This document shows, in pieces, positions 1 through 64,000 of a DNA stretch of 64,000 nucleotides. Position numbers and translations under genes: made by a program. The stretch spans positions 310,001-374,000 of the forward strand of contig NZ_FOQT01000005.1 in the NCBI RefSeq assembly GCF_900113805.1, read 5' to 3'. The notes under the pieces are model-generated. The model was not told the DNA's origin. It saw only the letters and a program-made list of their open reading frames with translations, and did not search any database. Position 1 is the first letter of the stretch; each line of letters starts with the position of its first letter. The DNA is from Halpernia frigidisoli (GTDB lineage Bacteria; Bacteroidota; Bacteroidia; Flavobacteriales; Weeksellaceae).

Positions 1-57
1 TATTTCTTCATTCTCAATTGTTTCGTAGGTTGATATAATTCGATTTATATTTTTCAT
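1..57 (-). CDS. Start of an unidentified gene running off the left edge (partial)
   Basis: Reading leftward from an ATG at 57, 19 codons stay open to the window edge (begins MKNINRIIST). It starts 30 bases after the hsdR stop codon on the same strand, so it could be the next gene of the restriction operon. The product cannot be recognised from so short a stretch. It may equally be a chance open frame. Confidence 0.4.
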   Translation of the reverse strand, partial: MKNINRIISTYETIENEEI

Positions 58-87
58 TCTTGATTTTTCAAATTTTAAAAAAATTAT

Positions 88-3000
88 TTACAAACTCCCA
101 CTACTAATATCCTTATACCTCTCAAAATAAAAATTCAGTTTTTCTAAAACCATTTCCTTTTTATTTTGACGCTCATTATTTGGTGTGAATTTGGAAATTG
201 GCGGAAGTATTTTTGATAACGATGTTCCCGAAGTTTGAATTTCGCCATTTTTAAAGCAATTTCGAATGAATTTATAAGTTTCATCCTCCTTTAGATTTTC
301 TTCAGAAATGATCACGTCCAATTCTGACTTCATTTTTTTGTTGACAAAAGTTTCCCATTCTTCATCCACCGCAGATTGTGGTGTTAAAGATTGGATAAAT
401 AATTCTATCAAATCTTTTTTATTCCGCAGTTCAATACTGGAATCTATGGCTTTTGAAATATTTATTGTAATTTCTTTGTCCTGCAAGTGCGTTTCATGAT
501 AAACGCGAATTAATGCTAGAATATAATCGATATTGATCTCAACTTGCTTTATTAATTCCATCTCAAAGACGATGTCATCATTTACATTTTCACTATCGCC
601 ATCGTTTACAGTCCGAAATTCATTATAAAGTTCAATGTACATACTGTGATAATCCTGAACATCTCTATCTGTGAGTATTTCTTTGCCAAAGAAACTATCA
701 AATGAATTGAGAATGTTTTGAAATTTAAGTACAGAACTGTATAATTTTATGAACTGCTTTTTATTGTCTTCGCCTACGATATTCTGCCCAACTGGAAATC
801 TTTCAGTTAGTTCATCCACAATATCTACAAAGCCAACAATATCTTTTTTACCATCATTGTAACCGTAATAATAATCATCAAAAGTTCGAAGCAAGACAAT
901 TCCACCGGCTTCTTTGTCGCCGAAAAGCGCCAAACTTTCATTTGTTTTTTCTTCTAAATTTCTAAAACAAACAATATTTCCGAACGTTTTTACCGAATTT
1001 AGGATTCTATTTGTTCTGGAAAATGCCTGCAAAAGACCGTGCATTCTCAAATTTTTATCAACCCATAAAGTATTAAGCGTTGTCGCATCAAATCCGGTTA
1101 AGAACATATTAACCACAATAAGCAAATCTATTTCGCGGTTTTTCACACGCATAGAAATATCTTTGTAATAATTTTGAAACTTATCTGCGGAAGTGTCGTA
1201 ACTCGTCCCAAACATTCCATTATAATCCCGGATCGCACCATCCAGAAAATCACGATTTGGAGCGCTTAAATCATCCGTATTTTCTGTATTTTCATCTCCT
1301 GTTCCATCTTCTTCCTCATCATTCACACCATAACTAAAAATGGTCGCCACCTTCAATCTCAAAATTTCGGGAATTTCTTCCTGCTGTTCTTTAAACTCTT
1401 TGTAATAGGCTTTCGCCATATCTATTGATGCCACCGCAAAAATGGAATTGAAACCGCTCATTCGGATTCTCTCTTTCACTTCCTCAACTTTTGTCCGGTC
1501 TTTTGCAGTTGCCACATCATACACATTTGTGATGGTAGAAACCATAAAAGGTTTTGCATTACGCATTGTTTTTTGGGTAAAATGTGTAGAAATATACCTC
1601 ACATTATTCCCGATCCGGATTGGATCCATCAAGGCTTTTTCTCTATCAATGTCCTTTACTTTTCGATCTTCGATACCATCCTTTTCTTTCATCGTGCTGA
1701 AATAATCAATACGGAAAGGCAACACATTTTTATCTGAAATCGCATTCACAATAGTGTAAGTATGCAAAGCGGAAGTGTGAGATTCTGGCGGACAATTTTT
1801 ATAATCGCCGTGGGTTTTGCATCCGAAGGCTTGAACTGTAGTTCTTAAATCTGGATTTCTACCACTTGAAGCATTTTTTGCAAAAATTGGTGTTCCTGTA
1901 AATCCAAATAAGTAATATTTTTTGAAACTTTTCTTGATTGCTTTGTGCATATCGCCAAACTGCGAACGGTGGCATTCATCAAAAATAATTACCGTAGGTT
2001 TCGCAAAAGCCGGATGCGCTTTATGTTTTTTAATTAAAATGGCCAGTTTCTGAATGGTTGTGATGATAATTCTTGCATTGGGATCATCCAATTGCTTGTT
2101 CAAAACATTTGTACTGGTACTGCTATTGGCAGCGCCTTTTTCAAATTTATCATATTCCTTCATCGTTTGGTAATCCAGATCTTTTCTGTCTACCACAAAA
2201 AGAACTTTATCTATAAACTCAAACTTACTCGCTAATTGCGCGGTTTTAAAGGAAGTTAATGTTTTTCCACTTCCCGTTGTGTGCCAAATGTAGCCGCCTG
2301 CATTTGCAGTTCCATAACTTTTATAATTGTTCGCTACATTTATTTTACCTAAAATTCTTTCTGTAGCCACAATTTGATAAGGACGCATCACCAAAAGCAA
2401 TTGATCGGACGTAAAAACACAATATTTTACAATAACATTCAAAAGACTGTGTTTGGCAAAAAATGTTCCGCCAAAATCCATTAGATCTAAAATCGGACTG
2501 TTATTCGCATCTGCCCACCAAGAAGTAAATTCATAACTATTACTGGATTTTTTGCCACGTCCAGCACTTTTTTCTGTCTGCTCTTTTACGTGACTAAATC
2601 TTGTGGTATTGCTGTAATATTTGGTGTACGTCCCATTTGAAATTACAAATAACTGCACGTACTCAAATAAACCGCTGTCTGCCCAAAATGATTCCCGGGC
2701 ATAACGATTAATTTGGTTAAAGGCTTCCTGCAAACTCACGCCGCGCTTTTTGAGTTCTACATGAACCAATGGCAAACCGTTTACAAGAATGGTCACATCA
2801 TAACGCGTGCTTCGTTTTCCAGTTTCTGTTTCATATTGATTGATGACCTGCAACCGGTTATTATGAATATTTTCTTTGTCCAGCAGTCGAATATTTTTAA
2901 CCGAACCATCATCGCGGTTGAGCAATTGAATATGGTCTTCCTGGATAATTTTTGTTTTTTCTACAATGCCACTATTTTGATTGGCTATTTTAGTTTTATA

Positions 3001-3252
3001 AAATTCCTTCCATTCTTTATCTGAAAACTGATAATCATTTAGCAATTCTAATTGTTGTTTAAGATTATCAATAAGGTCTTTTTCGCTACTAATTTTAATA
3101 AAAGTATAGGCTTGCTTCTCTAATAATTCGATGAAAGATTTCTCAAGTTCTGCTTCAGACTGGTATTTTGCTTCCCGTTTGTAGGGCGAAACATATTCTG
3201 CAACTACGGTGCTTTCTGGGTTTTCTGCAATTATTTTGTAATCTTCCATCAT
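88..3252 (-). CDS. hsdR: Type I restriction endonuclease, R (motor/nuclease) subunit
   Basis: This 1054-residue protein is the DNA-translocating and cleaving subunit of a type I restriction enzyme. It acts in a complex with HsdM and HsdS on unmodified DNA. A PDDEXK-type nuclease site is visible near the N terminus (D152, then E166-L-K168), followed by a superfamily 2 helicase motor with Walker A TGSGKT (326-331) and DECH box (425-428), and a GFTGTP motif III. The length is normal for HsdR. Its ATG overlaps the stop codon of the preceding DUF1016 gene as ATGA, which indicates translational coupling; a second ATG follows at once, so the start is uncertain by one codon. It is the last recognised gene of the hsdM-hsdS-DUF1016-hsdR operon. 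Confidence 0.96.
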   Translation of the reverse strand: MMEDYKIIAENPESTVVAEYVSPYKREAKYQSEAELEKSFIELLEKQAYTFIKISSEKDLIDNLKQQLELLNDYQFSDKEWKEFYKTKIANQNSGIVEKTKIIQEDHIQLLNRDDGSVKNIRLLDKENIHNNRLQVINQYETETGKRSTRYDVTILVNGLPLVHVELKKRGVSLQEAFNQINRYARESFWADSGLFEYVQLFVISNGTYTKYYSNTTRFSHVKEQTEKSAGRGKKSSNSYEFTSWWADANNSPILDLMDFGGTFFAKHSLLNVIVKYCVFTSDQLLLVMRPYQIVATERILGKINVANNYKSYGTANAGGYIWHTTGSGKTLTSFKTAQLASKFEFIDKVLFVVDRKDLDYQTMKEYDKFEKGAANSSTSTNVLNKQLDDPNARIIITTIQKLAILIKKHKAHPAFAKPTVIIFDECHRSQFGDMHKAIKKSFKKYYLFGFTGTPIFAKNASSGRNPDLRTTVQAFGCKTHGDYKNCPPESHTSALHTYTIVNAISDKNVLPFRIDYFSTMKEKDGIEDRKVKDIDREKALMDPIRIGNNVRYISTHFTQKTMRNAKPFMVSTITNVYDVATAKDRTKVEEVKERIRMSGFNSIFAVASIDMAKAYYKEFKEQQEEIPEILRLKVATIFSYGVNDEEEDGTGDENTENTDDLSAPNRDFLDGAIRDYNGMFGTSYDTSADKFQNYYKDISMRVKNREIDLLIVVNMFLTGFDATTLNTLWVDKNLRMHGLLQAFSRTNRILNSVKTFGNIVCFRNLEEKTNESLALFGDKEAGGIVLLRTFDDYYYGYNDGKKDIVGFVDIVDELTERFPVGQNIVGEDNKKQFIKLYSSVLKFQNILNSFDSFFGKEILTDRDVQDYHSMYIELYNEFRTVNDGDSENVNDDIVFEMELIKQVEINIDYILALIRVYHETHLQDKEITINISKAIDSSIELRNKKDLIELFIQSLTPQSAVDEEWETFVNKKMKSELDVIISEENLKEDETYKFIRNCFKNGEIQTSGTSLSKILPPISKFTPNNERQNKKEMVLEKLNFYFERYKDISSGSL

Positions 3253-4229
3253 TCGATATTGTTTTCTATAAATAATTCCTGCAATTTTTGTTGCAGCACC
3301 TTTTTGTTCGGCAATTGTGTTTTATATTCTGCGACCATTGTGGGCGATAAAGTCCTGCTCAAGGCATATTCTACTACTTCGCTGTCTTTGTCTTTGCAAA
3401 GAAGAATACCGATACTTGGGTTTTCATTGCGTTTTTTCACATCACGATCCAGGGCTTCCAGATAGAAATTTAATTGCCCTAAATGTTCCGGTTTAAATTT
3501 ATCTGCTTTCAGTTCAAAAGCCACCAAACATTGCAAACCTCTGTGGTAAAATAAAAGATCTATAAAGAAATCAGAATTACCGACCTGTACTTTATATTCT
3601 TCGCTGACGAAAAGAAAATCTTTACCCAACTCCAAAATGAAATTTTTCATCTGCTGAATCAGTCCTTTTTGCAGGTCACTTTCAGAATGTGGCTCTGGTA
3701 AATTTAAAAAATCAAAAACATAACTGTCTTTAAAAGTGTTTGTTAAATCATTTTCTAAAACTCTCAACGCTGTTGAGAGTTTTGCATTGCCGATCATTGT
3801 TCTTTCAAATAAACTGGCAGAAATCTGACGGTCTAATTCCCGTTTGCTGTAATTTTCTTCTTTACTTATTTTGAGATAAAATTCTTTTTCCTCTAAAGTA
3901 TCACATCTTGAAAATATCGCCAGATTATGAGACCAACTCAATTCTCTCACCAGCGGCGAGAGTTTTGGCTCGTCTTTGTAGGTTTCATAAAACTGCTTCA
4001 TCCGCCACAGATTTTTATCTGAAAATCCTTTTAATTGGGGGTCGGTTTGCTGAATGTAGATGGCCAATTCTTTTACCACAGATTGTCCCCACTCGCTGGC
4101 TGCAACTTTTTGGCTAATGTGCGTGCCAATATTCCAATACAGATTAATGAGTTCTGCATTGACGGTTTTTAGGGCATTACTTCTTGCCTGCCGAATAAGT
4201 TGGATGATGTTTTGAAACTGGTTGTCCAT
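3249..4229 (-). CDS. DUF1016/YhcG-family PDDEXK nuclease-like protein in the R-M operon
   Basis: The 326-residue protein matches the YhcG family: an N-terminal helical DUF1016 half (about 1-150, with the conserved stretch around WSHN) and a C-terminal PDDEXK nuclease fold. In the latter an acidic residue in FFIDLLFYHR and the E-L-K of VAFELKADKF form the expected catalytic D...ExK. Family members often sit beside type I R-M genes, but their role is not settled. Here it lies between hsdS and hsdR, overlaps hsdR by 4 bases and follows hsdS after a 12-base gap, so all four genes are probably co-transcribed. It may be a restriction accessory factor or an independent defence nuclease. Confidence 0.88.
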   Translation of the reverse strand: MDNQFQNIIQLIRQARSNALKTVNAELINLYWNIGTHISQKVAASEWGQSVVKELAIYIQQTDPQLKGFSDKNLWRMKQFYETYKDEPKLSPLVRELSWSHNLAIFSRCDTLEEKEFYLKISKEENYSKRELDRQISASLFERTMIGNAKLSTALRVLENDLTNTFKDSYVFDFLNLPEPHSESDLQKGLIQQMKNFILELGKDFLFVSEEYKVQVGNSDFFIDLLFYHRGLQCLVAFELKADKFKPEHLGQLNFYLEALDRDVKKRNENPSIGILLCKDKDSEVVEYALSRTLSPTMVAEYKTQLPNKKVLQQKLQELFIENNIE

Positions 4230-4241
4230 TTTATTTTAAAA

Positions 4242-5417
4242 TTAATAGTTCTGGATTTCTTTAAAAGTCAATAGTTTTTCGCGGTAATACTCATATTGCT
4301 GTCTTCTGGCTCTTATTTCTGCCGGAATACCGCTGGAAATATCATTAACCAAAGCATCAAATTTATCTAAAATAGAAACGATTCTTTCTTGTTCTTTTAA
4401 TGTGGGAACTGGGATTTTAAAAGTATTTAATTGCTGTAAATTCAAATTAGGTTGAGCAGAACCTTTTACAGAAAACAAAATATATTTTTTCATATATTCC
4501 GATTTTAAATAATAAAAAATATAGTTTAGATTAACCTTTTCCATTAATCTTATAATTGCTAATGCTTGATTAGTATTTGCAGGTAATATATCTTTCGTAA
4601 CAATTACACATTTTCCAATTGTTGCTCCTGCAATTGTAAAAAGAATATCATTAACTTCAAGTTTAGACCTTTTAAGAATAGTTTCGTGCGTTTCTTCATC
4701 TATATAAGCCAACTTTTTTTTCTCAATTCTTGACCCAACAAATGATTCAGTTTTGACAAATGAAATTCCAAATTCCTTATAAAATTTGGGTGTTGTTCCT
4801 TTGGTTATCAAACTACAAATACTTCCTAAAGTTTTCCATTCTACATTTTCATCAAAACTTAACAATTGGTTTCTATAAAATTCATATTGATTAGTGCGCT
4901 TCTCCAACTCCGCCTCCAATTCCGTATCTAACTCCGTGAATTTATCCAAAATTTTCACTATTTTTTCTTGTATTGGAAGTGGTGGAAAGGGAAATAAAAA
5001 TTTTGAATAAACTGAAATCCATTGTCGTGCGTGATCTTGGGGTTTATATTTATTACACCTCATTGCATAATAAACAAATTTAAAATTTACCTCACTATCA
5101 TCCTTTAAAGTAAGTAATTTCATCGCAGAAGATTTTACTTTAAAATCAAAATTAACCCAATGAAAAGAAGTGGTAAAATCATCAAAAATAATTACAGGAT
5201 TATTCCTATTTGCGCTTTTAATTCCTTCTTTTTCATCAGTAAAACCTAAAATAAAACTTTGTCCTGCTGTTAAAACTGGAGTTTTAAAAGCATTGTCGTA
5301 TTTGGTAGTTTTCACAATATACTTTGTAGGCTGTTCATAATTTAAAACAGAACTAAACTCTTTAAAATCAACACCATTAGGACAAAATTCTTCGATTAAT
5401 TTTTCTACTGTATTCAT
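4242..5417 (-). CDS. hsdS: Type I restriction-modification specificity subunit
   Basis: HsdS sets the DNA sequence recognised by both the methylase and the restriction complex. The 391 residues have the two-fold HsdS layout: target recognition domain 1 (about 1-150), a central conserved helical spacer (PLPIQEKIVKILDKF, about 150-190), target recognition domain 2 (about 195-335) and a second spacer-like helix (TLKEQERIVSILDKF). The near-repeat of the two helices is typical. Its ATG overlaps the hsdM stop as TAATG. No second hsdS, inverted copy or recombinase is adjacent, so a shuffling specificity locus is not supported in this window. Confidence 0.95.
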   Translation of the reverse strand: MNTVEKLIEEFCPNGVDFKEFSSVLNYEQPTKYIVKTTKYDNAFKTPVLTAGQSFILGFTDEKEGIKSANRNNPVIIFDDFTTSFHWVNFDFKVKSSAMKLLTLKDDSEVNFKFVYYAMRCNKYKPQDHARQWISVYSKFLFPFPPLPIQEKIVKILDKFTELDTELEAELEKRTNQYEFYRNQLLSFDENVEWKTLGSICSLITKGTTPKFYKEFGISFVKTESFVGSRIEKKKLAYIDEETHETILKRSKLEVNDILFTIAGATIGKCVIVTKDILPANTNQALAIIRLMEKVNLNYIFYYLKSEYMKKYILFSVKGSAQPNLNLQQLNTFKIPVPTLKEQERIVSILDKFDALVNDISSGIPAEIRARRQQYEYYREKLLTFKEIQNY

Positions 5418-6973
5418 TAAGCATTTTCTAAATCATTAACAATAGCATCAATCGAAGTTCTCAATTCTATTTGTCGGCTTACAATTTCTTCAATCTGATG
5501 GTTTAAAGTTTTAATGTCGATAATTTCCTTCGTGTTTTCCTGCTCCACAAAACTACTGACCGCAATATTATAGTCATTTTCTTCAATACCAATGTTGGGT
5601 ACTAAAGTCGCAAAATGGTCAACATCAACTCTTGCAGCGTAAGCGTCCAAAACTTTTTTATGGTTTTCTGCTGACATTTTATTTTTACTTCCACCACGTA
5701 CAAATTCTGCAGAAGCATCAATAAATAAGACAGAATTATCTGTTTTACTTTTTTTCAAAACTAAAATACAAGTTGAAATAGAAGTTCCAAAAAACAGATC
5801 TGGTGGCAATTGTATGACGGCATCTACAAAATTATTATCTACCAAATATTTACGTATTTTCTGCTCTGCGCCACCACGGTACAAAACACCGGGAAATTCT
5901 ACAATTGCTGCCGTTCCGGAAGTAGAAAGCCAAGAAAGCATGTGAAGTGTAAAAGCCAGATCTGCTTTGCTTTTCGGTGCTAAAACGCCTGCCGCAGAAA
6001 AACGTGGATCATTAATTAATAAAGGATTGGCGTCGCCTTCCCAATTTATAGAATATGGCGGATTAGAAACAATGGCATCAAAAGGTTCATCATCCCAATG
6101 TTTTGGATCCATCAAAGTATCGCCGTGCGTAATATCAAATTTTTCGTAATTAATATCGTGCAGAAACATATTGATGCGGCAAAGATTGTAAGTGGTAATA
6201 TTAATTTCCTGTCCGTAAAATCCCTGTCTCACATTGTCTTTGCCCAAAACTTTGGCAAACTGCAAAAGCAAAGAACCAGAACCACAGGCTGGATCATAAA
6301 CTCGGTTAACTTCCGTTTTTCCCACCAAAGTAATCCGCGCCAAAAGTTCTGAAACTTCTTGCGGTGTAAAAAATTCACCACCAGATTTTCCGGCATTTCC
6401 CGCATACATCGCCATCAAATATTCATAGGCGTCACCGAAAGCATCAATATTATTATCCTGGTAATTGCCTAATCTTAAACCTGCGATGGCTTCTAAAATC
6501 TTAACTAATCTTTCATTTCTTTTCTGGACATTGGCGCCTAATTTATTGCTGTTTACATCTACATCATCAAACAAACCTTTCAGATCATATTCACTTGGAT
6601 GGCCTTTGGCAGAACCTTCAATATTTTTAAAGATTTCGCGCAGACTTTCGTTTAAATCAGCGTTATTTTTGGAATGTTTTACAATATTTTGAAATAATTC
6701 TGACGGCAAAATATAGAATCCTTTTTCCTGCACGGTATCTTCTCGACCAAATTCTGCTTCTTCATCTGTAATCTGGGCATAATCAAAATCTTTACTCCCG
6801 GTTTCCCATTCCGATCTATTAATATGATTAATGAGATTTTCTGAAATAAATCGGTAGAATAAAATACCTAAAACATAAGATTTAAAATCCCAACCGTCGA
6901 CGCTTCCACGTAATTCGTTGGCAATTTTCCAAATGGTTTCGTGCAAAGCGGAACGTTCCTGTTCTTTGGTCAT
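5417..6973 (-). CDS. hsdM: Type I restriction-modification DNA adenine methyltransferase subunit
   Basis: The 518-residue HsdM transfers a methyl group from SAM to adenine at the sequence chosen by HsdS, protecting host DNA. An N-terminal HsdM helical domain (about 1-160) is followed by the N6-methyltransferase fold with the SAM-binding motif DPACGSG (227-233) and the catalytic NPPY (304-307). The conserved GGEFFTP stretch lies just before motif I. The length fits the family. It is the first gene of the operon, with a candidate promoter and palindromic operator about 60 bases upstream. Confidence 0.97.
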   Translation of the reverse strand: MTKEQERSALHETIWKIANELRGSVDGWDFKSYVLGILFYRFISENLINHINRSEWETGSKDFDYAQITDEEAEFGREDTVQEKGFYILPSELFQNIVKHSKNNADLNESLREIFKNIEGSAKGHPSEYDLKGLFDDVDVNSNKLGANVQKRNERLVKILEAIAGLRLGNYQDNNIDAFGDAYEYLMAMYAGNAGKSGGEFFTPQEVSELLARITLVGKTEVNRVYDPACGSGSLLLQFAKVLGKDNVRQGFYGQEINITTYNLCRINMFLHDINYEKFDITHGDTLMDPKHWDDEPFDAIVSNPPYSINWEGDANPLLINDPRFSAAGVLAPKSKADLAFTLHMLSWLSTSGTAAIVEFPGVLYRGGAEQKIRKYLVDNNFVDAVIQLPPDLFFGTSISTCILVLKKSKTDNSVLFIDASAEFVRGGSKNKMSAENHKKVLDAYAARVDVDHFATLVPNIGIEENDYNIAVSSFVEQENTKEIIDIKTLNHQIEEIVSRQIELRTSIDAIVNDLENA

Positions 6974-7029
6974 AAAAGTTTATTAATGTTTAAATAATGT
7001 AAAAGACGTAAAAATACGAAAAGGATTGA

Positions 7030-7052
7030 CAAATCTATAAGTCAAACTTATA
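7030..7052 (-). promoter_or_regulatory. Candidate hsdM promoter overlapped by a palindrome
   Basis: On the minus strand a Bacteroidota-type -7 box TAGATTTG lies at 7037-7030, about 57 bases before the hsdM ATG. A perfect 7-3-7 inverted repeat (TATAAGT, CAA, ACTTATA; 7036-7052) overlaps the upstream edge of the box. Repressor binding there would block the promoter of the whole restriction operon. No clear -33 TTG is at standard spacing. The assignment is inference from motif and position. Confidence 0.4.
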
Positions 7053-7145
7053 ATTCAGAAAATTGCTCCTGAATATTTAGGAAAATTACCGAAAGATTTA
7101 TAATGAAACTATCCATTCTTTATAAATTCATTGTAAATCCATTCC

Positions 7146-7637
7146 TTACTTGGAATTTTTTTTACTCTCCACCCAATTTTCATATTTCTCTGATAATTTT
7201 TTTTCTTTCAGATAACTATTCATTCTATACGCTTCTGATGAATAAAATTTTAATTTTCTTTCAGCATCTACTTTCTGGTAATGTTGATCGATCCCATAAT
7301 AAAGAAAAGCAGTACATAAAAATGAAAGAACAGTCAGAGCACCATAAAAATGCAATTGATATTTCTCTTTCTCTTTAACAACATCTTTTATCGTGGAAAT
7401 CTGTTTTTCAAAAATATTTAATAATTCACTTCTATGCTCTTTAAACATTCTTGCATTTTCTTGAATTACTGTACCCAACGGTTCGTACTCCACTTTAAGA
7501 GATGAATTTTTAATTTCTTTCAACTTTGCATTAACTGTGGTAATTATTTTTTCATTCAAATCGAATTTCTCAATTGCTATATCAAGTTTCTCATTGAAGA
7601 GTTCCATCAGATCTTGTGATTTTAATTTTTGTGCCAT
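7146..7637 (-). CDS. Membrane-anchored protein downstream of the relaxase
   Basis: The 163-residue protein is not recognised. The first 95 or so residues are charged and helix-prone (likely coiled coil). A single transmembrane segment follows at about 98-118 (FYGALTVLSFLCTAFLYYGI), then a charged C-terminal tail of about 45 residues. It starts one base after the relaxase stop codon, so it belongs to the mobilization operon mobC-relaxase-this gene. Similar small coiled-coil/TM proteins often follow relaxase genes on Bacteroidota elements, and a role linking the relaxosome to the membrane is plausible but unproven. Confidence 0.65.
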   Translation of the reverse strand: MAQKLKSQDLMELFNEKLDIAIEKFDLNEKIITTVNAKLKEIKNSSLKVEYEPLGTVIQENARMFKEHRSELLNIFEKQISTIKDVVKEKEKYQLHFYGALTVLSFLCTAFLYYGIDQHYQKVDAERKLKFYSSEAYRMNSYLKEKKLSEKYENWVESKKNSK

Positions 7638-7638
7638 A

Positions 7639-8589
7639 TTATCTTCTTTTAAATGTTTTTTTACGTTTTCTTTTTAATTCATCTTCGGTATGATCGACGA
7701 TGTTTGGACTAAATGCGAAAATATTATTTGCAGAAAAATTATTATTTCTTTTTTCTGCAATGATTGATTCTTCGTGAACCTTTTGAATGCTAAATTGATT
7801 TGATTCCTCCATTGCATTACTTAAATCAAAATTTTTATCCTGAAAAAACAGACCGGAATCCAACAGGTTTTTCAGTCCCATATTTCGGTGGACTTCACTT
7901 GCTTTCATTTCCGTTTGAGTTTCCATATTTCGAACTCTAAAACCTTGCAGATTACCTTGCTTATTAATTATCGGGATGAATTTCACACCTTGTTTCATCA
8001 TTTCTGACAAATACTTTTCCATTGTTCTTGGTTTTGCAGCCATTGCATTCAGATGTTTTTGGTAAATTTCTTTTCTTAAAATTTTAGAATCCATTTTAAT
8101 ACTATCAGCTTCTTTAATTTTATCAATTCTTATTTGTTTTGCAGAAATTAATCTGTTTTTTTCTGCTACTCGGTGTGCAGCCCATTGCGCTTTTTTTCCG
8201 ATGTGATTATCTTTCAATAATTTCCCATTTTCATCTACTCTGTTGAGAAGTATATGAATATGCCGATGCCGTTTTTCGGTGTGTAAAAAGGCAATGAATT
8301 GAGAATTTTCCACATCAATTTCTAATTCTTTCAGAAACTCTTTGGTCAGATTTTGCAATTGTTTTTTACTCAATTTTTCACCATCATCAACATGCGGAGA
8401 AAGCACCATTGAAATCAATTTATTCGTAGCTTTTTGATTCAAATTCTGAATAATTTGCATCTCTCTAATAAGTTCTATTGGAGTTTCCCCACAAAGATTA
8501 TTTCTCAATAATTCTATTCCTTTTTCATCATCAATTACATAATTAAAAAGTGAAAAACCACCTATGCACGATTTTATTTTGCCTATCAT
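7639..8589 (-). CDS. Relaxase / mobilization nuclease
   Basis: The 316-residue protein resembles MobA/VirD2-type relaxases, which nick one strand at oriT and pilot it during conjugative transfer. The metal-binding motif III is clear as H110-I-H112-xxx-N116 in HRHIHILLNRVD. A Tyr near the N terminus (Y17) is a candidate nicking residue. The C-terminal third is charged and presumably binds DNA or partners. No coupling protein or mating-pair genes are in view, so the element looks mobilizable rather than self-transmissible. MobC lies immediately upstream with one base between them. Confidence 0.9.
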   Translation of the reverse strand: MIGKIKSCIGGFSLFNYVIDDEKGIELLRNNLCGETPIELIREMQIIQNLNQKATNKLISMVLSPHVDDGEKLSKKQLQNLTKEFLKELEIDVENSQFIAFLHTEKRHRHIHILLNRVDENGKLLKDNHIGKKAQWAAHRVAEKNRLISAKQIRIDKIKEADSIKMDSKILRKEIYQKHLNAMAAKPRTMEKYLSEMMKQGVKFIPIINKQGNLQGFRVRNMETQTEMKASEVHRNMGLKNLLDSGLFFQDKNFDLSNAMEESNQFSIQKVHEESIIAEKRNNNFSANNIFAFSPNIVDHTEDELKRKRKKTFKRR

Positions 8590-8590
8590 T

Positions 8591-8887
8591 TTATCTCAAT
8601 TTTTCTAAATGTTTTCTTATTATTCTTGACGTTTCCAGCGCCTCATTTTTCATTCCAGTACCATCACCAAGTTTAAATAAATTGGAAATTCTTCGGAAAT
8701 TATCTGCAAATTTTGAGAGGTTTTTATAGCATTCAATTTCATCTTTTGTGAGTTTATTTTTGAGTTCTAAATCCAAAGAAATCCTCCGCATAAATTCTGA
8801 AATTGACAGACCTGTTTTTGAGATTTTGTTTTTAATAATCTGATGTTCGAGTGGCGAAACTCTGAACCTAAATTCTTTATTTTTCAT
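8591..8887 (-). CDS. MobC-like relaxosome accessory protein
   Basis: This 98-residue protein has the size and layout of plasmid mobilization protein MobC, which binds at oriT and helps the relaxase open the strands. It has an RHH-like start (FRFRVSPLEHQIIKNKI, then LSISEFMRR) and a C-terminal helical part with FADNFRRISNLFK. I chose the ATG at 8887 rather than the TTG at 8929, because the alignable part begins there. It is the first gene of the mob operon, directly next to an oriT-like segment. Confidence 0.8.
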   Translation of the reverse strand: MKNKEFRFRVSPLEHQIIKNKISKTGLSISEFMRRISLDLELKNKLTKDEIECYKNLSKFADNFRRISNLFKLGDGTGMKNEALETSRIIRKHLEKLR

Positions 8888-8940
8888 ATTGTTTTTAATT
8901 TGTTTTTTTAATTTAAAATTGTGAAACAATTTTTCCTTTT

Positions 8941-9032
8941 TTGACTATCGGGAGAAAAAGCGAGTCGCCAATAAGATGCAAAATCGGAACGATTTGTAGC
9001 GCAATTGGCACATCTCGATGTAAAAACCGTTT
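8941..9032. other. Candidate origin of transfer (oriT)
   Basis: This non-coding stretch just upstream of mobC is less AT-rich than its surroundings and holds nested inverted repeats. A perfect AAATCG-GAA-CGATTT (8981-8995) lies inside an outer GCCAAT (8967-8972) / ATTGGC (9004-9009) pair. Nested inverted repeats beside MobC and relaxase genes are the usual setting of an oriT. The nick site cannot be placed from the sequence alone. Confidence 0.45.
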
Positions 9033-9941
9033 TTACTTACTTTTTAAGAATTCTCTCATAAAGAAATCTGCAATATCAATTCCCTTGGCTTTTTGTTCGT
9101 CTGTTGTCTCTTTTTCAAGTAAATCTGATACCGTAATTTGAAATCCAACAGCATTAAATCCTTCCGCTTTTCGTTTCCATTCTTCGTAGGTTGTTGAGCC
9201 ATTTTTTTGAGTTTCACTGTCAGAATATGCGATGATTTTCCGGTGCTTTATTGGTTCTAATTTCTTCAATTTAAATTCCCCTTTTGCACCACAAGCCAAC
9301 CACAAAAAATCTGGAAATATTACACTCATTATACATGCAGTTTTTTCAGATTCTACTAAAGCAATTATACTTTTTTTATCATCTTTAATTAAATGCAACC
9401 CAAACAAACATTGACATAAATTGTAATCTGAAATTTCTTTTTTAATCTTCAAAAATTGATGCATCCATGTTATATTTTTTGTCCGCTTTCCAGTTTCAAA
9501 ATATTGGATTACTTTTCCGGCTCTTACTATTTTTCGCTCATCAATTTGCCAAAAAACAGTTCCAAAATTAAACTCGCAAAGTGTACCGATTTTGTATTTT
9601 TTTTGAACTGAATTTGCTATTGTAGTTCCAAATAAAAATCTTAAATATTTCAAGAAATTATTATCACCAATTATTGATAAATCCACCAAATGATTTTTAT
9701 GAAATGAAGGAAAAATTTCAACGAAAGCATCATTAGAAATTTCAGAGTTTATGCGGTTTTTAAATCCATCTTTAGAAGGATGATGAAAAAATCCACACTT
9801 TGATTCTCTGTCGCATCTTCCGTAATTTTCCATAATTTCACTTCTTTCCGTATCAATGAAAACCACCAATGAAAACTTATTGCAATTGGGACATTTGTAT
9901 TTCTTTGAACTTGGGTCTAAAATATATCTGTATTTATTCAT
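9033..9941 (-). CDS. DUF6371-type, primase-like protein
   Basis: The 302-residue protein starts with a zinc-ribbon of CHC2-primase type (KCPNCNKFSL near residues 14-23 and CDRESKCGFFHHP near 43-55). It is followed by a DUF6371 region and a TOPRIM-like C-terminal half with ALVESEKTA and IIAYSD, where the acidic residues would bind metal. Proteins of this kind are standard in Bacteroidota mobilizable elements next to a DUF3987 gene and are thought to act in element replication. An array of TTGCACTTT repeats begins three bases upstream of its start codon. Confidence 0.75.
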   Translation of the reverse strand: MNKYRYILDPSSKKYKCPNCNKFSLVVFIDTERSEIMENYGRCDRESKCGFFHHPSKDGFKNRINSEISNDAFVEIFPSFHKNHLVDLSIIGDNNFLKYLRFLFGTTIANSVQKKYKIGTLCEFNFGTVFWQIDERKIVRAGKVIQYFETGKRTKNITWMHQFLKIKKEISDYNLCQCLFGLHLIKDDKKSIIALVESEKTACIMSVIFPDFLWLACGAKGEFKLKKLEPIKHRKIIAYSDSETQKNGSTTYEEWKRKAEGFNAVGFQITVSDLLEKETTDEQKAKGIDIADFFMREFLKSK

Positions 9942-9943
9942 GC

Positions 9944-10143
9944 TTGCACTTTCTACATTTTTTGCACTTTCCTTTATTCATAGTAGTTTGAGATGTGATT
10001 TTACTTGCACTTTCTTTGCACTTTGTTGCACTTTGAAAAAGTTGCATTTTGCATTTTTTACACTTTGCTGCACTTTTTTAAACAATTAAAGTATTCATAA
10101 TCAATATATTATAACTCAAAGTGCAATAATGCAAATAGTGCAG
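9944..10143. repeat. Iteron-like array of TTGCACTTT repeats
   Basis: Between two replication-type genes, the 9-mer TTGCACTTT occurs exactly at 9944, 9962, 10005, 10016 and 10026. Close variants are at 10042, 10049, 10059 and 10068, and inverted copies at 10118 (exact) and near 10136. From 10005 on, most copies are 7-16 bases apart, close to one helical turn. This is the layout of iterons bound by a replication initiator, or of a multi-site operator controlling the primase-like gene. Confidence 0.7.
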
Positions 10144-10163
10144 TAGGATATTTACATTACATT

Positions 10164-11567
10164 CTAAAAAACTTGTTTTTCGTAAATTCCGTGGGCAATT
10201 TTTTTAAAGAGTTTTTCATCTTTTAGAAAATTTTTAAAACTTCTTTCTTTCATCAAATCTTCTTTAGAAATTATTTCAATTCCTTCTCCTGTTTTAAATT
10301 GCTGGGGAAGTTTATCGAATACATTTTTTTGTATTTCTGTGAGCGAGTCATAGTAATTGTTGTCAATGATTTCAAATACACGGATTGCATTTTCAAAAAA
10401 ATAATCTCTCAATTTTATTGCTGACTTTAGTGACTTTAATGAAATTGATTGCAGTTTGTCATTATTACAAATCGAGTTCATCACTTCAATCAGGATTGCA
10501 AACCTCAAAACATATTGTTGCAATTTAACAGAGACGCCTCTTTGATATTCGAAATCAAAATCGTGCTTTTGGTTATTCTGCCAACTATACAAATATTCTT
10601 TTGCATCGGGCTGAAACTCCAATACAGTTTCTAAATTCTCGGCCAGATTATAAATTTTGTTGATAAATTCTGAATACCACTCAATATATTTCTCATCTAA
10701 ATCGAGATCGTTCCATTTATTGTCCACGTATTTATGCGGCAACACAAAAAGAAGACGATCGATAAACCCATTTTTCATTTTATTCGACTGAAAAACACTT
10801 GACAAAATACCTTCTTGCATGGTTCCGATAATATCCACTTTTGTATTATCAACTCTCATTTCGTCACCAGAAATTCTATTTTTTATAATTGGCTTTCCAC
10901 TCCAAGCAGACAAATAGGATTCTTCCTCACTTCCCTTTCTGTATTGGTTGAAGGAATTAAAAAAGCCTGCAATCTCATCGGTATATAAACCAATTCCTCT
11001 CGGATTAAAATAATGTGCTTTTACAAATGCTTCTGGTGTAAAATCATTCAGCAATAATTGACGAAGAACCGGACTTGTAGTTTTAAATTTTTCTTCAATC
11101 GGTAGTTGTTCATATTCTTTTTTCTTTAGTAGATATTGCTCAAAATTCTGCTTATCCAATTTCATTAAAGGATTAAGACAAAATGAAACTGAATGGCTTT
11201 TTACATCACCTGTTCTCCCAACAAGAACCATATATAAATTCGATTTTTCCAACCAACTGTTTTTTACTTTCAGTTGAATTTTATTTCCTATCGAAACTGA
11301 AACTGCATATAAAATTGAAGCCGATGTATAATCCGGAGAAAAGTTTAATGTTGTTTCTAATTCTCTCACTAGTTTCTGCATAATTGGTGGAAAAATACTT
11401 TCAGGGAATATATTCTTACCAGAAATAAGTTTAAAATCTTCCTTTAATCCATTGAGAATATTGGTAGATCCCAATTGAAATTCATTGTCTGAAATTTCAG
11501 ATAATTTAATTGCTCTATCATTCATAAATTGTTGATATTCTGAAATATGACTATTTTTTGTCATCAT
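10164..11567 (-). CDS. DUF3987 domain-containing protein (mobile-element P-loop protein)
   Basis: The 467-residue protein fits the DUF3987 family found on Bacteroidota integrative elements and prophages, usually beside primase-like genes. A P-loop-like motif GRTGDVKS lies near residue 118. The conserved acidic stretch LYTDEIAGFFNSF near 195-210 takes the place of a Walker B motif, and a DUF3987-typical IIGTMQEG follows near 250. The fold is presumed helicase/ATPase-like. Together with the DUF6371 protein and the iteron-like array it forms a probable replication module. Confidence 0.78.
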   Translation of the reverse strand: MMTKNSHISEYQQFMNDRAIKLSEISDNEFQLGSTNILNGLKEDFKLISGKNIFPESIFPPIMQKLVRELETTLNFSPDYTSASILYAVSVSIGNKIQLKVKNSWLEKSNLYMVLVGRTGDVKSHSVSFCLNPLMKLDKQNFEQYLLKKKEYEQLPIEEKFKTTSPVLRQLLLNDFTPEAFVKAHYFNPRGIGLYTDEIAGFFNSFNQYRKGSEEESYLSAWSGKPIIKNRISGDEMRVDNTKVDIIGTMQEGILSSVFQSNKMKNGFIDRLLFVLPHKYVDNKWNDLDLDEKYIEWYSEFINKIYNLAENLETVLEFQPDAKEYLYSWQNNQKHDFDFEYQRGVSVKLQQYVLRFAILIEVMNSICNNDKLQSISLKSLKSAIKLRDYFFENAIRVFEIIDNNYYDSLTEIQKNVFDKLPQQFKTGEGIEIISKEDLMKERSFKNFLKDEKLFKKIAHGIYEKQVF

Positions 11568-11621
11568 ATTTCTAGGTTAGAAATAAAAACCAAAAAGCAT
11601 CACAAGTTTTAATTGTGATGC

Positions 11622-11897
11622 TTATCTTTTATATTTTAGTGATTTCACATCTTTTAACGCTGCCATCAAATCAAGATGATTAATTCTATAGAATCTACCT
11701 AACTGCTCTGCTTTGATGTTGCCTTTTAGAACGTGTGAACGTACAGTTTGATAATCTACTTTAAGAATTTCTGAAGCCTCTTTAAATGAATAGAATTTTT
11801 TCTTAAGTTCTAATTCTGGTTCTTTTTGAATTGAATGTAAGAGTTGTTTTACTTCTCCTAATTCATCTAGAATTGTTTGAAATGGATTTGTTTGCAT
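11622..11897 (-). CDS. Helix-turn-helix excisionase-like protein
   Basis: The 91-residue protein has a short coiled-coil N terminus followed by a MerR/excisionase-type winged HTH domain (about 35-80: FYSFKEASEILKVDYQTVRSHVLKG, then the wing QLGRFYRI). Proteins of this HTH_17 type act as excisionase or element regulator, directing the integrase toward excision. The start codon lies inside one arm of a 10-bp inverted repeat, suggesting autoregulation. It is located in the integrase-proximal part of the element, as expected. Confidence 0.82.
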   Translation of the reverse strand: MQTNPFQTILDELGEVKQLLHSIQKEPELELKKKFYSFKEASEILKVDYQTVRSHVLKGNIKAEQLGRFYRINHLDLMAALKDVKSLKYKR

Positions 11898-11925
11898 AGA
11901 ATTTTATTTTATTATTTCTATGCAA
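11892..11925 (-). promoter_or_regulatory. Inverted repeat enclosing the excisionase start codon
   Basis: A perfect 10-bp inverted repeat (TTGCATAGAA at 11892-11901, TTCTATGCAA at 11916-11925, 14-base AT-only spacer) places the ATG of the HTH gene (11895-11897) in a stem. In RNA it would bury the start codon; in DNA it is a possible dimer-binding operator. Confidence 0.55.
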
Positions 11926-11978
11926 GATTACCACTGAATAACGATAAAAGTTAGTGAATCCAGTGGATTTTTAGTGGA

Positions 11979-12854
11979 CTAAATGTTCGCTTTGATCTCG
12001 TTTATATGATAATCTATAAAGTTCTCAATTCCTTTTATTATTTTTTTATCATTTTCAGACGGTGCAAGTATTTGAGGGTTTAAATATTTAGTTTTGCAGT
12101 TAGAAAAATTTGTTTCAGAAACAGTATTTCCCTTTATTTCCATAAGAATTTCATTTATATATTGGTTGCTTGGAAGTTCAATAATTTTTTTATTATCTAA
12201 AATTATACAAAGAAAAATTATATCTGAATATTTTTGATTTTTAAACTCAAAACCGTCTATTTTTGAATCATAAATAACGTCAAAATCTTTTAATTTTGAA
12301 AAATCTATAAGATTAAAAAGTTCTTTATCCTTGCTAATTTTTTCTAATTTTATAAAAGAAAAAATTTCATTCTCGATTTCTTTATCACAATTTTGATTAT
12401 CGCTAATCAAGTTTTGAATAGCATCATTTTTCAATTCTGACTCAACTTTAAAATCTTTATTCAATAGGAAATAAAGAAAAAGTGTTTTTTCAGCACCTTT
12501 AAGAAAATTCTCCTCCAACACAACCAAATTTGTGGAAGTCAAAATTTTTCTAGACTCTTTTGAATACTGATTTAAACAATAATTAATTTTATCTTCAAAA
12601 GAATGTGCCGCTGAATTATCCAACGCCCGGAAATTGTTCACAAAAAAATTATCTAAATTTTTAAATTCTAAATGACTTTCAAATCTCTCTTTTTCAGTTA
12701 GATTAATTTCAGCCGATTTCTCTCTAGCCAACTCGATTTTATCATCGATCAAATCTTTTATTTTTTTTCCTTTGAATATTCTGCTAACAAGAAATGGTAC
12801 GGCTAGAACTTCCGACAAAGGATTAAATGGAAGATAAATGTTATTTTTTTTCAT
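11979..12854 (-). CDS. Unknown protein of the integrative element
   Basis: The 291-residue protein is not recognised. It is lysine- and glutamate-rich with many Asn/Ile/Phe, predicted mostly helical, without signal peptide, transmembrane helix or obvious catalytic motif. It begins five bases after the integrase stop codon, so it is probably co-transcribed with the integrase, and it stops just before a set of phased AGTGRA repeats. Position suggests an accessory to integration or excision, or a cargo protein such as a toxin or defence factor. The sequence does not decide. Confidence 0.6.
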   Translation of the reverse strand: MKKNNIYLPFNPLSEVLAVPFLVSRIFKGKKIKDLIDDKIELAREKSAEINLTEKERFESHLEFKNLDNFFVNNFRALDNSAAHSFEDKINYCLNQYSKESRKILTSTNLVVLEENFLKGAEKTLFLYFLLNKDFKVESELKNDAIQNLISDNQNCDKEIENEIFSFIKLEKISKDKELFNLIDFSKLKDFDVIYDSKIDGFEFKNQKYSDIIFLCIILDNKKIIELPSNQYINEILMEIKGNTVSETNFSNCKTKYLNPQILAPSENDKKIIKGIENFIDYHINEIKANI

Positions 12855-12859
12855 ATCGA

Positions 12860-14101
12860 TTATTTAAAAACTTCATTCATATAACTGACCTTATCATCTT
12901 CACTTGGTCTATAGTAAGCGTTAAAAACCTCTAAACTGGTGTGTCCAGTGTAACTCATAATCACTTTGTCCGGCACCCGTTTATTTTTCATAATTGTAAT
13001 AAAACTTCTCCGAGCAGTGTGCGATGAAATTCTTTTATAAAATTCGGTATTCTTTTCAATTAACTGATCGCCATACTTCATTGTCTTCTTAATTTCATCA
13101 GTAAACTTCAATTCTTCAAAAACCTCTTTTATATACTCATTCATTTTCTGATTGGAAATGCTGGGTAGTTGATATTCGTATTTTTCCAGAATAGATTTTG
13201 AAATATTATTTAACGGAATAGAAAGATTTTTTGATTTGCTTTTTAAATCAATTACTCTAATAAAATCTCCCTGCACATCGTTTTTTGAAATTGTACTATA
13301 GTTTCCGAATCTCATTCCTGTGACACATCCAAATACAAATAAATCTCTAACCCTCTCATATTTCTTATTTTTAGAAAAATCGTGCGCGTAAATTTCTTCA
13401 ACTTGTTCAATGTTTAGCGCAATTTCATCAGTTCTAAACTTCGGTGGCTTTTTGAAATTCACAAAACTGTTATTAAAACTGTACTTTTTATTTAAAGACC
13501 ATAGGAGGAATGTTTTCAAAAGTCCAACATTTCTATGGACTGTATTTACTGAATGCTCTCTTTCTTCAACACAAAACTTTAGAAATAGGTTATAAGTTTT
13601 TTCATCAAACTTACCTAGGGACAATTTATGTTTTGTTTTGCTTTGAAAATCTTCGAGTAATGTTTTATTGCATTTGTAACGTTTAAGAGTTGAATTCGAA
13701 ATCGCATTACCAGAAAAATCATCTTCTTTTTCTGCAATAAATTCATCATAAATTCTGAAAAAGTCATCTTTAGATTTTATCTTTTTAAATTCTTCATTAA
13801 ATCTTTGACGAATAATTTCTACATTAATATCTTCATTTATGTTTTTATATCTATTCACAATTTCTGTAAAGAAACTGCTGTATCTATCTAATTGCTTTTT
13901 TATACTTCTATGGTTTTCCGATCTTTTAGTCCTTCCATTAAGGTCATTTGGTTGTCTGTTATCAAAATCCCATTCTAAAGGATTAATTTTTTCTCCCGTA
14001 GAATAGATAAAATTTTTATTTTCATTTAGAAAGTAAGAACGAAAATAAATCAATGATTCCTTGTCTGATTTGGGTTCCTTTAATTTGTAGGTAAAATTCA
14101 T
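12860..14101 (-). CDS. Tyrosine recombinase / integrase
   Basis: The 413-residue protein catalyses site-specific integration and excision of the element. It has an N-terminal arm-binding domain (about 1-100), a core SAM-like domain (about 110-215) and a catalytic domain with the tyrosine-recombinase residues: R264 (TGMRFGNY), H361-xx-R364 (HTARRSF), H387 (GHTS) and nucleophile Y396 in NAYYRP. The length matches Bacteroidota phage-type integrases. It lies next to the tmRNA-like attachment site and is transcribed away from it. Confidence 0.95.
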   Translation of the reverse strand: MNFTYKLKEPKSDKESLIYFRSYFLNENKNFIYSTGEKINPLEWDFDNRQPNDLNGRTKRSENHRSIKKQLDRYSSFFTEIVNRYKNINEDINVEIIRQRFNEEFKKIKSKDDFFRIYDEFIAEKEDDFSGNAISNSTLKRYKCNKTLLEDFQSKTKHKLSLGKFDEKTYNLFLKFCVEEREHSVNTVHRNVGLLKTFLLWSLNKKYSFNNSFVNFKKPPKFRTDEIALNIEQVEEIYAHDFSKNKKYERVRDLFVFGCVTGMRFGNYSTISKNDVQGDFIRVIDLKSKSKNLSIPLNNISKSILEKYEYQLPSISNQKMNEYIKEVFEELKFTDEIKKTMKYGDQLIEKNTEFYKRISSHTARRSFITIMKNKRVPDKVIMSYTGHTSLEVFNAYYRPSEDDKVSYMNEVFK

Positions 14102-14230
14102 AGGTGCTAATTTAGGTGCTACTTATTGCATATTTAGACATAAAAATAACATATATCCACTTATACAAATATATGTAAAATATTGATATATAGTATGTTT
14201 ATGTAAAATAATCTATATTGAAAGTCAATA

Positions 14231-14253
14231 GGTTCGAATCCCTCCAGCTCCAC
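14231..14253 (+). other. Right attachment site: 3' end fragment of tmRNA (ssrA)
   Basis: The bases read as the T-loop and acceptor 3' half of a tRNA-like molecule: GG, loop TTCGAAT, stem half CCCTC, acceptor half CAGCTCC, then A. The acceptor half ending CAGCTCCA is the tmRNA signature rather than that of a usual tRNA. The upstream T-stem half (ATAGG) does not pair with CCCTC, so homology breaks at 14231 and only the 3' end is present. This is expected at attR when an element inserts in the 3' end of ssrA; the intact gene should lie beyond the left edge. The 320-base gap 14102-14421 holds this site, the terminator after it and a promoter. Confidence 0.72.
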
Positions 14254-14256
14254 TTT

Positions 14257-14292
14257 AATCTCTGTAAATCGCGGTTTACAGAGATTTTTTTT
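14257..14292 (+). terminator. Rho-independent terminator after the tmRNA 3' fragment
   Basis: A perfect 12-bp stem (AATCTCTGTAAA / TTTACAGAGATT, 14257-14268 and 14275-14286) with a 6-base loop is followed by a run of T. It sits four bases after the tmRNA end and was probably the native ssrA terminator, now separated from the gene by the element. Confidence 0.9.
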
Positions 14293-14396
14293 GTAATAAT
14301 TTTAGATTTTAATTTTTTTTGATTTTCCTTACTTTATTTAAAATCACAATAAATGTAAGGAGATTGATAATTAAGCAAATGATTATGAATGTTTGC

Positions 14397-14404
14397 TATC
14401 TTTG
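14397..14404 (+). promoter_or_regulatory. -7 box TATCTTTG for the NTF2-like gene
   Basis: The box matches the Bacteroidota TAnnTTTG consensus and ends 17 bases before the ATG at 14422. No TTG is at the ideal -33 spacing. Confidence 0.5.
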
Positions 14405-14421
14405 ATAAATAAATTGATACA

Positions 14422-14868
14422 ATGACAAAAAAGAAAATACTTTTTTTATTAAGTTTTTTAATGATCACAATGGTTTTCGGACAGAAAAAAAATGATGTCT
14501 CGAAGGTAAGTGATGCCGCAGAAAGATTGAGATCTGCGATGATCAGCGGTGATAAAAAAAGTTTAGAGGATTTAATTCTTCCTGAACTTACGTACGGGCA
14601 TTCTGGCGGTCATATTGATGATGCTACAGAATTTGTAGAAAAATTAGTGAGTAAAAAGTCAAATTTTTTAACAATAGATATTACGAACCAAACCATTAAA
14701 ATTGTGGGAAAAACGGCAATTTTGCGTCATCATTTTTTTGCAAAAACAGCAGACCTTGGGAAAGAACCGGGAGAAGTGTCGCTAGATATATTATTGGTTT
14801 GGGTAAAAACAAAGGGCGACTGGAAATTACTTGCCAGACAAGCTGTAAAAGCCGAAAAGAAAATTTAA
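14422..14868 (+). CDS. Secreted NTF2-like (DUF4440) protein
   Basis: The 148-residue protein has a signal peptide (KKKILFLLSFLMITMVFGQ) and a SnoaL/DUF4440-like cone-fold domain of about 120 residues, with the family-typical late motif VWVKTKGDWKLLARQAVK. Such domains bind small ligands or act as unspecified enzymes; the substrate cannot be told. It is a single-gene unit with its own -7 box upstream and a strong terminator 18 bases downstream. It is the first chromosomal gene after the integrated element. Confidence 0.8.
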   Translation: MTKKKILFLLSFLMITMVFGQKKNDVSKVSDAAERLRSAMISGDKKSLEDLILPELTYGHSGGHIDDATEFVEKLVSKKSNFLTIDITNQTIKIVGKTAILRHHFFAKTADLGKEPGEVSLDILLVWVKTKGDWKLLARQAVKAEKKI

Positions 14869-14885
14869 AATTAAAGTAAATAAAT

Positions 14886-14922
14886 AATCCGCAAAGAAAT
14901 CTTTGCGGATTGTTTTTTTTTG
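14886..14922 (+). terminator. Rho-independent terminator
   Basis: A perfect 11-bp stem (AATCCGCAAAG / CTTTGCGGATT, 14886-14896 and 14901-14911) with loop AAAT is followed by G and a long T run. It lies between converging genes and ends the NTF2-like transcript. Confidence 0.9.
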
Positions 14923-14926
14923 GGGA

Positions 14927-15727
14927 TTATTTGGTTTGCTTCAGTAACCATTTTACCCATTCTTCTGTTCCCTGATAATTGGTAAAATCTGCTGTAAGTT
15001 TCTTTCCGTCAATATATTCATTGTAGCACCAAGGATCTCCCATTGCGAAAACCGTTCCTTTACCAATTTTTGCCACGGCTGCTATATTTTTACCTTCTGT
15101 AGATAAAAGTGGTTTCACAGATTTACTGACAGAAACTGTACTTACCTCTTTCATGTATAATTTTTGAGGTGAAAAAAGCTCATTTCCGGTTGCAACATTT
15201 ACCGCGCCTTGCTGAAATTCTTTTCCCTGAACTCTGTTATAACTGTCATCATTAAAATGAATTCCGAAATTACCGGCAAGATTGTTTAAATGCTCAAATT
15301 CAGAATTGCCGTGATCATTGCTCAACAAAACCAAAACACCACCTTTTTTCACCCATTTTACAATATTTTTTATACTGGTCGCATCAATGAGATTAGCTTT
15401 TCCCAAATAGGCTTCTTTATCAATGTCTGGATCTACAATAATATAGACATTCGCCAATTCTAGATCTTTTTTACCAGGCGCACTTTTCAATGTTTTTATT
15501 TGTGCTCCTTCGCGGGTGAAAATTCTGCCTAACAGAGAAAATCCACCATTACTTGTATCTTCCCACGTATAATGCCAGGAAGTTATTTCACCGCTTGCTT
15601 TGTCGATTTGTTTTTCGTTGTTAAAAAAATTATCTAAAAGTACGATTGGCTTTTCTTGTGCAGAAAAAAACCCAACAGTTATAAGGCCAATTCCTAAGGC
15701 TATTTTTTTAATTTGTGTGTATTTCAT
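14927..15727 (-). CDS. Secreted DUF4350/GATase-like protein
   Basis: The 266-residue protein has a signal peptide (about 1-23, ending FFSAQ). The rest resembles the glutamine-amidotransferase-like DUF4350 domain often found fused to or beside rhamnogalacturonyl-hydrolase (GH105) proteins in Bacteroidota. Visible blocks are YIIVDPDID, GGVLVLLSNDHGNSEFEHLN and KGTVFAMGDPWCYNEY. No GH105 catalytic part is attached here. The protein is probably periplasmic; the function is unassigned. Confidence 0.65.
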   Translation of the reverse strand: MKYTQIKKIALGIGLITVGFFSAQEKPIVLLDNFFNNEKQIDKASGEITSWHYTWEDTSNGGFSLLGRIFTREGAQIKTLKSAPGKKDLELANVYIIVDPDIDKEAYLGKANLIDATSIKNIVKWVKKGGVLVLLSNDHGNSEFEHLNNLAGNFGIHFNDDSYNRVQGKEFQQGAVNVATGNELFSPQKLYMKEVSTVSVSKSVKPLLSTEGKNIAAVAKIGKGTVFAMGDPWCYNEYIDGKKLTADFTNYQGTEEWVKWLLKQTK

Positions 15728-15798
15728 AGATGTAAATTTGAAGAAGTAATATAGTGCAAAAGTTTTAATTTAAAAAAAAGACTTTATTTTAGAGATTT

Positions 15799-16104
15799 TC
15801 AAATTTCTTCCAAAAGATTCCAGAATATTTTTTTGAAATTTTTGATCCTATTTCCTTCAACCTGAATTCCTTCTTTATTTAATTTTTTAGTGAACTTTTC
15901 AAGACAACTTGCGGTGATGAAACCGGAAGAATTACAAACGCGGTGCGCCGGGAAATCTTCCTTATAATTTCGCAGCGCATTTCCAACATGACGGGAATGA
16001 TTGGGAAAACCAACAGCTTTTGCAATTGCACCATAAGAAGTCACGCGCCCTTTTGGAATAATGTTTATAATTTCAAAGACTTGCTTTTTGAAAAGTTCGT
16101 TCAT
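15799..16104 (-). CDS. Alkyltransferase-like (MGMT-family) protein lacking the catalytic cysteine
   Basis: The 101-residue protein has the C-terminal DNA-binding domain of O6-alkylguanine-DNA alkyltransferases, with the HTH start IPKGRVTSYGAIAKAVG. The active-site motif PCHRV is PAHRV here, so the methyl-accepting cysteine is replaced by alanine. That marks it as an ATL protein, which binds alkylated bases and hands them to nucleotide excision repair instead of repairing them. I start it at the ATG at 16104, because the conserved fold begins there; an ATG 11 codons earlier adds residues with no family match. Confidence 0.85.
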   Translation of the reverse strand: MNELFKKQVFEIINIIPKGRVTSYGAIAKAVGFPNHSRHVGNALRNYKEDFPAHRVCNSSGFITASCLEKFTKKLNKEGIQVEGNRIKNFKKIFWNLLEEI

Positions 16105-16230
16105 AGACAAATTTATAAAATATTTAAGTAGATCCAATTTTGGTGATTTATTGAAATCATTTTATTGATGGTTATTTGTTTTAATGATTCGGAAAATTGA
16201 TCTTTTCAAATGAGAAAAAAAACTTTTTCC

Positions 16231-16308
16231 TAGCCGCGATAGAAGCGGCATCCTTTTTCCTGAGGCCTGAGCGAAGGCAGCAGGAAAAAGATACAGCGGA
16301 TAGCGCGC
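16231..16308. repeat. Dispersed intergenic repeat, family B, copy 1
   Basis: The segment begins TAGCCGCGATAGAAGCGGC, contains ATCCTTTTTCC and GGAAAAAGAT as arms around a short loop, and ends AGCGGATAGCGCGC. The same architecture recurs at 36143-36211 and 48463-48551. It sits between divergent genes. Confidence 0.7.
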
Positions 16309-16335
16309 ACAATCTTCGGAGAAATCAAAACCGTC

Positions 16336-16366
16336 TTGCTCCCAAAAATTTAAAATATTATCTTTG
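16336..16366 (+). promoter_or_regulatory. Promoter of the deoxyhypusine-synthase-like gene
   Basis: A -33 TTG (16336-16338) is followed after 20 bases by the -7 box TATCTTTG (16359-16366), a good match to the Bacteroidota promoter. The ATG is 15 bases downstream, giving a very short leader. Confidence 0.65.
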
Positions 16367-16381
16367 TTAAAATTTAAAAAA

Positions 16382-17356
16382 ATGAGCAAACCGATCACGG
16401 AATTTATAGAAAAATATTATCTGCATTTCAACTCTGCCGCTTTGGTGGACGCGTCAAAAGGTTATGTCGCACATTTAAAAGATGGTGGAAAAATGATGAT
16501 CACTTTGGCGGGCGCGATGTCAACGGCAGAAATCGGAAAAATCTTAGCAGAAATGATCCGTCAGGATAAAGTGGATATTATTTCTTGTACAGGCGCCAAT
16601 TTAGAGGAAGATCTAATGAATTTGGTGGCGCATTCTCACTATGAAAGAGTGCCGCATTATCGTGATTTGACGGCGCAGGACGAGTGGGCTTTGTTGGAAA
16701 GAGGTTTGAATCGCGTAACAGACACTTGTATCCCGGAAGAGGAAGCGTTTCGACGTTTGCAGAAACATATCGTGGAAATCTGGAAAGATGCAGAAGCGAA
16801 AGGCGAGCGTTATTTCCCACATGAATACATGTATAAAATGCTTTTATCAGGTGTTTTAGAGCAATATTATGAAATCCCGAAAGAAAATTCCTGGATGTTG
16901 GCGGCAGCGGAAAAAAATCTGCCAATTGTGGTTCCTGGTTGGGAAGATTCTACAATGGGAAATATTTTCAGCAGTTATTGTATTAAAGGTAAATTACAAG
17001 CTTCAACTGTAAAATCCGGGATTGAATATATGATGTATCTGGCAGATTGGTATCCGAAAAATTCCGGTGGAAAAGGAGTTGGTTTCTTCCAGGTTGGTGG
17101 CGGAATTGCGGGTGATTTCCCGATTTGCGTTGTTCCAATGTTGTACCAGGATATGGAAATGACAGGTATTCCTTTCTGGTCTTATTTCTGTCAAATCTCT
17201 GACTCTACAACTTCTTACGGAAGTTATTCTGGCGCAGTTCCGAATGAAAAAATCACTTGGGGAAAACTGGACATTCACACACCGAAATATATCGTAGAGA
17301 GCGATGCTACAATTTGTGCACCGCTGATGTTCAGTTATATTTTAGAAAATTCTTAA
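16382..17356 (+). CDS. Deoxyhypusine synthase family protein
   Basis: The 324-residue protein is full length for the deoxyhypusine synthase fold, an NAD-dependent enzyme moving a 4-aminobutyl group from spermidine. The catalytic lysine is kept in the signature TWGKL (K295), with GGG/AGDFP nucleotide-binding stretches before it. Bacteria have no eIF5A to modify. Characterised bacterial homologs make polyamines such as homospermidine, so a polyamine role is likelier than protein modification. I chose the ATG at 16382 over an upstream TTG. The gene stands alone with its own promoter and a strong downstream hairpin. Confidence 0.9.
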   Translation: MSKPITEFIEKYYLHFNSAALVDASKGYVAHLKDGGKMMITLAGAMSTAEIGKILAEMIRQDKVDIISCTGANLEEDLMNLVAHSHYERVPHYRDLTAQDEWALLERGLNRVTDTCIPEEEAFRRLQKHIVEIWKDAEAKGERYFPHEYMYKMLLSGVLEQYYEIPKENSWMLAAAEKNLPIVVPGWEDSTMGNIFSSYCIKGKLQASTVKSGIEYMMYLADWYPKNSGGKGVGFFQVGGGIAGDFPICVVPMLYQDMEMTGIPFWSYFCQISDSTTSYGSYSGAVPNEKITWGKLDIHTPKYIVESDATICAPLMFSYILENS

Positions 17357-17445
17357 TTCTTTTTCTAAATCTTCTGCAAAAAAGAACTAATTCTTAGATT
17401 GACAGATTTTGGAGTAAGAATCAAGATTTTTTACTTTAAATATAG

Positions 17446-17499
17446 TTTCATCAACAGTATTCTCGTTATAATTTGAGAATATTTTTGATGAAATTTTTG
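17446..17499 (+). terminator. Large hairpin downstream of the deoxyhypusine-synthase-like gene
   Basis: Outer arms TTTCATCAA (17446-17454) and TTGATGAAA (17485-17493) and inner arms TATTCTC (17458-17464) and GAGAATA (17475-17481) form a two-part stem, followed by five T. It lies 90 bases after the stop codon and is probably a terminator. Confidence 0.6.
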
Positions 17500-17626
17500 A
17501 TTTTAAACCATTTAAAATGATCATTAAATTGTTTTTTTTAAATGATACATTCGTGCGATAAAAGTATTATTTTTGAGCTTTGGAAAAATCCCCAAAAATC
17601 ATTTTTTTTACCAATATTTACAATCA

Positions 17627-18250
17627 ATGAAATTATTAAAACCTCTTGCTTTATTAGTTACCATATTAACTATAAGTATCAATGCACAAAGCACACGACC
17701 AGACAAACTTTACAGCTCCAATGGATTCGGACTTTCAATACCTGTCGGTAAAACATCAGATTATTTTTCCCCAAAATTTTCTACAACTCTAGGTTTAAAC
17801 ATCGGTTTGGGCAACGGAGGTTTATTCTTGTATCCAAAATTAAGTTTGCATGCTTATCAGTTTAACCAAATTTTTGCAGATCAGGGTTATACCTATAAAG
17901 TGCAAAAAGGAAGATCCACAACTTATTTATTAAACGTGGCATTGGGCTATCGTAAAATAGTTAATAAATGGGCGTTCTACGGTTTTGCAGGCGGCGGAGG
18001 CGGCGTTATTTTAACACCACAAGCAGCTGTAAACCCAACAACTTTAGAAGTTACAATGAATAACAAGAGCAATTCTATGGGAATCGCTGAAGGCGGCGCA
18101 GGTATAGAATACAATCTTGGCGCAATAAATATATTTTCGGAAATAAGTTATCAGCACGGTTTCAGTAACGTACAAAATGAGAAATTTAACAGCGTTCCAA
18201 TTTCGATTGGTATCAAACCTAACTTGAGTAAACTTTTTAAAAAGAAATAA
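17627..18250 (+). CDS. Outer membrane beta-barrel protein
   Basis: The 207-residue protein has a signal peptide (KLLKPLALLVTILTISINAQ). Alternating short strands rich in Gly, Tyr and Phe follow, with pieces such as GLSIPVGKTSDYFSPKF and GFAGGGGGVI, typical of porin-family or OmpW-like eight-strand barrels. Start at the ATG at 17627; the upstream extension in frame lacks signal-peptide character. A -7 box TATTTTTG lies at 17568-17575. No specific substrate can be inferred. Confidence 0.75.
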   Translation: MKLLKPLALLVTILTISINAQSTRPDKLYSSNGFGLSIPVGKTSDYFSPKFSTTLGLNIGLGNGGLFLYPKLSLHAYQFNQIFADQGYTYKVQKGRSTTYLLNVALGYRKIVNKWAFYGFAGGGGGVILTPQAAVNPTTLEVTMNNKSNSMGIAEGGAGIEYNLGAINIFSEISYQHGFSNVQNEKFNSVPISIGIKPNLSKLFKKK

Positions 18251-18280
18251 TCTTATGATTTTCTTATTTTAAATAAATTG

Positions 18281-18314
18281 CCCTTTCACTTTTTAAAAGT
18301 TTGAAAGGGTTTTT
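18281..18314 (+). terminator. Rho-independent terminator
   Basis: CCCTTTCA (18281-18288) pairs with TGAAAGGG (18302-18309) and is followed by five T. It is 30 bases after the beta-barrel gene. Confidence 0.8.
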
Positions 18315-18491
18315 CATTTTAGCTAAAACTTATTTTTCTTTAAATATGAAAAATATCAAGTTTATTTGCAAAGCTCATTTCAAAGAAGTCTGTAAATTTG
18401 ATGATCATAAATCAGAAATTAAAAAGTTTTATAAAAATAATTTGTTTTAAAATCTCTTTTTTGAACCTTATTTAAATTAAAATCTCACATC

Positions 18492-18758
18492 ATGAAAACC
18501 TTTTTTATAATGGCTTTTTTAGCTGTAACACAATTATCCTGCGCAAAAAAAGAGCTAGAAGTAAAACATGTTTCCACTGAAACTCCCACTGAAAATTTAA
18601 AAAATATAAAAGTTGTCAACGTCGAAGACCCGGTGTGCAAAATGCCAACAGCAGATTTTTTAAAATTCACCTCAGATTATAAAGGCAAAAAATATGGTTT
18701 TTGCAGTCTCGCGTGCAAAACAAAATTTGAGAAAAACCCTGAAAAATATTTAAGATGA
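18492..18758 (+). CDS. YHS-domain lipoprotein
   Basis: The 88-residue protein carries a lipoprotein signal ending in a cysteine (LAVTQLSCAKK) and a C-terminal YHS domain (about 45-88) with the metal-binding cysteines of DPVCKM and GFCSLACKTKF. YHS domains are linked to heavy-metal, especially copper, handling. Its stop codon overlaps the start of the SCO gene (ATGA), so the two are coupled, which supports a role in periplasmic copper delivery. Confidence 0.85.
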   Translation: MKTFFIMAFLAVTQLSCAKKELEVKHVSTETPTENLKNIKVVNVEDPVCKMPTADFLKFTSDYKGKKYGFCSLACKTKFEKNPEKYLR

Positions 18759-19435
18759 AAAACGAAAATAGTAAACCAAAAAGTAAATTTAAAACCGTCA
18801 TTCCCGTAGCAATTATTGTCGTGATCATCGCAGGAATCTGGTTTGGAATGAGCGCTTTGAGGGAAAGTTTTTTCACTGTAATGAAAGTGCCTGATTTTGA
18901 ATTAACAGATCAAAATAATAAGAAAATTACCAATAATGATATGCTGGGAAAAGTGTATCTGGTAGAATTTTTTTACAGCACCTGCCCTACTATTTGCCCT
19001 GTGATGAATTCGAATATGAAATATATTGACAAAAAAATAAACAATCCGGATTTTGGAATTATTTCCATCAGTATAGATCCAACACACGATACGCCGGAAG
19101 TTTTAAAAAATCACGCAAGAATGATCGGCGCAAATTCAGCTAACTGGCATTTTCTTACCGGCGACCGTACTTATATAGGAAAACTGGCAGATCAGTTTAA
19201 TATTTATGTAGGGAAAAAATCAGATGATGCAGAAAGTTTAAACCACAGTGGCATGATCGCGCTGGTAAATAAAGAGGGAAATATCGTTTGCCGATACAAC
19301 GAAAACAGAATGCCAATTTTGTATTATTCAGGGTTAAACTACTCAGATTCTGCAGGAAAAACTGAAGATCTTACGGGGAAATTTCATCCTGACAGAGAAA
19401 TTTTAATTGAGGATATTCAAAAACTTTTAAAGTAG
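18755..19435 (+). CDS. SCO family copper chaperone / thioredoxin-like protein
   Basis: The 226-residue protein has one N-terminal transmembrane anchor (about 14-34) and a thioredoxin-like SCO domain. The copper-binding set is complete: C77 and C81 in STCPTICP and H164 in LNHSGM. SCO proteins deliver copper to the CuA site of cytochrome c oxidase or act as thiol reductants. It is translationally coupled to the YHS lipoprotein. No oxidase genes are in the window. Confidence 0.93.
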   Translation: MKNENSKPKSKFKTVIPVAIIVVIIAGIWFGMSALRESFFTVMKVPDFELTDQNNKKITNNDMLGKVYLVEFFYSTCPTICPVMNSNMKYIDKKINNPDFGIISISIDPTHDTPEVLKNHARMIGANSANWHFLTGDRTYIGKLADQFNIYVGKKSDDAESLNHSGMIALVNKEGNIVCRYNENRMPILYYSGLNYSDSAGKTEDLTGKFHPDREILIEDIQKLLK

Positions 19436-19466
19436 ATTTTTATTTTTTAACATTTAAAAGCATTTT

Positions 19467-20222
19467 TTAAATTACATCTTTTCCAGTATAAAAATTATAA
19501 TCTTTAATGACAACCTGAATAAATTGCCTTTCTGCAAAATTTCCCGAGTCAATTTGAACTTTTAAAATACCTTTTATTTTATTTGAGAGTTTGGTCATTA
19601 ATTCGCGATCATCAACTTTCAAAGCTTTTTGATAATTTTCTTTAATAATCCTCATGTCGTTATCTGAAAGTGAGATCACAGTCGGGAATGTTGGGATGTA
19701 ATCCTGTTTTAAATTTTCTAAAATCGTGTGAGAAATATTGACTTTATTTTTTAAAGTAATCACGCTGCAGCCCGAAACCATATCGCCTAGACGCTGATTA
19801 TTTTTTGAGATTACCGCGCTAACCAAACCAATTACGCCACTGTTGCTCCAAATATCCACAAGGCGAAAAAACCAGCGCATCAGATAATCGCTGAAAGTGG
19901 CTTGGTAACCGTCGATCTTTACTACTTTTATATTCATTAATTTTTTACCAAAAGTCTGTCCTTCCATCAAACTTTCCAGAACTAAAGTGTAAAATATGAC
20001 TGGCGAATAAATGATCAGCAAGATCGTGCCTTGCGACCAACGGTCCATTGTGGTAAAATAAGCAGAAAGATCTAAAAATTTAAAAAAAACATAGAATACA
20101 ATTAAAATATACAAAATTTTAATTGCCATATCAATAAAAAATGCAGCAATTCTCTCACCTACACTTGCTGTTAAGAAATTAATATTAACATTTTGTGAAG
20201 TGTTGATTGCAATTTGAGACAT
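19467..20222 (-). CDS. RDD family membrane protein
   Basis: The 251-residue protein has the RDD domain (about 15-165): the first Arg in GERIAAFFIDMAIK, three transmembrane helices, the conserved GQTFGKKLMNIKV and the late N-Q-R-L-G-D-M motif. The soluble C-terminal tail (about 165-251) is not recognised. RDD proteins are suspected transporters. The gene is divergent from the SpoIIM-like gene with only 22 bases between start codons, and both belong to a membrane-protein cluster conserved in Bacteroidota. Confidence 0.88.
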   Translation of the reverse strand: MSQIAINTSQNVNINFLTASVGERIAAFFIDMAIKILYILIVFYVFFKFLDLSAYFTTMDRWSQGTILLIIYSPVIFYTLVLESLMEGQTFGKKLMNIKVVKIDGYQATFSDYLMRWFFRLVDIWSNSGVIGLVSAVISKNNQRLGDMVSGCSVITLKNKVNISHTILENLKQDYIPTFPTVISLSDNDMRIIKENYQKALKVDDRELMTKLSNKIKGILKVQIDSGNFAERQFIQVVIKDYNFYTGKDVI

Positions 20223-20244
20223 ATTTTATATTTTAGCAACAGAT

Positions 20245-21249
20245 ATGAGGGAAGTCGCTTTTATAAAACAAAATAAAGAAAAATGGTTGGGAATTGAGCA
20301 AATCATCAGCGGAAAAATTAAAAAAAATCCGGATGATCTTGCGTCGCTCTACATTAATTTGATAAATGATCTTTCTTTTGCCCAAACCTACTATCCGAAA
20401 AGTAAAGTTACGATCTACATCAATCACCTTTCTTCGCAGATCTTCCAACAGATTTACAAAACGAAAAGAATTGAAAAAAACCGATTTTTTCATTTTTTTA
20501 AAACTGAAATACCGCTTTTAATTTACAAATACAGAAGATATATGCTTTATGCTTTTCTGTTTTTTGTGCTTTTTACAGCTATTGGTTTTATTTCCACGTT
20601 TTATGACAAAAATTTTGCACGTTCAATTTTAGGTGATGATTACGTGAATATGACGATCGAAAATATTAAAAAAGGTAATGCCGTCGCGGTTTACGGCAGT
20701 GGATCAAACTGGGGAACGGCTTTTTATATAATTTTTAATAATTTAATGGTTGGCGCTAAACTTTACATTTGGGGTGTTTTTGGCGGCGTTGGAAGTTTAT
20801 ATGCCTTACTTCAAAACTCAATAATGCTTGGTTCTTTTCAATATTTTTTCAAACAGCAAGGCGCTTTGCTCGATAGCGTACGCGGAATTTGGCTGCACGG
20901 TGTCTTTGAGATTTTCAGTATGGTGATAGAAACAATGGCGGGCTTAATTTTGGGCGCGTCAATATTATTCCCAAAAACTTTAAGCCGATTTAATTCCTTT
21001 AAAACTGGATTTAAAGACAGTTTTAAAATTTTTCTTTCCACCGTTCCATTTACCATCGTTGCAGGTTTAATTGAAGGTTTTGTTACGCGATATGCTTTAA
21101 AAATGCCTTTTTATTTAAATTTAATGATCATCTTTGGAACACTTTCCATCATCGTTTTCTATTATTTTATATATTCCCGAATCAGATACAAACAACTTAT
21201 AAATGATCCAATTTTACCAGAAGCGCGATTTCGGGCAACTGATAAGTGA
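20245..21249 (+). CDS. Stage II sporulation protein M family membrane protein
   Basis: The 334-residue protein starts with a soluble helical part (about 1-90), followed by about five transmembrane segments with the SpoIIM-family block LHGVFEIFSMVIETMAG. The organism type does not sporulate; homologs in Bacteroidota are found in clusters with RDD, DUF4129, MoxR and DUF58 genes, as here. The function is unknown, possibly in envelope assembly. The gene overlaps the next one by 47 bases. Confidence 0.88.
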   Translation: MREVAFIKQNKEKWLGIEQIISGKIKKNPDDLASLYINLINDLSFAQTYYPKSKVTIYINHLSSQIFQQIYKTKRIEKNRFFHFFKTEIPLLIYKYRRYMLYAFLFFVLFTAIGFISTFYDKNFARSILGDDYVNMTIENIKKGNAVAVYGSGSNWGTAFYIIFNNLMVGAKLYIWGVFGGVGSLYALLQNSIMLGSFQYFFKQQGALLDSVRGIWLHGVFEIFSMVIETMAGLILGASILFPKTLSRFNSFKTGFKDSFKIFLSTVPFTIVAGLIEGFVTRYALKMPFYLNLMIIFGTLSIIVFYYFIYSRIRYKQLINDPILPEARFRATDK

Positions 21250-22177
21250 TACTTTTCAGTTTTTCAAAGAACACGGCAAAAATTATTTTAAAAATTATTT
21301 GGCGCTCAACGGCACATTACTTTTGCTATTAGTGGTTTTATATGTTGTCGTCTACAAAAGCATTTTTGCACAGATATTTTCTGGAAATACCGAGGGTCAG
21401 TCGTATTATTTTGAACAGTATTTTCAGGAAAATGCTGGAATTATGATCATTTTAGGACTTTTATTTCTGCTACTTGGTTTAACCTGCGTTTTTTTAATTT
21501 ACACATTTCCGGTTCTGTATCTTAAAAGATTAACGGAAACTGGTGACAAAAACATCACCACAAATCAGCTTTTAGGAGATTTTAAAAAACACATCTGGAA
21601 GTTTATTAAATTCGTCCTGGGAATGTTTTTTATAATGCTGCCGATCACAGGAATTCTAATGACGATCTCATTTTTTTTAATGTTTATCATCATCGGATTT
21701 TTTCTTCTTCTTTTATTATTTCCTACTTTATTTAATGTGGTGAATTTTACACTTTTTCATTATTTTAACACCAACTGCGGATTTTTCGCCTCTTTAAAAT
21801 ATGGCTTTATCTCTCAGTTTAAATATTCAAACAAACGGCTCAAAACACCATTCTGGAAATACTGGGGTTCAAATGTGATCATGTTTTTTATCGTACAGAT
21901 CGCGTCCAGCATCATTTTAATTATTCCAATGGTTTTGATGGGCGTTTCAGTTTTGACCGTTCCACAGAAAAATGGTGCAGAAGCAATGGGCAATTTTTTT
22001 AGCAGCGGACTGGGAATTTTATTTTTTATTTTTTATGCCATCTCTATTTTATGTACTTTCGTTTTAATGAATCTAAATTATGTAAACGCCGGTTTGATGT
22101 ATTATGACAGCAGATTAGATCTTCACAGAAAGGAAGATTTTACAGAAATTGAAAGCATTGGTCTTCATGAAATTTAA
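21203..22177 (+). CDS. Multi-pass membrane protein of the SpoIIM/MoxR cluster
   Basis: The 324-residue protein has about six hydrophobic segments (near 32-55, 75-100, 135-185, 230-255, 275-300) and no catalytic motif. The opening (FYQKRDFGQLISDTFQFFKEHGKNY) is typical of cluster partners in Flavobacteriia, usually annotated as hypothetical. The start codon lies inside the SpoIIM-like gene, and the end overlaps the DUF4129 gene by 11 bases, so translation is tightly coupled. Confidence 0.8.
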   Translation: MIQFYQKRDFGQLISDTFQFFKEHGKNYFKNYLALNGTLLLLLVVLYVVVYKSIFAQIFSGNTEGQSYYFEQYFQENAGIMIILGLLFLLLGLTCVFLIYTFPVLYLKRLTETGDKNITTNQLLGDFKKHIWKFIKFVLGMFFIMLPITGILMTISFFLMFIIIGFFLLLLLFPTLFNVVNFTLFHYFNTNCGFFASLKYGFISQFKYSNKRLKTPFWKYWGSNVIMFFIVQIASSIILIIPMVLMGVSVLTVPQKNGAEAMGNFFSSGLGILFFIFYAISILCTFVLMNLNYVNAGLMYYDSRLDLHRKEDFTEIESIGLHEI

Positions 22178-22958
22178 GCTTATATTTTTAATCTTTTTTA
22201 TCATAATTTCCCGCACCTCAGCGCAGGAAGGGACATTACCTCCGCCGCAAAGCAAGATATTAGACACTTTGCAACAGGCAAAAGAAGAAATGTTTCCCGC
22301 AGATTCTCTTTTACAGGGAAATTACGCAACGGAAAATCCTGTCGAGCAGAAAAATTTTGAGCAGAATTTTCAGAAAAAATACAATTCTAACGAGTTTGAT
22401 TATCAGATTTTAAAACCACATGAATCTCTTTGGGACAAAATAAAAAGAAGCGTTGGCAATCTTCTTCGCAAAATTTTTGGAAATTTAGATCCTTCTTCAG
22501 CCAACCGCTACACTTTAAATTTCTTGCGTTTGTTAGGAATTATTGGTTTGGCTTTTCTCATTTATTTTTTATTAAAATATTTAAATTCTAAAAATGGCCA
22601 CTTCTTTTTTGGAAGGAAAAATAAAAAACTAGCGCCAAAATCAAGTGAAATTCATGAAAACATCCATGAGATCAACTTCCCGGAACTTATAAATAAATTT
22701 GAGGCAGAAAAAGATTTTCGTTCAGCCATCAGATATCGGTTTTTATCTGTTTTAAAAATGCTTTCAGACAAAAATAAAATTCTGTGGATGCCGGAAAAAA
22801 CAAATCAGGATTATGTTTCAGAATTAAAAGATGAGACTTCTAAAAAACAGTTTTTAGAACTCGCTTATATTTTTGATTATGTCTGGTACGGCGAGTTTTC
22901 TATCACAGAAAGTGACTATAGTTTTTACAAAGAAAAATTTAAAAATTCTAAATTTTAA
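22167..22958 (+). CDS. DUF4129 domain-containing protein
   Basis: The 263-residue protein has a signal peptide (FKLIFLIFFIIISRTSAQ), a periplasmic part of about 90 residues, a transmembrane helix (about 117-137: LRLLGIIGLAFLIYFLLKYL) and a cytoplasmic C-terminal DUF4129 domain (FRSAIRYRFLSVLKMLSDK, then YVWYGEFSITESDY). DUF4129 proteins accompany MoxR/DUF58 genes. I use the ATG at 22167, where the signal peptide begins. The stop codon overlaps the next start as TAATG. Confidence 0.87.
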   Translation: MKFKLIFLIFFIIISRTSAQEGTLPPPQSKILDTLQQAKEEMFPADSLLQGNYATENPVEQKNFEQNFQKKYNSNEFDYQILKPHESLWDKIKRSVGNLLRKIFGNLDPSSANRYTLNFLRLLGIIGLAFLIYFLLKYLNSKNGHFFFGRKNKKLAPKSSEIHENIHEINFPELINKFEAEKDFRSAIRYRFLSVLKMLSDKNKILWMPEKTNQDYVSELKDETSKKQFLELAYIFDYVWYGEFSITESDYSFYKEKFKNSKF

Positions 22959-24130
22959 TGAGTAAAACTTTTAAAATATACGGTATTTTATTTCTTGTAA
23001 TAGCTTTGTTACTGGGGATTTTAGAAATGAATAAAAAAGAGATCGTCGACTGGCGAAAAAATTTTGACATCAATTCAAAAAGTCCGTTCGGTCTGTATGT
23101 TTTCAATAAAGAAGTGAATGCCCTTCTAAAAAATAAGGTTATAAAATCTACTTTCTCACCTTATTCTTATTATGCAAAAAAGCCAAAAAATAGTGCAGAA
23201 AACATTCTTTTAGTCAATCAAGATTTAGAAAAAACTTCTGCAGACAAACTTTTAGAACAAGTTAGAAATGGTTCTGACGCAATACTATTTAATGAAAGTT
23301 TTCCTAAATATTTAGAAAAAGAATTACAATTTTTAACGACAAATGTAAACGATGGCGACCGCAATATTTTAAAACTGACCGATTTAAAATTTAAAAATGA
23401 TAGTTTGGATGTTGATAAATTTCCCTCTGTCAACGGATTTTATTATCTGAGTAAGCAACACGAAATATTAGGAAAATCAGATTTTGATACTTACGAGGTA
23501 AATGCCAATTTTATTAAGATAAAGTACGGAAAAGGCCACATTTATCTTCATACAGAACCATTAGTTTTAACCAATTATTATATATTAAAACCACAAAATA
23601 AAAAATATGTGGAAGATCTTTTTTCTTACTTGCCTGACAGAAAAACGGTGTGGTTTGTTGATACAAAATCAGAAGATAAAAGCACAAAAAGTTCGCCTTT
23701 AAGTTTTATTTTAGCAAATCCGCCATTAAGATATGCGTGGTATTTACTTTGGATTGGGTTGATTTTATTCGTTATTTTTAATGTGAAACGCAAGCAGAGA
23801 ATTGTCCCACTTATCGAACCTTTAGAAAATAAATCTGTTGAATTTATAAAAAGTATTGGCAATCTATATTTACAAGAAGGCGATTTTCATGATATGATGG
23901 CAAAGAAATGTCAGTATTTTTTGCATCGCGTTCGTATAGAATTAATGATCGATACAAAAGAATTAGATGAAAATTTTGCTCAAAAATTACAATTAAAAAC
24001 AGGAAAAAATTTAGATAAAATAAATGAGGCGATTGTTTTAATTAAAAAAAGTCAGGATCCTTATTCTTCTGTCATGAAAGAAGACTTGTATTCCTTAAAT
24101 AAAATTTTAGACGAAATTTTACCACAGTAA
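22958..24130 (+). CDS. DUF4350 domain-containing membrane protein
   Basis: The 390-residue protein has an N-terminal transmembrane segment (about 5-22), a periplasmic DUF4350 domain (GATase-like, about 35-240) and a second transmembrane segment near 262-280 (YAWYLLWIGLILFVIFNVKR), then a cytoplasmic helical tail. It overlaps the DUF4129 gene by one base and is followed 29 bases later by moxR. The cluster probably forms one membrane complex driven by the MoxR ATPase; that is inference from gene order. Confidence 0.85.
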   Translation: MSKTFKIYGILFLVIALLLGILEMNKKEIVDWRKNFDINSKSPFGLYVFNKEVNALLKNKVIKSTFSPYSYYAKKPKNSAENILLVNQDLEKTSADKLLEQVRNGSDAILFNESFPKYLEKELQFLTTNVNDGDRNILKLTDLKFKNDSLDVDKFPSVNGFYYLSKQHEILGKSDFDTYEVNANFIKIKYGKGHIYLHTEPLVLTNYYILKPQNKKYVEDLFSYLPDRKTVWFVDTKSEDKSTKSSPLSFILANPPLRYAWYLLWIGLILFVIFNVKRKQRIVPLIEPLENKSVEFIKSIGNLYLQEGDFHDMMAKKCQYFLHRVRIELMIDTKELDENFAQKLQLKTGKNLDKINEAIVLIKKSQDPYSSVMKEDLYSLNKILDEILPQ

Positions 24131-24159
24131 AAATATAAATAATAAAAAACTTCCGAAAT

Positions 24160-25179
24160 ATGGAAAATGAAAATACAGAACAGGAGAATTTAACACAAGA
24201 AAACGTAAATCCACAATTTGAATCGCGTTTGGATATGTCGCAATTACGCGAAAATCTTCAACTGGTAAAAGATGAGATCGCAAAAGTAATTGTTGGCCAG
24301 GAAAAAATGGTCGAACATCTTTTGGCAGCTTTACTATCGAACGGACACGTTTTAATTGAAGGCGTTCCAGGCGTTGCAAAAACAATTACAGCGAAACTTT
24401 TGGCAAAAACTATTGCGGTAGATTTTAGCAGAATTCAGTTTACGCCAGATTTGATGCCATCTGATATTTTGGGAACGTCTATTTTTAATGTAAAAAACAC
24501 AGAATTTGAATTTAAAAAAGGTTCGATCTTTTCAAATTTTGTTTTAATAGATGAAATAAACCGTTCGCCGGCAAAAACGCAGGCCGCACTTTTTGAAGTA
24601 ATGGAAGAACGCCAAATCACGATGGATGGGACGGAATATAAAATGGACGAACCTTTTTTAGTTGTCGCGACGCAAAATCCAATTGAACATGAAGGAACTT
24701 ACCGACTTCCGGAAGCACAACTCGATCGGTTTTTATTTAAAATCGAGGTTGGTTATCCGGATTTGGGACAGGAAATTCAGATCATAAAAAATCAGCATGA
24801 AAGTAAATTAGACGATAAAACTTCGGTTGTAAATTCTGTAATTTCTGCGCAACAACTTTCTGATTATCAAAATTTAGTTAAAGAAATTGTCGTTGAACCT
24901 CAACTTTTGGAATACATTGCAAAAATAATTGTAAATACCAGAGAAAATCAGTTTTTATATTTAGGTGCTTCGCCACGAGCAAGTTTGGCTTTATTAAAGG
25001 CTTCCAAAGCATTTGCTGCACTTCGAGGAAGGGATTTTGTAACGCCGGAAGACATTAAAGATTCCTCTTTTGCGGTTCTTCGACACAGAGTTATGGTTTC
25101 ACCGGAACGTGAAATGGAAGGTTTAACTGCAGATGAAATTATTAGACAAATCTTGGAAAGTATAGAAATTCCGAGGTAA
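24160..25179 (+). CDS. MoxR family AAA+ ATPase
   Basis: The 339-residue protein has Walker A GVPGVAKT (68-75), Walker B with LIDEINR (D131, E132), a sensor stretch VVATQNPIEHEGTYRLPEAQLDR and the C-terminal lid domain. MoxR ATPases act as chaperones that assemble or activate partner complexes and usually pair with a VWA/DUF58 protein. The DUF58 partner follows, but is separated here by a 590-base inverted-repeat cassette with a GxxExxY gene. Confidence 0.95.
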   Translation: MENENTEQENLTQENVNPQFESRLDMSQLRENLQLVKDEIAKVIVGQEKMVEHLLAALLSNGHVLIEGVPGVAKTITAKLLAKTIAVDFSRIQFTPDLMPSDILGTSIFNVKNTEFEFKKGSIFSNFVLIDEINRSPAKTQAALFEVMEERQITMDGTEYKMDEPFLVVATQNPIEHEGTYRLPEAQLDRFLFKIEVGYPDLGQEIQIIKNQHESKLDDKTSVVNSVISAQQLSDYQNLVKEIVVEPQLLEYIAKIIVNTRENQFLYLGASPRASLALLKASKAFAALRGRDFVTPEDIKDSSFAVLRHRVMVSPEREMEGLTADEIIRQILESIEIPR

Positions 25180-25180
25180 T

Positions 25181-25767
25181 TTTTTAACCACAAAAGAAAC
25201 AAAACAAACGAAAGAATTTATTGTGAAAAGATTAAATTAAATCTTTAAAGGTAAAATAAGTCCAAATTTAAACCACATAATTATGATGATAACTCAATCT
25301 TATTTAACCGATTTAACTTATAAAATTAATGGCGCTTGCATAGAAGTTCATAAAATTTTAGGTGCAGGACTTTTAGAAAGTGTTTATCATAAATGCTTAG
25401 AACAAGAATTTTTAATTCGAAATATTAATTTTAAATCTGAATTAAAAATTCCAGTAATTTACAAAGGTAAAAGTGTAGAATGTGATTTTATTTGTGATTT
25501 TTTAGTGGAAGATGCTATTGTTTTGGAATTGAAGGCGGTTTCTACTATTAGTGATATTCATCGCGCACAGGTATATAATTATATGAATTTACTCAAAGTT
25601 GCAAAAGGAATGTTAATAAATTTTAATGTCAAAAACATTTATAATGAATGGCAAGAAACTCTTGTAAATTTATATTATAGTAAATTGATATAAAAACGAA
25701 AACTTATTTTCACTTTAAAAGAAATATATTAGACTTAAAACTTTTGTTCCTTTTGTGGTTTAAAAAC
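25181..25767. mobile_element. Inverted-repeat-flanked GxxExxY cassette
   Basis: The segment starts one base after the moxR stop codon and ends six bases before the DUF58 ATG. Its left end TTTTTAACCACAAAAGAAAC continues AAAA (25181-25204). The right end (25742-25766), read on the other strand, is the same sequence apart from one extra A and one A/G change. Weaker inverted similarity continues inward (AAAGGTAAAATAAG against AAAGTGAAAATAAG). The single gene inside is GxxExxY. It has the look of a small inserted unit without its own transposase. Confidence 0.65.
25283..25693 (+). CDS. GxxExxY family protein
   Basis: The 136-residue protein carries the family signature G-xx-E-xx-Y (GLLESVY) after GACIEVHKILGAG. 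The later part has a conserved D-F and ELKAVS, resembling a PDDEXK nuclease-like core (D...E-x-K). The biological role is unknown. The gene lies in the moxR-DUF58 operon on the same strand but inside inverted repeats, so it is likely an insertion unrelated to the cluster's function. Confidence 0.88.
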   Translation: MMITQSYLTDLTYKINGACIEVHKILGAGLLESVYHKCLEQEFLIRNINFKSELKIPVIYKGKSVECDFICDFLVEDAIVLELKAVSTISDIHRAQVYNYMNLLKVAKGMLINFNVKNIYNEWQETLVNLYYSKLI

Positions 25768-25772
25768 TGAAT

Positions 25773-27095
25773 ATGAAAAACCTTTACATCAACAACCGTT
25801 TTTTCTTCGCGCTTTTTGGCGTCGGATTTCTCTATGTTTTGAGTTTTTTCTTTTCGTTTTTATTAGGTTTTGCACATTTATTTTTACTCATAATTTTCAT
25901 TGCTTTTATTGTTGATTATTTGTTTTTATTTACTTTCAAAAAAACAATCTTTGCGGTTAGAATTTTACCGGAAAAATTATCAAATGGCGATGAAAACGAG
26001 GTTAAGTTAGATGTAAAAAATAATTATCCCTTTAAAATTAAGGTAAAAATTATTGATGAAATCCCATTTCAGTTTCAAATCAGGGATTTTCTTATCCGTA
26101 AAGAAATTACATCAAATGGAAACGTTTTGCTAAACTACTTTCTCACGCCGAAAGAGCGTGGCGAATATAATTTTGGAAACTTAAATGTTTACGCGCAAAC
26201 GAAATTAGGTTTTGTTTCGCGACGTTTTAAATTTCAAAATGATGAAATTTTGCCAAGTTATCCCTCATTTATCCATCTTCGGAAATATGAAATTATGGCA
26301 TTGCAAAATGAATTTCTTTTGGGCGGAATGAAAAAAATACGGAAACTCGGTCACACAATGGAATTTGAACAAATTAAAGAATATGTTCCGGGCGATGATA
26401 TTAGAACAATCAATTGGAAAGCAACAGGAAAGCGAAATCAGCTGATGATCAACCAATTTCAGGATGAAAAATCGCAACGAATTTTTATGTTAATTGACAA
26501 AGGAAGAACGATGCAAATGCCTTTCAACGGCCTAAGTTTGCTAGATTATTCCATTAATGCAGCAATGGCTTTGAGTCATATTATTTTAAAAAAATCGGAT
26601 CGCGCGGGAATGGTGACTTTCTCCACAAAAACGGAAAATAAAGTTGCCGCAGAAAACAAAAACGGACAATTGCGCAAAATTTCAGAAGCACTTTACAACA
26701 TTCAAACTAACTTCTACGAAACGGATTTTAGCAGATTATATCAAGATTTAAAATTTAGCATTACACAAAGAAGTTTGCTATTGCTTTTCACCAATTTTGA
26801 AACTTTGGACGCCGTAAATCGCCAAATGAAATATTTGCGCGGCATATCAAAAAACCATGTTTTGGTAGTTATCTTTTTTAAAAATTCGGAATTGCAGCAA
26901 TTAATGCACAACAATCCTGAAAATATGCAGGAAATTTATGATGAAATAATCGCCGAAAAATTTGAGTTTGAAAAGAAATTAATTATTCAGGAATTGAGAA
27001 AATATGGCATTTACAGCATTTACACTGCGCCAGAAAATCTGAATATTGAGGTGATTAATAAATATCTGGAAATAAAAGTTAGAGGGATTTTGTAA
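25773..27095 (+). CDS. DUF58 domain-containing protein
   Basis: The 440-residue protein has two N-terminal transmembrane helices (about 10-50), a beta-rich middle and the DUF58 domain with EYVPGDDIRTINWKATGKRN (about 208-227), followed by a VWA-like region that begins FMLIDKGRTMQM. DUF58/VWA proteins are the usual partners of MoxR ATPases. It is the last gene of the cluster, and a family A repeat follows. Confidence 0.92.
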   Translation: MKNLYINNRFFFALFGVGFLYVLSFFFSFLLGFAHLFLLIIFIAFIVDYLFLFTFKKTIFAVRILPEKLSNGDENEVKLDVKNNYPFKIKVKIIDEIPFQFQIRDFLIRKEITSNGNVLLNYFLTPKERGEYNFGNLNVYAQTKLGFVSRRFKFQNDEILPSYPSFIHLRKYEIMALQNEFLLGGMKKIRKLGHTMEFEQIKEYVPGDDIRTINWKATGKRNQLMINQFQDEKSQRIFMLIDKGRTMQMPFNGLSLLDYSINAAMALSHIILKKSDRAGMVTFSTKTENKVAAENKNGQLRKISEALYNIQTNFYETDFSRLYQDLKFSITQRSLLLLFTNFETLDAVNRQMKYLRGISKNHVLVVIFFKNSELQQLMHNNPENMQEIYDEIIAEKFEFEKKLIIQELRKYGIYSIYTAPENLNIEVINKYLEIKVRGIL

Positions 27096-27144
27096 CTATT
27101 TATTTAAAAATTCTATAAATTTTTATTCAAAAACAAAATTTAAT

Positions 27145-27247
27145 GCAGCCCGACTTGAACGGAAATCCTTTTTGCTTTAAAATTTTCCGATTTAACAAAA
27201 AATTTCAAAGCAAAAAGATTGGGAGTGGAAGGCGGAAATTGCTGCCC
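27145..27247. repeat. Dispersed intergenic repeat, family A, copy 1
   Basis: Ends are GCAGCCCGACTTGAACGGAA on the left and AAGGCGGAAATTGCTGCCC on the right. Inner arms TTTTTGCTTT and AAAGCAAAAA flank a variable loop. It lies between two convergent genes. Copies 2 and 3 are at 35005-35080 and 57285-57387 (the last inverted). Confidence 0.8.
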
Positions 27248-27257
27248 AAAAAAATAA

Positions 27258-29903
27258 CTAATTTCTCACCACTACTTCCTTATTCAAAGTACTCAACAGA
27301 TTTCTAGGTTGTAACATTTTGGTAACGGTAGAAGTCCAGCCAGTCTGATGCGACGCACCTAAACCTTTTCCGGTATCGCCATTAAAATATTCGTGAAACA
27401 AAATATAATCTTTAAAATGAGGATCCTGATTAAATTTTTCTACACCGCCATTAAAAGGGCGATTTCCGCTTTCATCTTTTAAAAATAAATTACAAAGTCG
27501 CTTACTTAATTTTTCGGAAATTTCATTTAAATTAAAGTAATCGCCACTATTTGTCGGGAATTCTACTTCGATCGTATTTCCATAATAATAATGAAAACGT
27601 TGCAAACTTTCTACGATCAAGAAATTGATAGGAAACCAAATCGGCCCACGCCAGTTACTATTTCCGCCGAACATCGAACTATCGCTTTCTGCAGGCGTAT
27701 AATGGACAACGTACTGTTTGTCATGAGCAGAAAATACGAACGGATTTTTCTCGTAAATTTTCGACATCGCCCGAATACCATAATCTCCCAAAAATTCATC
27801 TTCTGAAAGCATTCTGTTTAAAACTTTCGTTAATCGGGTTTTACGTAAAATGCTCATTAAGTGCTTTTTACCTTGTCCTTCAACTTCCCAATGCGATACC
27901 AGTTTGGTGAGTTCCGGTTTATTGCGCAATACCCAATCCATTCTTTCTTTAAATTTTGGTAAACTTTCAATCATTTCATGATCAATTACTTCAACTGCAA
28001 ACATTGGAATTAAACCGACAATGCTGCGAAGTTTTAAGGAAATACTGTCGCCGTTTGAAAGTTGTAAAACATCGTAGAAAAAACCATCTTCTTCATTCCA
28101 AAGTCCTTTTTTTCCGGCGCCAAAATGCTCCATCGCGTCAGCAATATAAAGATAATGTTCAAAAAATTTAATCGCCATATCCTCATAAACATCGTTGTGC
28201 ATGGCAAGTTCCATCGCGATACGCATCATATTTAAAGAATACATCGCCATCCAGCTTGTTCCGTCGGCCTGATCAAGATGTTCGCCATCTTTCATTTCCA
28301 TATTTCTGTCGAACGCACCAATATTATCCAAGCCTAAAAAGCCGCCGCCAAATAAATTATTTCCTTTTATGTCTTTGCGGTTGACCCACCAGGTAAAATT
28401 TAACAATAGTTTCTGAAAAACACTTTCTAAAAATTTTAGATCGCCCTTTCCGTTCAGATTTTCATCAATTTTAAAAACGCGGAAAACAGACCAGGCGTGA
28501 ACTGGTGGATTAACATCGCTCAAATTCCATTCGTAAGCCGGCATTTGACCGTTTGGATGCATATACCATTCTTTAGTTAAAAGAGCGAGCTGATTTTTTG
28601 CGAATTCCGGATCTATCATACTAAACGAAACACAGTGAAAAGCCAAATCCCACGTCGCATACCATGGATATTCCCATTTATCAGGCATTGAGATGATGTC
28701 CTTATTATGCAAATGTTTCCATTCGGTATTTCTGACAAAATTTTTAAAATTCCTTGGCGCTTCTAAATTGGGATCGCCTTTCAGCCATTTCGTGATGTTA
28801 TAATGGTAAAATTGTTTGTTCCAGAGTAAACCTGCAAAAGCCTGTCTTTGCACATTTCGTTCATCCTCATTCGGAATATTCTGTTGAATATTTTCGTAAA
28901 ACTGATCAGCTTCGTTTTTTCTAAATTCAAATATTTTATCAAAATCATAAAAAGCATCTGGCATATCGTGCGGTGAAAGTCTGAAATCAAATGTTTTTGA
29001 TTCTCCGGCAGCAATTTCTGTATCTATCTGAAAACACGCTTTTGTTCCAAATTTTTCAGGATTTACGGTTTCTTTTCCGTCCGTGATAAAATCATTGATG
29101 CCATCTTTAAAATAACCGTCGGTTGGTGGTTTATTATAAATTTTAGAAACATTTGTTTCGTTCTCACAGAAAAGTGCATTTGTTTTAGAATCTCTCGCAT
29201 AGAATTTTTTTATAGAAATACTGTCGTGCGAAATATCTATGACACCGTTTTTTGAATGTTTTAATTCTGCCTTATAATTATTGTAACCCCAAATCCAGTT
29301 ATTTCTGAACCAAACTGTTGGCAAAATGACCAATGGTGCGGACTTTTCACTTCTGTTATGCGCTGTGACACGAATAAAAATATCGTCCGGATCAACCTTA
29401 CAATATTCTATAAAAATGTCAAAATATTCACTATTATCAAAAATTCCAGTATCGATTAATTCGAATTCCGGTTCCAGTTTGCTTCGTCGTTTATTTTCTG
29501 TTAATAATTCTTCATAAGGAAAGCGGTTCATTGGATATTTATAAACCATCTTCATATAACTGTGAGACGGCGTATTATCAAGGTAATAAAATAATTCCTT
29601 TACGTCTTCCCCGTGATTTCCCTCGTGATTTGAAACGCCAAAAAACCGTTCTTTCACTATTTTATCCTGTTTATTCCAAAATGAAAATGCAAAGCAAAGT
29701 AATTGTTTTGTATCACTTAGTCCTGCTATTCCCTCTTCAGCCCAGCGAAAAACTTTACTTTCTGCCTGGTCGTGGCTTGTGTTTTCCCACGCATTTCCAT
29801 CATGACTGTAATCTTCACGCACATTTCCCCACTGCCGGTTACTTACGTAAGGTCCCCATTCTCGCCACGCATTATTTTTTAATCTTTCATTTTCAGTTTC
29901 CAT
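27258..29903 (-). CDS. Glycoside hydrolase, MGH1-like/GH63 family
   Basis: The 881-residue cytoplasmic protein (no signal peptide) resembles the glucosidase/MGH1-like GH63 group, with an (alpha/alpha)6 barrel. Recognisable parts include the N-terminal WGPYVSNRQWG, the catalytic-domain blocks WEYPWYATWDLAFH (Asp of WD as likely general acid region), DGTSWMAMYSLNMM and NWRGPIWFPINFLI, and the end HQTGWTST. Substrates in this group include alpha-glucosides and mannosylglycerate; the sequence does not tell which. It is a single gene, with the 390-base gap to metH upstream. Confidence 0.85.
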   Translation of the reverse strand: METENERLKNNAWREWGPYVSNRQWGNVREDYSHDGNAWENTSHDQAESKVFRWAEEGIAGLSDTKQLLCFAFSFWNKQDKIVKERFFGVSNHEGNHGEDVKELFYYLDNTPSHSYMKMVYKYPMNRFPYEELLTENKRRSKLEPEFELIDTGIFDNSEYFDIFIEYCKVDPDDIFIRVTAHNRSEKSAPLVILPTVWFRNNWIWGYNNYKAELKHSKNGVIDISHDSISIKKFYARDSKTNALFCENETNVSKIYNKPPTDGYFKDGINDFITDGKETVNPEKFGTKACFQIDTEIAAGESKTFDFRLSPHDMPDAFYDFDKIFEFRKNEADQFYENIQQNIPNEDERNVQRQAFAGLLWNKQFYHYNITKWLKGDPNLEAPRNFKNFVRNTEWKHLHNKDIISMPDKWEYPWYATWDLAFHCVSFSMIDPEFAKNQLALLTKEWYMHPNGQMPAYEWNLSDVNPPVHAWSVFRVFKIDENLNGKGDLKFLESVFQKLLLNFTWWVNRKDIKGNNLFGGGFLGLDNIGAFDRNMEMKDGEHLDQADGTSWMAMYSLNMMRIAMELAMHNDVYEDMAIKFFEHYLYIADAMEHFGAGKKGLWNEEDGFFYDVLQLSNGDSISLKLRSIVGLIPMFAVEVIDHEMIESLPKFKERMDWVLRNKPELTKLVSHWEVEGQGKKHLMSILRKTRLTKVLNRMLSEDEFLGDYGIRAMSKIYEKNPFVFSAHDKQYVVHYTPAESDSSMFGGNSNWRGPIWFPINFLIVESLQRFHYYYGNTIEVEFPTNSGDYFNLNEISEKLSKRLCNLFLKDESGNRPFNGGVEKFNQDPHFKDYILFHEYFNGDTGKGLGASHQTGWTSTVTKMLQPRNLLSTLNKEVVVRN

Positions 29904-30089
29904 ATATATTTCCTCTAGATTAATTCATTTTTATGAACTGCAAAATTAATACTTTTTAAAATAATAAAAATTTAAAAAAGTGCCTCAGACCCTTATTAAT
30001 GTACCATTTTGAGTTAATAATGCTTTGAATTTCTCATTTAATTTTATCAAGAAAAATAAATTCCACTTTCTAATCCCGGAAAAACACAG

Positions 30090-30097
30090 TATATTTG
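30090..30097 (+). promoter_or_regulatory. -7 box TATATTTG ahead of the SAM riboswitch
   Basis: A TAnnTTTG match placed about 24 bases before the riboswitch leader helix. It would start transcription near 30104, so the whole regulatory leader is included. The 390-base gap 29904-30294 holds this box and the riboswitch. Confidence 0.5.
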
Positions 30098-30128
30098 TGA
30101 CAGATTTGTTCTTTTAAATATTGAAAAT

Positions 30129-30230
30129 GTTATCCAGAAAGGCGGAGGGATTAGACCCTATGAAACCTTGGCAACCTATCTTCCGGGAAAAGGTGCTACA
30201 TTCTATCTGCAGTTTCGCAGTACAGATAAC
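30129..30230 (+). promoter_or_regulatory. SAM-I (S-box) riboswitch aptamer
   Basis: The stretch matches the S-box core: GGCGGAGGGATTAGACCCTA, then TGAAACC, TTGGCAACC and AAGGTGCTA. P1 is GTTATC (30129-30134) with GATAAC (30225-30230), and a P4 hairpin CTGC/GCAG follows the core. It senses S-adenosylmethionine. Placement directly upstream of metH fits feedback control of methionine synthesis. Confidence 0.95.
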
Positions 30231-30254
30231 AAAATATAATTCTTTACCACTTTA

Positions 30255-30297
30255 GGTAGCATTTTCAAATTTTATTTAATAATTAAAATTGAAAATG
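30255..30297 (+). promoter_or_regulatory. Riboswitch expression platform sequestering the metH start codon
   Basis: CATTTTCAA (30260-30268) pairs with TTGAAAATG (30289-30297), which contains the metH ATG, and five more pairs extend the stem after one bulge (30270-30274 with 30284-30288). The same strand can pair instead with 30121-30134 over 14 pairs (two G-U), which would destroy P1. The two states are mutually exclusive, so control is predicted to be translational. No T run follows the hairpin. Confidence 0.75.
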
Positions 30298-31305
30298 AAT
30301 TCACAAAATATACTTCGCAACCAACTCGAAAAACGCATCTTAATATTAGACGGCGCGATGGGGACTATGCTTCAGCGTTATAATTTTACCGAAGCAGATT
30401 ACCGCGGTGAACGTTTTAAAGACTGGAAATATTCCGTAAAAGGAAACAATGATTTATTGTCTTTAACGCAAGCTGAAGCGATTGCAGAAGTACACCGAAA
30501 ATATTTAGCCGCCGGCGCAGATATCATTGAAACCAATACTTTTTCCGGAACAACTATCGCGATGGCAGATTACCACATGGAAGATCTGGTTTATGAACTC
30601 AATTTTGAATCTGCTAAAATTGCTAAAAAAGTTTGTCAGGAATTTACCACAAAAAACCCCGATAAACCCCGATTTGTAGCAGGATCAATTGGGCCAACTA
30701 ATAGAACTGCAAGTCTTTCGCCAGATGTTAATGATCCCGGTTTTCGCGCCATAACTTTTGAAGAATTAAGAATCGCATACAAACAGCAAGCGGAAGCACT
30801 TTTAGACGGCGGTTCTGATCTGCTTTTGGTAGAAACAATTTTTGACACTTTAAATGCAAAAGCCGCACTTTTCGCAATCGATGAAATTCAGGAAGAGCGA
30901 CATATTGAGATTCCAATTATGGTTTCCGGAACAATTACAGACGCTTCTGGAAGAACTTTAAGCGGACAAACTGCCGAAGCATTTTTAATTTCAATTTCCC
31001 ATTTAAATTTATTGAGTGTTGGTTTAAACTGTGCTTTAGGTGCAAAACAATTGACGCCTTATTTGGAAAGTTTGTCCAATAATTCTGAATTTTTCATTTC
31101 CGCTTATCCAAATGCAGGTTTGCCAAATGCTTTCGGGCAATATGATGAAAGTCCGGAATTTATGGCAGAACAGATCCGTGAGTTTGTTGACAAAGGTTTA
31201 ATAAACATCATCGGCGGTTGCTGCGGAACAACGCCCGAACATATAAAAGCGATTGCGGATTTGGTCAAAGATTATCAGCCAAGGAAAGTAGTTTTTAGTG
31301 TTTAG
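30295..31305 (+). CDS. metH: Methionine synthase, N-terminal half (homocysteine S-methyltransferase domain)
   Basis: The 336-residue protein corresponds to the first domain of cobalamin-dependent methionine synthase, which activates homocysteine on zinc. It has the family start [13 protein letters not shown] and the zinc ligands C246 (GLNC) and C309-C310 (GGCCGTTP). MetH is split into two proteins in many Flavobacteriia, so this is a normal half, not a truncation. The start is the ATG at 30295, the one sequestered by the riboswitch hairpin. The last five codons and the stop are made of repeat DNA belonging to the cassette downstream. Confidence 0.95.
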
Positions 31306-31761
31306 TTTTTGGTATTTAGATTATATAAATATTTTATGAGTTTTCAGGATTTTACAAAATTAGATGTGTGGATTTTTGCGAGAAAAGTCACAAATTCTAT
31401 TTATACTTTGACGAAAAAATTTCCATCGTCTGAACAATTTGGATTAACCAATCAAATGCGAAGGTGCGCAGTTTCGGTTCCGTCAAATATTGCTGAGGGT
31501 TGCGGAAGACATACCACGAAAGGAAAACTGGTATTTTTTTATATTTCTCGTGGTTCTCTTTTCGAATTGGAGACTCAACTTTATATTTCATTAGATCAAA
31601 ATTTTATTGATGAAATTGTTTTTAGTGAAGCTTTGGAAGAAATTCAAGCTTCAAAAAAATTATTGAACGGTTTTATTAATTACTTTAAAAAATTAGAAGA
31701 TGGAAAATAGATATATACAAAACACTAAAAACCAAATACTAAAAACTAAATACTTAAAACT
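31290..31761. mobile_element. Four-helix-bundle gene cassette flanked by inverted 14-bp repeats
   Basis: On the left, two copies of AGTTTTTRGTRTTT (31290-31317). On the right, three copies of its complement pattern AAAYACTAAAAACY, the third imperfect (31720-31761). Between them lies one S23-like gene. The unit separates the two metH genes. The left array supplies the stop codon of the first metH gene and the right array is translated as part of the second. Confidence 0.6.
31336..31710 (+). CDS. Four-helix-bundle protein (S23 / IVS-encoded family)
   Basis: The 124-residue protein matches the 23S rRNA intervening-sequence protein family: [23 protein letters not shown], then [19 protein letters not shown], and an amphipathic C-terminal half. 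Members form pentameric four-helix bundles; relatives include the Avd accessory protein of diversity-generating retroelements, but no reverse transcriptase is here. Start at the ATG at 31336, since upstream codons are repeat sequence. The last codons overlap the start of the second metH gene by 11 bases. Confidence 0.9.
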
Positions 31762-34405
31762 CTCAGGTCTTGAACCTTTAATTATTACGCCAGAATCTAA
31801 CTTTATTAATGTTGGAGAAAGAACAAATGTAGCAGGTTCAAAGAAATTTTTAAGATTAATAAAAGAAGAAAAATTCTCGGAAGCCTTAAATGTGGCTCTG
31901 GATCAGGTTGAAAATGGCGCGCAAATTCTTGATGTTAATTTTGACGATGGTCTGCTCGAAGGCAAATACTGCATGGTTAAATTTCTAAACTTAATTGCTT
32001 CCGAGCCGGATATTTCCAGAATTCCGATTATGATCGATTCTTCAAAATGGGAAATTTTAGAAGCGGGATTGCAAGTTGTGCAAGGAAAATGTGTGGTGAA
32101 TTCGATTAGTTTAAAAGGAGGCGAAGAAGAATTTATTGACCACGCCAAAAAAATAAAAAGATACGGCGCCGCAGTTATTGTGATGGCTTTTGACGAAACC
32201 GGACAAGCCGATAATTACGAAAGACGTTTAGAAATCACCAAAAGAAGTTATGATATTTTGGTTAATGAAGTTCATTTTCCACCTGAAGACATCATTTTTG
32301 ACCTCAATATTTTTCCGGTCGCAACAGGCATGGACGAACACCGAAAAAACGCCTTAGATTTTATCCGTGCTACAAAATGGGTTCGTGAAAATTTACCTTA
32401 CGTTTCTGTAAGCGGCGGCGTTTCAAACGTGTCTTTTTCTTTTCGTGGGAATGATAATGTTCGGGAAGCGATGCATTCCGTTTTCCTTTATCACGCGATA
32501 AAAGCGGGAATGAATATGGGAATTGTAAACCCAAGTTTGCTCACGGTTTACGATGATATTCCAAAAGAATTGCTGGATTTAGTGGAAGATGTGATGCTCG
32601 ACAGAAACGACGACGCCACAGAACGACTTTTAGATTATTCTGAACGCGTAAAATCGGTAAAAAAAGATGTTGTAGAAGAATTAGAATGGCGAAATAATCC
32701 TTTGCAAGATAGAATTACACATGCTTTGGTGAAAGGAACCGACCGTTTTATTATCGAAGATGTGGAAGAAGCAAGATTGCAATCTGCCCGTCCTTTGGAT
32801 GTGATTGAAATCAATTTAATGACAGGAATGGGAATTGTGGGTGATTTATTTGGTGACGGAAAAATGTTTTTGCCACAGGTTGTAAAATCGGCGCGTGTGA
32901 TGAAAAAAGCCGTTGCTTATTTGCAACCTTTTATTGAAGCCCTTAAAGACGAAAAAGCCAAACCGAATGGTAAAATTTTAATGGCAACCGTAAAAGGCGA
33001 TGTTCACGATATTGGAAAAAATATTGTGAGCGTGGTTTTGGGTTGCAATAATTATGAAATCATCGATTTAGGAGTTATGGTTCCAGCGGAAAAAATTATT
33101 GCCGCCGCTATTGAACACCAGGTTGATGTCATTGGATTAAGCGGATTGATTACACCAAGTTTAGATGAAATGGTTCACGTTGCGGATGAACTTCAAAGAC
33201 AAAATTTAAAATTCCCATTGTTAATTGGAGGTGCGACAACTTCAAAAGCGCATACTTCCGTTAAAATTTTTCCAAAATATGACCAAACTGTCGTTCATGT
33301 GAATGATGCTTCCCGCGCAGTTGGCGTTGTGAGTGCACTTTTGAGTGGTGATAACGAAAAATACATTTCTGATTTAAAGTTAGATTATGAAGATTTTCGT
33401 GAAAAGTTTTTAAATCGTCAAATTCAGAAAGAATATGTAAAAATTGAAGAAGCGCGGGAACAAAAATTTGAAATTGATTGGCGTCACGAAACTATTCCAA
33501 AACCCAATTTTTTAGGCATAAAAATTATTGAAAATCAGGATTTAGCAGAACTTTTGCCTTTTATTGATTGGACACCATTTTTTCAGGCGTGGGAATTACA
33601 CGGAAAATATCCTCAGATTTTAACTGATGAAGTGGTTGGCGAACAAGCAACCATTCTGTTCGCAGAAGCACAGGTTTTACTAAAGAAAATAATCGACGAA
33701 AAATTATTTACAGCAAAAGGAATTTTCGGGATTTTCCCTACCAATTCTAATAATGAAGATGATATTTTAGTTTTTGACGATAATGGAAATGAACTTGCAA
33801 AATTTCATACTTTAAGACAACAATTAAAAAAATCGGCTGGTAAAAAATACAATGCATTAAGTGATTTTATCGCACCGCGAGAATCTGGAAAGCAGGATTA
33901 TATCGGTGCATTTTGTGTGAGTACAGGTTTTGGAACAGAAGAATTGGCAAAAAAATATTATGCTGATGGCGATGATTATAACGCCATTATTGTAAAAGCA
34001 ATTGCAGATCGTTTGGCAGAAGCCTTTGCAGAATTTTTACATTATAAAGTTCGGACAGAATATTGGGGTTATGCGGAAAATGAAAATCTACCAAATGAAG
34101 ATTTAATTTCCGAAAAATATTCTGGAATTCGTCCTGCGCCAGGTTATCCTGCATGTCCGGATCATTTGGAAAAACCCACAATTTGGGAACTTTTAAAAGT
34201 AAAAGAAAATATTGGCGTAGAATTAACCGAAAGTATGGCAATGTTCCCAACTGCGGCAGTTTCCGGGTACTATTTTGCAAATCCGCAGGCGAAATATTTT
34301 GGTGTTGGGAAAATAAAAGAAGACCAACTGGAAGATTATGTGAAACGTAAAAAAGTTGATTATGATTATGCAAAACGTTGGTTAAGTCCCAATTTAGCGG
34401 ATTAA
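31700..34405 (+). CDS. metH: Methionine synthase, C-terminal part (folate-, B12- and SAM-binding domains)
   Basis: The 901-residue protein holds the remaining modules of MetH: pterin-binding domain (about 25-290, [15 protein letters not shown]), B12 cap domain (about 300-410), B12-binding domain with axial-ligand motif D434-x-H436-xx-G439 and the activation domain (about 580-895, [12 protein letters not shown]). It completes the methyl transfer from methyltetrahydrofolate to homocysteine. The first 17 residues are encoded by the repeat array of the preceding cassette; the family-like sequence begins at [11 protein letters not shown]. Start codon ATG at 31700 lies within the end of the four-helix gene. 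Confidence 0.95.
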
Positions 34406-34417
34406 TTTTGAGATATA

Positions 34418-34915
34418 ATGAAAAAACATATTTTATTTTTTTTAATATTTTTTAGCATTTTTTCAAATGCTCAGCAAGATTATGTCGATAGAGTGTTTGG
34501 ATTAAAAAATACTTTAGAGAAAAATGAATTGAGAATTTATGTATCAAATTCAATTATTCTATCCAGTGCTAAAGTTTTTGTTTTAAAACAACTAGAAAAG
34601 GGAAAATGGAAAGCGAAACTTTATACAGAATCAGGAAAAGATAAAATCTATTCGAAGAATTTTAAAATTAAGAATGCAGAATTATTTTGGAATAAATTGC
34701 AGGAAAATAAACCTAAAACTGACACCACTTCAACAGCAACTTTGTATTTGGATCCAGATGGTTTTGATGTTTATTGGAATACTTTAGGTGAACTTAAAAA
34801 ATATTCTTTTGAAGAACCAAAAGATCCTAGGAATAAAAATGATTCAAAAATGAAAACAGTTTATCATTTTTTTGAGATCATTGAAAATAAATATGGATTT
34901 AAGTTTAAAAATTAA
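34418..34915 (+). CDS. Small secreted protein of unknown function
   Basis: The 165-residue protein has a signal peptide (KKHILFFLIFFSIFSNAQQ) and a lysine-rich remainder without a recognised domain. It is 12 bases after the second metH gene and may be read from the same transcript. It has no evident link to methionine metabolism. Confidence 0.6.
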   Translation: MKKHILFFLIFFSIFSNAQQDYVDRVFGLKNTLEKNELRIYVSNSIILSSAKVFVLKQLEKGKWKAKLYTESGKDKIYSKNFKIKNAELFWNKLQENKPKTDTTSTATLYLDPDGFDVYWNTLGELKKYSFEEPKDPRNKNDSKMKTVYHFFEIIENKYGFKFKN

Positions 34916-35004
34916 AAGTTGAAAATTATTTCGTTTTTGTTTAAAAATGACAAACGAGATCACCCAATTAAAAACGAGAAATCTTTAAAAACAAACAAAT
35001 TATC

Positions 35005-35080
35005 GCAGCCCGACTTGAGTGGAAATCCTTTTTTTGCATTTGAAAAAAAGATTGGGAACGGAAGGCGGAAATGTCTGCCC
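35005..35080. repeat. Dispersed intergenic repeat, family A, copy 2
   Basis: Same ends as copy 1 (GCAGCCCGACTTGAGTGGAA on the left, GGAAGGCGGAAATGTCTGCC on the right) but with a shorter loop. It lies between the small secreted protein and metF. Confidence 0.8.
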
Positions 35081-35103
35081 AAATAAAATTGAACAAATTA
35101 AAC

Positions 35104-35130
35104 GAGATTGCTTCGTGCCTCGCAAAGACG
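35104..35130. repeat. Short intergenic repeat fragment
   Basis: GAGATTGCTTCGTGCC, then TCGCAAAGACG, resembles a repeat (TTGCGAGGCACGAAGCAATC on the other strand) that is widespread in Bacteroidota genomes. Only one arm is present here, eight bases before metF. Confidence 0.45.
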
Positions 35131-35138
35131 AATAAATT

Positions 35139-36095
35139 ATGAAAATTACAGACCACATAAAAAATTCACCGGAAAAAACCATCTTTTCTTTTGAGATATT
35201 GCCGCCTTTAAAAGGCCAGAATATACAGTCGATTTTTGATGCGATCGATCCTTTGATGGAATACGACCCGAAATTTATTGACGTCACTTATCACCGCGAA
35301 GAATACGATTATATCGAGCGCGAAGACGGACTTTTAGAAAAACGCGTCGTAAGAAAACGTCCGGGAACGGTCGGAATTTGCGCGGCCATTCAAAATAAAT
35401 ACCATGTAGATGCTGTTCCTCATATTTTATGTGGCGGTTTTACGAGGGAAGACACGGAGAATTTTTTGATAGAAGTTGATTTTTTAGGCATTCAAAATGT
35501 GGTTGCTTTGCGTGGTGACGCTGTGAAAACTGAGACTTATTTTAAACCTGAAAAAAACGGTCATATTTACGCGAAAGACCTTGTAGAACAGATCGCGCAG
35601 ATGAATAAAGGAAAATATTTAGACGAAACGCTGCAAAATTCTTCCTGCACCAATTTTAACATCGGCGTTTCCGGCTATCCTGAAAAGCACATGGAAGCCG
35701 CGAGCTTTCAGCAGGATCTGTATCATTTAAAGAAAAAAGTAGAAGCCGGCGCAGATTATATTATTACGCAAATGTTTTTTGACAACTCAAAATATTACGA
35801 ATTTGTGGACAATTGCCGCGCTGCAGGAATCACCGTTCCAATTATTCCGGGGATAAAACCGCTGGTTACAAAAAGCCAGTTGAGCATGATTCCGCATCGT
35901 TTTAGCGTAGATCTGCCGAACGATCTGGTAATTGCCATCGCAAAATCCAAAGATAATAAAGAAGCCAAAGAGATCGGAATTGAGTGGTGTATCGAGCAGA
36001 GTAAGGATTTAATAAAAAATAATGCGCCTGTTTTGCACTATTATTCTATGGGCAAAAGCGCCAATCTGGAGCGTGTTTTAAAGGAAGTTTTCTAA
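35139..36095 (+). CDS. metF: Methylenetetrahydrofolate reductase
   Basis: The 318-residue flavoprotein reduces methylene-tetrahydrofolate to methyl-tetrahydrofolate, the methyl donor of MetH. The family start FSFEILPPLKG (catalytic Glu), the DVTYHR stretch, ALRGDA and the end block HYYSMGKS are all present, with normal length. It completes the methionine operon after both metH halves. Intergenic repeats separate it from the upstream genes, so it may not be fully under riboswitch control. Confidence 0.96.
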   Translation: MKITDHIKNSPEKTIFSFEILPPLKGQNIQSIFDAIDPLMEYDPKFIDVTYHREEYDYIEREDGLLEKRVVRKRPGTVGICAAIQNKYHVDAVPHILCGGFTREDTENFLIEVDFLGIQNVVALRGDAVKTETYFKPEKNGHIYAKDLVEQIAQMNKGKYLDETLQNSSCTNFNIGVSGYPEKHMEAASFQQDLYHLKKKVEAGADYIITQMFFDNSKYYEFVDNCRAAGITVPIIPGIKPLVTKSQLSMIPHRFSVDLPNDLVIAIAKSKDNKEAKEIGIEWCIEQSKDLIKNNAPVLHYYSMGKSANLERVLKEVF

Positions 36096-36142
36096 TTTTT
36101 TTAGAAGCACGAAGATCTTTTTCTCTTTTGAAAAGTGTACCT

Positions 36143-36211
36143 GCTATCCGTTACTATCTTTTTTAGCCGTCTGAAGACGACAAAAAAGGATATCCACTAC
36201 TATCAGGGCTA
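36143..36211. repeat. Dispersed intergenic repeat, family B, copy 2
   Basis: Arms GCTATCCGTTACTATCTTTT (36143 on) and AAAAAAGGATATCC, then ACTACTATCAGGGCTA, flank a GC-rich hairpin GCCGTC-TGAA-GACGAC. It lies between convergent genes after metF, where it may also serve as a terminator. Confidence 0.75.
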
Positions 36212-36264
36212 GAAGTTCATTTATGTTCCCTTTAGAAAAAAAGAATAAGTAAGATCAAAAAAAT

Positions 36265-36735
36265 TTAATAAGCTGGACAATCCTGAACAGAAATGTTATT
36301 TAAAACGACGACTTTCCCATTCATATCAACCTTCATTTTTGGGAAATTACCGGAAAGACAGTCGCCTTTCATATCCTCAAAATTGCCTTCTGTTGCAGTT
36401 ATTTTTATACCATTTCCTGAAATACGATATTCATTGTCCGTAAAATTTAACATATCTAAAACGTAGGAGTTTCCGTCGATCTTTATTTCGCCGAGATTAC
36501 TTCTGGTGTCAAAATAGAACAAACTTTCACCATCTCTGCTAAATACCGTTTTACCTTTTTCAGGTTTTACGTTTAAATTGTCAACCTTTAAACTATTTAA
36601 ATCACCTGTGTCATTTTTTAGAATATTGTTCAGTTTTACAGAATCTTTTTCTAAACTGCTTTCCACTACTTTTTCATCTTTTTTACAGGAATTTAAGGAA
36701 AACATCAGAAAGATAAAAATGCTTAAATATTTCAT
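36265..36735 (-). CDS. Lipoprotein of unknown function
   Basis: The protein of 156 residues starts with a lipoprotein signal (KYLSIFIFLMFSLNSCKK). The mature part has short beta-strand-like segments and three cysteines near the end (GDCLSG, VQDCPAY). I start at the ATG at 36735 rather than the TTG two codons earlier. No known domain is recognised. Confidence 0.65.
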   Translation of the reverse strand: MKYLSIFIFLMFSLNSCKKDEKVVESSLEKDSVKLNNILKNDTGDLNSLKVDNLNVKPEKGKTVFSRDGESLFYFDTRSNLGEIKIDGNSYVLDMLNFTDNEYRISGNGIKITATEGNFEDMKGDCLSGNFPKMKVDMNGKVVVLNNISVQDCPAY

Positions 36736-36809
36736 GATCAAGTTTTTAGGTGTATTTTTTCAAGTAATAAATTTTTAGAATAAAACTAAAAATTTGTTAA
36801 GTTTAAGAG

Positions 36810-37259
36810 TTACTGGTTTCGAAGTCTTCTGAAATTGATTGTTTTGCCGATCCATTTAAATTTCCAAAAACCACGGACGTAAAGTAAACCGTCTTTTTTA
36901 ATTTCGGCTAAAGCATCCCATGTTCTACCGCTGGAGGCATCATAAATTTTACCATTTTCCCAACGCTTTGTTTTAGAATTGTAATCCAGATTCTCTAAAA
37001 CATCCATTCCGATCACCTTCCGGTTTCGAAGTTTAGGATCTGGATTCTCAGAATCATGTCTTGTTTCCATTGGCGTTCCACTACCCAAACGCTCATCAAA
37101 CCAAATTACTTTAGCCTGAAAAGAATTTCCTACACGATACACATTTACGGAAACACTATTGTCCGTTGATATCCAACGTCCTAAAACATCATCCTTCGTA
37201 ATTTGAGCAGATGAATTTAAGAAAAAAACCAAAAAAGGAACTATTACCGCTCGTTGCAT
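36810..37259 (-). CDS. DUF2147 domain-containing secreted protein
   Basis: The 149-residue protein has a short signal peptide and a DUF2147 domain: DVLGRWIS at the start, VIGMDVLENL, then GKIYDASSGRTWDA and the end block GFWKFKWIGKTINFRRL. The family is periplasmic with a lipocalin-like barrel; function is unknown. It lies eight bases upstream of the broken PAP2 gene on the same strand order. Confidence 0.88.
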   Translation of the reverse strand: MQRAVIVPFLVFFLNSSAQITKDDVLGRWISTDNSVSVNVYRVGNSFQAKVIWFDERLGSGTPMETRHDSENPDPKLRNRKVIGMDVLENLDYNSKTKRWENGKIYDASSGRTWDALAEIKKDGLLYVRGFWKFKWIGKTINFRRLRNQ

Positions 37260-37267
37260 TCTAATTA

Positions 37268-38027
37268 TTAAAAGTTATATACATACGCAAAACCTGCAGT
37301 TTTATTGTTGTAAACAGGACTTAAAGTAAAATTCCAGCCGTTTTTTACGAAAACTTTGTCGTACAAAAAGAAAGATAGCTTTGCTGAAGCAATACCAAAA
37401 CCTGCACCTGCAAGAACGTCGCCAAACCAATGCCTATTATTATACATCCGCAAAATCCCGGTTGCGGTTGCCACTGCGTAACCAGCATATCCGATTAACG
37501 GCTTATCTTTGTATTCCTGTTTTAAGAATTCTGCTGATGCAAATGCAAATGCAGTGTGCCCGGAAGGAAAAGAATTATTTGTAGAAAAATCCGGACGTTC
37601 TTCTTTCGTAATTATTTTTAAAGGCAAAACAAATGCGCTTGCAATACTTATGGATCCAACATAAATGAGAGCGGCATCTTTATAATTATGCCTTCCCTTT
37701 ACACCAAAAGCGTTCAAGGCAAAAACAGCTGCTGCCGGAGCAAATTGCGAATAATTATCAATGCTTGTATGAAAATCAGCATTATTTTTCTGAATACTTT
37801 TTTTTAATATTTTCGTTTATTTTATGATCGTATAAAAGCACAAAACCTGTTGCCACAAATGTCGCCGGTATTATAAAATTTTTTACTTGCAGATTATTTT
37901 CGTGTGAAATTATACTGTCTTTTGTAAAATTATTTTGCGAAAAAAAATTATGAAAAAATGCGAAAATTAAAAGAAAGCTTATTCTCGAAATTTTATTTTT
38001 ATTTTGAAGTTCAATACTTTTTTTCAT
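37268..38027 (-). pseudogene. PAP2-family phosphatase split by a one-base frameshift
   Basis: The 3' part holds a full PAP2 active site (KIITKEERPD, SFPSGH, NNRHWFGDVLAG). The 5' part holds the signal peptide and first helix (start 38027) and runs into a stop after KKKYSEK. The frames join if the run of eight A (plus-strand T at 37798-37805) had seven: reading then continues KKSIQKNNADFHTSIDNYSQ into the PAP2 core. The family hydrolyses lipid phosphates at the envelope. The cause could be a real mutation, slippage in the homopolymer or a sequencing error. Confidence 0.75.
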
Positions 38028-38217
38028 AGGTTTTTAAAATTTTCGGAAATCTTACAAAAATTCTGAAATTTATTTTACTAATGTACTATTTAAGAAATAA
38101 ACCTGACAAAATAATAAATACATGTTTCGGTTTTCACTTATTTTTTTCAAATCTTATTTTCTATTAGCAAATCTAATTAGAAGGTAGGCTTTAAAGCATA
38201 TAATATTTTAATAAAAA

Positions 38218-38445
38218 TTGGCGAAATCGTTTTACGATACCGCTCAGCCTGCAAGTTTCTTAAAAGCTGATCCTATATATTTTATTCAGAAAAATAATGC
38301 GGAAATCGTTGAACTACCCAATAGTAAGAAAAAATTAATTGCGGCTTTTCCGGACAAAAAAGATGCTATCAATCAATATTTTAAAGATAATAAAGGTGAT
38401 TTTTCAAACAAAGCTGATTTACAAAAGTTAGCCGCCATATTGTAA
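38218..38445 (+). pseudogene. Short ORF, possible C-terminal remnant of a larger protein
   Basis: The 75-codon frame has only a TTG start, with an in-frame stop two codons earlier, and no signal peptide. It reads like the tail of a longer protein (FLKADPIYFIQKNN, then VELPNSKKKLIAAFPDK). A strong terminator follows 20 bases later, as for a real gene end. It may be a remnant or a small cytoplasmic protein. Confidence 0.4.
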
Positions 38446-38465
38446 TTGTAAAATAATTTAACAAC

Positions 38466-38500
38466 AAAAAACGCTGTAAATTAGTTTTGCAGCGTTTTTT
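38466..38500 (+). terminator. Rho-independent terminator
   Basis: Arms AAAAAACGCTGTAAA (38466-38480) and TTTGCAGCGTTTTTT (38486-38500) form a 15-bp stem with one G-U pair. It is flanked by A and T runs on both sides, so it can serve both strands. Confidence 0.85.
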
Positions 38501-38538
38501 TCATTTTTAATGTTCTTTTTTTATAATTCTCACAAAAT

Positions 38539-38934
38539 TTAATCTGGTCTGAATTTTCTATTTTCCTTTTTCTCCCCAACCTTTTTCTTATCATTTAATC
38601 TTTTTTGAATCTTAGATTTTGAAGGTTTTGTTTTAAATCTTTTTTTTGGTATAACCAACGCTTCATTTACAAGTTCCAAAATTTTTTGGGTTGCCAGTTT
38701 CTTATTTTGAAGCTGAGTTCTGGTTTCTGAAACAGTTAGCTGTAAAACGCCTTCGGAATTTATTCTATTGATCAATTTGTCATAAATTCTGGATTTTTGA
38801 AAGCCTGAAAAAAAATCACTTTCTCCGCCTTTCCACATAACAGTAACTGAAGTTTCTACTTTATTTACGTTTTGTCCGCCTGCGCCACTACTTCGTGATG
38901 TTTTAAAAAATAATTCTGAAGTAAAATCGATCAT
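38539..38934 (-). CDS. arfB: Alternative ribosome-rescue peptidyl-tRNA hydrolase ArfB
   Basis: The 131-residue protein has the release-factor catalytic motif GGQ in RSSGAGGQNVNKVET and a basic C-terminal tail rich in Lys and Arg, which in ArfB enters the empty mRNA channel. It frees stalled ribosomes by hydrolysing peptidyl-tRNA. Its start overlaps the end of the menE-like gene by four bases. Confidence 0.92.
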   Translation of the reverse strand: MIDFTSELFFKTSRSSGAGGQNVNKVETSVTVMWKGGESDFFSGFQKSRIYDKLINRINSEGVLQLTVSETRTQLQNKKLATQKILELVNEALVIPKKRFKTKPSKSKIQKRLNDKKKVGEKKENRKFRPD

Positions 38935-39965
38935 TTTAAATTTTCTATTAAAACTTTTATATCCTTCCTTAAAATTTTACCGGTTTCTGTCCGCGGAAAT
39001 GATTTTAAAAAGTAAATATTTTTTGGACGGTGATTTTTTGATGGGAATTCTAGTGCTGAAATTATTCCGGAGATTTCATTATCTTCCTCGCCTTCAATCA
39101 CCAGAACCAATTTTTCACCTAAAACTATATCATCAAGTCCAACAAAAACCAATTCAGAAGTCAAAGTTTCTTTTACTTTTTTTTCTAAAATTTCGGGTGA
39201 GATTTTTATTCCGCCGGAATTGATGATAAAATCTGCACGACCAATAAATTTAAAACGTTTTTCATCAACCATTTCCACAATGTCATTAGTCTGCAAAATT
39301 TCAGGATTTAAAGTCGGAGCATTGATACGAAGACAGTTTCTGTTATCAACCGAGATATCGATTTCATCAAATGCTTTAAAAAAATCTTCATTCTTTGGAT
39401 AGATCATTCTTAAGGCAATGTGAGAAAGAGTTTCACTCATACCGTAAGTTTCGTAAATTTCACTTTCCGTGTTTTCTAGTTGAAGTTTCTCTTGAATTTT
39501 ATTTTTTAAATCTTCCGAAACTTTTGCGCCACCAATAATAATTTTATTTATTCTTGATAGATTTTCAATGGAATTTTCTACCTGAAGCGGCGTCATAGCG
39601 CAAAAATTAATATTTTCTTTGATTTCTTGAAGCGCCTTTAATTCTGGACTTTTTACATGTAAAATTAAATTTCTTTCAATACCACGAACAATCATCATCT
39701 TTCCGGAAATATAATCGACTGGCAGGCAAAGTAATGCTGACTGACCGGATTTTAAATTTAAAAAATCACAAGTCATGCGTGCAGAATTCCGCATTTTTTC
39801 CTTCTCAACCGAAATTATTTTTGGGACTCCCGTGGATCCTGATGTTTTTACCGAAATAAATTTATCATTGTTGAGCCACACTTTTACGAAATCTAAAACC
39901 TGCTGTTCAAAAGCATTATTTGCCGCATAATTTTCGATCTCAAAATTCTGGAAATTTATGATCAT
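38931..39965 (-). CDS. menE: AMP-binding ligase, probably o-succinylbenzoate-CoA ligase
   Basis: The 344-residue protein is a short acyl-CoA-synthetase-type enzyme: the P-loop-like KTSGSTGVPK (about 60-70), the ETYGMSET motif and the hinge/C-terminal part with FIGRADFIINSGGIKISP and the final K of TGKILRKD. In Bacteroidota these short forms are annotated as MenE in menaquinone synthesis. Other men genes are not in the window, so the substrate is not proven. Confidence 0.82.
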   Translation of the reverse strand: MIINFQNFEIENYAANNAFEQQVLDFVKVWLNNDKFISVKTSGSTGVPKIISVEKEKMRNSARMTCDFLNLKSGQSALLCLPVDYISGKMMIVRGIERNLILHVKSPELKALQEIKENINFCAMTPLQVENSIENLSRINKIIIGGAKVSEDLKNKIQEKLQLENTESEIYETYGMSETLSHIALRMIYPKNEDFFKAFDEIDISVDNRNCLRINAPTLNPEILQTNDIVEMVDEKRFKFIGRADFIINSGGIKISPEILEKKVKETLTSELVFVGLDDIVLGEKLVLVIEGEEDNEISGIISALEFPSKNHRPKNIYFLKSFPRTETGKILRKDIKVLIENLK

Positions 39966-40011
39966 TTTTGAGAAATTTTATTCAAACAAAATAATTTTAA
40001 ATTAATAAATA

Positions 40012-41778
40012 TTACATTCTATTCACTACTTCAATCCCAAGTAGATTTAAACACTTTTTGATAGTTTCTGCGGTAGTTGCTGATAATTTTAACTTATACT
40101 GCTTATCATTTTCATTTTCCAAATTCATAATATTATTATTCTGATAAAACGAATTGTAAGTTTTTACTAAATCATAAACATAGTTCGCAATCTGTGCAGG
40201 ACTTAGCGTTTCTGCTGATTTTGTCACCGTTTCCTTATAATTTGAAAGTTGAAGGATCAAGGCTTTTTCAAAAATATTAACTTTTGTTTCGGGATCGACA
40301 GAACTCTTTTTATCATAACCGGCTTTATTTAGCAAAGAAAAAATTCTGGCGTAGGTATATTGAATAAATGGACCGGTATTTCCATTAAAATCGATACTTT
40401 CTGCGGGGTTAAAAAGCATTTTTTTCTTAGGATCAATTTTTAGCATAAAATATTTTAATGCGCTTAATCCAACTTTTTTGTAGGAAATCTCCTTCTCCTC
40501 CTCAGAAATCTGCTCTAATTTACCTAATTCTTCCGCTTTTTCTTTGGCTGTCTGGTACATTTCAATCAGCAATTCATCCGCATCGACAACGGTTCCTTCG
40601 CGCGATTTCATTTTTCCGTTTGGCAATTCAACCATTCCGTATGATAGGTGGTAAAGTTGAGACGCCCAATTATAACCCAGTTTTTTTAAAATTAAAAATA
40701 AAACCTGAAAGTGATAATCCTGCTCATTCCCAACTGTATAAATTAATTTTTGTAGGCTATTTTCTTTAAATCTTTGAACTGCGGTTCCTAAATCCTGAGT
40801 CATGTAAACTGATGTACCATCTGAACGGAGAAGCAGTTTTTCATCTAAACCTTCTTCTGAAAGATCGCACCAAACAGAACCGTCCTCTTTTTTATAAAAG
40901 ACATTTTTACTTAAGCCTTCCTGAATAATATCTTTTCCCAATATGTAGGTTTTGCTTTCATACTGAACCTGATCAAAATCGACGCCTAAATTTTTGTAAG
41001 TTTCTTCAAATCCTTTATAAACCCACGCATTCATTTTCTCCCAAAGTGCGCGTACTTCTGGATCATTTTTCTCCCATTTCAAGAGCATTTCCTGAGCTTC
41101 CAGGATTAGCGGTGCATTTTTTTTTGCGGAAGCTTCATCGCTTCCATTTGAAATCAATTCTTCAATTTGCTTTTTATATTCCTGGTCAAATTTTACGTAG
41201 TAATTTCCAACTAATTTGTCACCTTTTAGATTTTCAGTTTCGGGTGTTTTTCCTTCACCAAATTTCTCCCACGCCAACATAGATTTACAAATATGTATAC
41301 CACGATCATTGATAACCTGCGTTTTTATGACATTGTATCCACCTTCCTCCAAGATTTTGGCAATCGAAAATCCAAGTAGATTATTTCTGACATGGCCCAA
41401 ATGTAATGGTTTATTGGTATTTGGTGAAGAATATTCTACCATTACTGTTTCAGCTCTATCTAGAATAACGTCTAAATTTTCCGCTAAATTATCAAGTTGT
41501 GTTATGAAATAACTTTCTTCTATACTTACGTTAAGAAAGCCTTTTACAACATTGAAGCTTTTTATTAATTTACTTTTTAAAAGTAATTCCTGTCCTAAAA
41601 TTTCACCAACCTCTTCAGGTTTTTTTCTTGCAATTTTTATTAAAGGAAAAATTACAATAGTGTAATCGCCTTCAAAATCGGTTTTGTTATCCTGAATTTC
41701 AAGCTTTACAGATTCTGTTTGATAGTGCATTTGCACGATATCACTAAGTAATTCCTGAATATGTTCTTTAATAGTCAT
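40012..41778 (-). CDS. argS: Arginyl-tRNA synthetase
   Basis: The 588-residue class I synthetase charges tRNA-Arg. It has the Add1 N-terminal domain (about 1-100), HIGH-type motif HLGH (126-129), KMSK-type GKMKSREG and the C-terminal anticodon-binding DALR domain. The conserved start MTIKEHIQELL sets the start at 41778; the longer open frame upstream runs into the susD gene and is not coding. A terminator separates it from susD. Confidence 0.97.
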   Translation of the reverse strand: MTIKEHIQELLSDIVQMHYQTESVKLEIQDNKTDFEGDYTIVIFPLIKIARKKPEEVGEILGQELLLKSKLIKSFNVVKGFLNVSIEESYFITQLDNLAENLDVILDRAETVMVEYSSPNTNKPLHLGHVRNNLLGFSIAKILEEGGYNVIKTQVINDRGIHICKSMLAWEKFGEGKTPETENLKGDKLVGNYYVKFDQEYKKQIEELISNGSDEASAKKNAPLILEAQEMLLKWEKNDPEVRALWEKMNAWVYKGFEETYKNLGVDFDQVQYESKTYILGKDIIQEGLSKNVFYKKEDGSVWCDLSEEGLDEKLLLRSDGTSVYMTQDLGTAVQRFKENSLQKLIYTVGNEQDYHFQVLFLILKKLGYNWASQLYHLSYGMVELPNGKMKSREGTVVDADELLIEMYQTAKEKAEELGKLEQISEEEKEISYKKVGLSALKYFMLKIDPKKKMLFNPAESIDFNGNTGPFIQYTYARIFSLLNKAGYDKKSSVDPETKVNIFEKALILQLSNYKETVTKSAETLSPAQIANYVYDLVKTYNSFYQNNNIMNLENENDKQYKLKLSATTAETIKKCLNLLGIEVVNRM

Positions 41779-41812
41779 AGTTAAATAATTTGCAGTACAA
41801 ATGTAAGGAAAT

Positions 41813-41838
41813 AAAAAAAACCGCCCTAAGGCGGTTTT
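41813..41838 (-). terminator. Rho-independent terminator after the SusCD genes
   Basis: CCGCC-CTAA-GGCGG with A/T extensions on both sides gives stem AAAACCGCC/GGCGGTTTT. Read on the minus strand it ends in eight T, 23 bases after the susD stop. Confidence 0.9.
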
Positions 41839-41860
41839 AAAGAAAATTATCTTAAAATAA

Positions 41861-43486
41861 TTATTGATTCCAAAATGGAGTGAAAGCATTTTTAACAAAA
41901 ACGTCTGCACTTGTAACGTTTGGAACGTTAGCTGAATTCGCTGCAAATTCTGAAACCGGATAAACCAATCTGTAAGGTTTATTAGGTTTAGTAGCAGTAG
42001 AAGCTAAAGGTGTATAAGGGAAACCTGTTTTATTATAGTTGATAAAAGATTCCGTAGGATTAATACTGGTATTAGCAATCCATGCCTGAGTCATGATAGC
42101 ATCTAATTTTTGAGTATCAGTACCAGTCCATCCTAGACCAGGTCTAGTATTAGCTGAGGTAATGTAACCCGCTGCTCCAGTTGATCCTAAATATGTAAAT
42201 GATGCCGTAATACCAGCTTCAAAGTTTGCCTGAGCACCTGCAAAGGTTCCAGGGAACACTAATGCAGCTTCAGCAAGTAAAAATTTTGTCTGAGAAAGAG
42301 ACATTAAAACGCCAGGTTTAGAAGAACCTAAACTAATATTTGTAGCATTATTAGCTGTAGATAACTCACTAGTAATACCAAGACCTTGTCTTGATACTGG
42401 ATTAGTACCGGACTGAGGCGCTCCTGGCTCACCAGATAATGCACCTTGACGCACACCTTTTAGAACACCGCTCACAGTAGTCCAAAGTCTGGCTCTTCTT
42501 GGATCAACAAGACCTCTATATTTATCATAGACAGTAGAAGGATTGTTAGGTAAAACTAAATTATTTGGATCACCGTTTAAAGCATTCGCCTGGTGCTCAG
42601 AAATTGTATATGCCTGACCAGTTCTGGCACCAGCTGAGGTTCTGATATAGAAATTATAGAATGGATTTTGCTGTGTATCTGTAGATCCATTGTAACCAGG
42701 ATTTATTAAAACATCCTGAGTAACATAAGTAGCACCTGCCAAAGAAGCAAGTTTTTGATCTCTGTAAGTTGCATTAGCACCAGTAACCTTGCTCATTCTC
42801 ATCAGGTATTTCAACTTGATCGTATTAGCAAATGCTTTCCAGTTCTGCATATTACCAGCAAATACAGGGTCAGTACCAGCAGTAGGAACCAAAGCCGTAC
42901 TTGTAGTTGCTGCAGTTTTGTTAATTAAAACAATAGCCGCTTCAAGATCTGCGATTTCATTTCTATAAACCAATGCATCATCATCATACTTTGGAGTAAG
43001 ATTATTTTGGTATTTAAATGCATCACTTAAAGGAACATCACCATACAGGTCAACTAGGGTCTGCATATAAAATGCTCTCATAATTTTAGCAGCTGCAATG
43101 TAATTATCCTGAGCGCCGGTAGTATTAGGGTATTGCTCAATCAAAGTATAGTTACCCAAAGTTCTGTATAGACCATCCCAAATTCCATTGTAAAATGAGT
43201 TATCAACAGAATTTAAATTGAATTCTCTTACGAAAGGAGAACCAAAAACATAGGAATTACCCGCCCATCCGTTCATTAACAAATTTCCGAAAGCATTCAT
43301 TGTGGTTGCCTGAGTACGGAAAAGCTGTGCAGTAGCACCCGGAAAAATTAATTCCGGAGTTACCTGCTCGATTTTTACATTATTTGGATTTTCATTTATA
43401 TCCAAATATCTGTTACATGAGGCGGCTACTAGAACCGTACTCAGTAAAAATGCGTTTCGCACATTTTTATATAGTGTTTTTTTCAT
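41861..43486 (-). CDS. SusD/RagB-family nutrient-binding outer membrane lipoprotein
   Basis: The 541-residue surface lipoprotein (signal ending VLVAASCNRY) is the lid protein of a SusCD transporter and binds the nutrient before uptake. TPR-like helices and the block ISEHQANALNG, plus the NENPNN start after the cysteine, fit the SusD-like_2 subgroup. It follows susC after ten bases. No glycosidase or sensor gene lies nearby to hint at the ligand. Confidence 0.92.
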   Translation of the reverse strand: MKKTLYKNVRNAFLLSTVLVAASCNRYLDINENPNNVKIEQVTPELIFPGATAQLFRTQATTMNAFGNLLMNGWAGNSYVFGSPFVREFNLNSVDNSFYNGIWDGLYRTLGNYTLIEQYPNTTGAQDNYIAAAKIMRAFYMQTLVDLYGDVPLSDAFKYQNNLTPKYDDDALVYRNEIADLEAAIVLINKTAATTSTALVPTAGTDPVFAGNMQNWKAFANTIKLKYLMRMSKVTGANATYRDQKLASLAGATYVTQDVLINPGYNGSTDTQQNPFYNFYIRTSAGARTGQAYTISEHQANALNGDPNNLVLPNNPSTVYDKYRGLVDPRRARLWTTVSGVLKGVRQGALSGEPGAPQSGTNPVSRQGLGITSELSTANNATNISLGSSKPGVLMSLSQTKFLLAEAALVFPGTFAGAQANFEAGITASFTYLGSTGAAGYITSANTRPGLGWTGTDTQKLDAIMTQAWIANTSINPTESFINYNKTGFPYTPLASTATKPNKPYRLVYPVSEFAANSANVPNVTSADVFVKNAFTPFWNQ

Positions 43487-43496
43487 TTTTTGAAAT

Positions 43497-46487
43497 TTAA
43501 AAAGTTACATTTAAATTAAATCCAAAACTTCTATAGTTTGGATATTGTCCATCAACTGCGATACCTGCAGCCTGACCGCTTGAACTTGCTGTCTCTGGAT
43601 CATTATAATTTTCATTGTTTTTAGCATAGAAAAAGAATGGGTTTCTAGCATAAACGCCAAATGTAGCACTTGTAACGAAAGTACTGCTTAAAAGCGCTTT
43701 CGGAATAGAATAAGTTAAAGCTAATTCTCTAATTTTTAGTGCTTCACCGTCCACTAACATATTTTCAGGAATATTTCTTCCTGCCCCTGTAAAGTAACCA
43801 GTTGCTCCTGAATAAGTTGGATTATTACCCGTAGCTGTTGTATTAGCAACATAATTTGGGTTGGCTGCAGTACCTATATTTTGAACAGATCCTGGAATAA
43901 CATACCCTTTACTTCTGTCAAAATCTGCCGTTTCATTAGCTCCACCTGTAAACAATAATAGTCTTTTAGTGAAAGAAAAGAAACTTGCTCCATGTCTGTA
44001 ATCAGCAGTACCGGATAATGTGAAGTTTTTGATTCTCACATTCATGTTTAGACCTAAAACATAGTCAGGTGTAGCATTACCAAGTATTTCTAAAGTTGAA
44101 GTAGAAAGTGGATTTCCACTTGCATCAACGATCACATTACCATTAGGATCTCTTTGCAATTTTGTTCCTTTCAGTTTAGGAAATCTTTCGCCTTTGATAG
44201 CAAAAATCCCGATTGCAGGAGTTGAATAACTTAACAAGTTGATTTCATTGATCCCTGGTGGAAGGTCTGTCACTGTTGTTTCAGTTCTGGAATAAGAACC
44301 TCTGATTCCGATTTCAAAATCTTTCGATTTTACTGGTGTTAAACCTAAATCAGCTTCATAAGTGTCATTCTTTAAACTACCAAAGTTGTTTTGAAGACTT
44401 GCAAGACCTGAAGCAGAGGAAGCAGTCGCTCTAGTGATTAGATCCTGAGTATCACTTCTTGAATAACTACCGCTTAATGTAATTCTGTCTTTGAAAAAAC
44501 CTAAATATACAGAAGCTTCCTTACTTGTAACTTTTTCTGGTCTGATTTGTTCAGATGTTGGAGACTGATTTGCAATATATGATGAATTTGGTCCAAAAGG
44601 ATAGCCTGTTGGGAATACACCTATTTGATCAACTGCATACGGATTAATTGGAGCGTTACCAACTTTTGTATAAGAAGCCGATAATTTCGCATAATTTAAA
44701 ATATTACCTTTTATTGCTGGAAATGCATTTGTAGCAATTAAGTTTAATCCACCTGAATAATAATCGTAAGATCTAACTTCTTGATCAGATGTTCCTGTAG
44801 GAGTTACTGAAAATACAGAGTTAAATTCTTTTCTGTAAGTTCCATTAAAATAAAGATAGTTTTTATAAGCTAAATCAACATTACCAAGAAGTGCAAAAAT
44901 TCTGCTCTTTGTAATAAAATTATTTAGCTGATATGCTGGGTATGGGCTAAGAATATTTGTAATGTTATAAAATCCTGGAATTTGGAAACGCTCACCTCCA
45001 ACTGACTGAATATTATAATCATTATCTTGTGTATTAAAACCAACATTGGCTTTAAAATTTAAATCTTTAACAATATCGTAGTCAAGATTAACTAAGAAAT
45101 CACCGTAGAAATTACTTCTTCTGCTTGTACTTTGGTTAAAGAATGCTACAACGTCACCTGTTCCGTACTGAGAGAAGATAGTTCCATCTAAACCAGTTCC
45201 ATCAGGATAAACACGCGCAAATTTAAATCCATTGTTGTAACTAGTAGATAAATTGGATGTGCTTTGTAAACTTCCTTTGTAAGTCACATTGATATGGTCA
45301 TTGAAATCATATTCTAAACCAATTACAGCAGAAATGAAGTTTGATTTAGAATTGTATCTTTCATTTTCAGAAATAGTATAAGGATTAAGAGCGTAAATAG
45401 AATAGTTACCTTCATAACCACTATTTTTATACTTTCTGATGTCGATGTTTGATGGCATTTGAGTCATCTCAGAATATAAACCATGGTCAGTTTCAGAACT
45501 AGATCTGAAGATGTAGTTAAAAGTACCATCTACTTTAAACTTACCAACTCTTTTACCAGCTTTGAATAAAAATGAATTTTTTAATGATGTATCACCATCA
45601 ACAATAAACTCATTTGTGGTTCTGTTTAAATTTAAGTAAGCGTAGCTATCAGCTCCACCTACATTCATTGAAACACCATTTTGATAAATGATACCGTTTT
45701 TAAAGAAATTCGCAAAATGGTTTTTTACCGGCGCATAAGGCGCTAATAAAAACTGACCATTTTCTTGTGGTAAACCTGTAGGAACAAGTGTTCCGCCAAT
45801 ACGTGGATCTGCATATTCAGGTCCCCAAGAAGTATTTTCCCAAGGAACGAAATTTGTTCCATTGTAGTCAACATCGCTAAATGATGTATCCTGAACACCT
45901 TGTCCATACTTAGTCTGAATTTCAGGTAATTTATAAACGCTTGATACATCTACAGAAGAAATAAGGTTAAACTGAATTTTATCAGAATTAGTACCTTTCT
46001 TAGTAGTTACGATCACCACACCATTTACACCTTGTGAGCCATATAATGCAGCACCTTGTAAACCTTTGATAACGTTAATATTCTCAATAGCATCTGGTGG
46101 AAGCTGCTGTAGAATTGTAGTAGTTGAAATAACATTATCAATAACGATTAATGCCTGACCATCGCCTGTTAAGGATCTTGAACCTCTAAGCACAATTCTG
46201 TTAGTACCGTTAACACCCACATCAGTATTTGTGATTGTTAAACCTGAAACCTTACCTGTCAAAGACTGTAAAGCATTTGGATTCGCAGCTTGTGTAAGTT
46301 CTTTAGTGCCAACTATCTGACTAGCGGCAGTTACAGCATTTAAGTTTTTCTTAATACCAAGAGCACCGGTTATTACGACCTCTTCGATATTTGACGTTTT
46401 AACAGTGTCATTTGTTTGTTGAGCATTTGCAACTACAAATGTTGAACTCAAAACCACCGCTAATACGCTTGTTGTTAGTTTCTTCAT
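43497..46487 (-). CDS. SusC/RagA-family TonB-linked outer membrane transporter
   Basis: The 996-residue protein has a signal peptide (about 1-22), a TonB box (IEEVVITGA near 34-42), a plug domain (NALQSLTGKVSGLTI, then GVNGVVIVTTKKGT) and a long beta-barrel ending in Phe (NLNVTF). Unlike many SusC proteins it lacks the N-terminal carboxypeptidase-like domain, so the TonB box follows the signal peptide closely. It forms the channel of the SusCD pair with the gene downstream. Peptide or sugar uptake is possible; the substrate is unknown. Confidence 0.94.
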   Translation of the reverse strand: MKKLTTSVLAVVLSSTFVVANAQQTNDTVKTSNIEEVVITGALGIKKNLNAVTAASQIVGTKELTQAANPNALQSLTGKVSGLTITNTDVGVNGTNRIVLRGSRSLTGDGQALIVIDNVISTTTILQQLPPDAIENINVIKGLQGAALYGSQGVNGVVIVTTKKGTNSDKIQFNLISSVDVSSVYKLPEIQTKYGQGVQDTSFSDVDYNGTNFVPWENTSWGPEYADPRIGGTLVPTGLPQENGQFLLAPYAPVKNHFANFFKNGIIYQNGVSMNVGGADSYAYLNLNRTTNEFIVDGDTSLKNSFLFKAGKRVGKFKVDGTFNYIFRSSSETDHGLYSEMTQMPSNIDIRKYKNSGYEGNYSIYALNPYTISENERYNSKSNFISAVIGLEYDFNDHINVTYKGSLQSTSNLSTSYNNGFKFARVYPDGTGLDGTIFSQYGTGDVVAFFNQSTSRRSNFYGDFLVNLDYDIVKDLNFKANVGFNTQDNDYNIQSVGGERFQIPGFYNITNILSPYPAYQLNNFITKSRIFALLGNVDLAYKNYLYFNGTYRKEFNSVFSVTPTGTSDQEVRSYDYYSGGLNLIATNAFPAIKGNILNYAKLSASYTKVGNAPINPYAVDQIGVFPTGYPFGPNSSYIANQSPTSEQIRPEKVTSKEASVYLGFFKDRITLSGSYSRSDTQDLITRATASSASGLASLQNNFGSLKNDTYEADLGLTPVKSKDFEIGIRGSYSRTETTVTDLPPGINEINLLSYSTPAIGIFAIKGERFPKLKGTKLQRDPNGNVIVDASGNPLSTSTLEILGNATPDYVLGLNMNVRIKNFTLSGTADYRHGASFFSFTKRLLLFTGGANETADFDRSKGYVIPGSVQNIGTAANPNYVANTTATGNNPTYSGATGYFTGAGRNIPENMLVDGEALKIRELALTYSIPKALLSSTFVTSATFGVYARNPFFFYAKNNENYNDPETASSSGQAAGIAVDGQYPNYRSFGFNLNVTF

Positions 46488-46579
46488 ATCAAATTAAATT
46501 TTTCATTGTCACAAATTTGCAAAACTTTTATAAGATGACCAAATAAATTGTTAAATAATCTTAATAAATCTAAAATTTG

Positions 46580-46587
46580 TACTTTTG
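46580..46587 (+). promoter_or_regulatory. -7 box TACTTTTG for rnhB
   Basis: It matches TAnnTTTG and ends 32 bases before the rnhB ATG at 46620. Confidence 0.45.
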
Positions 46588-46619
46588 ATAAATACAACGT
46601 AAAAAATAGAGCAAATATT

Positions 46620-47204
46620 ATGAATTTATTAATAAATCACAGTTCTATGTTGTTTGAAGCAGGTTGTGATGAAGTTGGACGCGGCTGTTTGTGTGGTCCG
46701 GTCGTTGCAGCAGCAGTTATTTTGCCAAAAAACTTTATGCAAAATTCTGTTAAAGACTCAAAATTATTAAAATCCAAGAAAAGATTGGAATTGGATGTAT
46801 ATATAAAGGACAACTGTTTGGCATATTCAATTGCTGAAGTATCAAGAGAAATTATTGACGAAAAAAATATTCTAAACGCCAGTATTTTTGCCATGCACAA
46901 CGCTCTGGATCAACTGCAAAAAGAGCCCGATTTCATTATTATCGATGGAAATAAATTTTATCCTTACAAAAACATTCCTCACGAATGCATTATAAAAGGT
47001 GATAGTAAATATTTAAGCATCGCAGCCGCCTCAATCTTGGCAAAAAATTACAGGGACCAACTAATGATCGAACTGCACAATGATTTTCCACAATATGGTT
47101 GGAGTAAGAACATGGGTTACGCCACTAAAGTTCATAGGGAAGCATTAAAACAATATGGCCCTACTATTCACCACCGCCAATCCTTCCGCTTAAATTATGA
47201 TTAA
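46620..47204 (+). CDS. rnhB: Ribonuclease HII
   Basis: The 194-residue enzyme cuts the RNA strand of RNA-DNA hybrids and single ribonucleotides in DNA. The catalytic acids are in CDEVGRG (Asp, Glu) and IIIDGNKF (Asp), with PVVAAAVILP and a C-terminal SFRLNYD tail. I take the ATG at 46620, which follows the -7 box; an earlier in-frame start would lie upstream of that box. Confidence 0.95.
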   Translation: MNLLINHSSMLFEAGCDEVGRGCLCGPVVAAAVILPKNFMQNSVKDSKLLKSKKRLELDVYIKDNCLAYSIAEVSREIIDEKNILNASIFAMHNALDQLQKEPDFIIIDGNKFYPYKNIPHECIIKGDSKYLSIAAASILAKNYRDQLMIELHNDFPQYGWSKNMGYATKVHREALKQYGPTIHHRQSFRLNYD

Positions 47205-47285
47205 GCTTTTTATTGCAAAATCATTTAAATAAAAAAGTAAAATTTAATTTGCCTTTCGTTATCTTCGTCACTTCAAAATTTACAA

Positions 47286-47780
47286 TTGACTCAAAAAGAA
47301 CGGGATTTTTCAAAACTCATTGATGAGAACCAAGGTTTGATCATCAAGGTTTCCCGACTCTACACGAATACTTTAGAAGACGAAGAAGATCTTTTTCAGG
47401 AAATTGTGTTACAATTATGGCGAAGTCACGACACATTTAAAGGACAGTCCAAAATTTCAACCTGGATGTACCGCGTCGCCCTAAACACGGCAATAACAAT
47501 TTTTAGAAAAAAGAAAAAATCACCGGAAACTGACGAGTTGCAGGAATTTCACCAGGGAAAAATTTTAGAAGATGATGACGAGCAGCAGCAACAAATATCG
47601 TTACTCTACAAAAACATAAAATTATTACCAAAAATAGAACGCGCCATCGTCACAATGTATCTGGATGATCTACCCTACAAAGACATCGCAGAAAATTTGG
47701 GTATTTCAGAAGTAAATGCAAGAGTCAAAATGAACCGCCTGAAAAAAGTTTTAAAAGAATTAATGGAAAAAAATGTCTGA
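47286..47780 (+). CDS. ECF-type RNA polymerase sigma factor
   Basis: The 164-residue protein has sigma region 2 (about 10-75: EEDLFQEIVLQLWRS, STWMYRVALNTA) and region 4 (about 105-155: YKDIAENLGISEVNARVKMNRLKKVLK). The only start fitting the domain is TTG at 47286, just after a possible -7-like TATCTTCG. The next gene overlaps by eight bases and encodes a membrane protein that may serve as anti-sigma factor. Confidence 0.92.
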   Translation: MTQKERDFSKLIDENQGLIIKVSRLYTNTLEDEEDLFQEIVLQLWRSHDTFKGQSKISTWMYRVALNTAITIFRKKKKSPETDELQEFHQGKILEDDDEQQQQISLLYKNIKLLPKIERAIVTMYLDDLPYKDIAENLGISEVNARVKMNRLKKVLKELMEKNV

Positions 47781-48441
47781 TTTTAATCTTGACGATCTAA
47801 AAAAATCCTGGCAACAACAGGATTCGCAGTCAAAATATGCGCCCTCTGAAATTTCTCAGATGTTGCACAAAAAATCACGCAATTATGTGAAATACATTTT
47901 CTACATCTCCGCCGTAGAATTTTTAATATTTTTCGGCCTTAGCATTTTTTATATCTTTAAAGCAGAAAATGACAGCAGTTTTTTAAATATTTTAAAGAAA
48001 TTAGGTGTTACACCAACCTCCGAACTCCAGCAAAGTTTTTCGCACTTATATATAGGACTAAAAATTGTGAGTTTGATCATAACCGCTTATTTCGTCGTAC
48101 AATTTTATCTTAATTACAAAAAAATAAAAATACAGGATAATCTCAAACTTTTAATTCTCCAGATCGTCAAATTTAGAAAAACGGTCAACGCTTTTATTTT
48201 TACAAATATTGCGCTTCTTATATTATTTATGGTAGTTTCAACTGTTTTTATATTTAATATTTTTACAACGCAAAATATATCACTTTCTCATCCAACACTT
48301 ATCGCTTTCCTTATAGGCTTAACTTTGACCACGCTTTTAGCCGTGGGACTCATCTGGATATATTACAAAATTGTTTACGGCATCATTATGCGGCGGTTAG
48401 GTCGTAATCTCTCCGAATTGCAAAAAATTGATAGTGAATAA
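47773..48441 (+). CDS. Membrane protein paired with the sigma factor
   Basis: The 222-residue protein has a soluble N terminus of about 35 residues (LDDLKKSWQQQDSQ), then about four transmembrane segments (near 42-62, 92-115, 140-165, 175-200). It is translationally coupled to the ECF sigma gene, the usual place for an anti-sigma factor. The short N-terminal cytoplasmic part could bind sigma, but no zinc anti-sigma motif is seen. Confidence 0.75.
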   Translation: MSDFNLDDLKKSWQQQDSQSKYAPSEISQMLHKKSRNYVKYIFYISAVEFLIFFGLSIFYIFKAENDSSFLNILKKLGVTPTSELQQSFSHLYIGLKIVSLIITAYFVVQFYLNYKKIKIQDNLKLLILQIVKFRKTVNAFIFTNIALLILFMVVSTVFIFNIFTTQNISLSHPTLIAFLIGLTLTTLLAVGLIWIYYKIVYGIIMRRLGRNLSELQKIDSE

Positions 48442-48462
48442 TTAGAATTATTTTTTTTCAGA

Positions 48463-48551
48463 AGCTATTTCCCGCTTTCACTACTCGCTTTTTTCTTTTT
48501 TTTAAATAAAAAAAATAAAAAGAGCTCAAACAGGCCGTTCAATCGGGGCTA
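48463..48551. repeat. Dispersed intergenic repeat, family B, copy 3
   Basis: Left arm AGCTATTTCCCGCTTTCACT, then CTCGCTTTTTTC; right arm AAAAAGAGCTC and CGTTCAATCGGGGCTA. It is the most diverged of the three copies and lies between the sigma-factor operon and amt. Confidence 0.65.
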
Positions 48552-48676
48552 AAAAGTCAGCTTCTATTAAAATTCAATTCGCACAACACCCCCTATTTTA
48601 TCTACAATTTATTTTAAATAAGTATAACTTTTTATAATAACCCATTTATTTCTTAAGGTCAATTGAGTTTTTTTCA

Positions 48677-48684
48677 TATTTTTG
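48677..48684 (+). promoter_or_regulatory. -7 box TATTTTTG for the ammonium transporter
   Basis: TAnnTTTG match 18 bases before the amt ATG at 48703. Confidence 0.45.
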
Positions 48685-48702
48685 CTAATAATTAATAAAA
48701 AT

Positions 48703-50031
48703 ATGAGAAAATACATTTTATCTGCAACTCTCTTTATAGTTCTGATTTTAGGCATATTTTCTCAAAATATTTTCCCCGATACTATAATTTCTCCTGATAA
48801 AATCCCAGCTTTCAACAGTGCCGACATTTCCTGGATGCTCGTTGCATCAGCCATGGTTTTGATTATGACTCCTGGTCTAGGTTTCTTTTATGGCGGCATG
48901 GTTCAGAAAAAAAATGTGATCAGCACCATTCTCCAAAGTTTTATTGCAATGGGCGTTATTTCCGTTATTTGGGTGATTATTGGATTTAGTTTGTCATTTG
49001 GGAAATCCTTTGGCGGCTTTATAGGAAATCCCCTTGAATTTATTTTTTTTAAAAATGTGGGCACACAAACGGCATGGTCTTTAGCGCCAACAATCCCACT
49101 CGCTTTATTTGCTGTTTTTCAGATGAAATTTGCAATAATTACTCCGGCTTTAATTTCCGGTGCGTTTGCAGAAAGAATACGCTTTTGGGGCTATTTGCTT
49201 TTTATCATCTTATTCTCGCTTTTCATTTATGCACCTCTTGCTCACGCCGTTTGGCATCCAGATGGAATTCTTTTTAAATATGGCATTTTAGATTTTGCTG
49301 GTGGTGCTGTTGTTCATATGAGCGCTGGTTGGGCCGCCTTAGCTGGCGCGATTTTTTTGAAAAAAAGAAAAAATCCGGTTCATAATCCCAGCCGTATCAC
49401 TTATGTGATTTTAGGAACTGCGCTACTTTGGTTTGGTTGGTTTGGCTTTAATGCAGGTTCAGCGTTCAGCAGTGGCCCGATCGCTGTTCAGGCTTTTGTA
49501 AATACCACTGTTGCTTCGGCAGCCGCGGCAATTTCCTGGGGATTTATTGAGAAAATTAAAGGCAAAAAAATATCGGCGATGGGCGTTTGCATTGGATCTG
49601 TCGTTGGATTGGTGGCAATTACGCCTGCAGCAGGATACGTTTCAACAGCGCATTCTTTGGTAATTGGAATTATCGCGGTATCAGTAAGTAGTTGGGTAGT
49701 GGATTTAAGAGCAAAAACCAATGTTGATGATACTTTGGACGTTTTTCCCTGCCACGGCGTTGGCGGTATTGTCGGCATGATCTTAACAGGCGTTTTTGCA
49801 AATCCGCATATTAATTCTGCTGTTGTTGAACCTGGATTAATTTTCGGCGAAACATCTTTATTTTTTAAGCATCTTGTTGCCATTGCCGGAATATCTGTTT
49901 TCACATTTTTTGGTTCCTACTTTTTACTTTTTATTACAAATTTAATTACGCCACTTCGTGTAACAGAAGACTACGAAATGGAAGGTTTAGACAAATCCCA
50001 ACATGGCGAATCCCTTTATAGTTCACAATAA
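48703..50031 (+). CDS. amt: Ammonium transporter
   Basis: The 442-residue Amt/Rh-type channel moves ammonium across the inner membrane. It has about eleven transmembrane segments after a first hydrophobic leader, with family blocks GGMVQKKNVISTIL, FAGGAVVHMSAG (pore His), and CHGVGGIVGMILTG with the second conserved His. Start at the ATG at 48703, seven codons inside the longest frame, just after the promoter. No glnK/PII gene is adjacent. Confidence 0.95.
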   Translation: MRKYILSATLFIVLILGIFSQNIFPDTIISPDKIPAFNSADISWMLVASAMVLIMTPGLGFFYGGMVQKKNVISTILQSFIAMGVISVIWVIIGFSLSFGKSFGGFIGNPLEFIFFKNVGTQTAWSLAPTIPLALFAVFQMKFAIITPALISGAFAERIRFWGYLLFIILFSLFIYAPLAHAVWHPDGILFKYGILDFAGGAVVHMSAGWAALAGAIFLKKRKNPVHNPSRITYVILGTALLWFGWFGFNAGSAFSSGPIAVQAFVNTTVASAAAAISWGFIEKIKGKKISAMGVCIGSVVGLVAITPAAGYVSTAHSLVIGIIAVSVSSWVVDLRAKTNVDDTLDVFPCHGVGGIVGMILTGVFANPHINSAVVEPGLIFGETSLFFKHLVAIAGISVFTFFGSYFLLFITNLITPLRVTEDYEMEGLDKSQHGESLYSSQ

Positions 50032-50117
50032 AATACAAAACAAAGTCTATTAATCTCTTTAAATAATTGCTCATTATTCCAACAGGAAAATAATTATCTT
50101 TTTTGTAATTTTGAAAA

Positions 50118-51611
50118 ATGGAGATCACCTATTTAATCGTCGGCTTCTTTGGTGGCGGAATTCTCGGCGCAATAATTCTGTATTTTTTCGTTAAATCTTC
50201 TTCAGTTTCAAGAAAAAGCTTCGATGAGATAAACAGTAGTTTTATTAAACTAAAATCGGATTTTCAAAATTCCGAGGATAAAATTGATGAGTTGAAAAAT
50301 TATTTAAGTGAGGAAAAAGAAATTACGAGATCTTACCTTTCAGAAATTTCATTTTTAAAAGAAAATTCATCTAAAATCAATGCGGAATATTCGTCCTTAA
50401 AATATCAATTTGATGAAAATAAAATAATTTATCAAAAACAAACTTCTAAACTAGATGAATTAACAGAAGAAAATAAACTGGTTTTTTCAAAAAATTCTGA
50501 GTTAAAAGCGACCAACGAAAGTTTAAACGAATCGTTAAAAACACAGAAAGAAGAAATTACTAAAATTCAGGAAATTGCAAAATCGGAATTTAAAAACTTA
50601 GCGAATACGATTTTAGAAGAAAAAACTGAAAAATTCACCACTTTAAATGCTGATAAATTAAAATTAATTTTAGATCCATTTAATGAAAAAATCCTTGAAC
50701 TAAAAAATCAGGTCAATGAAACCTATGATAAGGAAAGCAAAGAACGCTTCTCATTAGCTGACAAAGTGAAAGAATTGGCTTTGCTAAATCAGCAGATTTC
50801 CGAAGATGCGAAAAAACTTACGCGCGCTTTGAAAGGTGAAAGTAAAACGCAGGGAAATTGGGGCGAAATGATTTTGGAAAGTATTTTAGAAAAATCAGGC
50901 TTGGTAAAAGGCCGGGAATATTTTCTGGAACATGAGCTTCGCGACGAAGATAATAAAGCACTTTTTTCAGAGTTTTCCGGTAAAAAAATGCGTCCGGATG
51001 CGGTTGTTAAATATCCTGATGAACGAAATGTAATTATTGATTCTAAAGTTTCTCTCACGGCTTTTGTAGAATTGGTTGATGAAAATGATACAGATCTTTA
51101 TCAAATAAAAATTAAACAACATTTAGATTCCATAAAAAATCACATTAAACAACTTAGTGAAAAAGCTTATGACGATTATGATAAATCACTTGATTTTGTG
51201 ATGATGTTCATTCCAAGTGAACCCGCTTATATTGCTGCGATGCAGGCTGATCCAAATCTTTGGAATTTTGCTTATGAAAAAAGAATTTTGCTGTTAAACC
51301 CAAGTAATTTAATAACGTCATTAAAATTAGTTTCCGATCTTTGGAAGCGCGAATATCAAAATAAAAACGCAACAGAAATAGCAGATCGCGGCGCTAAACT
51401 GTACGATAAATTTGTCGGTTTTTTAGAAAATCTGGAAAAAGTTGGTAAAAATATTGATCAGGCGAAATCTGTTTACGAAACTGCTTTCAAACAACTTCAT
51501 ACCGGAAATGACAATCTGATAACGCAAACACAAAAGTTGAAAAATTTAGGAATTAAAAATAAAAAAGAGCTTCCACAAAGTCTAATTGATCAATCGGAAA
51601 CTTTAACTTAG
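50118..51611 (+). CDS. rmuC: DNA recombination protein RmuC
   Basis: The 497-residue protein has one N-terminal membrane helix (about 3-25), a long coiled coil (about 30-180) and the RmuC nuclease-like domain (about 200-440) with KTQGNWGEMILESILEKSGL and PDAVVKYPDERNVIIDSKVS. RmuC limits recombination at inverted repeats and has a restriction-enzyme-like fold. It is six bases upstream of the methyltransferase gene. Confidence 0.94.
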   Translation: MEITYLIVGFFGGGILGAIILYFFVKSSSVSRKSFDEINSSFIKLKSDFQNSEDKIDELKNYLSEEKEITRSYLSEISFLKENSSKINAEYSSLKYQFDENKIIYQKQTSKLDELTEENKLVFSKNSELKATNESLNESLKTQKEEITKIQEIAKSEFKNLANTILEEKTEKFTTLNADKLKLILDPFNEKILELKNQVNETYDKESKERFSLADKVKELALLNQQISEDAKKLTRALKGESKTQGNWGEMILESILEKSGLVKGREYFLEHELRDEDNKALFSEFSGKKMRPDAVVKYPDERNVIIDSKVSLTAFVELVDENDTDLYQIKIKQHLDSIKNHIKQLSEKAYDDYDKSLDFVMMFIPSEPAYIAAMQADPNLWNFAYEKRILLLNPSNLITSLKLVSDLWKREYQNKNATEIADRGAKLYDKFVGFLENLEKVGKNIDQAKSVYETAFKQLHTGNDNLITQTQKLKNLGIKNKKELPQSLIDQSETLT

Positions 51612-51617
51612 GATATA

Positions 51618-52376
51618 ATGATTGAAAGTTTGCAAAACGAAAAAGTAAAGTATCTGACCAAACTTCTGACAGATAATAGATTTCGGAAAAAAGAAAAAGT
51701 TTTTACCGTAGAAGGAATCCAGGAAAATGAACGCGCTGGCAGGTATAATTTTGAACCAGTAAATTATTTTATTTGCGAATCTATATTTTCTGGTCAACTT
51801 CCTTTAAAATATGAAAGTATTTCAGAAAACATTTATGAAAAAGTCGCATATCGTGGAAGCTCTGAAGGCATTATCGGTATTTATAATTCTAAAGAAAATA
51901 ATTTAACAGAATTTCAACCATCAAAAAATGCCTCTGTAATTGTTATCGAAAGTGTTGAGAAACCGGGAAATCTGGGCGCAATAATACGAAGTTGCGAAGC
52001 ATTCGGCATTGAAGCTTTAATTATCACAGATCCAAAAGTTGATATTTATAATCCTAATGTGATCAGATCCAGTGTCGGTTGTTTATTTGGAATGACTATT
52101 TTTCAAAGCGGCAATGATGAAACATTAAACTTTTTGAAGAAAAGCAGCTTTCAGATCCTTACAACTAATATGCACAATAGCGCAGAAGAAATTTCAAAAA
52201 AGGATCTTAAATTAAAAAGTGCCCTTATTTTTGGCACCGAACACAGCGGTCTTTCAGATTTTTGGACGAATAAAGGCGAAAATATTATTATTCCAATGTC
52301 CGGGAGCATCGATTCTTTAAATCTTAGTAACGCAGTGGCCATCTCCTGTTATGAGATACTTCGACAAAAGAAGTAA
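51618..52376 (+). CDS. TrmH/SpoU-family RNA 2'-O-methyltransferase
   Basis: The 252-residue protein has an N-terminal substrate-binding part (about 1-95, FTVEGIQENERA) and a SPOUT methyltransferase domain with the three motifs: EKPGNLGAIIRSCEAFG, IFGTEHSGLS and LNLSNAVAISCYE. It methylates a ribose in rRNA or tRNA; the exact target is not evident. It is read with rmuC and ended by a hairpin. Confidence 0.93.
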   Translation: MIESLQNEKVKYLTKLLTDNRFRKKEKVFTVEGIQENERAGRYNFEPVNYFICESIFSGQLPLKYESISENIYEKVAYRGSSEGIIGIYNSKENNLTEFQPSKNASVIVIESVEKPGNLGAIIRSCEAFGIEALIITDPKVDIYNPNVIRSSVGCLFGMTIFQSGNDETLNFLKKSSFQILTTNMHNSAEEISKKDLKLKSALIFGTEHSGLSDFWTNKGENIIIPMSGSIDSLNLSNAVAISCYEILRQKK

Positions 52377-52404
52377 ATTTCTCTTTTAAATTTTGAACAT
52401 AAAA

Positions 52405-52426
52405 AAACCCACTCGAAAGTGGGTTT
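52405..52426. terminator. Bidirectional terminator
   Basis: AAACCCACT (52405-52413) pairs with AGTGGGTTT (52418-52426) with A and T runs outside. It lies between two convergent genes. Confidence 0.85.
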
Positions 52427-52446
52427 CAAATTATCTTGAGGATAAA

Positions 52447-52788
52447 TTATTTTTTCACAGCGTCTTTAACAGCTTTGTTAGCGTCAGCAGCAGCACCTTT
52501 AGCAGCATCAGCAGCTCCCTTAGCAGCTTCACCAGCACCTTTAGCAGCTTCTTTAGCAGCATCAGCTCCAGCAGCAGTTGTAGCAGAAGCAGCATCTTTA
52601 GCAGCATCCATAGTTACAGAAGCAGCAGAATCAACTACAGCAGCAGCAGAATCAGATACCATTGCAGAAGAATCAGACATTGCAGCAGCAGTAGAATCTG
52701 TAGCGTTAGCTGTTTCAACAGTTTCAGTTTTTTTACAAGCAACTAAAGAGATAGCAGCGATAGCAGCTACGAATAATGATTTTTTCAT
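52447..52788 (-). CDS. Alanine-rich small lipoprotein, paralog 1
   Basis: The 113-residue protein has a lipoprotein signal (KKSLFVAAIAAISLVACKK), a Ser/Asp/Ala-rich middle and a C-terminal repeat of AAKGA/AKEAA units, a pattern likely to form an amphipathic helix as in LEA-like proteins. The signal peptide is the same as in the paralog at 54851-55087, showing duplication. It has a -7 box and a palindrome upstream shared with the paralog. Function is unknown, perhaps an envelope stress protein. Confidence 0.8.
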   Translation of the reverse strand: MKKSLFVAAIAAISLVACKKTETVETANATDSTAAAMSDSSAMVSDSAAAVVDSAASVTMDAAKDAASATTAAGADAAKEAAKGAGEAAKGAADAAKGAAADANKAVKDAVKK

Positions 52789-52861
52789 AATAAATTAAAT
52801 TAAATTGTTTTACTTTGTTAAATTGATTTGCGAAACTGACTGTTACATCATTTCGACAAGA

Positions 52862-52931
52862 CAAAGATAGAGTCGCTAAAAAATTTCCATTAGCAAATTA
52901 ATTGTATTATCTTTGTAAAACAGTTTTACAA
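52862..52931 (-). promoter_or_regulatory. Promoter and palindromic operator of lipoprotein paralog 1
   Basis: On the minus strand a -7 box TATCTTTG occupies 52869-52862. A 19-bp palindrome TTGTAAAACAGTTTTACAA lies at 52913-52931, with 43 bases between it and the box. On the plus strand another TATCTTTG (52908-52915) overlaps the palindrome and points to the divergent gene at 52976. A protein bound there could act on both. Confidence 0.65.
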
Positions 52932-52975
52932 TTTTTAGTAACTGACAATCAAAACTTTAACCGTATTTTCTTATT

Positions 52976-54118
52976 TTGACAGATTTAGATTTATTACATT
53001 TTGAGCAACTGAAATCTGAAGTTCAGGCCAAATACATAGAAAATCACTCACCTTCCTTTGATGAAATTTCAAAATGGAAAGGAATTGACATCATCTACTT
53101 CCAGGAAGACCTTCGAAAGTTGGCCAAAGGGAATATTAGCGAAAAATCATTCTATACTTACTTTAAAAGTTCTCCTGTAAACAAATTACCACGGATAGAT
53201 ATGCTAAATATCCTTAGTATTTACGCAGGTTATGATACTTGGTATGGCTTTAAAAAGAAACATTTATTTAGCGATGAAATATTGAGTGAAAGCGAAGAGA
53301 GCGAAATATTAAATGTAACTGATTTACAACAAGGCAATGAGATTTTAACAACAATCAATGGAACTGAAAACACTGGAGAAGAGAAAATTATTTCAGATCC
53401 GAAAAGTTTAGACTTACAAAACAAAAACGTTGAAAATCAATCAAATGACAGCAAAATTACAATAGAAAATCTTTCTGACACCAAGGAAAGTAGGAAATCC
53501 TTTGTGAAGAAATATTTATGGCTTTCAATTTCTGCCCTACTACTTTTGACAGTTGGCTTTTTAAGCTTTAAAGATGAAATTTTTAGTAAAAAATATTATT
53601 ACAGCTTTATTGACGCCGATCGTAATTCAAAAATAAGTGCTGAGTTGCAGGTACAGATCTTAAAATCTGACGAATCACCTATTATATATGTAGCAAAACC
53701 GAACGAGCCTTTTGTTTATACAACAAAATCAAAATCTCTAACAATGGTAGTTTCTTCTCCTTACTACAGAACTGATACCATACAGCGTAATTTAGAATCC
53801 GCGCCTGAAGCTGAAAACATCGAATTAAAGCCAAATGATTATGCGTGGATGCTTTTTTATTATTCTAAATCAATCAAAGATTTAAAAAAGAAAAGAGAAA
53901 GTTTAAATTATTTGATAAGCGACAATGCCCTTATTTATCAGGTTTACGACAATGAAACCTATGGCGTAGAAACTATGAATAAGCAACGCTACATCAACTT
54001 CGTTACTTTACCTTCAACATCACTGGAAAAACTTGAAGTAATTGAAACACAAACAAATACACAAGGAAAAATAGAAATGATTAAATTTAAAATAGCCAAA
54101 GATGAAATCCTTAAATAA
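52976..54118 (+). CDS. Membrane protein with a conserved Flavobacteriia N-terminal domain
   Basis: The 380-residue protein has a cytoplasmic N-terminal domain (about 1-100: FDEISKWKGIDIIYFQEDL, then ISEKSFYTYFK and LPRIDMLNILSIYAGY) that looks like a helical module, an acidic linker, one transmembrane helix (about 181-199) and a periplasmic part. I recognise it only as a recurring flavobacterial hypothetical type. The start is TTG, with no ATG before residue about 85. It is divergent from lipoprotein 1 and overlaps the next gene by 17 bases. Confidence 0.7.
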   Translation: MTDLDLLHFEQLKSEVQAKYIENHSPSFDEISKWKGIDIIYFQEDLRKLAKGNISEKSFYTYFKSSPVNKLPRIDMLNILSIYAGYDTWYGFKKKHLFSDEILSESEESEILNVTDLQQGNEILTTINGTENTGEEKIISDPKSLDLQNKNVENQSNDSKITIENLSDTKESRKSFVKKYLWLSISALLLLTVGFLSFKDEIFSKKYYYSFIDADRNSKISAELQVQILKSDESPIIYVAKPNEPFVYTTKSKSLTMVVSSPYYRTDTIQRNLESAPEAENIELKPNDYAWMLFYYSKSIKDLKKKRESLNYLISDNALIYQVYDNETYGVETMNKQRYINFVTLPSTSLEKLEVIETQTNTQGKIEMIKFKIAKDEILK

Positions 54119-54683
54119 TATATTTTTCGCATTTATACTCGGATTACTACTTTTTTCCTGTAAAAAAGAAAATTCTTCCATAAGTGATTTAGATACATTG
54201 CGAAAAAATAATAATAAAATTAGCTATCCAGTTACAAAAATGGATAGTGCGCAGGCAATTTCCTCAATTACAAAGCAAAAAATTCAGGAATTATTTGATC
54301 TTTCTACACTTTATACCTCAGGAAACCGCGATACAGAAATAGATTCAATAATATATTCGCAAATTAACAATTACTTTTTAGTGCAGGACTCCCAAAAACT
54401 GAAACCAATTTTTCGACAACTTGACAGTTTGAAAGTTAAGTCTGCAAAGGTTGGCAATATTGAAGTTCGGAAAGAAATGAAAAATAATGACACTTTAGAC
54501 TTTGCAAAATTTGACGTAGAATATTTCGACAAAGACAAAAGATCGATTGGAATTTTTAATAAAAATACGCAGTATATTTTGAAAGCCTATCCTATAAAAT
54601 TTAAAAAAGAATTCAAATTTTACTTCGTTAGTTTCGATATTCCGTCGCCAAAGGATAGTATTTCAGTGGGTAAAACCAAATAG
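54102..54683 (+). CDS. Lipoprotein coupled to the membrane protein upstream
   Basis: The 193-residue protein has a lipoprotein signal (NNIFFAFILGLLLFSCKK) and a mature part of about 170 residues without a recognised domain. It overlaps the upstream gene by 17 bases, so the two products likely work together at the envelope. Confidence 0.7.
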   Translation: MKSLNNIFFAFILGLLLFSCKKENSSISDLDTLRKNNNKISYPVTKMDSAQAISSITKQKIQELFDLSTLYTSGNRDTEIDSIIYSQINNYFLVQDSQKLKPIFRQLDSLKVKSAKVGNIEVRKEMKNNDTLDFAKFDVEYFDKDKRSIGIFNKNTQYILKAYPIKFKKEFKFYFVSFDIPSPKDSISVGKTK

Positions 54684-54799
54684 AAATATTTTCAATAAAC
54701 TCCGTTTAAGATTGATTTGCCGCAATTCTAACAAATAATATACAGTAAAATTTGAGAGATATAATTTTGTTCTCGCAAATACTTATTGGTTTAAAACAA

Positions 54800-54827
54800 A
54801 CAAAACCCGCAATTCAGCGGGTTTTGT
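54800..54827. terminator. Bidirectional terminator
   Basis: ACAAAACCCGC (54800-54810) pairs with GCGGGTTTTGT (54817-54827), loop AATTCA, with T run after it on the plus strand. It ends the plus-strand lipoprotein gene and the minus-strand paralog 2. Confidence 0.88.
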
Positions 54828-54850
54828 TTTAAATTAGATTTGAGATCTAA

Positions 54851-55087
54851 TTATTTTTTGATAGCTTCTTTAGTTGCTTTCTCGTCAGCTTTAACCTCAG
54901 TTTTTGCAGAATCAGCAGTAGCTTTTACAGAATCAACTACAGCAGTTTTAGTAGAATCAATTGCTGCAACAGCTGAATCAGCGTTTGCTTCAACTGAATC
55001 AACAGCAGTAGTTTCTACGTTATCAGTTTTTTTACAAGCTACAAGAGAGATAGCAGCAATAGCAGCTACGAATAATGATTTTTTCAT
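54851..55087 (-). CDS. Small lipoprotein, paralog 2
   Basis: The 78-residue protein has the same signal as paralog 1 (KKSLFVAAIAAISLVACKKT), then Val/Asp/Ala-rich heptad-like repeats (DSVEANADSAVAAIDSTK) and a Lys-rich end. It lacks the long AKEAA repeat of paralog 1. A -7 box and palindrome identical in arrangement to paralog 1 lie upstream. Confidence 0.78.
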   Translation of the reverse strand: MKKSLFVAAIAAISLVACKKTDNVETTAVDSVEANADSAVAAIDSTKTAVVDSVKATADSAKTEVKADEKATKEAIKK

Positions 55088-55151
55088 AATGGTAAAATTT
55101 TAAAAGTTAATTATATTGTTATGTGAATTATTTATCTCAATAATTACAGAG

Positions 55152-55221
55152 CAAATATAAGATGGTCTCACAACAAATGACAGAAAATTACTTGTAAGAG
55201 CTTTGTAAAGCTATTTTACAA
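55152..55221 (-). promoter_or_regulatory. Promoter and palindromic operator of lipoprotein paralog 2
   Basis: The minus-strand -7 box TATATTTG is at 55159-55152. The palindrome TTGTAAAGCTATTTTACAA lies at 55203-55221, again with 43 bases between it and the box. An extra half-site TTGTAAG at 55192 is 11 bases from the palindrome's first base. Confidence 0.65.
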
Positions 55222-55250
55222 TTTAATATCATTGATTTTCAAAGCGTTAA

Positions 55251-55808
55251 TCAAAATTTAAATATTTGCTTTGGAGTAATTAACACATCTAATTTGACAT
55301 CTTTTTCATTAAAATCAGAAACATTTTCTTTGGTATCAAAATAATTTACGCCAATTTTTATAGCGTCTGAATTGATTTCTTTAAAAAATCTATCGTAAAA
55401 ACCTTTGCCATAACCTATTCTATTACCGTTTTTATCGCAATATAAAAGAGGTGTTATTACAAAATCAAAATCTACTTCTTTTGTTGATGGTTTTATAGGC
55501 TCCAAGATATCCCATTTGTTTTTAGTGAAAACTGTTTTGTCATTAATTTCAACACTTTTCATTTTATCGAAAACAACTTTTGGAACATATACTTTGGCTT
55601 TTATTTTCCAAAGTTTTTCAATAAATAAATCTGTTTGAATTTCATTAAACTTTTTTAAGGACATAAAAACATGAACTTTATGACCAGCAACAGGTTTGAA
55701 TTCTTTAATAAAATTTTCAAAAATCTTATCAGAAAGAAGTGAAATATCCATGTCTGAAAGAGCATTTCGTTTTTCCTGATACAATTTTCTTAAATCGATT
55801 TTTTTCAC
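55251..55808 (-). CDS. 5-formyltetrahydrofolate cyclo-ligase
   Basis: The 185-residue enzyme converts 5-formyl-THF to methenyl-THF using ATP, feeding the folate pool. It has the N-terminal KIDLRKLYQEKRNAL and the nucleotide-binding end block RIGYGKGFYDRFF. Its ATG follows the trhO stop directly, so the two genes are co-transcribed. Confidence 0.94.
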   Translation of the reverse strand: MKKIDLRKLYQEKRNALSDMDISLLSDKIFENFIKEFKPVAGHKVHVFMSLKKFNEIQTDLFIEKLWKIKAKVYVPKVVFDKMKSVEINDKTVFTKNKWDILEPIKPSTKEVDFDFVITPLLYCDKNGNRIGYGKGFYDRFFKEINSDAIKIGVNYFDTKENVSDFNEKDVKLDVLITPKQIFKF

Positions 55809-57155
55809 TTACAAAATTTTATATAATTTATCCGAAAGCCTTATTCTAAAAGGAATTTCAAAAGTAATTTGATCACCAACTTTTGCAGTTTCGCAATAAT
55901 TTCCATTCACAAATAGTTGAGAAATTACTAATTCCTGTTCGCCAGTTGTCGGTCCGGAAATCAATACTTTATCACCAACTGAAAGTTCAGCATTTGCAAT
56001 TAAAAACTGTGCAATTTTTGATTTCGTGTAATAATGTTCTGCTTTTCCAACTAAAACTTTTTCAATCTTTTTACGAACAGTTGCAGGTTCTGTTTTTGCT
56101 AAAGGCTTTTGCGGCAGATCACCCGAGTTTTTAAACAACAAAGATTCAGATTTTCCTTTTCTAAAAACTTTATTTCCAACCTCTTTTCCACGGCGCAATT
56201 TAATCTGTTCATCAACTGGCAAATGAATAATTTCCAGACATTCCGAAGAACAGCAATTTTCCATCACTGCTTTACAATCGTCACATTGAATAAACAATAA
56301 ATGACAAGCATCATTCGCACAATTCGTGTGATTATCGCAAGGTTTCCCACATTGATGGCATTGAGAAACGATATCTTCTGTAATTCTCTCACCTAATCTC
56401 TGGTCAAAAACGAAATTTTTCCCAATGAATTTACTTTCAATATTTTCCTCTTTTATCTGGCGCGTATATTCGATAATTCCGCCTTCCAATTGATACACGT
56501 TTTTAAAACCCTGATGTTTAAAATACGCACTCGCTTTTTCACAACGGATTCCGCCGGTGCAATACATCAAAAGGTTTTTATCTTCCTTAAAATCCTTTAG
56601 TTGTTCATTAATAATTGGCAAACTTTCCCGAAAAGTTTCCACATCCGGCGTAATAGCGCCTTCAAAATGACCGACTTCACTTTCATAATGATTTCTAAAA
56701 TCAACCACAATCGTGTTTGTGTTTTCTAATAATTCATTAAATTCCTGCGCTTTTAAATGAATTCCCTTATCGGTCACATCAAAAGTCTCGTCATTCAAAC
56801 CATCGGCAACAATTTTATGGCGCACTTTTATAGTCAATTTCAAAAAAGAATGATCATCTTGCTCCACTGCAACATTTAAACGAATATTTTTCATAAAATC
56901 ATAAACTTCCAAAGTTTCCCGAAATTCTTCCAAATTTTCTGCGGGAATACTCATTTGCGCGTTGATGCCTTCGTTGGCCACATAAATTCTGCCAAGAGCA
57001 TCGAGTGCATTCCAGGCAATAAATAATTCGTCGCGAAATTTTTTGGGATCAGAGATTTTGGCGTACGCATAGAAAGACAAAGTGAGCCGCTGTTTTCCGG
57101 CTTCATCAATAAGAATCGCTCTTTCTTCCGCGCTTAATTTGTTATACAGTTGCAT
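55809..57155 (-). CDS. trhO: tRNA uridine(34) hydroxylase TrhO (rhodanese family)
   Basis: The 448-residue protein makes 5-hydroxyuridine at the wobble base of tRNA without a flavin. It has the N-terminal TrhO domain (about 1-125), a rhodanese domain with active-site C199 in MYCTGGIRC, and a Cys-rich zinc-binding part (about 270-320, CHQCGKPC, CDDCKAVMENCCSSEC). A further extension of about 100 residues follows that is absent from the 350-residue E. coli form. The extension carries a beta-rich block near the end. Confidence 0.92.
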   Translation of the reverse strand: MQLYNKLSAEERAILIDEAGKQRLTLSFYAYAKISDPKKFRDELFIAWNALDALGRIYVANEGINAQMSIPAENLEEFRETLEVYDFMKNIRLNVAVEQDDHSFLKLTIKVRHKIVADGLNDETFDVTDKGIHLKAQEFNELLENTNTIVVDFRNHYESEVGHFEGAITPDVETFRESLPIINEQLKDFKEDKNLLMYCTGGIRCEKASAYFKHQGFKNVYQLEGGIIEYTRQIKEENIESKFIGKNFVFDQRLGERITEDIVSQCHQCGKPCDNHTNCANDACHLLFIQCDDCKAVMENCCSSECLEIIHLPVDEQIKLRRGKEVGNKVFRKGKSESLLFKNSGDLPQKPLAKTEPATVRKKIEKVLVGKAEHYYTKSKIAQFLIANAELSVGDKVLISGPTTGEQELVISQLFVNGNYCETAKVGDQITFEIPFRIRLSDKLYKIL

Positions 57156-57284
57156 GCTATCAACGTTTTAAGTGAGAAAAATATTTTTGGGCAAAGATAA
57201 GGAATTCAGATTTGAAGATAATTTTTTATAATTTTTTTGGGCAGACATTTGACTGCGATGAAACCTTATTTGATATTTTTTTAT

Positions 57285-57387
57285 GGCAGCTTTTCCGCCT
57301 TCCGTTCCCAATCTTTTTGCTTCGAAATTGTTTTTTTAATAGAAAATTTTCCGCAGGCAAAAAGGATTTCCACTCAAGTCAGGCTGC
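57285..57387. repeat. Dispersed intergenic repeat, family A, copy 3 (inverted)
   Basis: Read on the minus strand it begins GCAGCCTGACTTGAGTGGAA and ends AAGGCGGAAAAGCTGCC, with the same arms as copies 1 and 2 and a distinct loop. It lies in the 368-base gap 57156-57523 between two minus-strand genes, together with the short repeat that follows. Confidence 0.8.
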
Positions 57388-57434
57388 AATTTCCGCAAAG
57401 AATAAGGTTAATTTTAAACTAAGAAATGTTTTTT

Positions 57435-57510
57435 TTGTCATTCTGACGAAGGAAGAATCTCGACAGCGAAAGAGATTCTTCACTTCACTTTGTTTCGTTC
57501 AGAATGACAA
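57435..57510. repeat. Palindromic intergenic repeat (TTGTCATTCTGA type)
   Basis: Ends TTGTCATTCTGACGAA and TTCGTTCAGAATGACAA are inverted copies; inner arms GAAGAATCTC and GAGATTCTTC form a second pair. The type is common in Bacteroidota genomes. It lies just downstream of the GlmU-like gene. Confidence 0.75.
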
Positions 57511-57523
57511 ACAATAATTTTAT

Positions 57524-58684
57524 TTAATAATTCTCATAAACAAACTTCAAAATATCTTTATCAATTTCCGTTAAAGGCAATTTCCGTCTGTCCATCGCTT
57601 TTTCTGCCACTTCATAGGCTTTTGATAAATTAAATTTTTCATCACCTTTCATTCCGCCCCAAGAAAAACTGTCTATTAAATTTGGTGGAAAACCACTTTT
57701 AAAAATATTCGCACCAACGCCAACAACTGTTCCGGTGTTAAACTGCGTGTTAATTGCGGCTTTTGAATGATCGCCCATAATTAAACCACAAAATTGCAAA
57801 CCTGTATTTTTGAACTTTTTTTCTTTATAATTCCACAATTTTACTTCCGCGTAATTATTTTTCAAATTACTGGAATTCGTGTCTGCGCCGATATTACACC
57901 ATTCTCCAATCACAGAATTTCCGACAAAACCTTCATGTCCTTTATTAGTAAAGCCAAAAATGATGATGTTATTCACTTCGCCGCCCACTTTACATTGTGG
58001 ACCAATCGTTGTCGCACCATAAATTTTTGCGCCCATATTTATCTTTGAACTTTCGCCTAAAGATAAAGGTCCGCGAACATTGGAACCTTCCATGATTTCG
58101 GCATTTTTCCCGATGTAGATTTTTCCGGTTTTGCAATTTATTGTTGCAAATTCTATTTCCGCACCTTCTTCTATAAAAAGATCTTTTTCATTTCCTAAAA
58201 ATCCATTGGTTGAAGATAATTTTTGAGACTGTTTATTTTTAGTCAACAATTCAAAATCAAAGTTGATGGCTTTTTCATTTAAAGAAAAAAGGTCAGTCGT
58301 ATTTTTAAAGAAAACCAATTCTTCAGTAATGTCTGTCATTTTCTCAATTTGTCTCAGAGAAAAATCAGTCATATTTATTCTTACGGCTAAAAGTTCATCT
58401 TCGTAAACCAATGCTTCACCAAGTTTCAATTCTTTGATCTGATTTAAAACAGTTTCGCTCGGTAGAAAATTGGGAACTAAAAATAAAGATTCTACACTTT
58501 CAGGTTTTTTAAATTTTTCCTGTAAATAATCTTCTGTAATAAATGAAACTTCGGAAGAATCTAACAGTTTTTGCCATCTTTCAGAAAACGTAAGAATTCC
58601 GCATCGCATTTCTGCAGTTGGCTTTGTGAAAGTAAGCGGAAGAAATTCTTCCCAATATTGAGCATCAGAGAAAACGAGTTGCAT
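57524..58684 (-). CDS. GlmU family protein (putative sugar nucleotidyltransferase)
   Basis: The 386-residue protein has an N-terminal nucleotidyltransferase-like part (TFTKPTAEMRCGILTFSERW) and a C-terminal left-handed beta-helix of hexapeptide repeats (about 180-340: GKIYIGKNAEIMEGSNVRGP, NMGAKIYGATTIGP). The activity is presumed transfer to a sugar phosphate, but the substrate is unknown. I begin at the ATG at 58684; the ATG six codons earlier is inside a heptad repeat array, so its residues come from repeat sequence. Confidence 0.87.
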   Translation of the reverse strand: MQLVFSDAQYWEEFLPLTFTKPTAEMRCGILTFSERWQKLLDSSEVSFITEDYLQEKFKKPESVESLFLVPNFLPSETVLNQIKELKLGEALVYEDELLAVRINMTDFSLRQIEKMTDITEELVFFKNTTDLFSLNEKAINFDFELLTKNKQSQKLSSTNGFLGNEKDLFIEEGAEIEFATINCKTGKIYIGKNAEIMEGSNVRGPLSLGESSKINMGAKIYGATTIGPQCKVGGEVNNIIIFGFTNKGHEGFVGNSVIGEWCNIGADTNSSNLKNNYAEVKLWNYKEKKFKNTGLQFCGLIMGDHSKAAINTQFNTGTVVGVGANIFKSGFPPNLIDSFSWGGMKGDEKFNLSKAYEVAEKAMDRRKLPLTEIDKDILKFVYENY

Positions 58685-58687
58685 AGT

Positions 58688-58729
58688 CAGTTGATAGTTC
58701 ATAGTTGATAGTTGATAGTTGATAGTTGA
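58688..58729. repeat. Heptanucleotide tandem array AGTTGAT x6
   Basis: Six 7-base units in direct order, five exact AGTTGAT and one AGTTCAT (second unit). It starts four bases upstream of the GlmU-like gene start on the minus strand, within its leader. Confidence 0.9.
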
Positions 58730-58840
58730 TAGGTTTTAAAAATATTAAATTTCTAAAAACACTTATCTTCATTACAAAAATACAAAGAAATTTCCTTTTT
58801 AATTCTTGATTTTTGGCTCTTTCATCTTTACTCTAAACCA

Positions 58841-58875
58841 AAAAAAGTCTTCCATTAAAAATGAAAGACTTTTTT
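58841..58875 (-). terminator. Terminator after rpmE2
   Basis: AAAAAAGTCTTCCAT and ATGAAAGACTTTTTT form a stem with one mismatch, with A and T runs outside. It is 21 bases beyond the L31 stop codon. Confidence 0.75.
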
Positions 58876-58895
58876 GTATTGTAAAAATCGGAAAA

Positions 58896-59147
58896 TTATT
58901 TCGCGAATTTTTTGTATTTGTTCATGAATTTATCAACACGACCTGCCGTATCAACTAATTTAGTTTTTCCTGTATAGAAAGGGTGAGAAGAAGAAGAAAT
59001 CTCCATTTTTACCAAAGGATACTCAGTTCCTTCAAATTCGATAGTGTCTTTAGTATCTGCTGTAGATTTACAGATAAACATCTCTTCATTACTCATATCT
59101 TTAAAAGCAACAAGTCTGTAGTTAGTTGGGTGGATATCTTTTTTCAT
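58896..59147 (-). CDS. rpmE2: 50S ribosomal protein L31, type B
   Basis: The 83-residue protein has the type B start [17 protein letters not shown] and the late [23 protein letters not shown]. It lacks the zinc CxxC motif of the A type. The ATG at 59147 is used; the longer frame adds non-family residues. Zinc-free L31 usually replaces the zinc form when zinc is scarce, although in Flavobacteriia it may be the only copy. Confidence 0.95.
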
Positions 59148-59373
59148 AAGAAAATTTTTATTGTTTTTTTGACTTATAAAATCTAAAAGCGATTTCACAA
59201 GAATTTTATTAATTTTTATTTAAACTTTTCTTAAGAACAGTAATGGCTGTTTCTTTGGTAAAATTTTAGATGGCAAAAATAAGAAATAATATTTAATCTG
59301 CAAAGTGTTGTTTTGTATTTTTTCACTTCTGTATTCAACTATTTTAATTAAATTTGAGATCATATAATTAGTA

Positions 59374-60783
59374 ATGAAATATAAAGTAATAATTGCCTTG
59401 GGTTTTTGGCTTTCACTTCTTGTAATCTCTTGTAACAGAGATGATTTAACTTTTGATTCCGCAAGCCAAAGTTTAAGTTTTTCAACCGATACTGTTTTTT
59501 GCGATACGGTTTTTGCGCAGGCAAGATCTGAAACTTATGCCGTAAAAATTTATAATAACGAAGATAAAGATATTAAGATACCGAGAATATATTTAGAAAG
59601 CGGCGCCGGATCTTTATATAGAATAAATGTTGACGGAAAACCGGGTACTAATTTTACAAATGTACCATTGCGAAAGAAAGACAGTCTTTATGTATTTGTA
59701 GAAATTGCACCTGTGGCAAATGCACCGGAAGCAATTGCAGAAGACAGAATTCAGATAGAATCGCCAGCTAGAAAACAGCATGTGACTTTATTTTCTGTAG
59801 TTCAGGACGCACAATATTTCATTCAAAATAAAAATAATCCAAATATCTTAACAGATAATACAACCTGGACAAATGATAAAGTGAAAGTGATATTTGGAAA
59901 TTTAACTTTAGCTGAAGGAAAAACTTTAAATATCGAAAAGGGCGCAAAAGTTTACTTTCACAAAAACAGTGGTTTGACGATTTCTAAAAATTCAACTTTA
60001 AATGTAAATGGAGATCTAAACTCAGAAGTGACTTTCCGTGGCGACAGAAGTGATACAAAATATGACACGATTCCGGTCAACTGGAACACTATCAATTTCC
60101 TTGACCAGGCAAAATTGAATATGAATTACGGAAAAGTTTTTGGCGGAAATTCCGGGTTGACTTTTAATAATAATACCGCGGTAATAAAAAATTCAATAAT
60201 TCATACGTTTTTAGATTACGGTATTTACGCCGTAAATTCTAACATTACAGCCGAAAATCTTGTCATGAACAATTGCGGACAGGCAGATTTCGGGATTTTT
60301 AAAGGCGGCATTTATAACATTACGCATTCAACTTTAGCTGGCTACAAAAATTTTGATTCCGGATCATTACCGTTTTATTCACTTTCTGCTACGAATGAAT
60401 TTCAAAATCCTGCTGGGGGAAATCAAAATGGCGCTTTAACTTTAAATATTAGAAACTCTATTTTGTATGGTGATGGAAATAGTTCTGTATTTTTTAAACC
60501 GATTTCCGGACAAACTTTTTCTTATAATATTTTAAATTCGTTATTAAAATTTAAAGACGCGGCAAGTTCTGGTTTTGCTTTTACAGGAAACGCCAGTATT
60601 GTAAATTCGCTACAAAATCAAGATCCAAAATTTCAGAATTATTTTACTCAAAAATTAAATTTAAGGGTAAAAACAGATTCGCCGGTTCGCAGCAAAGGAA
60701 ATGCAGCTGCGGCGATTTCGGTTCCTTTAGATATTCAAAAATTAGCCAGAACTACAAATCCAACTTTGGGTGCTTATCAATAG
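59374..60783 (+). CDS. Lipoprotein with a beta-helix domain
   Basis: The 469-residue protein has a lipoprotein signal (VIIALGFWLSLLVISCNRDD), an N-terminal beta-sandwich-like part (about 25-145) and a C-terminal part rich in Asn/Ile/Thr repeats that reads as a right-handed beta-helix (about 165-440). The type is common in Bacteroidota as a conserved hypothetical. It lies three bases upstream of the MazG-like gene. Confidence 0.75.
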   Translation: MKYKVIIALGFWLSLLVISCNRDDLTFDSASQSLSFSTDTVFCDTVFAQARSETYAVKIYNNEDKDIKIPRIYLESGAGSLYRINVDGKPGTNFTNVPLRKKDSLYVFVEIAPVANAPEAIAEDRIQIESPARKQHVTLFSVVQDAQYFIQNKNNPNILTDNTTWTNDKVKVIFGNLTLAEGKTLNIEKGAKVYFHKNSGLTISKNSTLNVNGDLNSEVTFRGDRSDTKYDTIPVNWNTINFLDQAKLNMNYGKVFGGNSGLTFNNNTAVIKNSIIHTFLDYGIYAVNSNITAENLVMNNCGQADFGIFKGGIYNITHSTLAGYKNFDSGSLPFYSLSATNEFQNPAGGNQNGALTLNIRNSILYGDGNSSVFFKPISGQTFSYNILNSLLKFKDAASSGFAFTGNASIVNSLQNQDPKFQNYFTQKLNLRVKTDSPVRSKGNAAAAISVPLDIQKLARTTNPTLGAYQ

Positions 60784-60786
60784 AAA

Positions 60787-61113
60787 ATGGAAATCACAAA
60801 TCTTCAAAAAGAGGTTGATAACTGGATAAAAACTGTTGGCGTCCGTTATTATAATGAACTCACGAATATGGCAATTTTAACCGAAGAAACCGGCGAAGTT
60901 GCGCGAATTATCGCAAGAAGATATGGTGAACAATCTGAAAAAGAATCTGATAAAAATAAAGATTTAGGCGAGGAATTAGCAGATGTTTTATTTGTGACCT
61001 TATGTTTAGCCAATCAAACCGGCGTTAATTTACAGGAAGCTTTTGATAAAAAAATGAAAGTAAAAACTGAACGCGATTTTGAAAGACATCAAAATAATAA
61101 AAAACTAAAATAA
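60787..61113 (+). CDS. MazG-like nucleotide pyrophosphohydrolase
   Basis: The 108-residue protein has the MazG metal-binding motifs EETGEVARI and EELADVLFV. It hydrolyses nucleoside triphosphates, cleaning the pool of faulty nucleotides. The gene is sandwiched between the beta-helix lipoprotein and aroA in one run of short gaps. Confidence 0.92.
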   Translation: MEITNLQKEVDNWIKTVGVRYYNELTNMAILTEETGEVARIIARRYGEQSEKESDKNKDLGEELADVLFVTLCLANQTGVNLQEAFDKKMKVKTERDFERHQNNKKLK

Positions 61114-61127
61114 CCGAATTTCTCTCA

Positions 61128-62360
61128 ATGCTTACTCTTCAAAAAAGAATTTTAAAAGAAAACAAAACTATAAAAATCAGCGGTTCGAAAAGTATTTCGA
61201 ATCGTTTATTAATTTTAAATCATATTTTTTTACACTTTAAAATTCACAATCTTTCAAATTCTCAGGATACGCAACTTTTGCAGAAAGCCTTGGAAAGCGA
61301 TTCCGAAACTATTGATATTCACCACGCAGGAACTGCAATGCGTTTTTTAACTTCTTATTTAGCGATAAAAGAAGGGAAAACCACTGTTTTGACAGGTTCA
61401 GATCGGATGAAACAAAGACCTATAAAAGATCTGGTTTCTGCTTTGCGAAGTTTAGGTGCAGAAATAGAATATCTGGAAAATGAAGGATTTCCTCCTTTAC
61501 AAATTACCGGAAAAAAAATTGTGAAAAATTCTGTTTCCATTAGCGCAAATGTTTCCAGCCAGTTCATTACTTCATTAATGTTGATTGGTGCAAAACTAGA
61601 AAATGGCATCAGAATCAATCTGGAAGGTGAAATTACTTCGCGCCCTTATCTGGAAATGACGAGAAAAATCTTAAAAGAATTGGGTATTGAATGTCAAATT
61701 TCTGATCAGTTGATCACGGTAAAACCACTTTCGACAAAAGAACACTTTATTTCAAATGAACGTTTCACGGTAGAAAGTGACTGGTCTTCTGCCTCATATT
61801 TCTATTCATTGGCAGCGATTGGTAAAAGGATCATAAACCTTCAAAATTTCAAATCAACTTCAATTCAGGGCGATTCGGTTTTGCAGACAATTTATTGCAA
61901 ATATTTCGGTATCAATACCATTTGTGAAAGCGGTGAACATTTAATTTCCCTAATGCCAATCTATTACTTTCCACATCCGAAAGAAATTAATTTAAATTTA
62001 AATGACGCGCCAGATATCGCACAAACAATTTGTGTTACGGCTACTGCGCTGAAAATTCCGTTTCATTTAACAGGCTTGGCAACTTTAAAAGTGAAAGAAA
62101 CCGATCGTTTAGAAGCTTTAAAAAATGAGTTATTAAAAATTGGATGTCGCACAGAAATTACCGATACTGAAATAAAATCTGTTGAATTTTTTGAAACAAC
62201 AGAAAACATTTCCATTAAAACTTACAACGATCACAGAATGGCGATGAGTTTTGCGCCGTTTGCTTTGGTAAAATCCATAACGATAGAAAATCCGGAAGTG
62301 GTTGAAAAATCTTATACTCAATTTTGGGAAGATTTTGACGCAATCACGGATACAAATTAA
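61128..62360 (+). CDS. aroA: 3-phosphoshikimate 1-carboxyvinyltransferase (EPSP synthase)
   Basis: The 410-residue enzyme adds enolpyruvate to shikimate 3-phosphate in chorismate synthesis. It has the substrate motifs SGSKSISNRLLIL, AGTAMRFLTSYLA, RMKQRPIKDLV and VKETDRLEALK. The chain is a little shorter than E. coli AroA (427), as often in this phylum. No other aro genes lie nearby. Confidence 0.96.
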   Translation: MLTLQKRILKENKTIKISGSKSISNRLLILNHIFLHFKIHNLSNSQDTQLLQKALESDSETIDIHHAGTAMRFLTSYLAIKEGKTTVLTGSDRMKQRPIKDLVSALRSLGAEIEYLENEGFPPLQITGKKIVKNSVSISANVSSQFITSLMLIGAKLENGIRINLEGEITSRPYLEMTRKILKELGIECQISDQLITVKPLSTKEHFISNERFTVESDWSSASYFYSLAAIGKRIINLQNFKSTSIQGDSVLQTIYCKYFGINTICESGEHLISLMPIYYFPHPKEINLNLNDAPDIAQTICVTATALKIPFHLTGLATLKVKETDRLEALKNELLKIGCRTEITDTEIKSVEFFETTENISIKTYNDHRMAMSFAPFALVKSITIENPEVVEKSYTQFWEDFDAITDTN

Positions 62361-62377
62361 TCTTTATTTATTAAATT

Positions 62378-63208
62378 ATGAAATCTTTAAAAATATTTTC
62401 GTTCGCATTTTTAACTCTTTTTTTAACATCCTGTAAAGTTTCAATCAATACTTTGCCGGAAAACACAAGCGTAAGTTCAAGTCAAAAACTAAATAATATT
62501 TCACTTAACGGAAAAGTTTATTCCGCGCTTTGGCAACAAAACTCAGGGGAGTTTCGAGCTTTGTGTTATCAGGCCTATAATCTGGCTCAATTGCGTATTG
62601 ATGAAAATTTAAAAAATGAATCATCCAAACCATTAGCAATCATCACTGATACAGACGAAACCTTTTTTGATAATTCGCCTTATGCTGTCAGTGAAGCAGA
62701 AAATGGAAAAGATTACGACCCGAAAACCTGGAAAAACTGGACGGCGAAAGCAGAAGCAAAAGCTTATCCTGGCTCGCTTAATCTATTTAATTACGCCTCG
62801 TCTAAAAACGTAACGGTTTTTTACATTACAAATCGCGATGAAAATGACAGAATCGGAACTTTAAAAAACCTTCAAAATTTAGGATTTCCTTTTGCTGACG
62901 AAGCACATTTAATGACAAAAACGACAACGTCAGATAAGGAAGCGAGACGTTTAGATGTTTTAAAAAATTATGACGTGATCCTTTATCTTGGTGATAATCT
63001 AGCTGATTTTTCAAAAATATTCAATAAAAAACCGCAAACTGAGCGAAACGATTTAGTTGATCAAAATTCTAATCAGTTTGGAAAACGCTTCATAATGTTG
63101 CCAAATTCAGGTTATGGTGATTGGGAACCAGCTTTGCCAGGATACAATTATCAGCTGACGCCAACAGAAAAAGATAAAGTAATTTTAGATAATTTACGTG
63201 GCTATTAA
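62378..63208 (+). CDS. 5'-nucleotidase/acid phosphatase, lipoprotein e(P4) family
   Basis: The 276-residue lipoprotein (signal ending LFLTSCKVS) is a HAD-type class C acid phosphatase on the outer membrane. The nucleophile motif is ITDTDETFFDNSPY and the late acid pair is in YLGDNLADF. Family members release phosphate from NMN and nucleotides. Confidence 0.93.
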   Translation: MKSLKIFSFAFLTLFLTSCKVSINTLPENTSVSSSQKLNNISLNGKVYSALWQQNSGEFRALCYQAYNLAQLRIDENLKNESSKPLAIITDTDETFFDNSPYAVSEAENGKDYDPKTWKNWTAKAEAKAYPGSLNLFNYASSKNVTVFYITNRDENDRIGTLKNLQNLGFPFADEAHLMTKTTTSDKEARRLDVLKNYDVILYLGDNLADFSKIFNKKPQTERNDLVDQNSNQFGKRFIMLPNSGYGDWEPALPGYNYQLTPTEKDKVILDNLRGY

Positions 63209-63233
63209 TTAGATTTTAGATTTTATTAAGAAA

Positions 63234-63274
63234 ACTTTTTACTTTTTACTTTTTACTTTTTACTTTTTACTTTA
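63234..63274. repeat. Heptanucleotide tandem array ACTTTTT x6 (AGTAAAA on the other strand)
   Basis: Five exact ACTTTTT units and one partial in direct order. The array ends six bases before the SDR start codon. Confidence 0.9.
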
Positions 63275-63279
63275 AATAA

Positions 63280-64000
63280 ATGACAATAATAATTACGGGA
63301 AGTTCAGCAGGGATTGGTTTCGCGATAGCAGAATACTTTGGTAAAAAAGGACATCAGGTTTTTGGTTTGAGTAGAACTTTAAGCGAAAGTCAGTTTTTTC
63401 AATCAATTTCAGTTGACGTTACTAAAAAAGAATCTATTGATTCTACCATTTTTGAAATTTTAAAGGAAAATAAATCAATCGATCTATTAATAAACAATGC
63501 GGGAATGGGAATGGTTGGTCCCGTGGAAGATACGACTCAGGAAGATATTTTAAAGTTATTTAGTTTAAATTTATCAGGTTCTGTGATGATGATGAGCGCA
63601 GTTTTGCCAAATATGAGGGAAAATAAAAAAGGGAAAATTATTAATATTTCAAGTATTGGATCGGAAATGGGTTTGCCGTTCCGAGGTTTTTATTCTGCAT
63701 CAAAATCGGCTTTAGATAAAGTAACAGAAGCAATTCGATATGAAGTTTATCCCTGGAATATTGAAGTCTGCAGTTTACATTTAGGCGACATAAAAACAAA
63801 TATTGCAGAAAACAGGTTAAAAACTAATGTTTCCGAGGCTTACAAAGATGTTTTTACAAAAGTTTATGATCATATGAACGGGCATGTAAAAGACGGAACC
63901 GAGCCGATTGAAGTTGCGGAATTTGTTGAAAAACTTTTAGAAAAAAATAAATGGAAAGCACATTATTATTTTGGGAAATTCGGGCAAAAAATTGGTATTC
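63280..64000 (+). CDS. Short-chain dehydrogenase/reductase (partial, runs off the right edge)
   Basis: The frame begins at the ATG at 63280 and stays open to the window end (240 codons). It has the Rossmann motif TGSSAGIG, the NNAG stretch and the active-site Y-xxx-K as YSASK, with Ser of NISSIGS before it. Substrate not evident. Confidence 0.92.
   Translation, partial: MTIIITGSSAGIGFAIAEYFGKKGHQVFGLSRTLSESQFFQSISVDVTKKESIDSTIFEILKENKSIDLLINNAGMGMVGPVEDTTQEDILKLFSLNLSGSVMMMSAVLPNMRENKKGKIINISSIGSEMGLPFRGFYSASKSALDKVTEAIRYEVYPWNIEVCSLHLGDIKTNIAENRLKTNVSEAYKDVFTKVYDHMNGHVKDGTEPIEVAEFVEKLLEKNKWKAHYYFGKFGQKIGI

Follow-up and report, generated by a model that had tools for sequence, protein, structure and literature searches.

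The 64,000-nucleotide stretch of Halpernia frigidisoli DNA that we analyzed (hereafter the window) contains two small paralogous lipoprotein genes on the minus strand, between which lie two plus-strand genes, one for a membrane protein, divergent from the first lipoprotein gene, and one for a further lipoprotein. A 19-bp palindrome, TTGTAAA-N5-TTTACAA, occurs in two exact copies, one upstream of each paralog, as described in an earlier note made from the sequence alone; we confirmed both copies (52913–52931 and 55203–55221), the separation of exactly 43 nt between each copy and the minus-strand TAnnTTTG box (the -7 box) of its lipoprotein gene, the common signal peptide of the two lipoproteins, which both begin MKKSLFVAAIAAISLVACKKT, and the overlap of copy 1 with the plus-strand -7 box of the divergent gene (TATCTTTG at 52908–52915). 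In order of position, the features are:

52447–52788, minus strand: lipoprotein 1, 113 residues, with a signal peptide and a lipobox recognized in its sequence
52862–52869, minus strand: -7 box of lipoprotein 1, CAAAGATA (TATCTTTG), 43 nt from palindrome copy 1
52902–52908, minus strand: third half-site of copy 1, plus-strand TTGTATT, a direct repeat with 52913–52919 at 11-bp pitch
52908–52915, plus strand: -7 box of the divergent gene, TATCTTTG, inside the direct repeat and overlapping copy 1
52913–52931: palindrome copy 1, family-conserved, with the near (direct-repeat) half-site at 52913–52919 and the distal inverted half-site at 52925–52931
52943–52951: distal motif of copy 1, TGACAATCA, conserved according to a consensus of main and duplicate copies
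52976–54118, plus strand: divergent membrane protein, 380 residues, TTG start, the candidate regulator
54102–54683, plus strand: intervening lipoprotein, 193 residues, overlapping the membrane-protein gene by 17 nt
54851–55087, minus strand: lipoprotein 2, 78 residues, paralog of lipoprotein 1
55152–55159, minus strand: -7 box of lipoprotein 2, CAAATATA (TATATTTG), 43 nt from palindrome copy 2
55192–55198, minus strand: third half-site of copy 2, plus-strand TTGTAAG, at 11-bp pitch
55203–55221: palindrome copy 2, an exact match
55232–55241: conserved distal motif of copy 2, TTGATTTTCA

The membrane-protein gene and that of the 193-residue lipoprotein probably share an operon; in genus g9, lipoproteins similar to the latter come after the membrane-protein homolog. 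Lipoproteins 1 and 2 scored 39.3 and 28.3 bits, respectively, against the PG1828 family (NF050142), below its curated cut-off of 50 bits, and by eye the lipoprotein promoters have no clear -33 TTTG at the usual distance. The TTG start of the membrane-protein gene at 52976 is found in 68 of 82 aligned loci (L025, L054–L133), and none of these 68 has an ATG or GTG within codons 1–12; a conserved weak start codon of this kind would limit the amount of product. Elsewhere in the window, Rfam searches placed four Flavo-1 RNA matches on both strands (16228–16314, 27143–27242, 35000–35076 and 36133–36214) and a SAM riboswitch on the plus strand (30127–30232).

The element exceeds the palindrome, since both copies add a third half-site on the lipoprotein side, 11 bp from the near arm. 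A TTGAnnnTCA-like motif at a set distance past the distal arm was likewise conserved, in main copies and in those of second lipoproteins (duplicates). A scan of the whole genome (G000, 3,021,049 bases) found the exact palindrome only twice, both times at this locus and so not distributed at random, and the sister species has a single exact copy in the equivalent location. When one mismatch was allowed, 14 additional sites appeared genome-wide, close to the 11 obtained for a reversed control pattern at equal tolerance; the exact copies are therefore distinctive, whereas the one-mismatch sites amount to background. Exact palindromes numbered 0–4 per genome, and the extra ones in genera g8, g21 and others, mostly inside coding sequence, look like chance.

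We surveyed the element in the family f1, identified as Weeksellaceae from the named relatives Chryseobacterium and Kaistella, in which the divergent membrane protein was found in 113 of 120 genomes. A full palindrome-type element was present at 74 of the 82 f1 loci surveyed (80 loci plus the window and the sister species); because the genomes are related, this and the other counts given here do not represent independent events. The gap from element to lipoprotein -7 box was 43 or 44 nt in all 74 main copies and in all 13 duplicate copies. Unlinked lipoprotein loci gave the same picture, with the direct repeat and a 43-nt gap in genera g21 and g28; the g28 half-sites are degenerate, and their spacing was judged by eye. 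Where a neighboring lipoprotein comes directly after another one, the element is mostly missing. We conclude from this that within f1 the element belongs to the lipoprotein promoter. Genera g29 and g7 have neither the membrane protein nor a full element, and one sequence search did not detect the lipoprotein in them either; this joint absence could reflect loss of one gene cluster.

The duplicate copies also bear on another reading of the two palindromes, namely that they are a duplicated promoter that is still undiverged and has no regulatory function. The two lipoproteins are indeed paralogous and their upstream regions can be aligned; however, when duplicates were compared with their partners, the half-sites had been retained (11–14 of 14 positions, and all 7 of the far arm), whereas most of the 32-nt stretch before the -7 box had diverged (8–16 of 32 identical), with two more similar pairs in genus g26 (27–29 of 32) as the exception. 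The pair in the window follows the general trend (13 of 32 identical in the gap, half-sites matching at 12 of 14 and at 7 of 7 positions). This contrast between a drifted gap and preserved half-sites, together with conservation of the element across f1 and of its core across three families (see below), makes the undiverged-duplicate reading very improbable. We also dropped the idea of a species-specific duplication, since genera g8 and g32 carry similarly placed second lipoproteins with the element.

Comparison among genera showed which part of the element is rigid. The spacing between the palindrome arms varies: most genera have N5 and some N4 or N6, while g21 has N11 and g16 N14–15. By contrast, TTTACAA-like half-sites stood in direct repeat at 11-bp pitch in 67 of the 82 f1 loci (mean for shuffled sequences 0.28); pitches other than 11 had counts of only 0–2 in f1, and of 0–3 when the loci of two further families, f3 and f7, are included. 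We therefore rejected a strict dimer palindrome as the core unit. The earlier note had proposed a dimeric regulator that activates both lipoproteins from an upstream site; the upstream site at a fixed distance (43 or 44 nt in main, duplicate and unlinked copies) holds, but the simple dimer palindrome gives way to a rigid direct repeat. Genome count, family conservation and the pitch statistics together rule out chance as the source of the element.

In Flavobacterium psychrophilum the -7 box has been mapped at -12 to -5 (PMC9723704), and with the box so placed the three half-sites of the lipoprotein promoter fall at about -45 to -51, -56 to -62 and -68 to -74. Centers near -48, -59 and -71 would be positions suited to an activator. 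The -7 box of the divergent gene lies within the core. Of the 74 copies with that gene, 71 retain the box, and of the 13 duplicates without it, 11 have lost the box; because of this, activation of the lipoprotein with repression of the divergent gene would be the natural reading, and the repression suggested by the earlier note appears plausible. The same geometry bears on the notion that the palindrome acts at the RNA level, folding into a hairpin within a 5' leader. Its arms could pair, and loop length varies among genera; however, the element lies upstream of the lipoprotein -7 box and so would not be transcribed, the left arm overlaps the divergent -7 box so that at most one arm could be present in the RNA, a direct repeat is unable to form a hairpin, and the Rfam search gave no match at the palindrome locus. 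We regard a hairpin as extremely unlikely.

Two known kinds of palindromic site were compared with the N5 form. GlnR/TnrA operators of Firmicutes have the form TGTNA-N7-TNACA, which the N5 palindrome fits; however, arm spacing is variable here, the core is a direct repeat, and the phylum is another. The LexA-like protein of Elizabethkingia anophelis, a member of the same bacterial family, binds a palindrome with the same N5 spacing, TTAC-N5-GTAA (PMC8565304). In such SOS sites (TTAC-N5-GTAA or CTAA-N5-TTAG) the arms have the opposite polarity to those described here, and this, with the absence of SOS genes at the locus, rules out a LexA-like motif.

A DNA pattern search of 396 Flavobacteriales genomes gave matches in 75 f1 genomes and six outside f1, and a separate protein search identified membrane-protein homologs in f3 and f7. 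Four of the six outside genomes have the homolog starting within about 100 bp of the DNA match, and for a fifth (G408, L314) adjacency was confirmed by reading; five of the six matches were thus examined, the sixth being that of G381. Since the matches adjoin the membrane-protein homolog, we dropped the idea that they are chance. An 11-bp-pitch repeat was present upstream of 16 of 17 f3/f7 homologs (mean for shuffled sequences 0.05), while the divergent neighbors there are different envelope-type proteins, including a DUF4349 lipoprotein, a VWA/YfbK lipoprotein and a SIMPL-domain protein. As these neighbors differ from those in f1, it is the membrane gene that the repeat follows from family to family; within f1 it also follows the lipoprotein. 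The earlier note had suggested that the membrane protein may be part of the same response; with the repeat following its gene in three families, it is probably the regulator itself and not simply a further target. In three f3 genomes (L310, L315 and L316) TTTACAG takes the place of TTTACAA in the repeat, and the protein differs in its N-terminal domain as well (SEKWIYTHLKPE, PRKDML), a possible case of co-variation of protein and site.

In fold models of modest confidence (mean pLDDT 64.5 and 71), the 380-residue protein consists of an N-terminal domain (about residues 26–98), a linker, a single transmembrane helix (about 176–202) and a beta-rich C-terminal domain; the hydropathy peak is at 180–198, and f3 and f7 homologs are similar. 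Residues 26–98 are the best conserved (mean 0.76 vs. 0.35 in the linker), with S55, E56, K57, Y60, K64, P72, R73, D75 and N78 nearly invariant. At curated cut-offs a Pfam search matched the N-terminal domain to no DNA-binding family, nor did it find a winged helix (Trans_reg_C) there. A fold search with the model of this domain, itself of modest confidence, matched nothing clear, so that a known fold is possible; with the full model, the matches were confined to common beta folds of the C-terminal part. A likeness to XRE proteins seen by eye was set aside after hhalign comparison with the HTH_3 domains of relatives gave a probability of 0.1 percent, although a remote relation is possible. As library, fold and XRE comparisons leave this domain without a name, the identity of the binding protein is an inference, as are the sign of regulation and the signal. 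The literature collection that was searched contained no description of the element or of the 380-residue protein.

In its predicted layout, with a cytoplasmic N-terminal domain, one transmembrane helix and an extracytoplasmic C-terminal domain, the protein resembles the transmembrane transcription regulators of the ToxR/CadC type (surveyed in PMC10269533), and its own and neighboring promoters are, judging from the repeat-gene association, its likely targets. It differs from these in having no recognized winged-helix or other known DNA-binding domain; the sequences are unrelated, and the promoter here is of the Bacteroidota type.

A different binder should be weighed, namely a soluble regulator encoded elsewhere, most simply of the OmpR/PhoB type, which would bind the 11-bp repeats, activate the lipoproteins and repress the membrane protein as a mere target. 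Binding sites repeated directly every 11 bp, immediately upstream of the -35 region, are typical of activators of that type, and the 7-bp half-sites in direct repeat near -35 (67/82 and 16/17 loci) resemble such sites. The lack of a recognized DNA-binding domain in the membrane protein also speaks for a regulator of this kind. The element differs, however, in adding an inverted half-site, in having very few sites per genome and in that no response-regulator gene adjoins it within the window. Also in favor of this type, in Riemerella, which belongs to the same bacterial family, the DAP-seq motif of PhoP has TTTAACA as its most conserved part, and a DUF4407 gene is listed in the regulon (PMC9603813). 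However, the half-site here is TTTACAA and not TTTAACA, and the 583 peaks of PhoP compare with 0–4 palindromes per genome. In addition, the repeat tracks the membrane gene in three families while the neighbors change, as autoregulation predicts. We consider the soluble regulator unlikely, yet it is the main rival.

That the membrane protein binds the repeat is the simplest account of a repeat that follows its gene across families, and we favor, as reasonably probable from these genomic patterns, a divergent gene that encodes a membrane-tethered regulator which binds the repeats, activates the lipoproteins and represses its own gene. The element itself, with its fixed geometry, its conservation and its association with both genes, is a plain observation. 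The identification of the regulator gains from the convergence of DNA pattern search and protein search on the same places in f3, and from g29 and g7, in which membrane protein, full element and detectable lipoprotein are missing together. Counting against it, besides the N-terminal domain for which no DNA-binding match was found, the membrane-gene promoters of g21 and g28 have no clear copy of the repeat, and g10 and g23 carry the palindrome near a DUF4407 gene, where the 43-nt geometry is missing. In these two genera (L165–L169, L171, L172 and L175) an exact palindrome lies 75–92 nt upstream of the DUF4407 membrane-protein gene, followed by more TTTAC-like repeats. This gene is the one recurrent extra target of the palindrome, and the window's genome has only a distant homolog of its product.

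The comparisons show the element to be a real operator, made up of two TTTACAA-like half-sites in 11-bp direct repeat and, completing the palindrome, a distal half-site in inverted orientation. Under the membrane-tethered reading, the cytoplasmic N-terminal domain of the 380-residue protein would bind these half-sites, and the variable linker and one transmembrane helix would join it to an extracytoplasmic, envelope-sensing domain. Once bound, the regulator could contact RNA polymerase and activate the lipoprotein gene, and the same binding would mask the divergent gene's start region and its -7 box and so repress that gene; surface lipoproteins would then be under a one-component switch that is membrane-tethered and self-limiting. 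More tentatively, and with slightly less than even confidence, we speculate that the N-terminal domain represents an undescribed DNA-binding family of membrane-tethered Flavobacteriales regulators that bind 11-bp-pitch TTTACAA arrays and control envelope proteins.

Outside model species, the Flavobacteriales have few known pairs of regulator and operator, and this locus offers a defined operator, its geometry relative to the Bacteroidota promoter type, a small regulon and a candidate protein. If the membrane protein is the binder, at least three families would share an unrecognized class of membrane-tethered transcription factor to which it belongs.
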